From Strigops habroptila (lineage: Eukaryota > Chordata > Aves > Psittaciformes > Psittacidae), in NCBI RefSeq assembly GCF_004027225.2, contig NW_022651111.1:170769-234768 (forward strand): a DNA stretch of 64,000 nt. Direction: 5' to 3'. The translations under genes and the position numbers were made by a program. Below the pieces are notes generated by a model, which saw nothing but the letters and a program-made list of their open reading frames with translations, did no database searches and had not been told where the DNA came from. How positions within the stretch are numbered: position 1 is the first letter of the stretch; the number at the start of each line of letters is the position of its first letter. Below, in pieces: positions 1 through 64,000 of the stretch.

Positions 1-335
1 GTAATGGGGGCAATGGGGTCAATAGGGACAATAGGGACAATGGGGGACAAGGGGGGCAATGGGGACAATGGGGGCAATGGGGACAATGAGGGTAATGGGG
101 ACAATGGGGACAATGGGGACACTGGGAGTAATGGGGACAATGGGGACAATGGGAGCAATGGGGTCAATGGGGACAATGGGGACAATGGGAGCAATTTGGG
201 CAATGGGGGCAATGGGGGCAATGGGGGCAGTGGGGACAATGGGAGCAATGGGGGACAAGGGGGACAATGGGGACAATGGGGACAACGGGGATAACGGGAG
301 CAATGGGGACAATGGGGGCAATGGGGTTGCCGCTG
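1..335 (+). repeat. GGGGACAAT-type 9-bp minisatellite in a DDR1 intron
   Basis: Array of variants of ggggacaat, gggggcaat and gggagcaat running from the window edge to about 330. Both strands are open in several frames (GDNGG, PIVPI) purely because the unit length is a multiple of three. From about 340 to 578 the intron has imperfect repeats of caatgggacccatgggag and then the acceptor of the first DDR1 exon. Confidence 0.9.
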
Positions 336-578
336 AGTTGACTGGGAACCTTGAGGGCATCTTGGGTCACCTTGAGCAGTGGTGGGACCTTGGGGAAGCC
401 AGTGGGATCCCGGACTTCAATGGGACCCATGGGAGATCCTGGAGGTCAATGGGACCCATGGGAGCTCCCAGAGGTCAATGGGACCCATGGGAGACTCTGG
501 AGCCCCCTGGAATCTCCTCAGTGGTGGGATCCACGAGATTCCCAGCTTGATCCCAACGGATCTGGGTGCCCCTCGCAG

Positions 579-2432
579 GTGATCGGGGGCAACGAGGACC
601 CCGAGGGAGTGGTGCTGAAGGACTTGGCCCCACCACCAGTGGCCAGAGCCCTTCGCATCTACCCCCGGGCCCCACGGGCCATGAGCGTCTGCCTGCGCCT
701 GGAGCTCTATGGGTGCCCATGGGATGGTGAGTGGCACCTTGGCACCCCCACGGCACCCACTGGCACCTCCAACCCACCCCATCACCCTCCTGGTGTCACC
801 CAACCTCAAACCCCAATGGTGGTGGTCCCCAGGGTGGTGGGACCCCATCCCCATGTCCTTCACCCAACCCCATGGTGATGTGTCTCCTGTCCCCAGCTGG
901 GCTCTTGTCCTACACAGCACCACAGGGACAAGTGATGCTCCTTGACCCGGCACCCGTTGTCCTCAATGACTCCACCTACGATGGATACAGCGTTGGCCCG
1001 TGAGTCCCCACGTGTCCCCAAGTGTCCCCAAGGGCCGCAACCAACCCCAAGAGCTCCCCAGCTGGACCCAAACTGTCCTCAAGTGGCCCAAAACCATCTC
1101 CAAGTGTCCCCAGACTGTCCCTAGACTGTCCATGGACCTTCTCAGTCGGCCCCAATGGTCCTCAAACTGTCCCCAGATGTCCCCAAACTGCCCTTGGCCA
1201 TCCCCAAGTATCCCAAACAGGCTCCGACTGTCCCTAAATCACCCCCCACTGTCTGTAGATGACCCCAAAGTGGGCCCAGATGGGATGGGGCCATGATGGC
1301 ACAATGAATAGACACCCTTGAGCTTGATGGGGTTGGACCATGACGGCATCAGGGATGGCCACCCTTAATGGGGTTGGTCCATGATGGCACCATGGATGGA
1401 CAACATTGAGCTTGACGGGGTTGGGCCATGATGGCACCATGGATGGACACCCTTGAGCTTGGTGGGGTTGGTCCATGGTGGGACCCACATCTCCTGGTGT
1501 CCTCCAGGCTGCAGTTTGGTGGCCTGGGCCAGTTGGCCGATGGGGTTCTGGGCCTGGATGACTTCACCCGGACCCGGGAGCGGCGCCTTTGGCCAGGATA
1601 TGACTACGTTGGATGGCGCCGACCTCCTGGTCCTCAACCTCACGTGGAGCTGGAGTTTGAGTTCGAGGCGCTCCGGAGCTTCCGAGCCATGCAGGTGCCC
1701 CATGGCATGATGGGATAGCGGTGGGATGGTGGGCAATGGGGATGGTGGGCAATGGGGTGCCATAGGACATCATGGGGAGGGGATGGTGGGCAATGGGGTG
1801 ACCTTGGAGATCATGGGAGGGAGGGCAATGGGTGCTCCAGGGGGTCTGGGCATAGATGTATGAGGGGCCACCACATCAAGTCCACCATGTTGGGTCTCCA
1901 ATGGGATGTTCCCATTGGAGACCCAACCTCAAGTCCACTTTAGGGGCTGAGACTTCCCATTGGAGACCCCAGCTTCAACCCAACCTTAGGGGCCGGAGCT
2001 TCCCATTGGAGACCCCTTCCTATGGTCTTTAGCTTCCCATTGGAGACCCAACTTCAGCCCCAGCTCAGGGTCTTGAACTTCCCATTGGAGACCCAACCTC
2101 AGGGACTGGAACTTCCTGTTGGATACCCTTTGTCTTACCCCTCCAGGGCATCATGGGACGGTGTCCAACCCCAATGTCCCCCCAGGTTCACTGCAACAAC
2201 ATGCACACACGTGGGGTGAGCATCTTCAAGGAGGTGGAGTGTCTCTTCAAGAGGACCTTGGCCACGGCCTGGGAGCCCACCCCGGCCACCCACAGCCTGG
2301 CTGGGACCATGAAGGACCCCAGTGCCCGCTCCATCATGGTGCCTCTTGGTGGGCGCCAGGCCCGCTTCATCCAGTGCCACTTCTTCTTCAGCGGGGAGTG
2401 GATGCTCTTCAGTGAGGTCACATTCTTCTCAG
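579..2432 (+). CDS. DDR1: DDR1 extracellular exons: end of discoidin domain and discoidin-like domain
   Basis: Four exons (579-726, 897-999, 1508-1694, 2186-2432). The first carries [13 protein letters not shown] and [12 protein letters not shown], closing the collagen-binding discoidin fold. The next three carry [47 protein letters not shown] and [13 protein letters not shown], matching the discoidin-like domain in order. Cysteines expected for the fold are present (CNNMHT, VECLF, IQC). Phases are 1, 2, 0 and 1 at the exon ends. The donor at 2433 begins gttggc, a weak consensus, so that boundary is slightly less certain. Confidence 0.93.
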
Positions 2433-5400
2433 GTTGGCTCTTGGACTGGATGGTTGGGTGTTGGTTGGGTGATGGGGTCAATGGTTGGGTGATGGGGTCA
2501 TTGGTTGGGTGATGGGGTCAATGGTTGGGTGATGGGGTCATTGGTTGGGTGATGGGGTCATTGGTTGGGTGATGGGGTCAATGGTTGGGTGATGGGGTCA
2601 GTGGTTGGATGATGGGGTCATTGTTTGGATGAGGGTCATTGGTTGAGTGATGGGGTCATTGGTTGGGTGATGGGGTCAGTGGTTGGGTGATGGGGTCAAT
2701 GGTTGAGTGATGAGGTCACTGGGCGGGTGATGGGGTCAATGGTTGGGTGATGGGGTCATTGGTTGGGTGATGGAGTCAATGGGTGATGGGGTCAATGGTT
2801 GGGTGATGGGGTCAATGGGTGGATGATGGAGTCAATGGTTGGGTGATGGGGTCATTGGTTGGGTGATGGGGTCATTGGTTGGGCGATGGGGTCACTGGTT
2901 GGGTGATGGAGTCAATGGTTGGGTGATGGGGTGGTCAACCACCTCATGGGCCCCTTCTTGGCCTGTTGGCCAATGGGAAGGCTCTTTGACTGTGTTGGCC
3001 GCTGTCCCACCCTCATTGTCTGCTCCATGGGGCTCGCCCCATAGATATGGTGGAGGAGATTGTGGGGTCCAGTGGCTGGCCTCCAGCCAGCCCCCCTGAC
3101 CCCTCAGTGGGGGTCATGGCCATCCATGAGGACCAATGGCATGGGGACATGGCCACCAACATCACAACACCAGGTAAGGTGGTGCTTGATGGGGCTGGTC
3201 CATGGTGGCACCATGGATGGACTCCATTGAGCTTGATGGGGTTGGACCATGATGGCACCATGGATGGACACCCTTGATAGGGTTGGTCCATGATGGCACC
3301 ATGGATGGACACCCTTGATAGGGTTGGTCCATGATGGCACCATGGATGGACACCCTTGATAGGGTTGGTCCATGATGGCACCATGGATGGACACCCTTGA
3401 TAGGGTTGGTCCATGATGGCACCATGGATGGACACCCTTGATAGGGTTGGTCCATGATGGCACCATGGATGGACACCCTTGATAGGGTTGGTCCATGATG
3501 GCACCATGGATGGACATTCTGCCCACCTCCACCCCTATGGCAGCCCCAATGGACCCCAATAGAGGGCAACCAGTCGCCAAAGCTGACCACAGTCACACAT
3601 CCATCCTGATTGGCTGCTTGGTGGCCATCATCATGCTCCTATTGGGCGTCATCTTCCTCATCCTCTGGCGGCAGTACTGGAAGAAGATCCTGGGGAAGGT
3701 GAGTGGGACTGGGAGGGACTGGGAGGAACTGGGGGGCTGTTGGTGGCCTGGGTCTACCTGAGGTTCTCCCATAGGCCCGGCCGTCAGAGGATGAGCTGCG
3801 GGTGCAGCTCTCGGTGCCCGGTGACACCATTGTCATCAACAACGTGACAGCGGCGGCGCGAGGACCCCCCCGCTACGAGAGGATCCCACCGGAGGAGGGC
3901 GAGTACCAGGAGCCAACGCGGCCACCGGGGCCACCGGCACCTCCGGGACATGGTGAGGGGATGGGGGGTGGATGGATGGATGGATGGATGATGGACAGAT
4001 GGTGGATGGATGGATGATGGATGGATGATGGATGGATGGATGGATGGATGGATGGATGATGGATGGATGATGGATGGATGGATGATGGATGATGGATGGA
4101 TGGATGGATGATGGATGATGGATGATGGAGGATGGATGATGGATGGATGATGGATGATGGATGGATGATGGATGGATGATGGATGATGGATGATGGATGG
4201 ATGATGGATGATGGATGATGGAGGATGGATGGATGGATGGATGGATGGATGGATGGATGGATGGATGGATGATGGAGGATGGATGATGGATGGATGATGG
4301 ATGATGGAGGATGGATGATGGATGGATGATGGATGGATCTATAGATGTATTCAGGGGTGCAGCCTCCAGGCCCCGCCCCTCTCCTAACCCCCCCCACAGC
4401 TCCCTTCGCCAATCCAGGCTATCGCCTCCTCCTGGCCACCTATGCCCAGCCAATGGGAGGGCTCGGTCGGGCCCCACCTGACGGGGCTAAGCCAATCAAC
4501 ACAGATGGTGAGGTGAAGCCCCGCCCCCTTCGGGTCTGAACCCTCCCACACCTTTCCTGAAGCCCCTCCCCTTTGGACCTGAAACAGTTTAGCCCCGCCC
4601 CATCCATGTTGATCCCTCCCCTCCCGATTTAGCCCCTCCCACCTTGTTCTAGCCCCTCCCCTCTTCCTATAACCCTGCCCTATAGCCACCTGCCCTTATA
4701 GCCCCTCCCCTTCTTCCTATAGCCACACCCCCTTATAGCCTCTCCCCTTCTCCCTATAGCCACATCCCCTTATAGCCCCTCCCCTTCTCCCTATAGCCAC
4801 ACCCCCTTATAGCCCCTCCCCTTCTTCCTATAGCCATATGCCCTTCCTATAGCCCCTCCCCTCTTATTGTAACCCAGCCCCTTTGCTATAGCCCCTCCCC
4901 TTGTGTTATCCCCGCCCCCTTTAACCCCTCCCCTTATGCAGAAGCCCCGCCCTATTTCCAACCCCCTTCCCTTTAGCCCCGCCCCCACTGACCCTTCCCC
5001 CCACCCCTTGCAGAGCCCGAGGGCGGGGCCGAGGCCTACGCGGAGGCTGACGTCACCGGAGGCTCCGCCTACCCCGCGTGTGGCCCCGCCCCCTGCCCCG
5101 CCCTCCCGGCTTTCCCGCGCCGGCGCCTGCGCTTCCGGCAGAAGCTGGGGGAGGGGCAGTTCGGAGAGGTGAGACACGCCCCCTCCCGCGCCAAACCACG
5201 CCCCCCCGCTAGGCCACGCCCCCCCCGCCACGCCCCTTCCCCCAACCCACCTGGCTGGAAACCCCGCCCCTCTATAAGCCACGCCCCCAATGTCCCTATT
5301 AGGTGAAGGCCCCTTGGGGTGAAGCCACGCCCCTTCTCTCAAGCCACGCCCATTTACAATCTAGCCCCGCCCCCCGGTTAGCCCCACCCACTCAGAATGA

Positions 5401-8400
5401 AGCCCCGCCTTTTGGTATTAACCACGCCCCTTTGGGGAAGCCCCGCCCCTTGCTGCTGAGGCCATGCCCCATTGGTTAAACCCTGCCTCCGGTGAGTTGA
5501 AGCCCCGCCCCGTTGTTGAGACCACTCCCCTTTAGTGTTAGCCCTGCCCCGCCCGCCTGAGGCCACGCCCCTCATCGAGGCCCCGCCCCCTCAGGTCCTC
5601 CTGTGCGAGGTCGAGGACCCGCAGGCGCTGCCGCCGGGGTCACGACCCCCGGACCTGCCGCGCGGGCGCCCTCTGCTGGTGGCCGTCAAGGTGCTGCGCC
5701 CGGACGCGACCAAGAACGCCCGGTACGGGGGGGGGGGCGAGTGTGTAAAGGGGTGGAAATGGGCTGTGAGTGTGCAAGAGGGGGTGTAAATGGGGTGTGA
5801 GTGTGCAAAGGGGTGTAAATGAGGGTGTGAGTGTGCAATGGGGGGGTTCAAATGGGGGTGTGAGTGTGCAAGGGGGTGCAAATGGGGGTGTGAGTGTGCA
5901 AGGGGGTGTAAATGAGGGTGTGAGTGTGCAACGGGGGGGTTCAAATGGGGGTGTGAGTGTGCAATGAAGGTGCAAAGGGAGGTGTGGGGCCTAAAGGGTT
6001 GTGCAAATGGGGTGTGAGTGTGGGAGGGGGTGCAAATGGGGTGTGAGTGTGCAAGGGGGTGCAAATGTGGGGTGACTGTGCAAGGGGGGGTGCAAATGGG
6101 GGTGTGAGTGCACAAGAGGGGGCTCAAATGGGGGTGTGAGTGTGCAAGGGGGGGTTCAAATGGGGGTATGAGTGTGCAATGAGGCTGCAAATGGAGGTGT
6201 GGGGCTTCAAGGGGTGTGCAAATGGGAGTGTGAGTGTGCAAGGGGGTGCAAATGGGGTTTGAGTGTGCAAGGTGGGTGCAAATGGGGATGTGGGTGTGCA
6301 ATGCGGGGTTCAAATGAGGGTGTGAGTGTGCAATGGGGGGTTCAAATGGAGGTGTGAGTGTGCAATGAAGGTGCAAATAGAGGTGTGGGGCTTCAAGGGG
6401 GTGTGCAAATGGGGGTGTGAGTGTGCAAGGGGGGGTGCAAATGGGGTTTGAGTGTGCAAGGTGGGTGCAAATGGGGCTGTGAGTGTGCAAGGGGGTGCAA
6501 ATGGGGTTTGAGTGTGCAAGGTGGGTGCAAATGGGGGTGTGAGTGTGCAAGGGGGTGTAAATGGGGTGTGAGTGTGCAAGGGGGTGTAAATGGCGGTGTG
6601 AGTGTGCAAGGAAGGTGCAAATAGAGGTGTGGGGCTTCAAGGGGGTGTGCAAATGGGGGTGTGAGTGTGCAAAGGGGGTGCAATTTTGGGTGTGAGTGTG
6701 CAAGGGGGGTGCAAAGGGGCGTGCGAGGGCTGACGGGGGGGTCAGGCGGGACTTCCTGCAGGAGGCGCGCACCATGGGGCGCCTGCGGGACCCCAACATC
6801 GTGCGGCTGCTGGGGGTGTGCGCGGGGCCCGGCCCCCTCTGCATCATCACCGAGTACATGGAGCACGGCGACCTGCACCAGTTCCTGGGCGGGCCCACGG
6901 GGCATGCCCTCAGGTGCGACACGGCCCCTTTAAGCCTTTAGGACACGCCCCCTTCCCTTTAGCCCCCGCCCCTTTAGCCCCGCCCATTCCCTTTAGCCAC
7001 TCCCCTTCGCTTTAGCCATGCCCCTTCTCTTAAACTCCGCCCCTTCAGCCCCTCCCATTCCCTTTAGCCCTGCCCCTTCCATTTAGCCACACCCTTCCCC
7101 ATTTAACCACGCCCCTTCTCTTTAGCCCAGCCCCTTCCCTTTGACCACGCCCCTTCCCTTTTGCCCTGCCCCTTCCCTTTAGCCCAGCCCCTTCCCTTTA
7201 ACCCCGCCCCTTTAGTCCCACCCTTCCCCTTTAGCCACGCCCCTTCATTTAACCACGCCCCATTAACCACGCCCCTTTACCTCTGCCCATTCCACTTATC
7301 CCTGCTCCTTCCCTTTAGCCACGCCCCTTCCTTTAGCCCCGCCCATTCCCTTCAACCCCTCCCATTCCCTTTAGCCCTGCCCCTTCCCTTTAACTCTGCC
7401 CTTCAGCCACACCCACTCCCTTTAGCCACGCCCCTTTCACCAAGCCTCTTTGGCCCCCTGCCCACTCCCTTTAGCCACGCCTCTTTAGCCCCGCCCCTTC
7501 CCTTCAGCCCCACCCTTCCCCTTAAGCCCCGCCCCTTCCCTTTAGCCCCAACCTTCCCCTTTAGCCCCGCCCATTCACTTTAGCCCCGTCCATTCCCTTT
7601 AGCCCTGCCCATTCCCTTTTGCCACGCCCATTCTCTTTAGCCACGCCCCTTTATCCCTGCCCATTCCATTTATCCCTGCCCATTACCTTTAGCCACGCCC
7701 CTTCCCTTTAGCCCACCTCTCCCCTTTAGCCACCCCCCTTCCCTTTAGCCCCGCCCATTCCCTTTAGCCCCAACCTTCCCTTTAGCCCCGCCCATTCCCT
7801 TTAGCCCTGCCCATTCCTTTTAGCCACGCCCCTTCTCTTTAGCCACGCCCCTTTTCTCCTGCCCATTCCATTTATCCCTGCCCATTCCCTTCAGCCACCC
7901 TCTTCCCTTTAGCCCCGCCCATTCCCTTTAGCCCTGCCCATTCCCTTTAACCACGCCCCTTCCCTTTAACCACGCCCCTTTACCCCTGCCCATTCCATAT
8001 ATGCCTGCCCCTTCCCTTAAGCCCCGCCCCTTCCCTTTAGCCCCGCCCATTCCCTTTAACCACGCCCCCCCTTTAGCCCCACCCTTCCCCTTTAGCCCCG
8101 CCCTTTCCCTTTAGCCCCACCCTTCCCCTTTAGCCCCAACCTTACCCTTCAGCCCCGCCCTTCCCCTTTAGCCCCACCCCTTCCCTTTAGCCCCGCCCAT
8201 TCCCTTTAGCCCTGCCCATTCCCTTTACGCACTCCCCTTCCCTTTAACCATGCCCCTTTACCCCTGCCCATTCCATATATGCCTACCCCTTCCCTTTAGC
8301 CACGCCCCTTTCATTTAACCACGCCCCTTTACCCCCGCCCATTCCATATATCCCTGCCCCTTCCCTTTATCCCCGCCCCTTCCCTTAAGCCCCACCCCTT

Positions 8401-11400
8401 CCCTTAAGCCCCGCCCCTGACGCCCCGCCCCTGGCCCCGCCCAGCCTGGCCACGCTGCTGCACGTGGGGGCGCAGATCGCCTCCGGGATGCGCTTCCTGT
8501 CGGGATTGAACGTCGTGCACCGGGATCTGGCGACGCGGAACTGCCTCGTGGGGCCCGGCGTCACCGTCAAGGTGGCGGACTTCGGCATGAGCCGGCCCCT
8601 CTACACCGCGCACTACTACCGCGTGCGGGGCAGGGCCCTGCTGCCCATCCGCTGGATGGCATGGGAGTGCATCCTCATGGTGGGAATGGGATGGGAGTGC
8701 TTCCTCATGGTGGGAATGGGATGGGAGTGCATCCTCATGGTGGGAATGGGATGGGAGCGCTTCCTCATGGTGGGAATGGGATGGGAGTGCTTCCTCATGG
8801 TGGGAATGGGATGGGAGTGCATCCTCATGGTGGGAATGGGATGGGAGCGCTTCCTCATGGTGGGAATGGGATGGGAGTGCATCCTCATGGTGGGAATGGG
8901 GTGGGAGCGCTTCCTCATGGTGGGAATGGGGTGGGATGGGAGTGCATCCTCATGGTGGGAATGGGATGGGAGCGCTTCCTCATGGTGGGAATGGGGTGGG
9001 AGTGCATCCTCATGGTGGGAATGGGATGGGATGGGAGTGCATCGTCATGGTGGGAATGGGATGGGAGCGCTTCCTCATGGTGGGAATGGGGTGGGAGTGC
9101 ATCCTCATGGTGGGAATGGGATGGGATGGGAGTGCATCCTCATGGTGGGAATGGGATGGGATGGGATGGGAGCGCATCCTCATGGTGGGAATGGGATGGG
9201 ATGGGAGAGCATCCTCATGTGGGAATGGGATGGGATGGGAGCGCATCCTCATGGTGGGAATGGGATGGGATGGGAGCGCATCCTCATGGTGGGAATGGGA
9301 TGGGATGGGAGCGCATCCTCATGGTGGGAATGGGATGGGATGGGAGTGCATCCTCATGGTGGGAATGGGATGGGATGGGAGTGCATCCTCATGGTGGGAA
9401 TGGGGTGGGATGGGAGAGCATCCTCGTGGTGGGAATGGGGTGGGAGTGCATCATTATGGTGGGAATGGGATGGGATGGGAGCGCATCCTCATGGTGGGAA
9501 TGGGATGGGAGCGCTTCCTCATGGTGGGAATGGGATGGGAGCGCTTCCTCATGGTGGGAATGGGATGGGAGTGCATCCTCATGGTGGGAATGGGGTGGGA
9601 GCGCTTCCTCATGGTGGGAATGGGGTGGGAGCGCTTCCTCATGGTGGGAATGGGATGGGAGTGCATCCTCATGGTGGGAATGGGGTGGGAGCGCTTCCTC
9701 ATGGTGGGAATGGGGTGGGAGCGCTTCCTCATGGTGGGAATGGGGTGGGATGGGAGCGCATCCTCATGGTGGGAATGGGGTGGGAGCGCATCCTCATGGT
9801 GGGAATGGGTTGGGATGGGAGGGCATCCTCATGGTGGGAATGGGATGGGATGGGAGCGCATCCTCATGGTGGGAATGGGATGGGAAACGGATGCAAGCAG
9901 GAATGGGCACAAAGGGGATCTGGCGTGGGGATTAAAGGGGTTTGGAAGGGGATTGGAATGGGGTTGGAATGGGGTTGGGGGGTAATGGGATACAGTGGGG
10001 TGCAATGGGGTGCAATGGGGTACAATGGTATAGAATGGGGTGCAGTGGGGTACAATGGGGTGCAATGGGGTGCAATGGTATAGAATGGGGTGCAGTGGGG
10101 TACAATGGGGTGCAATGGGATACGATGGAGTACAATGGGGTGCAACGGGGTGCAATGGGGTACAATGGGATACAATGAGCGCAATGGGATACAGTGGTAT
10201 ATAATGGGGTACAATGGGGTACAATGGGGTACAATGGTATAGAATGGGGGGCAATGGGGTACAATGGGATAGAATGGGGTGCAATGGTATATAATGAGGT
10301 GCAATGGGGTACAATGGGGTGCAATGGGGTACAATGTGATACAATGGTGTGCAATGGGATACAGTGGTATATAATGGAGTGCAATGGGGTACAATGGGGT
10401 ACAGTGTGATACAGTGGGGTACAACGGGGTGCAATGGGGTGCGATGGGGTACAATGGGGTGCAATGGGGTACAACGGGGTGCAATGGGGTACAATGGGGT
10501 ACAACGGGGTGCAATGGGGTGCAATGGGGTGCGATGGGGTGCAGGGGGGTACAACGGGGTGCAATGGGGTGCGATGGGGTGCGATGGGGTACAACGGGGT
10601 GCAATGGGGTACAACGGGGTACAATGGGGTGCAATGGGGTGCGATGGGGTGCAATGGGGTACGATGGGGTACAATGGGGTGCAATGGGGTACACCGGGGT
10701 GCAATGGGGTGCAATGAGGTGCAATGGGGTACAATGGGGTGCAGTGGGGTGCAATAGGGTACAATGGGGTGCAATGGGGTGCGATAGGGTACAACGGGGT
10801 GCGATGGGGTACAATGGGGTGCAATGGGGTACAATGGGGTGCGATGGGGTGCAATGGGGTGCAACGGGATACAATGGGGTACAATGGGGTACAACGGGGT
10901 ACAACGGGGTGCAATGGGGTACAATGGGGTGCAATGGCATACAATGGGGTACAATGGGGTGCAATGGGGTGCAATGGGGTACAATGGGGTGCAGTGGGGT
11001 ACAACGGGGTACAACGGGGTGCGATGGGGTACAATGGGGTCCGCAGGGCACGTTCACACCCGCCAGTGACGCGTGGGCCTTCGGGGTGACGCTGTGGGAG
11101 GTGCTGACGCGGTGCCGGGAGCAGCCCTACGGGCGCCTGAGCGACGAGCAGGTCATTGCCAACGCCGGGCACCACTTCCGGGCACAGGGCAGGCAGGTGA
11201 GCTGTGGGGCAATGGGGGCGATGGGGGCAATGGGGGCAATGGGGGTAATAGGGGTGATGGGGGCAATGGGGGCAATGGGGGACAATGGGGGCAATGGGGG
11301 CAATGGGGGTAATGGGGCAATGGGGACAATGGGGGTAATGGGGGCAATGAGGGCAATGGGGGCAATGGGGGCAATGGGGACAATGGGGGTAATGGGAGAA

Positions 11401-12040
11401 ATGGGGGCAATGGGGGTAATGGGGGTAATGGGGGCAATGGGAGAAATGGGGGCAATGGGGGCGATGGGGGCAATGGGGGTAATGGGGGTAATGGGGCAAT
11501 GGGGGCAATGGGGGTAATAGGGGTGATGGGGACAATGGGGGTAATGGGGGCAATGGGGGCAATGGGGGCAATGGGGGTAATAGGGGTGACGGGGGCAATG
11601 GGGGCAATGAGGGCAATGGGGGCAATGGGGGCAATGGGGGTAAGGGGGGCAATGCCATTGTCCCATATCCGACACCCCACACCCCATATCCCATATCCCA
11701 CACCCCATATCCCACCCCCCATATCCCATATCCCATATCCCATGCCCCATATCCCACACCCCATATCCCATATCCCACACCCCATATCCCATATCCCATA
11801 TCCCATACCCCACATCCCATATCCCATATCCCATATCCCATATCCCATACCCCATACCCCACACCCCATATCCCACACCCCATATCCCAATCCCTGTGCC
11901 AGGAGTACCTGCCGTGCCCCCCGGGCTGTCCCCCCGCTCTCCATGGGGTGATGTTGCGCTGCTGGGCCCGGGACGCCGCCGACCGGCCGAGCTTCGGCCT
12001 CCTGCACCGCCTCCTGCGGGACCGCTCCGGGCTGGCATGA
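579..12040 (+). CDS. DDR1: DDR1, discoidin domain receptor tyrosine kinase (3' fourteen coding exons)
   Basis: Collagen-activated receptor tyrosine kinase of the plasma membrane. Coding exons: 579-726, 897-999, 1508-1694, 2186-2432, 3045-3173, 3544-3698, 3775-3952, 4400-4507, 5014-5168, 5595-5722, 6746-6913, 8445-8679, 11047-11196, 11903-12040. All boundaries are AG/GT, phases agree, and the total is 2229 nt (742 codons plus stop) with no frame break. Order of domains: end of the discoidin domain ([13 protein letters not shown]), discoidin-like domain ([22 protein letters not shown]), a transmembrane helix, a Pro-rich juxtamembrane segment with NPGY, then a kinase with [22 protein letters not shown] and WMAWECILM. 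Human DDR1 is about 900 residues, so the signal peptide and most of the discoidin domain lie left of the window. DDR2 is excluded by the long Pro-rich juxtamembrane segment. The introns consist mainly of minisatellites. Confidence 0.96.
1010..1480 (+). repeat. Intronic repeats in DDR1, including a 37-bp ATGGCACCATGGATGG family
   Basis: From 1010 to about 1250 the intron is degenerate tgtccccaaactgtcc sequence. From about 1283 to 1480 there are about four copies of a unit centred on catgatggcaccatggatgg followed by acacccttgagcttgatggg. The same unit recurs at 3180-3520 in a later intron of the same gene. Confidence 0.85.
1710..2140 (+). repeat. Intronic short repeats in DDR1 (CTTCCCATTGGAGACCC family)
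   Basis: After a few gatggtgggcaatggggt copies (1720-1830), the sequence cttcccattggagaccc recurs at about 20-60 bp spacing to about 2120. Nothing coding is seen between the exon ending at 1694 and the one starting at 2186. Confidence 0.75.
2445..2940 (+). repeat. 21-bp GGTTGGGTGATGGGGTCAATG minisatellite in DDR1 intron
   Basis: About 23 head-to-tail copies of ggttgggtgatggggtcaat/attg with single-base variants, starting just after the exon ending at 2432. The remaining 100 bp to the next exon is unique intron. Confidence 0.92.
3045..4507 (+). CDS. DDR1: DDR1 stalk, transmembrane helix and juxtamembrane exons
   Basis: Four exons (3045-3173, 3544-3698, 3775-3952, 4400-4507). The first is a poorly conserved extracellular stalk. 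The second contains RGQPVAKA followed by the membrane helix [16 protein letters not shown] and a short basic stop-transfer. The third has [12 protein letters not shown], a strongly conserved DDR1 segment, then Pro- and Glu-rich sequence. The fourth has [14 protein letters not shown], where mammalian DDR1 has [13 protein letters not shown]. The NPxY phosphotyrosine adaptor motif is therefore kept with one internal change. The acceptor at 3543 follows the last unit of an intronic minisatellite and was chosen because it joins the preceding phase-1 exon in frame. Confidence 0.9.
3180..3525 (+). repeat. 37-bp minisatellite in DDR1 intron
   Basis: Eight or nine copies of a unit reading gatagggttggtccatgatg then gcaccatggatggacaccctt. 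The first two copies carry the older form (gagcttgatggggttgg) shared with the array at 1283-1480; the rest are nearly identical, so this array expanded recently. Confidence 0.93.
3960..4345 (+). repeat. (TGGA)n / ATGATGGATGGA microsatellite in DDR1 intron
   Basis: Continuous tggatgga and gatggatgatgga tract that fills the intron after the exon ending at 3952. The same tetranucleotide recurs at 37077-37240 beside the assembly gap. Confidence 0.95.
4550..5590 (+). repeat. C-rich short repeats (TAGCCCCTCCCCTT, CCACGCCCC) in two DDR1 introns
   Basis: Both introns flanking the 5014-5168 exon consist of degenerate tagcccctccccttcttccta and aagccccgccccttt units, 14-25 bp long. They contain many GC-box-like cgcccc words, but these are by-products of the repeat and not evidence of a promoter. 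No coding potential is seen outside the exon. Confidence 0.8.
5014..12040 (+). CDS. DDR1: DDR1 tyrosine kinase domain exons
   Basis: Six exons (5014-5168, 5595-5722, 6746-6913, 8445-8679, 11047-11196, 11903-12040). The glycine loop (KLGEGQFGE) closes the first, [15 protein letters not shown] the second, and the hinge ([15 protein letters not shown]) lies in the third. The fourth holds the catalytic loop [14 protein letters not shown], the activation-loop tyrosines (YTAHYY) and WMAWECILM. The fifth holds [14 protein letters not shown]; mammals have SDVWAFG, so Val is Ala here. The last ends [18 protein letters not shown] and tga at 12038. All catalytic residues are present, so an active kinase is expected. 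The linker between the hinge and [12 protein letters not shown] is shorter than in human DDR1. Confidence 0.95.
5735..6728 (+). repeat. 29-bp GTGTGAGTGTGCAAGGGGGTGCAAATGGG minisatellite in DDR1 intron
   Basis: About thirty copies of a unit combining gtgtgagtgtgcaa, a G-run and gtgcaaatgggg, filling the intron between the exons ending at 5722 and starting at 6746. Higher-order copies with gtgtggggcttcaaggggg recur several times. Confidence 0.93.
6925..8435 (+). repeat. 19-bp TTCCCTTTAGCCCCGCCCA minisatellite in DDR1 intron
   Basis: About seventy to eighty degenerate copies of ttccctttagccccgccca fill this 1.5-kb intron. The unit itself resembles a polypyrimidine tract plus acceptor (ccctttag), so the intron contains dozens of decoy 3' splice sites ahead of the real acceptor at 8444. 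Confidence 0.9.
8656..9895 (+). repeat. 30/35-bp minisatellite seeded from the DDR1 kinase exon end and its splice donor
   Basis: The unit is atgggagtgcatcctcatgg plus tgggaatggg. The first copy is the true exon end (TGGGAGTGCATCCTCATG, residues WECILM) plus its donor gtgggaatggg. About 38 further copies follow, alternating gtgcatcc, gcgcttcc and gcgcatcc, with 5-bp insertions (atggg) from about 8930 on. Before that insertion the units are 30 bp and keep the frame of the kinase exon. The exon boundary was placed at 8679 because the next exon (11047) continues the kinase sequence exactly from there. Confidence 0.93.
9975..11040 (+). repeat. 10-bp GGGGTACAAT / GGGGTGCAAT minisatellite in DDR1 intron
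   Basis: About 105 copies of ggggtRcaat fill the rest of the intron up to the acceptor at 11046. Because the dimer and trimer have no stops in several frames, both strands show long spurious open frames. Confidence 0.95.
11198..11895 (+). repeat. GGGGGCAAT array followed by CCCATATCCCACACC array in last DDR1 intron
   Basis: 11198-11655 is 9-bp gggggcaat/gggggtaat, the same family as at 1-335. At about 11660 it changes abruptly to catatccca/caccccatatccc to about 11890. A family like the second array, in the opposite orientation, is at 50560-51085. Confidence 0.92.
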
Positions 12041-12840
12041 GCAGCAGCATCATCATCATCACCTTCATCATCACCATCATCATCATCATCATCCTCATCC
12101 TCCTGCACCGCCTCCTGCGGGACCGCTCTGGGCTGGCATGAGCAGCAGCATCATCATCATCACCTTCATCATCATCATATCATCATCATATCATCATCAT
12201 CCTCCTGCACCGCCTCCTGCGGGACCACTCTGGGCTGGCATGAGCAGCATCATCATCACCTTCATCATCATCATCATCCTCAGCCTCCTGCACCGCCTCC
12301 TGCGGGACCACTCCGGGCTGGCATGAGCAGCATCATCATCATCATCATCACCTTCATCATCATCATCATCCTCATCCTCCTGCACCGCCTCCTGCGGGAC
12401 CACTCCGGGCTGGCATGAGCAGCATCATCATCATCATCACCTTCATCATCATCATATCATCATCATCCTCCTGCACCGCCTCCTGCGGGACCACTCTGGG
12501 CTGGCTTGAGCATCATCATCATCATCATCATCATCATATCATCATCATCTTCATCCTCATCCTCCTGCACCCCCTGCTGCAGGACCGCTCCAACCTCACT
12601 TGAGCATCACCATCATCACCATCAGGATCACCTTCAGCATCATCCTCATCTTCATCCCCACCTTCATCCCCACCGCACCGGCCTTGCTTGAGCTTCATCA
12701 CCTCCAGCATCATCATCATCCTCACCTTCATCTTCATCCTCCCCTTCATCCTCATCACCACCACACCAGCCTCACTTGAGCATCATCATCTTCAGTATCA
12801 TCATCGTCCTCACCTTCATCATCCTCATGGGCATCATCCT
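12041..12840 (+). repeat. Tandem copies of the DDR1 terminal codons plus stop, with (ATC)n
   Basis: Immediately after the DDR1 stop there are about eight copies, 80-110 bp each, of cctcctgcaccgcctcctgc plus gggaccgctccgggctggcatgag followed by an (atc)n/ttcatc stretch. The first segment is the last coding sequence of DDR1 ([13 protein letters not shown]-stop). Copies at about 12100, 12210, 12290 and 12385 are nearly identical; those at about 12470, 12565, 12655 and 12750 are progressively degraded. These lie in the presumed 3' UTR and are not coding. Confidence 0.92.
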
Positions 12841-13885
12841 TCATCCCTCCTCCTTCATCCTCCTCCTTCATCCTCCTTCCTTTCCCCTTCATCTTCCTTT
12901 GGCTTTAGCATCTCTTCTTCATCCTCCTCCTCCTTCATCCTCCTCCTTGTGCTTCATCCCCCTTATAATCCTCCTCCTCTTCCTCCCTCCTTCGGCATTC
13001 ATCTTCCTCCTCTTTCCCTTCCACCTCCTCCTTCCTCTTCCTCCCATTCTCTTCCACCTTCTTCATCATCCTCATTCTTCATCCTCCTTCTTCTACATCT
13101 TCCTCCTTCCTCCTTCTCTTTCCTCTTCCCCCTTCTCCTTCCTCTTCTTCCTTCCTCTTCCTCCTTCTCCTTCCTCTTCTTCCTTCCTCTTCCTCCTCCT
13201 CCTTCCTCTTCCTCCTTCTTCTTCTTCCTCCTCCTTCCTCTTCTTCCTCCTCCTTCCTCTTCTTCCTTCCTCTTCTTCCTTCCCCTTCCTCTTCCTCCTT
13301 CTTCTTCCTCTTCCCCTTCCTCTTCCTCCTTCTCCTTCTTCCTCCTCCTTCCTCTTCTTCCTTCCTCTTCTTCCTTCCCCTTCCTCTTCCTCCTTCTTCT
13401 TCCTCTTCCCCTTCCTCTTCCTCCTTCTCCTTCTTCCTCCTCCTTCCTCTTCCTCTTCTTCCTTCCTCTTCCTCTTCCTCCTTCTCCTTCTTCTTCCTCC
13501 TTCCTCTTCCTCTTCTTCCTTCCTCTTCCTCCTTCTCCTTCCTCTTCCTCCTCCTCCTTCCTCTTCCCCCTTGTCTCTCCTCTTCCTCTTCCCCCTTCTC
13601 CTTCTTCTTCTTCCTTCCTCTTCCTCCTTCTTCTTCCTCTTCTTCCTTCCTCTTCCCCCTTCTCCTTCCTCTTCTTCCTTCCTCTTCCTCCCTCTCCTTC
13701 CTCTTGTTCCTTCCTCTTCCTCCTTCTCCTTCCTCTTCCCCCTTCTCTCTCCTCTTCCTCTTCCTCCTTCTCCTTCCTCTTCCCCCTTCTCCTTCTTCCT
13801 CCTCCTTCCTCTTACTCTTCCCCCTTCCTCTTCCTCCTTCTCCTTCCTCTTCCTCCTCCTTCTTCCTCCTTCCTCTCCCTCCCCC
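12840..13885 (+). repeat. Pyrimidine-rich CTTCCTCCTT tract
   Basis: One kilobase of almost pure C/T on the plus strand (cttcctcttcctccttctcc). It is homopurine on the other strand and could adopt triplex structures. No polyadenylation signal for DDR1 (AATAAA) was found through this tract; the 3' end of the DDR1 transcript is therefore not located. Confidence 0.93.
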
Positions 13886-14119
13886 CCAACACACTACTGA
13901 CCCCCCCCCCCCGAATTGGGTGGAGGGGGCGTGGCCACGAGAGGGGCGTGGTCTGTTGGGAGGGGGCGTGGCCTGCGGGGGGGCGGGGGGGCTGTATATA
14001 CTTGGGGCCATAATGGAGATGTTTACATTAATATATTGGATGCTTTTGGGTCCTTTGGGTCTGTGTTGGATTGGGGGAGGGGGGGGGGAGCACCCATGGG
14101 TGCCCCTCTATGCGTGCCC

Positions 14120-15150
14120 AGGCCCATAGATCACCCTATAGGTGCCCGTATCCCCCCCACAGTGCCCATAGCCCCACTTGGGTGCCAATATCCCCACCAT
14201 TGGAGCCTATATCCCCCATATAGTGCCCATATCCCCCCTATGGGTGCCCATATCCCAGCCATGGGTGCCCATATCCCCCCTATAGGTGTCCGTATCCCAC
14301 CTTGGGTGCCCATATCCCCCCTATAGGTGCTCATATCCCCCCTATAGGTGTCCGTATCCCCCCTATAGGTGCCCATATCCCATCCATAGGTGCCAATATC
14401 CTCCCCATTGGAGCCTATAGCCCCCCCACAGTGCCCATATCCCCCCATAGGTGCCAATATCCTCCCCATAGGTGCCCATATCCCCCCTACAGGTGCCCAT
14501 ATCCCACCCACAGGTGCCAATATCCCCCCCATTGGAGCCTATATCCCCCCTATAGTGCCCATATCCCCTCTGTGGGTGCCCATATCGCACCCATAGGTGC
14601 CAATATCCCCCCCATTGGAGCCTATAGCCCCCCTACAGTGCCCATATCCCCCCTATAGTTGTCTATATCTCCCGTATAGGTGCCCATATCCCCCCATAGG
14701 TGTTTGCATTCCCCCATGAGTGCCCATATCCCACCCATTGGAGCCCATATGCCATCTATAGTGCCTATATCCCCCCGTAGGTGCCCATAGCCACCTATAG
14801 GTGCCCATATGCCACCCATAGGTGGCCATATCCCACCCATAGGTGGCCATATCCCCCCTATAGGTGCCCACATCCCACCTATAGGTGCCCATGTCCCCCC
14901 TATAGGTGCCCACATCCCACCCATAGGTGCCCACATCCCACCTATAGGTGCCCACATCCCACCTATAGGTGCCCATATCCCCCCTATAGGTGCCCACATC
15001 CCACCTATAGGTGCCCATATCCCCCCTATAGGTGCCCACATCCCACCTATAGGTGCCCATATCCCACCCATAGGTGCCAAAATCCCCCGCACAGGTGCCC
15101 ATATCCCCCCTATAGGTGCCCATATCCTCCCTATAGGCACCCTCCTGCTT
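14120..15150 (+). repeat. CCCATATCCCCCCTATAGGTG minisatellite (about 18-21 bp)
   Basis: Roughly fifty copies of a unit reading tgcccatatccccccTATAGG with variants tgcccacatcccacc. Between 13890 and 14110 and between 15150 and 15400 there is unique GC-rich sequence with no recognised gene. Confidence 0.92.
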
Positions 15151-15439
15151 CCTTTTCCCATCCCCCTTTATCTGGGAATGGAAAAGGTGGGAATGACGCA
15201 ATTCCCCTCCCCCACCCCCCCCAATATCCATGACTCAGGGCTTGGAAATGCCGGAATCTCCCCATTTCTCCCCTTTCCTCTATAGGGACCCCCCCCTATA
15301 GCCCAACCCACGTGTCTGGGTGCCCCCCACCTATAGACAGCTCTATAGACACCCCCCTATAGACATTCCCCCCCCCCCATAGGGCTCCAGGTTGTGCAAT
15401 GTGGGAAAAGCCGTTGCGTGACACACGGGTGATGGGGGG

Positions 15440-16740
15440 GCAGGAAGCTATAAGGGCTATAGGGGGTGTACAGGGGGTGTATAGGGGGCTATGGGAGGTT
15501 GTAAGGGTTGTATTAGGGGCTATAGGGGGGTATGGAGGGGTACTGGGGGCTATAAGGGGTGTATTGAGGGCTATAAGTGGTGTATTAGGGGCTACAGGGG
15601 TTCTATGGAGAGGTACTGGGGGTATAGGGGGTGTATAGGGGCTATAGGGGTGTATTAGGGGATATAGGGGGAGTATTGGGGGCTGTAGGGGGTGTATAAG
15701 GGGCTACAGGTGGTGTATGAAGGGGTAATGGGGGCCATAGGGGTTTTAGGGGATATAGGGGTGTATTAGGGACTATATGGGGTGGATGGAGGGGTACAGG
15801 GGGCTATAGGGGGTGTATTGGGGGCTATAGGGGGTGTATAAGGGGCTATAGCTCCTAATACACCCCTGTATTCTCTGATACACCCCTTATACCTCCTCCA
15901 TACACCCCCATATCCTCTATACACCTCCTATAGCTCCCTGTACCCCTCTATACACCCCTATAGCCCCTTATACACCCCTTATAGCCCCACATCGCCCCCT
16001 ATACACCCCTTATAGCCCCCTATAGCCCCTAATACACTCCCTATAGCCCCTAATACACCCCTTATAGCCCCCCTAGCCCCCTATACACCCCTTATAGCCC
16101 CACATCGCCCCCTATACACCCCTTATAGCCCCCTATAGCCCCTAATACACTCCCTATAGCCCCTAATACACCCCTTATAGCCCCCTATAGCCCCTAATAC
16201 ACCCCCTATAGCCCCCCTTAGCCCCCTATACACCCCTTATAGCCCCCTATAGCCCCTAATACACTCCCTATAGCCCCTAATACACCCCTTATAGCCCCCT
16301 ATAGCCCCTAATACACCCCTTATAGCCCCACATCGCCCCCTATACACCCCTTATAGCCCCCTATAGCCCCTAATACACCCCCTATAGCCCCCCTTAGCCC
16401 CCTATACACCCCCTATAGCCCCCTATAGCCCCTAATACACTCCCTATAGCCCCTAATACACCCCTTATAGCCCCCTATAGCCCCTAATACACCCCTTATA
16501 GCCCCACATCGCCCCCTATACACCCCTTATAGCCCCCTATAGCCCCTAATACACTCCCTATAGCCCCTAATACACCCCTTATAGCCCCCTATAGCCCCTA
16601 ATACACCCCCTATAGCCCCCCTTAGCCCCCTATACACCCCTTATAGCCCCCTATAGCCCCTAATACACCCCCCATAGCCCCTAATACACCCCCTATAGCC
16701 CCCCCAGCCCCCTATGCACCCCCTATCACCCTTTATCCAG
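15440..16740. repeat. Oppositely oriented minisatellite pair (GGGGCTATAGGGGGTGTATTA and its complement)
   Basis: 15440-15850 is G-rich on the plus strand (ggggctatagggggtgtatta). At about 15850 it switches to the complementary form (cccctatagcccctaatacacc) and stays so to about 16740. The right arm is roughly twice the length of the left. It ends about 250 bp before the IER3 start codon. Confidence 0.9.
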
Positions 16741-16849
16741 CTCCCCCACCCTCCTACACAACTCCCCTAGCCCCCTATAGCCCCCTATAGCACCCTATAG
16801 CCCCCCATACACCCCTATAGCGCTCCATAAACCCCCCCCAATCACCCCA

Positions 16850-16990
16850 GCTCGGGTGGGAGGGCGGGGCATCCCTGCATGACCACGCCCCCTTCCCTGC
16901 AACCAGCCAATGGGAGCCACAGAGGGGCGTGGCCTCCCGCTCCGCCTCTATAAAAGGGCCTGCCGTGAGGCGCAGCCGCCATTTTACACC
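16850..16990 (+). promoter_or_regulatory. IER3 core promoter: GC boxes, CCAAT box, TATA box
   Basis: GC-box-like words gggcgggg (about 16863) and ggggcgtgg (about 16924), CCAAT at 16907-16911, and tataaaa at 16949-16955, about 40 bp before the start codon. This compact arrangement is typical of immediate-early genes. Transcription would start about 25-30 bp after the TATA box, giving a 5' UTR of only about 10 nt. An in-frame ATG at 16910 lies upstream of the TATA box and is therefore not used. Confidence 0.85.
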
Positions 16991-18940
16991 ATGACGGTGC
17001 CGATGATGGCGGCGGCTGCGGCCACCACGACGTGCCCGGGCCGGGGCTGGCGCCACCGTGAGGGGTACCCCGGTGCCGTACCCCCTTCCCCGCCGCGCCA
17101 CTTCACCTTCGAGCCCCCGCTAGGGCCCAGCTGCCCGCCCAGGCCGCGCCGCCGGCACCGACGGGTCCTTTACCCGCCTGCTGTGAGTACCCGCGGTCCG
17201 GGGGGGGGGGGGTGGTTGTGAGGGGGGGGGGGCCCATTCCCGGCCTCCCGAGGCTCATTCCTGGCCTCCCAGCGCAGGATGAGGCCCATTTCCCGGCGGG
17301 GTGTGGGGTGAGTCACTTCCCCCCCCCCCCCCCTTCCCCCTTCCGCCTGACTCAGCCCTGATGGTGCCCGCAGGGTTGGGGGGGGGCCGCGGGGTATTGC
17401 CACATCCCGGGGGGGTATTTACCCCATAGGGGTCTAGTTACCCCGGGGGGGGGTCTGTTTACCCCGTAGAGGGTTTGTTTACCCCATAGGGGGTCTATTT
17501 ACCCCATAGGGAGTCTGTTTGCCCCGGGGGGGGGGGGCAGTTATTTGCCCCAAGGAGGGGGTCTATTTACCCCATAGAGGATCTCTTTACCCCGGGGGGG
17601 GCAGTTATTTGCCCCCAGGCAGGGTCTATTTACCCCATAGAGGGTTTGTTTACCCCATAGGGGGTCTATTTACCCCATAGGGGGTCTGTTTGCCCCGGGG
17701 GGGGCAGTTATTTGCCCCAAGGGGGGGGTCTATTTACACCATAGAGTCTGTTTATCCTATAGGGGGTCTGTTTGCCCTGGGAGGGGCAGTTATTTGCCCC
17801 AAGGGGGGGTTCTATTTACCCCATAGAGGATCTGTTTGCCCCGGGGGGGCAGTTATTTGCCCCAAGGGATGTCTATTTACCCCATAGAGGATCTCTTTAC
17901 CGCGGGGGGGGGCAGTTATTTGCCCCCAGGCAGGGTCTATTTACCGCATAGAGGGTTCGTTTACCCCATAGGGGGTCTATTTACCCCATAGAGGATCTGT
18001 TTGCCTCGGGGGGGGCAGTTATTTGCCCAAAGGGGGGGGGTCTGTTTACCTCACAGGGGGTCTGCTTGCCCCGGGGGGGGCAGTTATTTGCCCCGAGGGG
18101 TGTCTATTTACCCCATAGAGGATCTCTTTGCCCCGGGGGGGGCAGTTATTTGCCCCAAGGGGGGGTCTATTTACCCCATAGAGGGTTTGTTTACCCCATA
18201 GGGGGTCTATTTACCCCATAGGGGGTCTGGTTTCCCCCGGGGGGGGCAGTTATTTGCTCCAGGGGGGGGTCTATTTACCCCATAGAGGATCTCTACCCCG
18301 GAGGGGGCAGTTATTTGCCCCCAGGCAGGGTCTGTTTACACCATAGAGTCTGTTTACCCCATACGGGGGTCTATTTACCCCGGGGGGAGGCAGTTATTTG
18401 CCCCAAGGGGGTGTCTATTTACCCCATAGAGGGTCTATTTACCGTGGGGGGGGGCACTTATGTGCCCCAAGGGGGGGTACTAACCCCACTTACCCTTCTG
18501 AACCTAAGCAGGTTTGCCCTGGGATGGGTTCCCTAAGCCTGACCATGGGGTTATTGAACCTTGGGGCGGGATCTATTTGCCCCATAGGGGGGGCTCTTTG
18601 CCCCTGGGGGTATTTATTTGCCCCAAGGGGGGGTATTTATCAGTTCTTACCCCATTCTTTTGCCCCCCCCCAGGTACGACGACCACCCCCTATGGAAGAG
18701 CCAAGCGCTGCCAAGAGGCTCCTGGTGCTGCTGTTGGCCGTGGTGAGCGCCCAAGTGTACAACACCCCCGGGGAGGTGACACCCGAAGTGGCTCCAACCA
18801 GCCCAGGGACACCAGAAGCACCCATTGTACCTGCTGGGACACCCGGCGGGACACTGGTGGGGCCACCCATGGGTGCCTCCTGCCCCCGGTTGCTGCTGTC
18901 GCCCATCCTGCACCCCACCAACTGCACTGCTGCCCATTGA
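16991..18940 (+). CDS. IER3: IER3, immediate early response 3 (IEX-1)
   Basis: Stress- and growth-factor-induced regulator of apoptosis and ERK signalling, a small single-pass membrane / nuclear protein. Two exons, 16991-17182 and 18674-18940, phase 0, 152 codons (human about 156). Exon 1 starts MTVPMMAAAA, contains HFTFEPPLGP (mammals: FTFDPLPE) and a basic cluster PRPRRRHRRVLYPPA, resembling the nuclear-localisation region and the conserved RRVLYP. Exon 2 begins VRRPPPMEEPSAAKRLLVLLL; mammalian IER3 has [21 protein letters not shown], so the match is diagnostic. The hydrophobic run LLVLLLAVVSAQVY is the membrane segment. The C-terminal 60 residues are Pro/Thr-rich and diverge from mammals. 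The gene lies downstream of DDR1 in the same orientation, whereas in human the two are divergently transcribed. Confidence 0.94.
17395..18660 (+). repeat. IER3 intron minisatellite (TTTACCCCATAGGGGGTCTG / TTTGCCCC units)
   Basis: Alternating tatttaccccatagggggtc and tgtttgccccggggggggcagttatttgcc units fill most of the single 1.5-kb intron. Higher-order copies of about 100-130 bp recur. Mammalian IER3 has one very short intron at the same place (after RRVLYP), so this intron has expanded by repeat growth. Confidence 0.9.
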
Positions 18941-19235
18941 GGGGCACCCAGCACCCTCACCCTCGTCTCAGGATGACACCCAAGACTGTCACCTCTGCCT
19001 TAGGGTGACACCCAGCACCCATTGGGCTGGGCTGGACCAGTAGCTGTGCCTGTTGTGGTGGCCACAGGGACATTGGGGGCCCATCACCTTGGCCTTAGGG
19101 CTGGGCCAATGCCCCTCACCATGCACTCAGAGACATTTAGCACCCATGGGTACCCCTACCTCTGCCCTTCGGGGCTGCCCTTAGCACCCATGGGTGCTCC
19201 TCGCTCAACGTTGGGGCTGTTCACCTCATCCCCCC

Positions 19236-19340
19236 CCACTTTATACTATTTATTTATTGTATTTATAGTAATTTAATGGAGCTTTATTTAATTGGGGGGT
19301 TATTTAATGTGATATTTAATAATTAATGGTATTTATGACG
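19236..19340 (+). promoter_or_regulatory. AU-rich element in IER3 3' UTR
   Basis: An A/T island in otherwise GC-rich DNA contains overlapping atttattta/tatttat words (19247-19266), then atttaat, tatttaatg, gatatttaata and gtatttatg. Clustered AUUUA pentamers are the established mRNA-decay signal of immediate-early transcripts, and IER3 mRNA is known for rapid decay. No AATAAA on the plus strand was found; the exact 3' end is unresolved. Confidence 0.8.
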
Positions 19341-19641
19341 TTGATATTGGGTCTTTGTGTGGTTGTTCCCCCATTGGGGGGGTCTTTGTGTACCCCAAAC
19401 CCCCTCCAGACCCCTCCTTTACCTCCACTTATGCTGTTACCCTCAGAAGACACATGGAACATCCTCCTCCTCCTCCTTGACATGGAACAAAATAGGATTT
19501 TCCAGGTTTTCCACCCCAATTTCCAGGCTGAGGACGGGGGGGGTCACCCCATTCCCACATTTTGGGAGGTGTCTGATGCTGGGAATTGAGGCTAAACCCC
19601 TGTTTGAGGTAGGAAAAGGCCACGAGTTGACCCAGCTCCTG

Positions 19642-19647
19642 TTTATT
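19642..19647 (-). terminator. Candidate polyadenylation signal AATAAA of the first minus-strand zinc-finger gene
   Basis: TTTATT on the plus strand is AATAAA on the minus strand, followed by CAGGAGCTGGGTCAACTCG. It lies 1.8 kb past the stop codon at 21433 in non-repetitive sequence. Another minus-strand AATAAA is near 19275, inside the IER3 AU-rich region, and could be an alternative. Confidence 0.5.
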
Positions 19648-20394
19648 GAAGGACTCGGAGACAAGGCTGGGATACAAAGTCACCAAAAGTACCAAAACAA
19701 CCCCAAAACCCCTCTATAGTCTTAAAAAGGAAGCTGAAACCAGCTCCCTGTTGCTCCCTTTTCATGGGAACACTGGGAAAAGCCCAGGATTGACTCTGCT
19801 CCATGCAGGATATTCCAGTCTTTCCTCCGTAACACATCCCTGGCAGTGCCAATGACCCAAAATTGGGCTTTTTTCCCCCAAAAATGGCACTTGAAGAGCA
19901 GCATCACCCCCTTTTTGGGCCCAAACCCCACCAAGAAGACACATGACAGTTGTAACCCCCCCCCTCCCCCTTCCCAAGGAGCATCTTCACCCCATGGGAC
20001 CCACCCCCCAACACCATCTGCTCCAAAGAGCAAAATCCAGCAGAAAATGGGGGGGAAACCCCAATATCCCCCTTTTTTGCTTCAGTTTTTGCCACTTCCT
20101 GCCTTGGATCCCACCTGGAACCAGTGGGAAAAGTGGGAAACCAGCCTTAAAATCATCTTGATTTAGTGGGAAATGGGATTTCTGGGCTTCAATCCACCCC
20201 AAAAGCAAAGGGAGGGTGGTGGGCACCATCCCTGTCTTCCATGAGGACCTTGGGATGGGGAAAGGAAGAACATTCCTGGTATAAAAACAGGGGATTTTGG
20301 TTAAAAAGGGGGAAAAATGAAAGGGAAGGGTCCCCATCCCATAATTAGTCTCCAAAACTTAATGGTTCCAATGGGAGCAAGGCCCCAATGATGG

Positions 20395-21345
20395 GTCTTG
20401 AAGGTCAACCCCACTTGGGTGCTGGGTGAGGGACTGGGAAGGTTGGACCCATAGAATGAAGGTGACTTCCCCATCTTCTCATGGGCGCATCAAGACTGAA
20501 CGGCTCCAGGTAGGAAGAACCTTCCCAGTGATGGGTCTTGATGGTGGCTCTTGGTGGCCAACCCCAGTTGGGTGATGAGAAGGTTGGGAGGAGGTTGGAC
20601 CCATAGATGGAAGGCGACTTCCCCATCTTCTCATGGGCACATCAAGACTGAAGAGCTCTGGGTGGGAAGAACCTTCCCAATGATGGGTCTTGATGGTGGC
20701 TCTTGGTGGCCAACCCCAGTTGGGTGTTGAGTGAACAACTGGGGCTGCTGGGAAGAGGTTGGCCCCATAGAACGAAGGCGACTTCCCCGTCCTCTCATGG
20801 GCACGTCAAGACCAAACAGCTCCAGGTAGGACCATCCCAATGATGGCTCTTGGTGGCCAACCCCAGTTGGGTGTTGAGTGAGGTTGGCCCCATAGACTGA
20901 AGGTGACTTCACCACCTCCCATGGGCACATCAAGACTGAAGAGCTCTGGGTAGGAAGAACCTTCCCAATGATGTGTCTTGATGGTGGCTCTTGGTGGCCA
21001 ACCCCAGTTGAGTGTTGAGTGAGGTTGGCCCCACAGCCCGAAGGCGACTTCCCCGTCCTCTCATGGGCACATCAAGACCAAACAGCCCCAGGTAGGACCA
21101 TCCCAATGATGGCTCTTGGTGGCCAACCCCAGTTGGGTGTTGAGTGCGGTTGGCCCCATAGACTGAAGGTGACTTCCCCGCCTCCCATGGGCACATCAAG
21201 ACTGAAGAGCTCTGGGTGGGAAGAACCTTCCCAATGGTGGGTCTTGATGGTGGCTCTTGGTGGCCAACCCCAGTTGGCTGTTGAGTGAGCTTGGACCCAT
21301 AGAATGAAGGCGACTTCCCCACCTCTCCTGGGCACATCGAGACCG
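20395..21345 (-). repeat. 125-165-bp tandem repeats in the 3' UTR of the first zinc-finger gene
   Basis: About seven copies with landmarks tcatgggcacatcaagac, cccaatgatgggtcttgatg and ggccaaccccagttgggtg. Landmark spacings are about 153, 166, 123, 141, 124 and 141 bp. The array ends about 90 bp from the stop codon, so it would be transcribed as 3' UTR. Between 19650 and 20395 the sequence is non-repetitive, presumably distal 3' UTR, with no open frame I could assign. Confidence 0.88.
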
Positions 21346-21432
21346 AACGGCTCCGGGTGGGCCCATCCCAGCGCTGGCTCTTGGGGCCCAAGGCCGTGGG
21401 GCCGTGGGGCCGGAGCCGGGGCCGGGCCGGGC

Positions 21433-23321
21433 TCAGTTGCTGAGGGACGAGGCCTGTGCCCCCGGGGCGGGGGCCGGGGGGAAGCAGGGCTGGGGGAAGG
21501 CGCGGGCAGGGAAGGGCAGGGCCCAGGGCAGCTCCAGCCCCGGCACCGGCAGCGCCGCGGCCGCACCGGGGAAGGGCGGCAGCGCCGGGACGGGCGCGAA
21601 GGGGCCGGAGAAGCCGCCCCCACCGGAGGGGCCGGTGCTGCTGGGGCCGGTGCCAGCCCCGGCGCTGCTGCTGCTGCTGCTGGTGGTGGTGGTGGTGGCC
21701 CCAGCGGTGGCTTTGGGCTTGTCCCCGGCGTGGGTGCGCTGGTGGCGGTTGAGGTGGGAGCTGCGGCTGAAGCACTTCCCGCACTCGGGACACTTGTAGG
21801 GCTTCTCCCCGGTGTGGACGCGCTGGTGGATGGTGAGCTCGGAGCGTTGGATGAAGCTCTTCCCGCACTCGGAGCACTGATAGGGCTTCTCGCCCAAGTG
21901 GGTCCGTTGGTGGGTGATGAGGTTGGAGGAGACGCTGAAGCACTTCCCGCACTCCCCACACTTGTAGGGCTTCTCCCCCGTGTGCATCCGGCGGTGGATG
22001 GTGAGGTCCGACTTCTGGATGAAGCCCTTCCCGCAATCCCCGCAGGCATAAGGCTTCTCTCCCGTATGGATCCGGCGGTGCTTGACCAGCGCCGAGCGTT
22101 GCCCAAAGCCCTTCCCACATTCCCCACACTTATAGGGCTTCTCCGGTGGTGGCACCGGAGCCGTTTCGGTGGCACCGGCATCCGATTCCATCCCGCAATC
22201 CAAGCACTGTTGAGCACGAGGACGTAACCCAATGGTCCCACCTCGGTTCTTGCCGCAATCCGGACATTTGGGAGCTTGTCCCACGGATCCTCCGGCGCCG
22301 TGAGAACGTTGATGCTTCAACAACGCGGCGCCTTGACCGAAGCATCTCCCACAGTGAGAACACTGGAAGAGGCGCCCGTGGCGATGGGCAGCCAAGAAGC
22401 TGCTGAGATGTTCGGGACAACGGTAGGACGCCCGCTCGGCCACGTGGATCTTCTGGTGCCGGTCAAGGTGGGAGCTGACGCTGAAGCTCTTCCCGCATTC
22501 TGGACACGTATAGGGCCGTTCCCCGGTGTGAACCCGTTGGTGGCGTTCCAGGTCGGAACGTTGGATGAAACCTTTGCCGCAGTCCCCACAAGCAAAGGGC
22601 CGTTCTCCGGTGTGGATGCGCCGGTGTTGGGTCAAGTTGGAGCCACGGCTGAAGCTCTTGCCGCAATCCCCACAGCGATGGGGCCGGTCACCGCTATGGG
22701 TCTTGCGATGCTTGGCCAACGCGGACCGTTGGGAGAAGCTCTTCCCGCAATCAGGACAACGATGAGGAGCTGCGGAACCTTCGGGAGACGCTCGAGGACG
22801 AGCCCGGGGGGGACCGGGGCCACTTGCGTGGGTCTGGCGATGCCGGTCCAGGTGGGAACTGACGCTGAACCTCTTGCCACAGTCTCCACACGGATACGGC
22901 CGCTCGCCGGTGTGGACCCTGCGGTGGCGTTCCAGGTCGGAACGTTGGATGAAGCCTTTGCCGCAGTCCCCGCAGCGGTGGGGCCGCTCTCCGGTGTGGA
23001 TGCGCCGGTGCTGGGCCAGGTTGGAGCCGCGGCTGAAGCCTTTGCCACAGTCACCGCAACGATGGGGTTTGTCCCCACCGCGATCCGGTTGCCGGCAGCG
23101 CCGCCCGCACTCGGAGCAGCGCCGGCGTCTCATGGGGCTTCGGGAGCGGATGCGGGTCCCGCACTCGGAACAACCGGCCCGGAACGCCGGAGCTGCTTTA
23201 CCCGCGACAGGGGGTTCAGTGGGTTGCTCTTGGCTTTGGTGGTGGGTGGCATCTTCCAATGTGGGTTCCTCGATGTCCTGCGGTGATGGGTCCTCCTCGG
23301 TGCCGCTCCCGGCGCCGGTAC
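21433..23321 (-). CDS. Zinc-finger exon of the first minus-strand gene
   Basis: Starts after a TTTCTCCTTGTCCTTCAG acceptor. An acidic leader ([22 protein letters not shown]) is followed by two Cys-x2-Cys half-motifs without histidines ([16 protein letters not shown]), then 13 full CxxC-x12-HxxxH fingers. Helices of fingers 1-3 (SRGSNL, IQRSDL, SVSSHL) recur exactly in fingers 5-7. The [10 protein letters not shown] and [10 protein letters not shown] segments have lost ligands. The C-terminus is Gly/Pro/Ala-rich. The ORF could extend upstream to an in-frame ATG at 23388, but the acceptor makes that intronic. Confidence 0.93.
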
Positions 23322-26300
23322 CTGAAGGACAAGGAGAAAGCATGAGGCCACCAGCACCGTGAAGCCACCACAACATGGGGAACAGCATCTAGGTGGGCTT
23401 TGAGATGGTCCAACACAAGGTCTTCCTCTCCCGGTTGGGTGGTGGGTCCATGTGGAGAGTGGTGGCCAATGGCTTCAGGTACAGATGGAGGAGTGGTGGC
23501 CATCAGGGATCCATCTCAAGACCATCTCCATTGACCATGTCAATGGTCACCCAAGTGGAGTTGGAGGGTTGATGCCCCAGAAGGATGGGATCCAGCCAGA
23601 GGGGCCTTGAGAGGTTGGAGAACCTCATGATGGTCAACCAAGCCAAGAGCAAGGTCTTAAGGCTGGACATGGGCTGAGGGTGATGAGATGGAGAGCAGAG
23701 AAGGAGTTGGGTTTGGAAGAGCTCATGGTGGCCTCAAAGTCACTGAGGGGACGGAGGTGGTGTCCCCATGGGGTTGGAGATGGTTTGGGGCTGAGAAAGG
23801 GAAGGTTTGGGTCTGAGGAAGGGCTGTTTTATGCTGAGGGTGTGGAGATGGGGGACAAGGTGTCACATCAGTGGAGACACCCATGGTTGGCTTGGACATG
23901 GAGAACGTCTATGGGGGCATGGAGAAGGTCTATGGGGACATGGAGAAGGTCTATAGGGACATGGAGGAGGTCTAGGGGAACATGTAGAAGATCTATGGGG
24001 ACATGGAGAACGTCTATGGGGACATGGAGGTCTATGGGGACAAGAAGGAGGTCTATGCAGACATGGGGGAGGTCCATGGGGACATGGAGAAGGTCTATGG
24101 GAACATGGAGAAGATCTATAGGGACATGGAGAAGGTGTATGGGAACATGGAGGAGGTCTATGGGGACATGGAGAAGGTCTATGGGAACATGGAGAAGGTC
24201 TATGGGAACATGGAGGAGGTCTATGGGGACATGGAGAAGGTCTATGGGGACACGGAGGAGGTCTATGGCGACATGGAGAAGGCCTATAGGGACATGGAGG
24301 AGGTCTATGGGGACACCAGAAGGTTATAGAAACATGGAGGTCTATGGGGACATACAGAAGGTCTATGGGAACATGGAGAAGATCTATGAGGACATGGAGA
24401 AGGTCTATGGGGACATGGAGAAGGTCTATGGGGACATGGAGAAGGTCTATGGGGACACGGAGGAGGTCTATGGCGACATGGAGAAGGCCTATAGGGACAT
24501 GGAGGAGGTCTATGGGGACACCAGAAGGTTATAGAAACATGGAGGTCTATGGGGACATACAGAAGGTCTATGGGAACATGGAGAAGATCTATGAGGACAT
24601 GGAGAAGGTCTATGGGGACATGGAGAAGGTCTATGGGGACATGGGGGAGGTCTATGGGGACATGGGGGAGGTCTATGGGGGCATGGAGAACATCTATGGG
24701 GACATGGAGAAGGCCTATAGGAACATGGAGGTCTATGGGGACATAGAGAAGGTCTATGGGGACATGGAGAAGGTCTATGGGAACATGGGGGAGGTCTATG
24801 GGGACATGGAGGAGGTCTATGGGGACAAGGGGGAGGTGTATGGGAACATGGAGAAGGTCTATGGGGACATGGAGGTCTATGGGAACATGGAGAAGGTCTA
24901 TGGGGACACAGAGAGGGTCTATAGGGACATGGAGGAGGACTATGGGGACATGGAGAAGGTCTATAGGAACATGGAGAAGGTCTATGGGGACATGGAGAAG
25001 GTCTACGGGGACATCAGAAAGTCTATGCGGACATGGAGAAGGTCTATGGGGACATGGAGGAGGTCTATGGGGGCGTGGAGGAGGTCTATAGGAACATGGA
25101 GGAGGTCTATGGGGACATGGAGAAGGTCTATGGGGACATTGAGAAGGTCTATGGGGACATGGAGGAGGTCTATAGGGACATCAGAAGGTCTGTGGGGACA
25201 TGGAGAAGGTCTATAGGGACATGGAGGAGGTCTAGGGGAACATGTAGAAGATCTATGGGGACATGGAGAACGTCTATGGGGACATGGAGGTCTCTGGGGA
25301 CAAGAAGGAGGTCTATGCAGACATGGGGGAGGTCCATGGGGACATGGAGAAGGTCTATGGGGACATGGAGGAGGTCTATGGGGACACGGAGAAGATCTAT
25401 GGGGACACGGAGAAGCTCTTACTGGTGGTGTCACCCCCCCTTTACCTCCATCCTTGGGTGTCTTCTTGCGGCTCCGGCGCTTCCCGGCCTGTCCCTGCTC
25501 CCGCACCAGCTCCCGCAGCATCTTCTCCACCTGGCTCCGGCCGGCCGTCTGCAGGATCAGGCCCAACTGGCGCCGGAGGTCGGGATTCACCCCCCCATCG
25601 CCGGAGCTGGAGCCCCCCGAGGGCTGGAGCTGGGTGGGCTCCGGTTGTCCCTGCTCACCTTCGGCTTCTACACCTGCAGAAAGCCATGTCGGACCCCCAA
25701 AAAGCCGGGAATTCAGCCCAAACCGGGGGGGTCCGCAGCAATCCCGAAGGATCCAACCCAAATTGGGGCTGTTCCTCAAGAATCCAAAGGAATTCAACCA
25801 AAACCGAGGGGGTTCTGCAGCCATCCCAAAGGATTCAACCAATTTTGGGGGGTTCCTCAAGAATCCGAAGGGATTCAACTCGAATTTGGGGGGTTCTTCA
25901 ACAATCCTAAGGAATTCCAGCAAAATGGAGGGGGTTGCCCACCAATCCAAAGGGATTCAACCAAATTGGGGGTGGTTTCACAAAATACCTAAGGGATTCA
26001 CCCAAATCTGGGATGTTCTCCACCAATCCTAAGGAATTCACCCAAATCTGGGATGTTCTCCACCATTCCTAAGGAATTCACCCAAATCTGGGGGTTCTGC
26101 ACCAATCCTAAGGGATTCACCCAAATATGGGATGTTCTCCACCATTCCTAAGGAATTCACCCAAATCTGGGGGTTCTGCACCAATCCTAAGGGATTCACC
26201 CAAATATGGGATGTTCTCCACCATTCCTAAGGAATTCACCCAAATCTGGGATGCTCTCCACCATTCCTAAGGAATTCACCCAAATCTGGGATGTTCTCCA

Positions 26301-29108
26301 CCATTCCTAAGGAATTCACCCAAATCTGGGATGTTCTCCTCCAATCCTAAGGAATTCACCCAAAATTTGGGGGTTCTGCACCAATCCTAAGGGATTCACC
26401 CAGATTTGGGGGTGTTCCTCAAGAATCCTAAGGAATTCCACCAAAATTGAGGGGGTTCTCCATCAAAACTAAAGGAATTCACCCAAATCTGGGATGTTCT
26501 CCACCATTCCTAAGGAATTAACCCAAATTTGAGGTGGATTCACAAAATAACTCAGGAATTCACCCAAATCTGGGATGTTCTCCACCATTCCTAAGGAATT
26601 CACCCAAATCTGGGATGTTCTCCACCATTCCTAAGGAATTCACCCAAATTTGAGGTGGATTCACAAAATAACTAAGGGATTCACCCAAATTTGGGATGTT
26701 CTCCACCATTCCTAAGGAATTCACCCAAATTTGGGGGGTTCTGCACCATTCCTAAGGGATTCACCCAGATTTGAGGGTGTTCCTCAAGAATCCTAAGGAA
26801 TTCCACCAAAATTGAGAGGGTTCTCCATCAAAACTAAAGGAATTCACCCAAATCTGGGATGTTCTCCACCAATCCTAAGGAATTCACCCAAATCTGGCGA
26901 TATTCTCCATCAAAACTAAGGAATTCACCCAAATCTGGGATGTTCTCCACCATTCCTAAGGAATTCACCCAAATCTGGCGATATTCTCCATCAAAACTAA
27001 GGAATTCACCCAAATCTGGGATGTTCTCCACCATTCCTAAGGAATTCACCCAAATCTGGGATGTTCTCCACCATTCCTAAGGAATTCACCCAAAATTGGG
27101 GAGTTCTGCACCAATCCTAAGGAATTCCACCAAAATCGAGGGGGTTCTCCATCAAAACTAAGGAATTCACCCCAATTTGGGGTGTTTCCACCCGGAATTC
27201 CAGGACTTACCCGACACCAAGCCTCGCCTCCGATGGGATTCAGCGAATGCCGTGATCCGTGGCCAGCTGATGGCGATCTCCTCCGCTGCGGGGGCAGATG
27301 GTGGTGGTGGGTGCTCAATGCACCCACAGACCCCACGGATGGGCTCCGAACCCCCCAGCCCCACCCCGGTTTGGGGTGAAATCCACCATATTTGGGCCAA
27401 AAAGGGCTGCCGGCATCACATGCACCCCCCTCCCAAACCCCACCAGGGGATGGGGGTCCCCACATGCTCATGGGGTGCTCATGGGATGCCCATGGGATGC
27501 TCATTGTATGCCAATGGGATGCCCATGGGATACTCATGGGATGCTCATGGGATGCCAATGGGATGCTCCTTGGATGCTCATGAGATGCCCATGGGATGCT
27601 CGTGGGATGCTCATAGGATGCCAATGGGATGCTCAAGGGATGCCAGTGGGATGCCAATGGGATGCTCATTGGATGTTCGTGGGATGCTCATGGGATGCCA
27701 ATGGGATGCTCATTGGATGTTCGTGGGATACTCATGGGATGCCAATGGGATGCGCATGGGATGCTCATGGGATGCTCGTGGGATGCTCATGGGATGCCAA
27801 TGGGATACCAATGGGATGCTCATTGTATGCCAATGGGATGCCAATGGGATGCTCATGGGATGCCAATGGGATGCCAATGGGATACCAATGGGATGCTCAT
27901 GGGATGCCAATGGGATGCTCACGGGATGCTCGTCGGATGCTCATGGGATGCCAACGGGATGCCCATGGGATGCTCATGGGATGCCAATGGGATATCAATG
28001 GGATGCTCATCGGATGCCCATGGGATGCCAATGGGATGCTCATTGGATGTTCATGGGATACTCATGGGATGCCAATGGGATGCGCATGGGATGCTCATGG
28101 TGTGCTCGTGGGATGCTCATGGGATGCCAGTGGAATACCAATGGGATGCTCATTGTATGCCAATGGGATGCCAATGGGATGCCCATGGGATGCTTGTGGG
28201 ATGCTCATGGGATGCCAGTGGGATACCAATGGGATACTCACTGGATGTTCGTGGGATACTCATGGGCTGCTCATGGGATGCCAATGGGATGCCAATGGGA
28301 TACCAATGGGATGCCCATGGGATGCCCATGGGATGCTCATGGGATGCCAATGGGATGCCAATGGGATAGCAATGGGGTGCTCATGGGATGCTCATGGGAT
28401 GCCAATGGGATGCTCATTGGATGTTCGTGGGATACTCATGGGATGCCAATGGGATGCTCATGGGATGCTCATTGTATGCCAGTGGGATGCCAATGGGATG
28501 CCCATGGGATGCTCGTGGGATGCTCATGGGATACCAATGGGATGCTCATTGGATGTTCGTGGGATACTCATGGGATGCTCGTGGGATGCTCATGGGATGC
28601 CAATGGGATGCCCATGGGATGCTCGTGGGATGCTCATGGGATGCCAATGGGATGCTCATTGGATGTTCATGGGATACTCATGGGATGCTCATGGGATGCC
28701 AATGGGATGCCAACGGGATACCAATAGGATGTTGATGGGATGCCAATGGGATACCAATGGTATGCCAATGGGATGCCAATGGGATACCGATGGGATGCCC
28801 ATGGGATGCTTGTGGGATGCTTGTGGGATGCCAATGGGATGCCCGTGGGATGCTCGTGGGATACCAATGGGATGCCCATGGGATACTGATGGGATGCCCA
28901 TGGGATGCTCGTGGGATGCCAATGGGATACCGATGGGATGCCCATGGGATGCTCGTGGTACCCAACTCACGCCATGGAGAGGACAGGGATGGTGACACGA
29001 GCCCTGGGGAGCCCCAAACTGACCCCCCCACCCCCCCAAAGCAGCACATCCCGGGATCCCTCCGCATTCCTCACCCAAGGAAATGACGTTCTCGTAGTTC
29101 TCCTGCAT
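21433..29108 (-). CDS. C2H2 zinc-finger protein, four coding exons (13 intact fingers)
   Basis: Presumed DNA-binding nuclear regulator. Exons read right to left: 29108-29075 ([11 protein letters not shown]), 27285-27211 ([22 protein letters not shown]), 25673-25446 (Glu/Gln-rich, then [20 protein letters not shown] and a basic end [12 protein letters not shown]), and 23321-21433 (fingers). Every junction is phase 1 with AG/GT sites, and the polypyrimidine tract before 23321 is strong. The joined frame is open, about 741 residues. The first exon matches the end of a KRAB A-box, but the second does not look like a KRAB B-box. Fingers: three, then four after a Pro/Arg linker, a degenerate one, one intact, a second degenerate stretch, then five; linkers are mostly TGERP/TGEKP. 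The exon chain is inferred from splice sites and phase only; the finger exon itself is certain. Confidence 0.75.
23322..25445. repeat. Intron with 21-bp GGACATGGAGAAGGTCTATGG minisatellite
   Basis: 23890-25420 holds about seventy copies of ggacatggagaaggtctatgg and variants (aacatgg, acacgg, gaggagg). Large blocks are themselves duplicated: the region around 24326-24530 repeats at about 204 bp, and 23945-24085 recurs at 25220-25355. 23322-23880 is unique intron with no open frame of note. Confidence 0.93.
25985..27170. repeat. 40-bp CCCAAATCTGGGATGTTCTCCACCATTCCTAAGGAATTCA minisatellite
   Basis: About thirty copies of a 38-41-bp unit with the landmark taaggaattcacccaaatct, in the intron between the zinc-finger gene exons at 25446-25673 and 27211-27285. 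25690-25985 has more diverged members. Less GC-rich than neighbouring arrays. Confidence 0.92.
27460..28970. repeat. GGGATGCTCATGGGATGCCAAT minisatellite (10/11-bp base unit)
   Basis: About 140 copies of gggatgcYMat units combining into 22- and 33-bp multimers and longer blocks (e.g. ggatgttcgtgggatactcatgg recurs many times). It fills the largest intron of the first zinc-finger gene. The long open frames on both strands are repeat artefacts. Confidence 0.95.
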
Positions 29109-29254
29109 GGTGACCCCCAAAGCCGGGGTCCTTGGGGTGCTCTCACCCCACACGCACGACTCCTGCCCCTGCAAAGGCAACAGCCCCCCCATCGCTGTCA
29201 GCGCCCCGAAATTCCCGCTGTTCCCTATGGAAACGGGGGTCTGTGGGTGCTTCC

Positions 29255-30745
29255 CCCTCACACACACCCCTATAGGGGACACACACACCCTATGGGACAC
29301 ACACACCCCCCTATGGGACACACACACTCCTATAGGGGACACACACACACCCTATGGGGGACACACTCCTACAGGGAACACGCACACCCCTATAGGGGAC
29401 ACACACCCCCACCCTATGGAACACACACCCCCTGTGGGACACACACACCCCTGTGGGGACACACTCAGCCCTATGGGACGCACACACACCCCTATAGGGG
29501 ACAGACACCCCCCTATAGGGGACACATACACCCCCCTATGGGACACACACACCCCTATAGGGGACACATACACCCCCCTATGGGACACACACACCCCTAT
29601 AGGGGACACATACACCCCCCTATGGGATACACACACCCCTATAGGGGACACACACCCCTCTATAGGACACACTCACACCCCTGTGGGGGACACACCCCCC
29701 ATGGGTACACACACCCCTATGGGGGACACACACCCCCCTATAGGGGACACACACACCCCGCTATGGGGACACACTCAACCCTATGGGACGCACACACCCC
29801 TATATGGGATTCACACACACCCCTATAGGGGACATACACCCCTCCATGGGACACATCGACCCCCGTATAGGGGACACACACATCTCTATGGGACACACAC
29901 ACACACCCCCCATAGGTACACACACCCCTATGGGGGACACACACCCCGCTATGGGGACACACTCAGCCCTATGGGATGCACACACCCCTATATGGGATTC
30001 ACACACACCCCTCTATGGGACACACACACCCCTATAGGGGTCACACACATCCTTATGGGACACACGCACCCCTATAGGGGACACACATACACACCCGCCA
30101 TGGCTACACACCCCCCTATGGGGGACACACACCCCCCTATGGGACACACACCCCCCTATAGGACACACTCACACCCCTATAGGGGACACACACCCCGCTA
30201 TGGGGACGCACTCAGCCCTATGGGTTGCACACACCCCTATATGGGATTCACACACACCCCTACGGGACACACACACCCCTATAGGGGTCACACACATCCT
30301 TATGGGACACACACACCCCTATAGGGGACACACATACACACCCCCCATGGCTACACACCCCCCCATGGGACACACACACCCCTATAGGACACACTCACAC
30401 CCCTATAGGGGACACACACCCCGCTATGGGGACGCACTCAGCCCTATGGGATGCACACACCCCTATATGGGATTCACACACACCCCTATGGGACACACAC
30501 ACCCCTATAGGGGACACACATACACACCCCCCATGGCTACACACCCCCCTATGGGACACACACACCCCTATAGGACACACTCACACCCCTATAGGGGACA
30601 CACACCCCGCTATGGGGACGCACTCAGCCCTATGGGACGCACACACAGCCCTATAGGGGGGACACACACCCCCCTATGGGACATATACACCCCTCTATGG
30701 GACATACACCCCCCTATAGGGAACACAGACCCCCCTCCATGGGGA
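29255..30745. repeat. CACACACCCCTATAGGGGACA minisatellite
   Basis: About seventy copies of acacacacccctatagggga and cccctatgggacacacac. A higher-order block of about 200-240 bp (cactcagccctatgggatgc ... cctatatgggattcacac) recurs near 29770, 29960, 30205, 30435 and 30620. The unit contains the palindrome cccctatagggg. Confidence 0.93.
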
Positions 30746-30771
30746 CCCCCCCTTTGGACGCTCCCATTTAC

Positions 30772-30930
30772 CTGCGGGGGGGGGCCCAAAGCGGGTCCTC
30801 GCCCCGCGCCGGTCCCGCTGGAGGCGGCTCCTGCTGTGACCCGGATACAGTGAAGCGGCCCCCCCCGCCCCGCGCAGTGGTACCGCCCAGAGCCCCCTAG
30901 CGGCCCCCGCGTCCGCTTTCACCCCCCCCC
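30772..30930 (-). promoter_or_regulatory. GC-rich promoter / non-coding first exon of the first zinc-finger gene
   Basis: A non-repetitive CpG-rich block. Read on the minus strand it ends CCCCCCGCAG followed by GTAAAT, a good splice donor, so a 5' UTR exon ending at 30772 is plausible. It lies 1.7 kb upstream of the MQENY exon in the right orientation. No TATA box is seen. Inferred from composition, position and donor only. Confidence 0.5.
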
Positions 30931-30964
30931 TCGGCGAGAGATGGTCAGCCCCAGACCCCAGCCT

Positions 30965-31400
30965 TGGGGGCGAGCGCAGCCCTATAGAGACCCCCGAGGG
31001 TCCCTGTGGGTGAGCGGCCCCTATAGAGACCCCGGGGAGTCCCTATGGGTGAGCGGCCCCTATAGAGAGCCCGGAGGGTCCCTATGGGTGAGCGGCCCCT
31101 ATAGAGAGCCCGGAGGGTCCCTATGGGTGAGCGGCCCCTATAGAGACCCCGGGGAGTCCCTATGGGTGAGCGGCCCCTATACGACCCCGGAGAGTCCCTT
31201 TGGGTGAGCGGCCCCTATAGAGACCCCGAGGGTCCCTATGGGTGAGCAGCCCTTATAGAGAGCCCGGAGGGTCCTATGGGTGAGCAGCCCTATAGAGACC
31301 CTGGGGAGTTCCTATGGGTGACCGGCCCTATAGACACCCCGGGGAGCCCTATGGGGTGAGCGGCCCTATAGAGACACTGGAGAGACCCCTATGGAAGAAC
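30965..31400. repeat. CCCTATGGGTGAGCGGCCCCTATAGAGACCC minisatellite
   Basis: About ten copies of a 38-40-bp unit (gagtccctatgggtgagcgg ccccTATAGAGA). It lies between the putative promoter of the first zinc-finger gene and the 3' flank of the second. Confidence 0.9.
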
Positions 31401-31499
31401 AATCCCCCCCCGAGCTTGGATTCACCCTCCCCTCTCCTTAATGTGAGCTCAAACTCCTATAAGAGACACTGGAGAATCCTATGGAAGATCCCAAAAGAG

Positions 31500-32045
31500 A
31501 TGCCCAAGGAGATAGCCATGGAATGGCCATGGAGATACCCATGGAATGAGCATGGAATGACCATGGATATGCCCATGGAGATACCATGGAATGAGCATGG
31601 AATGACATGGAGGTACCCATGGAGATACCCAAGGAATGACCATGGAGATACCCCATGGAATGAGCATGGAATGACCACGGAGGTACCCATGGAGAAGCCC
31701 ATGGAATGACCATGGAGATACCCATGAATGAGCATGGAATGGACCATGGATATGCCCATGGATTGACCATGGAGATACCCCATTGAATGACCATGGAATG
31801 ACCATGGAATGACCATGGAGATATCCATGGAGATACCCAAGGAATGAGCATGGAGATACCATGGAATGAGCATGGAATGAGCATGGGAGATACCCATGGA
31901 ATGAGCATGGAGATACCCATAGAATCGCCATGGAATGACCATGAAATGACCATGGAGATACCCATGGAGAATGCCCAAGGAAATGACCATGGAGATACCC
32001 ATGGAATGCCCATGGAGATGCCCATGGAGATGCCCAAGGAGAAGC
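31500..32045. repeat. CATGGAATGACCATGGAGATACC minisatellite
   Basis: About 35 short catggaatgaNcatggagataccc units. From 32045 to 32345 the sequence is non-repetitive, with no gene recognised. Confidence 0.9.
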
Positions 32046-32364
32046 CCTTGCACATCCTTGGAGCTCCTCTCTTGCCCATCTGAAGGTCTCCAGGCCCAAT
32101 GGAGGAGGAAGCTCCTTGGGCTTGGGACAACCCAGCGCTGGTGTGGGACATGCATGGAGCATCCTGGAGGGTGACACCACACGCGGAGGGGGGTCCATGA
32201 CCTGGTTGAGTCCCTTGGGATGGTGGGAAGGGATTTTGGCCACCCATCCCCAAAGTGACCTCCAAACCTTTGGTTTTCCATGTGGGAAGAGCCGGGATCC
32301 GCAAGTTCTTCCAAGGAGAAGGAGAAGAAGAAGAAGCCACCAAGTGGGGTTTGCACTAGTCTAG

Positions 32365-32370
32365 TTTATT
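32365..32370 (-). terminator. Candidate polyadenylation signal of the second zinc-finger gene
   Basis: TTTATT on the plus strand reads AATAAACTAGACTAG on the minus strand, about 1.0 kb past the stop at 33392, at the end of non-repetitive sequence. The intervening 32371-33391 is presumed 3' UTR and includes a short 20-bp repeat (tcctggacatggagatggct, 33040-33115). A plus-strand AATAAA near 32720 has no matching gene. Confidence 0.5.
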
Positions 32371-33391
32371 CACTACAAACACAGCTTCTGCTCAGCTTGG
32401 GAAGAGATGGAGCAGGGCCATGGCCACCAAGGCCACCACAGCCCCCCGGCTCTGTGTCCTCCTCCCATCCCTGAGCTTCATCCCAAGGCTTTTCCTTGCT
32501 TCCATGAGGAAACACCTCCCCATGATCTCCTGGGGGCTTCATTCCAACCACAGATGGTGCCACCTCCTCCCCATCCCCAGTGGGGTCCCACCATGGGGCG
32601 GTGGTTGATGGAGCAACCCAAGGGCTTGAGGACAAACCCTCTGTGTCCCCATTACCTCCAGCTCAACCCCATCACGTTGGGTTCCTCCAACCTCAGGTGG
32701 GTTCCCATGTCATAAATACAATAAATACCTTCAGTAAAGCCCTCCATGGTGGCCAGGACCTGCTGGAGGTGGACCTTTGGGTTTGTTTCTCAACACCAAA
32801 GCCCTTGAATGGGGCTATTTTGCCCCAAATTTGGGCTGTTTTGGCCCAAACGGGGTCATTTGATGGTGTCATCATGGTCCAAGTGTGGCCAGGAGGGTTT
32901 GGGCTTTGGGTGCTGGTCAAGGCTGGGGGAACGGGGATGGTGGGATGAAGCCACCTCAGATGTTTTGGGGTCTTTTGGATGTCGACACCTCCAACCCCAT
33001 CCCCTTCCATCCCTGCAGCATCCAACACCCATGGAGATGGCTCCTCCTGGACATGGAGATGGCTCCTCCTGGACATGGAGATGGTTCCTCTTGGACATGG
33101 AGATGGTTCCTCCTGGGCTACCCATGGAGAAGGAGCACAGTTGGGATGTCCTGGTGCCCATTGGCAGGATTCAGCCTGATATTCCATAGGGAACTCCCCC
33201 TCACTTCCCGTTCTCCATCCTCCCCTATCTACCTACCTACTCTACCCTACACATCTACGTCCTCGAGACCTCGGTCGGTGCCACCGAACGAGACACCAGC
33301 ACCCATGGGGACAACCCCAAGCAACCACACGTGGCCAAGCAGCCACCCAACGGGGTCAACCCACCGCGTCCCCTTCTCCTCCCTCCCTCGG

Positions 33392-35685
33392 TTAACACGG
33401 CGCCAGCTCCTTTGGTGGCTCCTCAAGCGGTTCCTCTCCGTGCCCACGCAGATGCCGATGGAGATGGGACCTGACCCCAAAGCGCCGTCCACAGCGTGGA
33501 CACGGGAAGGGCTTCTCCCCACCATGGACCCGCCGATGCTTGGCCAAGGCTGAGCCGTCAGTGAAGACCTTCCCGCAGTCGGGACAAGCGTGTCGAGGTC
33601 CAGCGTGAGCCCGTTGGTGCTTCTGGAAGTGGAGGGTGCTGTTGAAGCTCTTCCCGCACTCAGCACACACGTGGGGCTGGCCCCCGGCGTGGGTCCGTTG
33701 GTGGCGGTAGAGGTGGGACGTCCTCCCAAAGCGCTTCCCGCAGTCCCCGCATTGATAGGGACGTTCTCCAGTGTGGATCCGTTGGTGCCGTTCCCAATGG
33801 GAGCTCCAGGAGAAGCTCTTCCCACAGTCCCCACATCTATAGGGCTTCTCCCCACCACCGGCACCACCACGGTGGTGGCTCCGCTGGTGACGGACGTACT
33901 GAGCGCGGGCACCAAAGGCTTTGCCGCACTCTTCGCAACGGAAAGGGCCGTCTCCAAGGTGGAGCCGTTGGTGTTTGACCAACGTCGAGCCATCGCCGAA
34001 GCTCTTCCTGCACAGGGTGCACTTGTAGGGCCTTTGGCCGGTGTGGGTGCGTTGGTGGCGGTCAAAGTGGAGGGTGCTCCCGAAGCTGCGGCCACAATAG
34101 GTGCAGATGTAGGAGCGGCCGCCGGCGTGGGTGCGCTGGTGCCGGTAGAGGTGGGAGCTGCGGCTGAAGCACTTCCCGCACTCGGGACACTCGTAGGGCT
34201 TCTCCCCGGTGTGGACGCGTTGGTGGCGATCAAAGTGGGAGCTCCAGCTGAAGCTCTTCCCGCAGTGGCCGCACTGGAAGGGCAAGCGGCCGGTGTGGAG
34301 GCGTTGGTGGGTCACCAGCTCCTTGTTGCGGCGGAAGCTCTTCCCGCATTCCTCACACTTGTAGGACGAGCCTCGGGCCGGCGCCGGCGGCGACGGGCGC
34401 TGGGCACCGTGAGAGCGTTGGTGGCGGTAGAGGTTGGAGCTGACGTTGAAGCTCTTGCCGCAGTGGAGGCACAAGAAGGGCTTCTCCCCGGTGTGGGTCC
34501 TGCGGTGCTTGCTGAAGTGGGAGCTGCAGCTGAAGCTCTTCCCGCACTCGCCGCACTGGTAGCTCTTCTGGAGCACGATGATGCTCTTGATGTTGGAGAA
34601 GGCGCCGCCTCCGGGGCTGGTTTTGCCACTGCGACGTCCTCCGGTGGCAGTGGGAGAGTCGATCTGTTGGACCACGGTCCAATGCAGCGTCTCCCGCTCG
34701 CCCGCAGGAGCCTCCTCAACGTGGCCCAACAAAGCGGCCGTGTCCAGCTCGATGATCTCGGGGTCTTCTGCTGCTGGAGGGTCCATGTCCACGACGCTCG
34801 GGGTCACTAAGAGCGGGGGGAATGGGTCAGTCCTGGGATGGAGACCACGATCCCCATGGGAACATCAAAGGGGATGGAGACCACCATCGCCATGGGAACA
34901 CGAAAGGGGATGGAGACCAGCATCCCCATGGCAACGTCAAAGGGGATGGAGACCACCATCCCCATGGGACCACAAAAGGGGATGGAGACCACCATCCCCA
35001 TGAGACCATCAGAGGGGATGGAGACCAGCATCCCCATGGGAACATCAAAGGGGATGGAGACCACCATCACCATGGGAACATCAAAAGGGATGGAGACCAC
35101 CATCCCCATGGGACCACAAAAGGGGATGGAGACCAGCATCCCCATGGGAACACCAAAGGGGATGGAGACCACCATCCCCATGGGACCATCAAAGGGATGG
35201 AGACCACCATCCCCATGGGAACATCAAAGGGGATGGAGGCACCCATCTCCATGGGAACATCAAAGGGGATGGAGACACCCATCTCCATGGGGCCATCAAA
35301 GGGGATGGAGACATCCCTATGGGACCATCAAAGGAGCTGGTGATCCCCATAACTTGGAGTTTCCTGGATGTCCTCAATGCAGGGATCAAGGATATGGGTC
35401 CCATCCCCATGAGACCATCAAAGAGGGTGGTGAACCCCATCCCCATGGAGCCATCAAGTTATGTTGAACGCCATAACTTGGAGGTCCTTGGTACATCCTC
35501 AAAGGAGGGATCAAGGATACAGGTTCCATTGCGGGAATGCTGCTGGGCCCAGGTCTCCATCCCATTCCCAAGCCCATCCCTCCTCCCCACTTACTCTGCA
35601 TCACGGGGGGGTTGTAGGCATCTTCCTCCCCATTGCCCCCAAAGAGCCCCGTCTGCTCCGGCCCCGCAGATCCCCATGGATCCAT
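33392..35685 (-). CDS. C2H2 zinc-finger protein, two coding exons (13 fingers)
   Basis: Presumed nuclear DNA-binding protein, about 501 residues. Exon 1: 35709-35595 with the first in-frame ATG at 35685 (MDPWGSAGPEQTGLFGGNGE), acceptor CCCTCCAG, donor AGTAAGT. Exon 2: 34806-33392. Both ends are phase 1, and the join regenerates an ATG codon (VMQ-MTPSVVD). An acidic leader (DPEIIELDTAALLGHVEEA) precedes 13 C2H2 fingers; most have CxxC-x12-HxxxH with TGEKP, AGG or TGQRP linkers, and one His-rich linker (HHRGGAGGGEKP). No KRAB, SCAN or BTB domain is seen. Fingers 4-6 and 9-11 resemble each other (SWSSHF/SWSSHW, SSHLYRH/TSHLYRH, STLHF/STLHF), suggesting internal duplication. The last finger ends a few residues before the C-terminus ELAPC. 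No specific gene name can be given. Confidence 0.88.
34835..35335. repeat. 36-bp GGGGATGGAGACCACCATCCCCATGGGAACATCAAA minisatellite
   Basis: About fourteen copies of a 36-bp unit in the single identified intron of the second zinc-finger gene, starting about 30 bp inside the acceptor. The unit contains the complementary words gggatgg and ccatcccc, so each copy can fold back. 35335-35594 is unique intron. Confidence 0.92.
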
Positions 35686-35814
35686 GTCCTTGTCGGTGGC
35701 ACGGGGACACTGGAGGGACAAGAGCTCCCCATGAGCATCCCATGGCCCCCAGAGCCATCACTGGGGGCTTGGTGGAGTTTGGGGTCAGCAGGATGGCGGG
35801 AACCCCATCCCTGA

Positions 35815-36576
35815 TCCCACTGGGTCCATATGGGATGGACGGGAGCCCCATTTCCCCCCATTCCCAACCCTGCTGGGTCCATATGGGATGGATGGGAGCC
35901 ACATTCCCCCCCATTCCCAACCCTGCTGGGTCCATATGGGATGGAGGGGAGCCCCATTCCCCCCCATTCCCAACCCCACTGGGTCCGTATGGGATGGATG
36001 GGAGCCCCATTCCCCCCCCATTCCCAACCCCACTGGGTCCATATGGGATGGATGGGAGCCCCATTCCCCCCCCATTCCCAACCCCACTGGGTCCATATGG
36101 GATGGAGGGAACTCCAGTGACCCCCCATCCCTGATCCCACCACGGATAGAGGGGACCCCCTGGACACCCATCCCAGAGGATCTATACAGGATGGAGGGAA
36201 CGCCTCTTACACCCCATTCCCAATCCCACCAGGTCCATATGGGATGGAGGGGACCCCCCGTTAACCCCCATCCCCAATCCCACCGGGTCTATATGGGATG
36301 GAGGGAACTCCCCTTGCCCCCTATCCCAGCAGATCCATACGGGAAGGAGGAACCCCCTTTGCACCCCATCTCCAATAGCACTGGGTCCATATGGGATGGA
36401 GAGGACCCCCTTTTCCCCCCATCCCCATTCCCACTAGGTCCATATGGGATGGATGGGACCCCCCTTGCCCCCTATCTCCAAGTGACAGAGGGGACTCCCC
36501 GGGCCCCCCACCCCAGCAGATCCATATGGGATGCAGGGGACCCCCATTGCCCCTCATCCCCAATCCCACCGGCTCC
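35815..36576. repeat. GGTCCATATGGGATGGAGGGGACCCCCATTCCCAACCCCACT minisatellite
   Basis: About fourteen copies of a 58-60-bp unit, with landmark gggtccatatgggatgg, ending at the assembly gap. The array probably continues into the gap and may be why it failed to assemble. Confidence 0.92.
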
Positions 36577-37076
36577 NNNNNNNNNNNNNNNNNNNNNNNN
36601 NNNNNNNNNNNNNNNNNNNNNNNNNNNNNNNNNNNNNNNNNNNNNNNNNNNNNNNNNNNNNNNNNNNNNNNNNNNNNNNNNNNNNNNNNNNNNNNNNNNN
36701 NNNNNNNNNNNNNNNNNNNNNNNNNNNNNNNNNNNNNNNNNNNNNNNNNNNNNNNNNNNNNNNNNNNNNNNNNNNNNNNNNNNNNNNNNNNNNNNNNNNN
36801 NNNNNNNNNNNNNNNNNNNNNNNNNNNNNNNNNNNNNNNNNNNNNNNNNNNNNNNNNNNNNNNNNNNNNNNNNNNNNNNNNNNNNNNNNNNNNNNNNNNN
36901 NNNNNNNNNNNNNNNNNNNNNNNNNNNNNNNNNNNNNNNNNNNNNNNNNNNNNNNNNNNNNNNNNNNNNNNNNNNNNNNNNNNNNNNNNNNNNNNNNNNN
37001 NNNNNNNNNNNNNNNNNNNNNNNNNNNNNNNNNNNNNNNNNNNNNNNNNNNNNNNNNNNNNNNNNNNNNNNNNNNN
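36577..37076. other. Assembly gap of exactly 500 N
   Basis: A round-number run of N flanked by minisatellite on the left and (TGGA)n on the right. Exactly 500 suggests a placeholder of unknown true size. The 5' exons of GABBR1 (sushi domains, first half of the ligand-binding domain) should lie between here and the next gene but are not in the visible sequence. Confidence 0.98.
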
Positions 37077-37245
37077 ATGGGATATGGAATGATGGATGGA
37101 TGATGGATGGATGGATGGATGGATGGATGGATGATGATGGATGGATGATGGATGATGGATGGATGATGGATGATGGATGGATGGATGGATGATGGATGGA
37201 TGATGGATGATGGATGGATGGATGGATGATGGATAGATGGACCCC
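37077..37245 (+). repeat. (TGGA)n microsatellite next to the gap
   Basis: tggatgga/tgatgga tract between the gap and the acceptor of the first visible GABBR1 exon; same class as at 3960-4345. Confidence 0.95.
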
Positions 37246-37254
37246 CCCCCGCAG

Positions 37255-45958
<8,704 letters not shown>

Positions 45959-45999
45959 CCCCCGCGGCAACGGGGGCGACTGGCATGGGGGCAATTACG

Positions 46000-47440
46000 G
46001 GGGGGGGTAATTGCAATGGGGGGCAATTACGGGGGGGGGGTAATTGCAATGGGGATAATTACAATGGGGGGTGATTGCAATGGGGGGGCAATTACAGTGG
46101 GGGGGCAATTGCAATGGGGGGGTAATTGCAATGGGGGGTAATTGCAATGGGGGGGTCATTACAGTGGGGGGGCAATTACAGTGGGGGGGTAATTGCAATG
46201 GGGGCAATTACAGTGGGAGGGGTAATTACAATGGGGGTAATTGCAATGGGGGGCAATTACAATGGGGGGCAATTGTAATGGGGGCAATTACAGTGGGGAA
46301 GCAATTGCAATGGGGGGGCAATTACAGTGGGGAGGGGGTAATTACAATGGGGGGCAATTGTAATGGGGGGGCAATTACAGTGGGGGGGCAATTTCAACGG
46401 GGGGCAATTACAGTGGGGAGGGGTAATTACAATGGGGGGGCAATTGTAATGGGGGGGCAATTACAGTGGGGGCAATTGCAACGGGGGGGCAATTACAGTG
46501 GGGAGGGGGTAATTACAATGGGGGGGCAATTGTAATGGGGGGGCAATTACAGTGGGGGGGCAATTTCAACAGGGGGCAATTACAGTGGGGGGGTAATTAC
46601 AATGGGGGGCGATTACAGTGGGGGGGCAATTGCAGTGGGGGGGGCAATTACAGTGGGGGGGCAATTGTAATGGGGGGTAATTACAATGGGGCGGTAATTG
46701 CAATGGGGGGTCATTACAAGGGGGGGGCAATTACGGTGGGGAGGGGGTAATTACAATGGCGGGGCAATTACAGTGGGGGGGTCAATTGCAATGGGGGGTA
46801 ATTGCAATGGAGGGGTAATTGCAATGGGTGGGTCATTACAATGGGGGGTCATTACAATGAGGAGGGTAATTACAATGGGGAGGGGGCAATTACAATGGGA
46901 GGGTAATTACAATGGGGGGTCATTACAATGAGGGGTAATTACGATGGGGGGTAATTAGCATGGGGGGGTCATTAGCATGGGGAGGGGGGTAATTACAATG
47001 GAAAGGGGGTAATTGCCATAGGGAGGGGTTAAAGGCCGTGGGGAGGGGGGTAAATACCAGGTCTATCTGCCCTACAAGTGACCCTTGGGGCAACGAGGGG
47101 GTAATTAGCATGGGGGGTATAATTAGTGAGGGGGTAATTAGCATGGGAAGAAAGAGCTAATTGCCATAGGGAGGGGTAATTACCATGGGGGGGGCAATTA
47201 CAATGGGGAGGGAGGTAATTGCAATGGGAAGGGGGTAATGGCCATAGGGAGGGGGGTAACGGTGACGGTGAAGGGGGTAATTGCCATAATGAAGGGGGTA
47301 ATTAGCATGGAGAGGGGGTAATTACAACGAGGAGGGGGTAATTAGCATGGAGAGGGGGTAATTAGCACGGGGAGGGGGTAATTAACATGGGGAGGGGGTA
47401 ATTAACATGGGGAGGGGGTTGTTGGGGAGGTTGGAGCCTC
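46000..47440 (+). repeat. GGGGGGCAATTACAGTG / GGTAATTACAATG minisatellite downstream of GABBR1
   Basis: Starts 40 bp after the GABBR1 stop. 46000-46990 is 15-18-bp gcaattacagtgggggg units, and 47100-47430 is gtaattagcatggggaggg units. Between them, at about 47058-47095, is a fragment resembling the end of the GABBR1 coding region. Confidence 0.92.
47055..47098 (+). pseudogene. Echo of the GABBR1 stop-codon region
   Basis: ggtctatctgccctacaagt then gacccttggggcaacgaggg resembles the true end at about 45936-45975 (cgtccacctgctctacaagt then gacccccgcggcaacggggg). Alignment is ungapped over about 40 bp with roughly eight differences. It preserves the LYK-stop equivalent (PYK-stop) and the 3' flank. 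It lies within the repeat array, so it most likely moved with repeat expansion. Confidence 0.75.
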
Positions 47441-47499
47441 TTGGCTCTCTTGGTCCATAACGTGGCTCCGGGTGTCACCCGCCTCCGCCTGTTGTCACC

Positions 47500-49095
47500 G
47501 CGGCCCCCTCTGGCCAAGCCAGCCCCCTACAGCCCCCCCATGGCCCTCCCAGCTCCCCCATGGCCAACCCATTGCCCTTATGGTTGACCCATGGCCCCTA
47601 CAGCCATCCCCTATGGTGAACCCATCACCCCTATGGTGAACCCATCACCTACAGTCAACCCAGCCCCCTACAGCCATCCCCTATGGTGAACCCATCACCC
47701 CTATGGTGAACCCAGCCCCCTATGGTGGATCCATGTCCCCTACAGTCATCCCCTATGGTCAACCCATCTCCCCACAACCACCCCCTATGGTTGTCCCATC
47801 TCCCCTATGGCCAACCCATCGGCCCTACAGTCAACCCACCTCCCCTATAGTCATCCAAGCCCCCTACAGCCATCCCCTATGGTGGACCCATTGCCCCTAC
47901 AGTCATCCCCTATGGCCAACCCATTGCCCTTATGGTTGACCCATGGCCCCTACAGCCATTCCCTATGGTGAACCCATCACCCCTATGGTGAACCCAGCCC
48001 CCTATGTTGGACCCATGTCCCCTACAGTCATCCCCTATGGTCAACCCATCTCCCCACAACCACCCCCTATGGTTGTCCCATCTCCCCTATGGCTAACCCA
48101 TTGCCCTTATGGTTGACCCATGGCCCCTACAGCCATCCCCTATGGTGAACCCATCACCCCTATGGTGAACCCATCACCCCTATGGTGAACCCAGCCCCCT
48201 ACAGCCATCCCCTATGGTGGATCCATGTCCCCTACAGTCACCACTATGGTCAACCCACCTCCCCACAACCACCCCCTATGGTTGTCTCATCTCCCCTATG
48301 GCCAACCCATCGGCCCTACAGTCAACCCACCTCCCCTATAGTCATCCAAGCCCCCTACAGCCATCCCCTATGGTGGACCCATTGCCTCTACAGTCATCCC
48401 CTATGGCCAACCCATTGCCCTTATGGTCGACCCATGGCCCCTACAGCCATCCCCTATGGTTGTCCCATCTCCCCTATGGTCAACCCATTGGCCCTACAGT
48501 CAACCCAGCCCCCCTATAGCCATCCCCTATGGTGAACCCATCACCCCTGTGGTGAACTCAGCCCCCTACAGCCATCCCCTATGGTGGATCCATGTCCCCT
48601 ACAGTCATCCCCTATGGTGAACCCATCACCCCTGTGGTGAACCCATCACCCCTATGGTGAACCCAGCCCCCTATGGTGGATCCATGTCCCCTACAGTCAT
48701 CCCCGATGGTCAACCCATCTCCCCACAACCACCCCCTATGGTTGTCCCATCTCTCCTATGGCCAACCCATTGTCCTTATGGTTGACCCATGGCCCCTACA
48801 GCCATCCCCTATGGTGAACCCATCACCCCTATGGTGAACCCATCACCCCTATGGTGAATCCATCACCTACAGTCAACCCAGCCCCCCTATAGCCATCCCC
48901 TATGGTGAACCCATCACCCCTATGGTGAACCCAGCCTCCTATGGTAGACCCATGTCCCCTACAGTCACCCCTATGGTCAACCCATCTCCCTACAGCCACC
49001 CCCTATGGTTGTCCCATCTCCCCTATGGTCAACCCATTGGCCCTACAGTCAACCCAGCCCCCTACAGCCACCCCCTATGGTGGACCCACATCCTT
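47500..49095 (+). repeat. CCCCTATGGTGAACCCATCA / CCCTACAGCCATCCCCTATGG minisatellite
   Basis: About 80 copies of 18-20-bp cccctatggtNaacccat units arranged in higher-order blocks of about 240-480 bp (e.g. the block beginning gtcccctacagtcatcccct recurs near 47728, 48016 and 48592). 49100-49570 is non-repetitive with several gctgtagc words; no gene recognised. Confidence 0.92.
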
Positions 49096-49569
49096 CCCTC
49101 TCCCCCCCCACAACCACCTCCTGCTGTAGCCCCCCCACCCCAGTCCCAGTGTTGTGGGGCTCCCCCCCATAGCCTCTACCTGTGTCTAGTGGAGCCGTGT
49201 CAGGCTGTAGCGCACAACCTGCTCGTACAACCCAGCCCTATCGCAGGCGCCGGCTGTAGCGAGCGGCTGTTGGGGGTCACTGGTTGCTACAACCGGGGTT
49301 TGGGGGGGGGGGGTTAAAGCTCTTTTGTCCGGCTGTAGCTCCCAAGGAGGGGGGGGGGTACAGGCGGAGGGGGGGTCGCTTGTTTCCTGTCCGCGCAGAC
49401 TGTTGTAGCCGGGGTCTGGGTCCTCCTGTACAGTCGCACTTTAGTGGACAACCGGACCCTGCTTCTTCGCCTGTGTCTCGTGTGCTGGTTCTATGGGGAA
49501 AGGGGGGGACACACACCGGGGGGTACGGGCATGGGGGGGCCCAGGAGGGGTCCTGGAGCCGGTTGTTCC

Positions 49570-50225
49570 TGGCGCCGGTTGTTCCTGGGGCCAAGTGTTC
49601 CCGGATCAGACCATTCCTGGATCTGATGGTTCCTGGGTTGGGTTGTTCCTGGATCCGATTGTTCCTGGGTCCGACTGTTCCCAGATCTGATTGTTCCCAG
49701 ATCTGACCATTCCCGGATCAGACTGTTCCTGGATCCAATTGTTCCCGGGTCCGACTGTTCCCAGATCTGATTGTTCCCAGATCTGACCATTCCTGGATCC
49801 AACTGTTCGTGGGTCCGACTGTTCCCAGATCTGATTGTTCCCGGATCTGACCATTCCTGGATCCAACCGTTCCTGGATCCGATTGTTCCTGGGGCCAACT
49901 GTTCCCGGATGTGATTGCTCCCAGATCCGACTGTTCCCGGGTCCAACTGTTCCTGGATCCGACTGTTCCTGAATCTGATTGTTCCCAGATCTGACCATTC
50001 CTGGATCAGGTTGTTCCTGGATCCAGTTGTTCCTGGATCCGATTGCTCCTGGATCCGATTGTTCCTGGATCTGACCATTCCTGGGTCCAACTGTTCCCGG
50101 GTCTGACTGTTCCCGAATCTGATTGGTCCCGGATCTGACTATTCCTGGATCCGACTGTTCCTGGGTCAGGTTGTTCCTGGATCCGGTTGTTCCTGGGTCC
50201 GGTTGTTCCTGGATCCGGGGGGGGC
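49570..50225. repeat. 15-bp GTTCCTGGATCCGATT minisatellite
   Basis: About 43 copies of a 15-bp unit alternating gttcctggatccgatt and gttcccagatctgacc. Many units contain the ggatcc or agatct palindrome. The open frames on both strands are artefacts. Confidence 0.94.
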
Positions 50226-50389
50226 TTGAGCACATCAAGGGGCACCCAACAGGCACCGGGGATGGGGCTCGGGGACATCGAAGGCGGAAGAGCCCCCCCC
50301 CAGCCCCACAGACACCCCCGAGCCCCCCAAGTGCCCCCCCCAGCCCCACAGACACCCCCGAGCCCCCCAAGTGCCCCCCCCACAGCCCC

Positions 50390-50560
50390 ACACATGGAAC
50401 CGGCGGCGGCGCATGCGCAGAGGGAGGTGGTGAAGCCGCGGCCGCCATGTTTGTTAAGGGCAAGTGCGCCCGCTGCGCGCCGCGATTGGAGAGGCTGGCA
50501 CGTGTCAGCCAATCAGAGGTGGAAGCGGGGTTGGCGTCATCGGGTGCTAGGCAGGCTTTG
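50390..50560. promoter_or_regulatory. CpG-rich promoter-like island (NRF1, YY1-type and CCAAT motifs)
   Basis: A non-repetitive block between two minisatellites. It contains gcatgcgcag (NRF1-type, 50411-50420), gccgccatgttt (about 50441, a YY1-type site; on the minus strand AAACATGGCGGC), gcacgtg (E-box, about 50498) and ccaat (50509-50513). Such clusters mark housekeeping-type promoters. On the minus strand an ATG at 50448 opens MAAAASPPPSAHAPPPVP, but this frame runs into repeats and no second exon was found. On the plus strand it could be an upstream promoter of the zinc-finger gene at 56200. Gene identity unknown. Confidence 0.5.
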
Positions 50561-51085
50561 GGGATATGGGCTGAGGGGTGTGGGGTATGGGATAAGGGAT
50601 ATGGGGTATGGGATATGGGGTATGGGATATGGGGTGTGGGATATGGGGTGTGGGATATGGGATATGGGGTATGGGATATGGGGTGTGGGATATGGGATAT
50701 GGGATGTGGGATGTGGGATATGGGGTGTGGGATATGGGGTGTGGGGTGTGGGATATGGGATATGGGGTGTGGGATATGGGATATGAGGTATGGAGTATGA
50801 GGTGTGGGGTGTGGGGTATGGGATATGGGATATGGGGTATGGGATATGGGATATCCGGTATGGGATATGGGATACGGGATATGGGATATGGTGTATGGGG
50901 TATAGGATATGGGGTATGGGGTATGGGATAAGGGATATGGGGTGTGGGATGTGGGATAAGGGCTATGGGATATGAGGTGTGGGATGTGGGATATGGGATA
51001 CGGGATATGGGGTATGGGATATGGGGTATGGGATATGGGGTGTGGGATATGGGACATGGGGTGTGGGATGTGGGATATGCAGACA
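50560..51085 (+). repeat. GGGATATGGGGTGTGGGATATGG minisatellite
   Basis: About 65 copies of gggatatg/gggtgtgg/gggtatgg 7-8-bp units. Complementary in type to the array at 11660-11890 in the last DDR1 intron. Confidence 0.94.
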
Positions 51086-51140
51086 TAGACTCATGGAATC
51101 AACGAGGTGGGAAAAGACCTTTGAGCTCCCGAGGTTCTTC
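51080..51140 (-). mobile_element. Possible CR1 LINE 3' end relic
   Basis: agactcatggaatcaacgag followed by gtgggaaaagacctttgagc resembles the reverse complement of the CR1 3' terminus (catagaatcatNgaggttggaaaagacc), whose tail is made of ATTCTATG repeats. Only about 50 bp supports this. 51140-51480 is unique GC-rich sequence with no confirmed feature. Confidence 0.45.
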
Positions 51141-51479
51141 CCATGGTTGCTCCGATGTCCCTATTCCACGACCTTCGCGCTGGGGAAGCCTCGCTCTGCG
51201 CATCCCACGCGTGTTCGGGGGGACCCCGCCTCCGGGGCGGCATTCCAGGGGTTTTCCTTCCTTTCCATCCCCAATTCCCGCAGAATTCCTGCTCTTTTGG
51301 GGCTTCGGAGGCTCTTTGGAGGACTATCGACCACCGAGCTGCTCCGGGAGGACTGAGCGGCGCCTTCTCACCATGGAGAACCCTCCCCTCCCGCCGCAGC
51401 ACAGGGGGGCACTTCCGCTTCCGGCAGCGCGGGAGGAGCCGGTTGCCGGCGCCCGGGGCTCGTCCCCCCCCCCCCATTA

Positions 51480-53220
51480 GTTCATTAATGACATTAATTA
51501 ATCGCTATTAATGGACTAATCGCGGCCGCTCGGGGGCTCTTGGGCAGGAGGAGCCGCGCCGGGGGACGAGGCCCGAGGAGGAGAAGCGGCGACAACGGAG
51601 CCGGAGCCTGAGGAAAGGTCATTAATCGCTAATAAGTCATTAATTAGCGGCTATTAATGACGCTCATCCCGCTAATTAATGCCTGTTGGCCTTAAGGCGC
51701 TATTGGAGGGGATCATTAGGGTTAATTAGAGCAATAGAGTGTTAATGAGGGGGTTGATTAGAGCCATAGAGTGTTAATTGAGGGTTAATTAAAGCCATTG
51801 ATTACTAATTGAGGGTTAATTAAAGCCATTGAATGTTAATTGAGGGTTAATTAAAGCCATTGAATGTTAACTAAAGGCTTAATGAAAGCCATTGATTGTT
51901 AATTGAGCGTTAATTAAAGCCTTAGAGTGTCAATTAAGGGGCTAATTTAAGCCATAGAGCTAATTAAGGGTTAATTAGAGCCATTGAGTGTTAATTAAGG
52001 ATTATTCAAAGCCATTGAGTGTTAATTAAAGGGTTAATTAAAGCCATTGATTATTAATTGAGGGTTAATTAAAGCCATAGAGTGTTAATTGAGGGTTTAT
52101 TAGAGCCATAGAGTCTTAATTAAGGAGTTAATTAAAGCCATAGAGTGTTAATTAAGCGTTAATTAAAGCCATAGACGTGGCTTGGTTTGTCCTGGTTGGG
52201 CTGTTCCATTGGGGGGGGTGTTAATCATGGTGGTAATTGTGACCCTAATTAATCACCCCCAATTAATACCCCTTATTAATCGCCCCAATTAACCTCCCCC
52301 AATTAATCCACCCATTAATCACCCCCAATTAATCACCCCAATTAATCACCCCACTTAACCCCGTAATTAAGACTCTCTATTAACCCCCCCATTAAACCTG
52401 CCAATTAATTGCCCCAATTAAACTCCAATTAAAAGCCCCAATTAACCCCCTTATGAAACACCCCCATTAAATGGTCTCAATTAATCAGCCCCAATTAACA
52501 CCCCCCAGTTAAATCACTGCCAATTGGGAGCCCTCAATTAACCCTCCAATTAAGTCCCTAATTAATCCCCCCATTAATCACCCCTATTAATCACCCCCAC
52601 TTAATTAACTCCCTATTAATTACCCCATTAATCACCCCTATTAATCACACCCTATTAATTACCCCCATTAATCACCGCTATTAATCACTCCCTGTTAATT
52701 ACTCCCCATTAATCACCTCCATTAGTCACCCCCTACTAATCACCCTTATTAATTGCCCCCTATTAATTACCCCCATTACCAACCCCTATTAATCACCCCC
52801 TCTTAATTAACTCCTATTAATTACCCCCATTAATCACCCCCCATTAACCAACCCCTATTAATCACTCCCTCTTAATTATCTCCTATTAATTACCCCCACT
52901 AATCACCCCCCATTAGCCAACCCCTATTAATCACTCTCTCTTAATTATCTCCTATTAATTACCCCCATTAATCACCCCCCATTAACCAACCTCTATTAAT
53001 CACCCGTCTTAATTACCCCTATTAATAACCCCAAAAATCATCCTCTATTAATCACGCCTTATTAATTACCCCATTAATCTCCCCTATTAATCAGCTCCTC
53101 TTAATTACCCCTGTATTAATTGCCCCCATTAATCTCCCCTATTAATCATCCCCCCTTTAATTACCCATTATTAATCCCCCCCATTAATCGCCCCTATTAA
53201 TTAGTCCCGATTAATCGCCC
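51480..53220. repeat. AT-rich TTAAT-type repeat island with an internal orientation switch
   Basis: 51600-52175 carries about 32-bp units (gttaattaaagccatagagt plus gttaattgaggg). After about 50 bp of non-repeat sequence, 52230-53220 carries C-rich units of opposite sense (cccccattaatcacccctat plus taattac). This is the only extended AT-rich block in the window. Within it, 51530-51615 is a GC-rich block (gaggagaagcggcgacaacg) preceded by cttgggcag, possibly a small exon or promoter piece of the downstream gene. Confidence 0.88.
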
Positions 53221-53279
53221 CCATTTGCACTGGGAAGGGATGTTGGGACCCCTCTGGCTGCTGCTGGAGGCAGGGATGG

Positions 53280-56115
53280 GACACGGATTGGGAATGGGAT
53301 GGGATGGGAATAGGATGGGGTGGGATGGGGATGGGAATGGGATGGGATGGGATTGGGAATGGGCTGGAGACAGGGAATGGGATGGGATGGAATGGGATGG
53401 GATGGGGATGGGAATGGGATGGGATGGGAATGGGATGGGGATGGGAATGGGATGGGATGGGAATGGGATGGGATGGGGATGGGAATGGGCTGGAGACAGG
53501 GAATGGGATGGGATGGAATGGGAATGGGCTGGAGGCAGGGAATGGGATGGGGATGGGAATGGGATGGGATGGAGACAGGGAATGGGATGGGATGGGAATA
53601 CGATGGAGGCAGGGAATGGGATGGGATGGGAATGGGATGGGATGGAGACAGGGAATGGGATGGGATGGGAATACGATGGAGACAGGGAATGGGATGGGAT
53701 GGGAATACGATGGAGGCAGGGAATGGGATGGGATGGGAATGGGATGGGATGGGAATGGGATGGGAATGGGCTGGAGACAGGGAATGGGATGGGATGGGAT
53801 GGGGATGGGAATGGGATGGGATGGGAATGGGATGGGATGGGGATGGGAATGGGCTGGAGACAGGGAATGGGATGGGATGGAATGGGAATGGGCTGGAGGC
53901 AGGGAATGGGATGGGATGGGAATGGGATGGGATGGGAATGGGATGGGAATGGGCTGGAGACAGGGAATGGGATGGGATGGGATGGGGATGGGAATGGGAT
54001 GGGATGGGAATGGGATGGGATGGGGATGGGAATGGGCTGGAGACAGGGAATGGGATGGGATGGAATGGGAATGGGCTGGAGGCAGGGAATGGGATGGGAT
54101 GGGAATGGGATGGGATGGAATGGGAATGGGCTGGAGGCAGGGAATGGGATGGGATGGGAATGGGCTGGAGGCAGGGAATGGGATGGGATGGGATGGGAAT
54201 GGGATGGGATGGAGACAGGGAATGGGATGGGATGGGAATGGGATGGGATGGGGATGGGAATGGGCTGGAGACAGGGAATGGGATGGGATGGAATGGGAAT
54301 GGGCTGGAGGCAGGGAATGGGATGGGATGGGAATGGGATGGGATGGAGACAGGGAATGGGATGGGATGGGAATACGATGGAGGCAGGGAATGGGATGGGA
54401 TGGGAATGGGATGGGATGGGAATGGGATGGGATGGGAATGGGCTGGAGACAGGGAATGGGATGGGATGGGATGGGGATGGGAATGGGATGGGATGGGAAT
54501 GGGATGGGATGGGGATGGGAATGGGCTGGAGACAGGGAATGGGATGGGATGGAATGGGAATGGGCTGGAGGCAGGGAATGGGATGGGATGGGAATGGGAT
54601 GGGATGGAGACAGGGAATGGGATGGGATGGGAATACGATGGAGGCAGGGAATGGGATGGGATGGGAATGGGATGGGATGGGAATGGGATGGGATGGGAAT
54701 GGGATGGGAATGGGCTGGAGACAGGGAATGGGATGGGAATACGATGGAGGCAGGGAACGGGATGGGATGAGATGGGAATGGGATGGAGACAGGGAATGGG
54801 ATGGGATGGGATGGGATGGGAATGGGCTGGAGGCAGGGAATGGGATGGGATGGGATGGGAATGGGCTGGAGACAAGGAATGGGATGGGATGGAATGGGCT
54901 GGAGACAGGGAATGGGATGGGAATACGATGGAGGCAGGGAACGGGATGGGATGAGATGGGAATGGGTTGGAGACAGGGATTGGAATGGGCTGGAGACAGG
55001 GACTGGGATGGGATGGGATGGGAATGCGCTGGAGGCAGGGAATGGGATGGGAATACGATGGAGGCAGGGAACGGGATGGGATGGGATGGGAATGGGATGG
55101 AGACAGGGATTGGGATGGGATGGGATGGGCTGGAGGCTGGGAATGGGATGGGATGGGAATGGGATGGAGACAGGGAATGGGATGGGCTGGGAATGGGCTG
55201 GAGACAGGGAATGGGATGGGATGGGAATACGATGGAGGCAGGGAATGGGATGGGATGGGAATGGGATGGGATGGGAATGGGATGGGAATGGGCTGGAGAC
55301 AGGGAATGGGATGGGAATACGATGGAGGCAGGGAACGGGATGGGATGAGATGGGAATGGGATGGAGACAGGGAATGGGATGGGATGGGATGGGATGGGAA
55401 TGGGCTGGAGGCAGGGAATGGGATGGGATGGGATGGGATGGGAATGGGCTGGAGACAAGGAATGGGATGGGATGGGAATGGGCTGGAGACAGGGAATGGG
55501 ATGGGAATGCGATGGAGGCAGGGAACGGGATGGGATGAGATGGGAATGGGATGGAGACAGGGATTGGAATGGGCTGGAGACAGGGACTGGGATGGGATGG
55601 GATGGGAATGCGCTGGAGGCAGGGAATGGGATGGGATGGGAATGGGCTGGAGACAGGGAATGGGATGGGAATACGATAGAGGCAGGGAATGGGATGGGAT
55701 GGGATGGGAAAGCGCTGGAGGCAGGGAATGGGATGGGATGGGAATGGGCTGGAGGCAGGGAATGGGATGGGATGGGAATGGGATGGGAATGGGATGGGAA
55801 TGGGCTGGAGACAGGGATTGGGATGGGATGGGAATGGGCTGGAGGCAGGGATTGGGAATGGGATGGGATGGAGACAGGGAATGGGATGGGATGGGATGGG
55901 ATGGAGGCAGGGTATGGGATGGGGTGGGAATGGGATGGGATGGAGACAGGGAATGAGATGGGATGGGATGGGAATGGGATGGAGACAGGGAATGGGATGG
56001 GATGGGAATGGGCTGGAGGCCAGGAATGGGATGGGCTGGAGACAGGGAATGGGATGGGCTGGGAATGGGCTGGAGGCAGGGATTGGGATGGGATGGGCTG
56101 GGAATGGGCTGAGGA
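53280..56115. repeat. GGGATGGGAATGGGCTGGAGACAGGGAATGGGAT minisatellite, 2.8 kb
   Basis: Base words are 5-bp gggat, gggaa and a 20-bp insert ctggagacagggaatgggat. Blocks of about 100-200 bp are repeated with high identity (e.g. block at 53800-53940 and 53985-54110). Because the repeat has almost no stop codons, all six frames are open for hundreds of codons. Confidence 0.96.
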
Positions 56116-56199
56116 CCCTTCCCGAAGCTCCCAGTGGATGGGATCCCGGAGCCCCCTTTTCCCACCTCTCCAGGTTCTCTTTGCTTCCCGGCTGGAACG

Positions 56200-58103
56200 A
56201 TGCAGGAGAACTACGACTCCCTCCTCCTGCTGGGTAAGGAATGATCCCGGAGCCATCATCCCTCGGGATCACGGCATTCCCACCGCGTGACGAAGCCTCT
56301 GCCTTGCTTTTCCCACCACAGAATTCCCCATTCCCAAACCCACCGTCATCTCCCGCCTGGAGCTGGAGGAGGAGCTGGGGGTGCCCGATCCCAACGATTC
56401 CAAGGAATGGGAAATCCTCAGGGTGGCCCCTGCAGGTGAGCGGCAGCGGGACACTGGGAATGGGGTTGGGAATTGGGGGGGCGCTTCTCAGAGCTGGAAT
56501 TCCTTGGGATTCCCCCTGGTTCCCATTAGAGCCAAGGCATTCCCATTGGAACTGGGAATCAGTCCTGGGAATGGGAATCACCCCATGGACCTGGGAATGG
56601 CTCCCATTGGGAGTGGTTCCCGTTGGGAATTGTTCCCATTAAACTGGGAATTGCTCCCATTGGTGTTGGGAATCATTCCTGGGAGTCACTTCCATGGAAT
56701 CCCGTTGGGAATCCCTTTGGGAATCTCTTTGGGAATCCCACCCATGGGAAGTGGGAATCGTTCCCATTGGTGCTGGGAATCATTGCTGGGAGTCACTTCC
56801 ATGGAATCCCATTGGGAATCTCTTTGGGAATCCCATCCCTTGGAACTGGGAATCATTCCTGGGAGTCACTTCCATGGAATCCCATTGGGAATTCCTTCGG
56901 GAATCCCACCCATTGGTGTTGGGAATCACTCCTGGGAGTCACTTCCATGGAATCCTGTTGGGAATCCCTTTGGGAATCCCACTCGTTGGAAGTGGGAATC
57001 GTTCCCATTGCTGTTGGGAATCATTCCTGGGAGTCACTTCCATGGAATCCCATTGGGAATCTCTTTGGGAATCCCACTCATTGGTGTTGGGACTCACTCC
57101 AGGGAGTCACTTCCATGGAATCCCATTGGGAATTCCTTTGGGAATCCCACCCATTGGTGCTGGGAATCACTCCTTGGAGTCACTTCCATGGAATCCCGTT
57201 GGGAATCCCTTTGGGAATCCCACCCATTGGTGCTGGGAATCACTCCTTGGAGTCACTTCCATGGAATCCCATTGGGAATCTCTTTGGGAATCCTACTCAT
57301 TGGTGTTGGGACTCACTCCAGGGAGTCACTTCCGTGGAATCCCTTTGGGAATCTCTTTGGGAATCCCACCCCTTGGTGCTGGGAATCACTGCTGGGAGTC
57401 ACTTCCATGGAATCCCGTTGGGAATGCCCCGTTGGCTCCTTCTCTCCCCGCAGATGACGGCACATGGAGCGGGAATGACGAGGACCCCCCGGCTCCGCCA
57501 CATCCCGACATCCCCTTATCCCATGGGATCAAGGCCGCTGCTTCCCACCCCCCTCCCTCCCTCAGCCCTTCCTGGCTCCCTCCGGAAGCTCCTTCCCAAA
57601 TCCCAGCTCCCAAATCCCGACGTTCATTCCCAGCTCCCCCCCGAGCGCTCCCAAGGGAGAAACCCTTCAAATGTGGGGATTGTGGGAAGAGCTTCACCCG
57701 CAATTCCAACCGGAATGCCCATCAGCGCACCCACGGCCCTTCCCAAACCTATCCCAAATGCGGGAATTCCGCCCCCCGCCGCCTCCTTTCCAAACCCCAT
57801 TCCTGCTCCACGTGTGGGATGAGCTTCCCGTGGAGTTCCGATCCCATTCGCCACAATGGACCTTTGGAATGTCCGGGATGTGGGAAGAGTTTCCATGGGA
57901 ATTCCAAGCTCCAGCGTCGGAAAGCTTTGGGAATGAGGCCCTATCGCTGCTCCGACTGCGGGAGGAGCTTCAGCTACAGCTCAGCATTCCTGAAACACCA
58001 ACGGAATCACGGTCAGGATCGGGCCCAGCAGCATTCCCAGGGTGGGAATTGCTTCCCGGGAAGCTCCGGGCTCAGGCGGCACCAGCGGAGCCATCTGGGA
58101 TAA
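56200..58103 (+). CDS. Small KRAB-B-type C2H2 zinc-finger protein with mostly degenerate fingers
   Basis: Presumed nuclear regulator, about 265 residues. Exons 56200-56233 (MQENYDSLLLL, end of a KRAB A-box), 56322-56435 (EFPIPKPTVISRLELEEELG, KRAB B-box-like), and 57454-58103 (fingers). All junctions are phase 1 with AG/GT sites. The start was chosen at the MQENY Met because the upstream 26 nt to the acceptor do not continue a KRAB A-box. Of six finger-like units only two keep all four ligands: [20 protein letters not shown] and YRCSDCGRSFSYSSAFLKHQ. Others lack a histidine (HSCSTCGMSF..RHNG; LECPGCGKSF..LQRRK) or a cysteine (YPKCGNS; QGGNCFPGSS..HQRSH). It may be a decaying gene that is still open. 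Introns are minisatellite. Confidence 0.82.
56560..57435 (+). repeat. About 60-90-bp GGAGTCACTTCCATGGAATCCCATTGGGAATC minisatellite
   Basis: About ten copies of a unit with landmark gggagtcacttccatggaat and tctttgggaatcccacccat, in the intron before the finger exon. Unit lengths vary through loss of the ggaatccctttgg segment. Confidence 0.92.
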
Positions 58104-58120
58104 GGGCTCATCCCTTGGGA

Positions 58121-59535
58121 ATCAGCTGGAGCTCGTGGAATGCAGGGATGTGGGGCTGGAGGTGGGTCCGGATGGATCCCAGAGGTGCCAGGTGGGATTC
58201 CAGGGGGCTGGAATCATGTTGGGAATGGACCCAAGGGGCTGTTTTGCTGCTTCCATGGGGAATTCGATGTCTGGGGTGAGGGATGATCCAATGGGAATGA
58301 GTTGGAGCTCATGGACATGGAGCTGGAGGTGGCTGCAGATGGGATCTAAGAGGTTCCGGATGGATCCAAGGGGTTCCATGGGGCTGGAATCACGTTGGGA
58401 ATGGACCCAAGGGGACATATCACTGCTTCCATATGGAATTCGATGTCTGGGATGAGGGATGATCCAATGGGAATGAGCTGGAGCTCATGGACATGGAGCT
58501 GGAGGTGGCTCCTGATGGATCCAAGAGGTTCCAGATGGGATCTAAGGGGTTCCATGGGGCTGGAATCACGTTGGGAATGGACCCAAGGGGCTGTTTTGCT
58601 GCTTCCATGTGGAATTCGATGTCTGGGATGAGGGATGATCCATTGGGAATGAGCTGGAGCTCATGGACATGGAACTGGAAGTGGCTCCTAATGGATCCAA
58701 GAGGTTCCAGATGGGATCTAAGAGGTTCCAGATGGATCCAAGGGGTTCCATGGGGCTGGAATCACGTTGGGAATGGACCCAAGGGGACATATCACTGCTT
58801 CCATGGGGAATTCGATGTCTGGGATAAGGCACAATCCATTGGGAATGAGCTGGAGCTCATGGACATGGAGCTGGAGGTGGCTCCTGATGGATCCAAGACG
58901 TTCCAGATGGGATCTAAGAGGTTCCATGGGGCTGGAATCACGTTGGGAATGGACCCAAGGGGCTGTTTTGCTGCTTCCATGTGGAATTCGATGTCTGGGA
59001 TGAGGGATGATCCATTGGGAATGAGCTGGAGCTCATGGACATGGAACTGGAAGTGGCTCCTAATGGATCCAAGAGGTTCCAGATGGGATCTAAGAGGTTC
59101 CAGATGGATCCAAGGGGTTCCATGGGGCTGGAATCACGTTGGGAATGGACCCAAGGGGCTGTTTTGCTGCTTCCATGGGGAATTCGATGTCTGGGATAAG
59201 GCATAATCCATTGGGAATGAGCTGGAGCTCATGGACATGGAGCTGGAGGTGGTTCATGGGGGGATCCAAGAGGTTCCGGATGGATCCAAGGGGTTCCATG
59301 GGGCTGGAATCACGTTGGGAATGGACCCAAGGGGACATATCACTGCTTCCATATGGAATTCGATGTCTGGGATAAGGCATAATCCATTGGGAATGAGCTG
59401 GAGCTCATGGACATGGAGCTGGAAGTGGCTTCAGATGGGATCTAAGAGGTTCCGGATGGATCCAAGGGGTTCCATGGGGCTGGAATCACGTTGGGAATGG
59501 ACCCAAGGGGCTGTTTTGCTGCTTCCATGTGGAAG
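58121..59535 (+). repeat. 176/196-bp tandem repeat directly after the small zinc-finger gene
   Basis: Eight copies with landmark ttgggaatggacccaagggg at about 58220, 58396, 58572, 58768, 58944, 59140, 59316 and 59492. Spacing is 176 bp, or 196 bp where a ccagatgggatctaagaggtt segment is doubled. The array begins within 20 bp of the stop codon and is probably 3' UTR. 59540-59880 is unique; agtaaa near 59795 is a weak candidate polyadenylation signal. Confidence 0.93.
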
Positions 59536-59884
59536 AGAATCCCATGGGAATCCCATAAGTGTGTCCTCAATGCAAGAAGCAGCTTTGGGATCCCCCAAAT
59601 CCCTGTGGGATCCATGTCATATCCATGGATGTTGTGCCGTGGGGTGGCTGGGGCCTGGTTTTCCCTATGGAATGGGGTTGGGAGTGGGAAAAGAGCTTGG
59701 AAAAGGGGGAAAAGAGCCGGGAAAAGTGGAATTCCACCCCCTGTACGAGCACCAGGAGCCGGGAACGTCCCTATGGAGCCTCCCCCATTCCAGAGTAAAG
59801 AGTTTTCCAGCCTGGATCCGCTTGTCGGGAATTCTTTGCCCCCCAAAAGGGTCCTTTTGGTCCCAACCCCCCAATTCCCACCCA

Positions 59885-60960
59885 AATTACCAGGTTTTGG
59901 GTGTGTTTGGGGCGTTTTGGGGTGGTTTTGGTGTTTGGGGCTGGTTTGGGGCTATTTGGGGCTGTTTTGGGCTGTTTTGAGGCTGTTTCTGGCTGGTTTG
60001 GGGCTATTTTGGGCTGTTTCAGGCTGTTTTGGGGCTATTTTGGGCTGGTTTGGGGCTGTTCTGGGCTATTTTGGGCTGGTTTGGGCTGATTTTGGGCTAT
60101 TTTGGGCGGTTTGGGGCTATTTTGGGCTGTTTCGGGCTCTTTTGGGGCTGGTTTTGGGCTGTTTCGGGCTGTTTTGGGGCTGTTCCGGGCTATTTTGGGC
60201 TGTCTGGGGCTATTTTGGGGTAGTTTGGGGCTCTTCGGGGCTGTTTCGGAGCTATTTCGGGCTGGTTTTGGGCTATTTTGGGCTGTTTCGGGCTGTTTGG
60301 GGCTGTCTCGGGCTGGTTTGGGTCTGTTTGGGGCTATTTTGGGCCGTTTCGGGCTGGTTTGGGTCTGTTTGGGGCTATTTTGGGCCGTTTCGGGCTGTTC
60401 GGGGCTGTCTCGGGGCTGTTTCAGGCTGGTTTGGGTCTGTTTGGGGCTATTTTGGGCTCTTTGGGGCTATTTTGGGGCTCTTTTGGGGCTATTTCGGGCT
60501 GTTCGGTGCTGTCTCGGGGCTATTTCGGGGCTACTTTGAGCTCTTTGGGGCTATTTTGGGCTGTTCGGGGCTGTTTCGGGGCTATTTCGGGGTCTTTTGG
60601 GGCTCTTTTGGGGCTATTTCGGGCTGTTTCGGGGCTACTTTGGGCTCTTTGGGGCTATTTCGGGCTGTTTCGGGGCTACTTTGGGCTCTTTGGGGCTATT
60701 TCGGGCTGTTTTGAGGCTATTTTGGGGCTGTTTTGGGGCTATTTCGGGCTGTTTGGGAGTGTTTTGTGGCTGTTTCGGGCTGTTTCGGGGCTACTTTGGG
60801 CTCTTTGAGGCTATTTCGGGGCTACTTTGGGCTGTTTGGGGCTATTTCGGGCTGTTCGGGGCTGTTTCGGGGCTATTTGGGGCTGGTTTGGGGCTGTTCG
60901 GGGCTGGTTTGGGGCTATTTCGGGCTGTTTCGGGGCTGTCTCGGGGCTGGTTCCGGCTCT
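59885..60960 (+). repeat. GGGGCTGTTTTGGGCTATTTC minisatellite, plus orientation
   Basis: About 95 copies of 10-11-bp ggggctRttt units. Ends abruptly at the GC-rich block starting near 60960. Confidence 0.94.
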
Positions 60961-61060
60961 TCGGCTCCCGCAGCCCCCGGTGGGGGTTGAACTTCCTGTG
61001 TCAGCGGCGCCGCCGCCTCCATTGTCCAGCGGCAGCGGCCGAAGGTACCGGAGCCGCGGC
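60960..61060 (+). promoter_or_regulatory. GC-rich block, possible first exon of the last zinc-finger gene
   Basis: A short non-repetitive CpG-rich block with acttcctg (ETS-type) and ggcgccgccgcctcc, ending gccgaag followed by gtaccg, a possible splice donor at 61045. It lies 2 kb upstream of the finger exon in the same orientation. Assigned by position and composition only. Confidence 0.4.
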
Positions 61061-61264
61061 CGGGATGGGGCGGGAATGGGGCGGGAATGGGGCGGGAATG
61101 GGGGGGGGGGATGGGAATGGGATGGGGGGGTGGGGGGGTGGGAATGGGAGGAGGGGGATGGGGATGGGGATATGGGGGGGGGGGGGGGTCTCACTGTTGG
61201 ATGTGACTTGTGGGGACAAAAGGGGGCTCCGGGGAGATGGCGTCTGGATGGAAGCATCAGCAAC

Positions 61265-62955
61265 AACCAACCGGCCCCAAAACAGCCCCAAAGCAGCGCA
61301 AAATAGCCCCAAAATAGCCCCAAACTAGCCCCAAACCAGCCCCAAACAGCCCCAAAATAGCCCAAAACAGCCCAAACCAGCCTAAACCAGCCACAAAACA
61401 GCCTCAGAACAGCCCAAACCAGCCCCAAAATAGCCCAAAACAGGCCAAAACAGCCCCAAAACAGCCAAAATCAGCCCCAAACTTGTCCCAAAACAGGCCC
61501 AAAATAGCCCAAAACAGCCCAAAACAGCCTAAACGAGCCCCAAAACAGCCTAAACGAGCCCCAAAACAGTCCCAAAACACCTGAAAACACCCCAAAACAC
61601 CCCAAGCAGCCCCAAAACAGCCCCATTCCCACTGTAGGAACCTCATGGGGCTCTGGGGGGGGTCTCCCATTACTCCGTTCCTCCGGAATCCCGGGAATGC
61701 GATGGCGGGAATGGGATCAGGAGCCCCCGTCCCCCCCCATGGTCCCCATAGTGGGGTCTTGCGGGTGTTTTGGGTGTCTTGAGGGTGTTTTAGGGTGTTT
61801 TGGGGCTGTCTTGGGTGTTTTGGGGCTGTTTTGGGGGTGGTTTTGGGGTGTTTTGGATGGGTTTGGGGTGGTTTTGGGTGTTTTGGGCTGTTTTGGGGTG
61901 GTTTCAGTGGTTTTGGGCTGTTTTGGGGTGTTTGGGAGTGGTTTTGTGGTGGTTCCGGGTGTTTTGGGGCTGTTTTGGGTGGTTTTGGGGTGTTTTTGCG
62001 TAGTTTGGGGGTGTTTGGGGTGGTTTTGGGTGTTTTGGGCTGTTTTGGGGGTGTTTTCAGTGGTTTTGGGCTGTGTTGGGGTGTTTGGGGGTGGTTTCGG
62101 GCGTTTTGGGTGTTTTGGGGCTGTTTTGGGTGTTTTGGGGCTGTTTTGGGGTGTAGTTTTGGGGTGGTTTTGGGTGTTTTGGGGGTGTTTGGGATGGGTT
62201 TGGGGTGGGTTTGGGTGTTTTGGGCTGTTTTGGGGGTGTTTTCAGTGGTTTTGGGCTGTTTTGGGGTGTTTGGGGGTGGTTTTGGGTGTTTTGGGGCTGT
62301 TTCGGGTGTTTTGGGACTGTTTTGGGGATGGCTTTGGGGTGGTTTTGGGTGTTTTGGGCTGTTTTGGGGGTGTTTTCAGTGGTTTTGGGCTGTTTTGGGG
62401 TGTTTGGGGGTGGTTTCGGGGTGGTTTCGGGTGTTTCGGGTGGTTTGGGGCTGTTTTGGGGGTGGTTTTGGGGTGGTTTTGGGTGTTTTGGGGGTGGTTT
62501 GGATGGGTTTGGGGTGGTTTTGGGTGTTTTGGGCTGTTTTGGTGGTGTTTTCAGTGGTTTGGGACTGTTTTGGGGATGGTTTTGTGGTGTTTTGGGGTGT
62601 TTTGGGGGTGTTTTCAGTGGTTTTGGGCTGTTTTGGGGTGTTTGGGGGTGGTTTCGGGGTGTTTTGGGGCTGTTTTGGGGGTAGTTTTGGGGTGGTTTTG
62701 GGTGTTTTGGATGGGTTTGGGGTGGGTTTGGATGTTTGGGCTGGTTTGGGGGTGGTTTCAGTGGTTTGGGACTGTTTTGGGGATGGTTTTGGGGTGTTTT
62801 TGGGTGTTTTGGTGGTGTTTTGGGCTGGGTTTGGGTGTTTTGGGCTGTTTTGGGGCTGTTTTCAGTGGTTTTGGGCTGTTTTGCGGTGTTCGAGGCTGGT
62901 CTGGGGCTGTTTTCGGTGTTTTTGAGCTGTTTGGGGTGTATTTTAGTTGGTTTTG
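61265..62955. repeat. Reverse-oriented and then forward minisatellites of the TTTTGGGGCTG family
   Basis: 61265-61640 is the complement of the array at 59885-60960 (agccccaaaatagcccaaaac). 61640-61745 is unique. 61745-62955 returns to the forward sense as ttttgggtgttttggggtgg, with larger blocks of about 180-200 bp (landmark gtgttttcagtggttttggg) recurring at least six times. 61065-61200 is a G-rich gggaatgggg tract. Confidence 0.93.
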
Positions 62956-62992
62956 GGGCTGTTTCCCCCCCCCCCTTTCCTGTCTCCCACAG

Positions 62993-63370
62993 GCAGAACC
63001 ACCCCCCTTCCCCTTCCCTTGATGTCACCCAAACGCTGCCGCGTGCCCCCCCCGGCCCATTCCCGCTCGGAAGCCGAGGCCATGGCCGGGAATGGCGATG
63101 CCAGAGCCGGGCTGCTCCGGGGCCGCGGCGGCCGGAGGCGGAAGGAGACGGTGGTTGTGCGGCAACAGGCGGCGGGGGGGGAACACCCCAACATCTGCGT
63201 GGAATGCGGGAAGAGCTTCGCCCGGAGCGCGGCGCTGCTGGAGCATCGCCGGAGCCACCTGCAGGGGCCCGGAGCCGCCGGGAACGGCGCAGGGAAGAGC
63301 TGGAGCTGCCGGGAATGCGGCAAAGCCGTGGAGCAGCGGCGCGGGAAGAGGCGGGAGGGCGGGATCGCAG
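62993..63370 (+). CDS. C2H2 zinc-finger gene, partial (one finger exon)
   Basis: An exon with a strong acceptor (polypyrimidine tract then tcccacag) and donor gcag/gtgggg, phase 1 at both ends as in the other zinc-finger genes here. It encodes a basic Pro-rich leader (SPKRCRVPPPAHSRSEAEAM), RGRGGRRRKE, one full finger ICVECGKSFARSAALLEHRRSH, a linker, and a half-finger WSCRECGKAVEQ with no histidines. The finger motif supports real coding. Further exons must lie right of the window. An ATG at 62947 is upstream of the acceptor and not used. Confidence 0.75.
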
Positions 63371-64000
63371 GTGGGGATGGGGTGGGAATGGGGTGGGGAT
63401 GGTGGGGATGGGGATGGGAATGGTGGGGATGGGGATGGGAATGGTGGGAATGGTTTGGGAATGGGGGAATGGGGAAAAGTGGTGGGAATGGGGGTGGGAA
63501 TGGGAGGGGGATGGGGTGGGGATGGGGTGGGAATGGTGGGAATGGGGTGGGAATGGTGGGAATGGGGGAAAAATGGTGGGAATGGGGGTGGGAATGGGAG
63601 TGGGAATGGTGGGGATGGTTTGGGGTGGAAATGTGGCGGAATGGGGAAAAGTGATGGGAATGGGGACGGGAATGGTGGGAATGGGGTGGGAATGGTGGGA
63701 ATGGGAATGGGAATGGTGGGGATGGGGATGGGAATGGTGGGGATGGGGATGGGAATGGTGGGAATGGTTTGGGAATGGGGGAATGGGGAAAAGTGGGAAT
63801 GGGGGTGGGAATGGTGGGATTGGGGTGGAAATGGTGGGGATGGTTTGGGAATGGTGGGATTGGGAGTGGGAATGGTGGAATGGGGGAAAAGTGGGAATGA
63901 GGATGGGAATGGTGGGATTGGGAGTGGGAATGGTGGGAATGGAGATGGGACTGGTGGGAATGGGGTGGAAATGGTGGAATGGGGGAAGAATGGTGGGATT
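63371..64000 (+). repeat. GGGAATGGTGGGGATGGGGATGGGAATGG minisatellite to window end
   Basis: Short ggtgggaatgggg units following the exon donor; presumably intron. It extends past the window edge. Confidence 0.92.

Follow-up and report, generated by a model that had tools for sequence, protein, structure and literature searches.

Probable exon stuttering at the 3' edge of a DDR1 kinase-domain exon of Strigops habroptila

In this study, a 64,000-nucleotide stretch of Strigops habroptila DNA (the window) was analysed, and we concluded that a tandem array starting at the 3' edge of a DDR1 kinase-domain exon is very probably a case of exon stuttering, a local and largely neutral expansion whose unit straddles the exon border. 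This reading is based on the anatomy of the array, the identity of the gene, the locality of the array in the assembly and the absence of frame enrichment, all of which were observed. With it, exon stuttering would extend to a receptor tyrosine kinase, and the locus offers a natural test of how the spliceosome chooses when a real donor is followed by 35 exact copies. The features are as follows, in window coordinates.

8445..8679, + strand: DDR1 kinase-domain exon m, with HRD and DFG, whose 3' end seeds the array (human DDR1 alignment; tblastn, 76% identity)
8656..8685, + strand: seed, made up of 24 bases at the exon end and 6 at the start of the intron; the real donor lies between 8679 and 8680
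8656..9885, + strand: exon-seeded array of 38 units (TRF and unit list)
8680..8919, + strand: first eight copies, 30 bp each and in frame, with donors at 8709, 8739, 8769, 8799, 8829, 8859, 8889 and 8919
9494..9733, + strand: another eight consecutive units of exactly 30 bp, here not in the frame of the exon, which serve as a control for the frame argument
9984..11040, + strand: second intronic array, with the 10-bp unit AATGGGGTAC, filling most of the remaining intron up to the acceptor (TRF)
11047..11196, + strand: next DDR1 exon; its acceptor is G-rich and the pyrimidine tract poor
11903..12040, + strand: last DDR1 exon, whose end seeds a second array
12099..12591, + strand: copies of the last-exon end with its stop codon, five and one partial, in the 3' flank

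Judged by its sequence, the array-bearing gene is DDR1. Joining 8445-8679 to 11047-11196 gave a gapless alignment to human DDR1 chains that scored above DDR2, which, together with tblastn, bears out the first-pass annotation in its gene name, its exon coordinates and its join of 8679 to 11047. A 15-exon model running from -1640 to 12040, and thus into same-contig sequence upstream of the window, encodes 817 residues with discoidin, DS-like and kinase domains and one terminal stop. The exon boundaries of this model were chosen by GT-AG and frame and its first coding exon or exons lie outside it, and its open frame should be read with the caveat that the acceptor of exon i was shifted until the frame opened. 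The DDR2 paralogue on another contig (C8) has the same exon junction, after WESILL, and its acceptor at the junction equivalent to 11047 is pyrimidine-rich.

TRF reported the array in a single row (8656-9885, period 30, 38.4 copies), and cutting it after every ATG gave 38 units, namely the exon's own edge (8650-8679) and 37 copies of 30, 34, 35 or 40 bp. The minisatellite across the exon-intron boundary that had been noticed earlier is therefore real, and the count of about 38 copies after the real edge is corrected to 37. The unit had been described as six codons (WECILM) fused to the donor; the donor and intron bases (GTGGGA) stood, while the exon part extends to as much as 24 bp (MAWECILM), with one mismatch to the usual copy. 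The donor context had also been claimed for each copy, and this held for most of them: ATG/GTGGGA (the slash marks the boundary) is exact in 35 of the 37 copies, and the remaining two have GTG/GTGGGA and, after the loss of a base at boundary 9219, CAT/GTGGGA. ATG or GTG before GTGGGA is thus kept in 36 of 37 copies, each of which contains a donor, and 12 extra GGG/GTGGGA sites lie inside array units. After the donor at 8919 the copies drift by 5-bp ATGGG insertions; the donors of the second exact run extend from 9493 to 9733. No stop occurs within the array in any of the three forward frames, the first stops after 8680 being at 9933, 9983 and 10081. Exact direct repeats of 119 bp, offset by 90 bp, were found at 8672/8762 and 9536/9626, which shows block duplication within the array. 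Fifteen canonical G4 motifs lie in the array (8920-9868) against a mean of 2.6 in 200 shuffles, one in each of the 15 longer units (34, 35 or 40 bp) and none in the 30-bp units; this distribution is compatible with an origin in replication stress, though no proof of one. Altogether, 97% of the array-bearing intron is tandem repeat.

The array is not a product of chance. At a cut-off of 26 identical bases out of 30, the 30-bp boundary seed had 36 matches in its own intron (best 29). None reached that level in 40 introns simulated with a first-order Markov model (best 22), which excludes a chance origin of the matches. The other 13 of the 14 donor-side exon ends had no match at 26/30 or better in their own introns, and no acceptor-side exon-edge copy was found at 26/30 bases across the 14 DDR1 introns. 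In the assembly (1.149 Gb in 89 contigs; all unit-pattern counts are lower bounds), a search for the unit pattern gave at least 34 exact matches; all of those listed lie in the DDR1 array, and none among them is on the reverse strand of the 1.15 Gb. In the 3' flank, the same edge control found five matches (at least 26/30) to the end of the last exon. These last-exon copies alternate with CAT-rich spacers over a region (11997-12657) outside any intron; the repeat is a second exon-edge array, with no splicing consequence in the 3' flank, and its presence supports exon stuttering.

Sequence or exon stuttering on avian dot chromosomes was described by Hron et al. (2026, Genome Biol Evol; PMC12954441), whose text reports 115 chicken genes and 236 introns, 190 of the introns being on dot chromosomes. 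More than 90% of the sources abutted the exon border; copies numbered 1-44 and the exon part measured 20-187 bp, and length variation was seen in 183 of the 192 introns with exon stuttering. The DDR1 array, with 37 copies and 24 bp of exon, falls within these ranges. As in that description (PMC12954441), a piece from the edge of an exon, splice site included, is copied in tandem into the adjacent intron, the introns are filled with repeats while a clean ohnologue (here DDR2) exists elsewhere, and the coding frame is open, the 15-exon model reaching a single terminal stop. A blastn-short screen of the published kind, run with exon m against its intron, gave 24 matches of at least 20 bp (best 44.1 bits), just three of which exceeded the published threshold of 42.1 bits (PMC12954441) because the exon part is short; ten intron shuffles gave no blastn-short match for exon m. 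Those that passed the threshold extend to the final exon base (235 of 235), and the units run on into GTGGGA; that the copied edge reaches the exon border also supports stuttering. Over DDR1 as a whole, the screen pointed to one intron of 14, plus the last exon. Two traits set the locus apart from the published account as far as its main text describes it (PMC12954441): the source is a kinase-domain exon with eight in-frame copies next to it, and another array, derived from the end of the last exon with its stop codon, lies in the 3' flank, where a screen of introns would miss it. Copied splice sites are mentioned there as a source of potential alternatively spliced transcripts, raised only as a possibility, and in the main text the words 'isoform' and 'RNA-seq' do not occur (PMC12954441). 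DDR1 likewise does not occur in that main text, although chicken DDR1 may be in the 115-gene list of the supplement, nor does it in the MicroFinder main text; a 'DDR1' match in PMC5470226 proved to be a DOI string. In the literature searched, we found no paper on the DDR1 array.

The frame of the copies deserves closer discussion. The first-pass annotation held that the first eight or nine units are 30 bp and in frame and that later donors would add decapeptides without breaking the frame, and both points were confirmed: there are eight such copies, or nine units with the exon's own, their donors lie 30, 60 and so on to 240 bases downstream, and all eight models, which would add one to eight decapeptides, stay open to the normal stop. 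Its suggestion that the frame was kept for the sake of isoforms found no support. In-frame unit donors number 14 of 37 (the real one included), where one third would be 12.3, and 20 of the 49 GGTGGGA sites, again counting the real one, give a model whose frame runs on to the usual stop codon. The 23 thirty-bp units, counting that of the exon, vary commonly at three positions, one of them a third codon position and two of them first positions; the latter two change an amino acid, Cys/Arg (11/12) and Ile/Phe (10/13), or 5/3 and 3/5 in the eight in-frame copies. In shuffled spacings, the probability was 0.008 for eight exact 30-bp steps at the start of the array, 0.13 for a run of that length anywhere and 0.0008 for two of them. 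The first of these values, which holds if spacings are independent, could hint at frame selection, but the last indicates that unit spacings are clustered and not independent. The equally long out-of-frame run, the 14 of 37 in frame and the amino-acid-changing variants together fit block slippage and not selection of a peptide ladder. Nothing suggests selection on the copied peptide, eight short units being a small sample, and frame selection was rejected as unproven on the frame counts, the comparison of the two runs and the codon positions.

Splice signals were scored with a donor matrix and by U1 pairing. The real donor and its exact copies have a matrix score of 1.65, which no other GT of the intron surpasses; this value ranks 12th among the 14 modelled DDR1 donors, which counts against 8679 as the used donor. 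By U1 pairing, the copies and the real donor are equal (-7.3), and slightly better values (-8.5) belong to the twelve GGG/GTGGGA sites, six of them in frame. The donor at 8679 is therefore not singled out by sequence alone. The unit donors that are out of frame (23 of 37) place a stop codon 107 or 127 nt upstream of the final junction. Nonsense-mediated decay (NMD) usually follows a 50-55 nt rule, under which NMD would be expected from these stops. The acceptor at 11047 has a pyrimidine fraction of 0.35 between positions -20 and -4, and the sequence leading up to it (11003-11047) is G-rich; no yUnAy branch-point motif occurs within 100 nt of it. All 34 such motifs of the intron are confined to the array, none of them beyond 9863, and the ten among them that were listed are CTCAT within array units. 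The acceptor of exon l (6721-6746) is also G-rich and poorer still (0.24). The intron before the array exon carries a 19-bp array of its own (CCCCTTCCCTTTAGCCCCG, 6949-8418, 79.3 copies by TRF), and the CCCCTTCCCTTTAGCCCCG consensus resembles a pyrimidine tract with AG, so that its copies are possible decoy acceptors.

A minisatellite with multiple splice donors was reportedly described in human IFI6 (6-16, G1P3) by Turri and colleagues (1995). Zhuo and colleagues reportedly derived introns in human genes from tandem arrays (PNAS, 2007); the DDR1 locus is similar in its tandem duplication of splice-site-bearing sequence, which may feed alternative splicing, and differs from those human genes in that no intron gain is shown. 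In human IFI6, two downstream repeat units act as splice donors and give three mRNAs (PMC4526556). The DDR1 units likewise offer alternative donors, in 36 of 37 copies, but the IFI6 donors are reported to be used in mRNA (PMC4526556) and those of DDR1 are known from sequence. In human DDR1c, a splice insertion of six residues lies in the kinase domain (PMC8595330).

Three other readings were weighed against these results. Substantial mis-splicing, intron retention or NMD, caused by equal donors and a poor 3' splice site and making array length a modifier of expression in cis, is in our view possible but rather unlikely. It would be compatible with a neutral origin of the array and draws on the 23 of 37 out-of-frame donors with their stops 107 or 127 nt before the last junction, on the twelve sites that pair better with U1 and on the weak acceptor at 11047, with its low pyrimidine fraction and missing yUnAy. 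Against it, the still poorer acceptor of exon l belongs to the same open gene, so that weak signals may be tolerated, and consensus scores are poor predictors of use. Far less probable is a functional ladder of DDR1 kinases with one to eight extra decapeptides, which array length would tune between individuals. That the eight nearest copies all give open models, that 35 copied donors match the real one in all nine bases and are outscored on the matrix by no GT of the intron, and that precedents exist in IFI6 (PMC4526556) and in the known DDR1c insertion (PMC8595330) speak for such a ladder; the lack of overall frame enrichment, the out-of-frame run of equal length, the missense variation among copies, including Cys to Arg, and the like array in the 3' flank, where splicing is unaffected, speak against it. 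We therefore give little credence to its corollary, a mix of DDR1 receptors with zero to eight decapeptides whose proportions would depend on how many 30-bp units precede the first 5-bp insertion. If it were true, a collagen-receptor kinase would be under genetic tuning by an unstable repeat in its intron.

It is more improbable again that the array is an assembly artefact with a copy number inflated or collapsed in a repeat-rich contig. The window ends at the end of the 234,768-bp contig (C83), and such regions are reported to be hard to assemble (PMC6792250), but the copies are non-identical, with ordered variants and several length classes. The exact copy number in the assembly is nevertheless uncertain.

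Considering all the above results, we propose that exon stuttering accounts for the locus as follows. The 24 exon and 6 intron bases were copied 37 times downstream, and the array probably grew by unequal exchange or replication slippage in blocks of one to a few units. No selection would act on the copies, and purifying selection would hold the exon's own copy only. The outermost donor, 8679, would give the standard protein, and the downstream donors probably have low-level use at most. The nearest eight would insert in-frame decapeptides between the kinase MAWE motif, which we take to be the APE-equivalent motif of DDR1 kinase, and helix F, giving, if used, an altered but open kinase; out-of-frame donors would yield NMD targets. 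Neutral expansion with possible splice noise, which had been offered earlier as a fallback, fits better, and the phenomenon is a published one (PMC12954441).

The surroundings of the array are also rich in repeats. TRF covers 83% of the 14 DDR1 introns combined (0.12-0.98 each) and 3.6% of 12 approximate DDR2 introns on C8; it covers 65% of the window and 54% of the first 150 kb of the contig, whose GC content is 60%. On this repeat signature, the DDR1 contig may belong to a dot chromosome. Of 2456 DDR1 exon bases, 171 are overlapped by TRF (24 in the seed part of exon m, 44 in that of exon o and all 103 of 103 in exon a); as in the published account, the repeat blocks leave the coding exons intact. 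Exon a was rejected as a further case, the covering row being one degenerate 7-bp TRF row that spans the exon, and neither the sequence upstream of exon a nor its intron held copies of it. Close to the transmembrane exon, an array at 3185-3516 resembled acceptor stuttering, but this reading was dismissed, since the phase-consistent acceptor lies past it, at 3565. Elsewhere in the window, TRF found repeats with an 84-bp period at 21715-22144, 22841-23067 and 34109-34310, and their consensus resembles C2H2 zinc-finger coding arrays.
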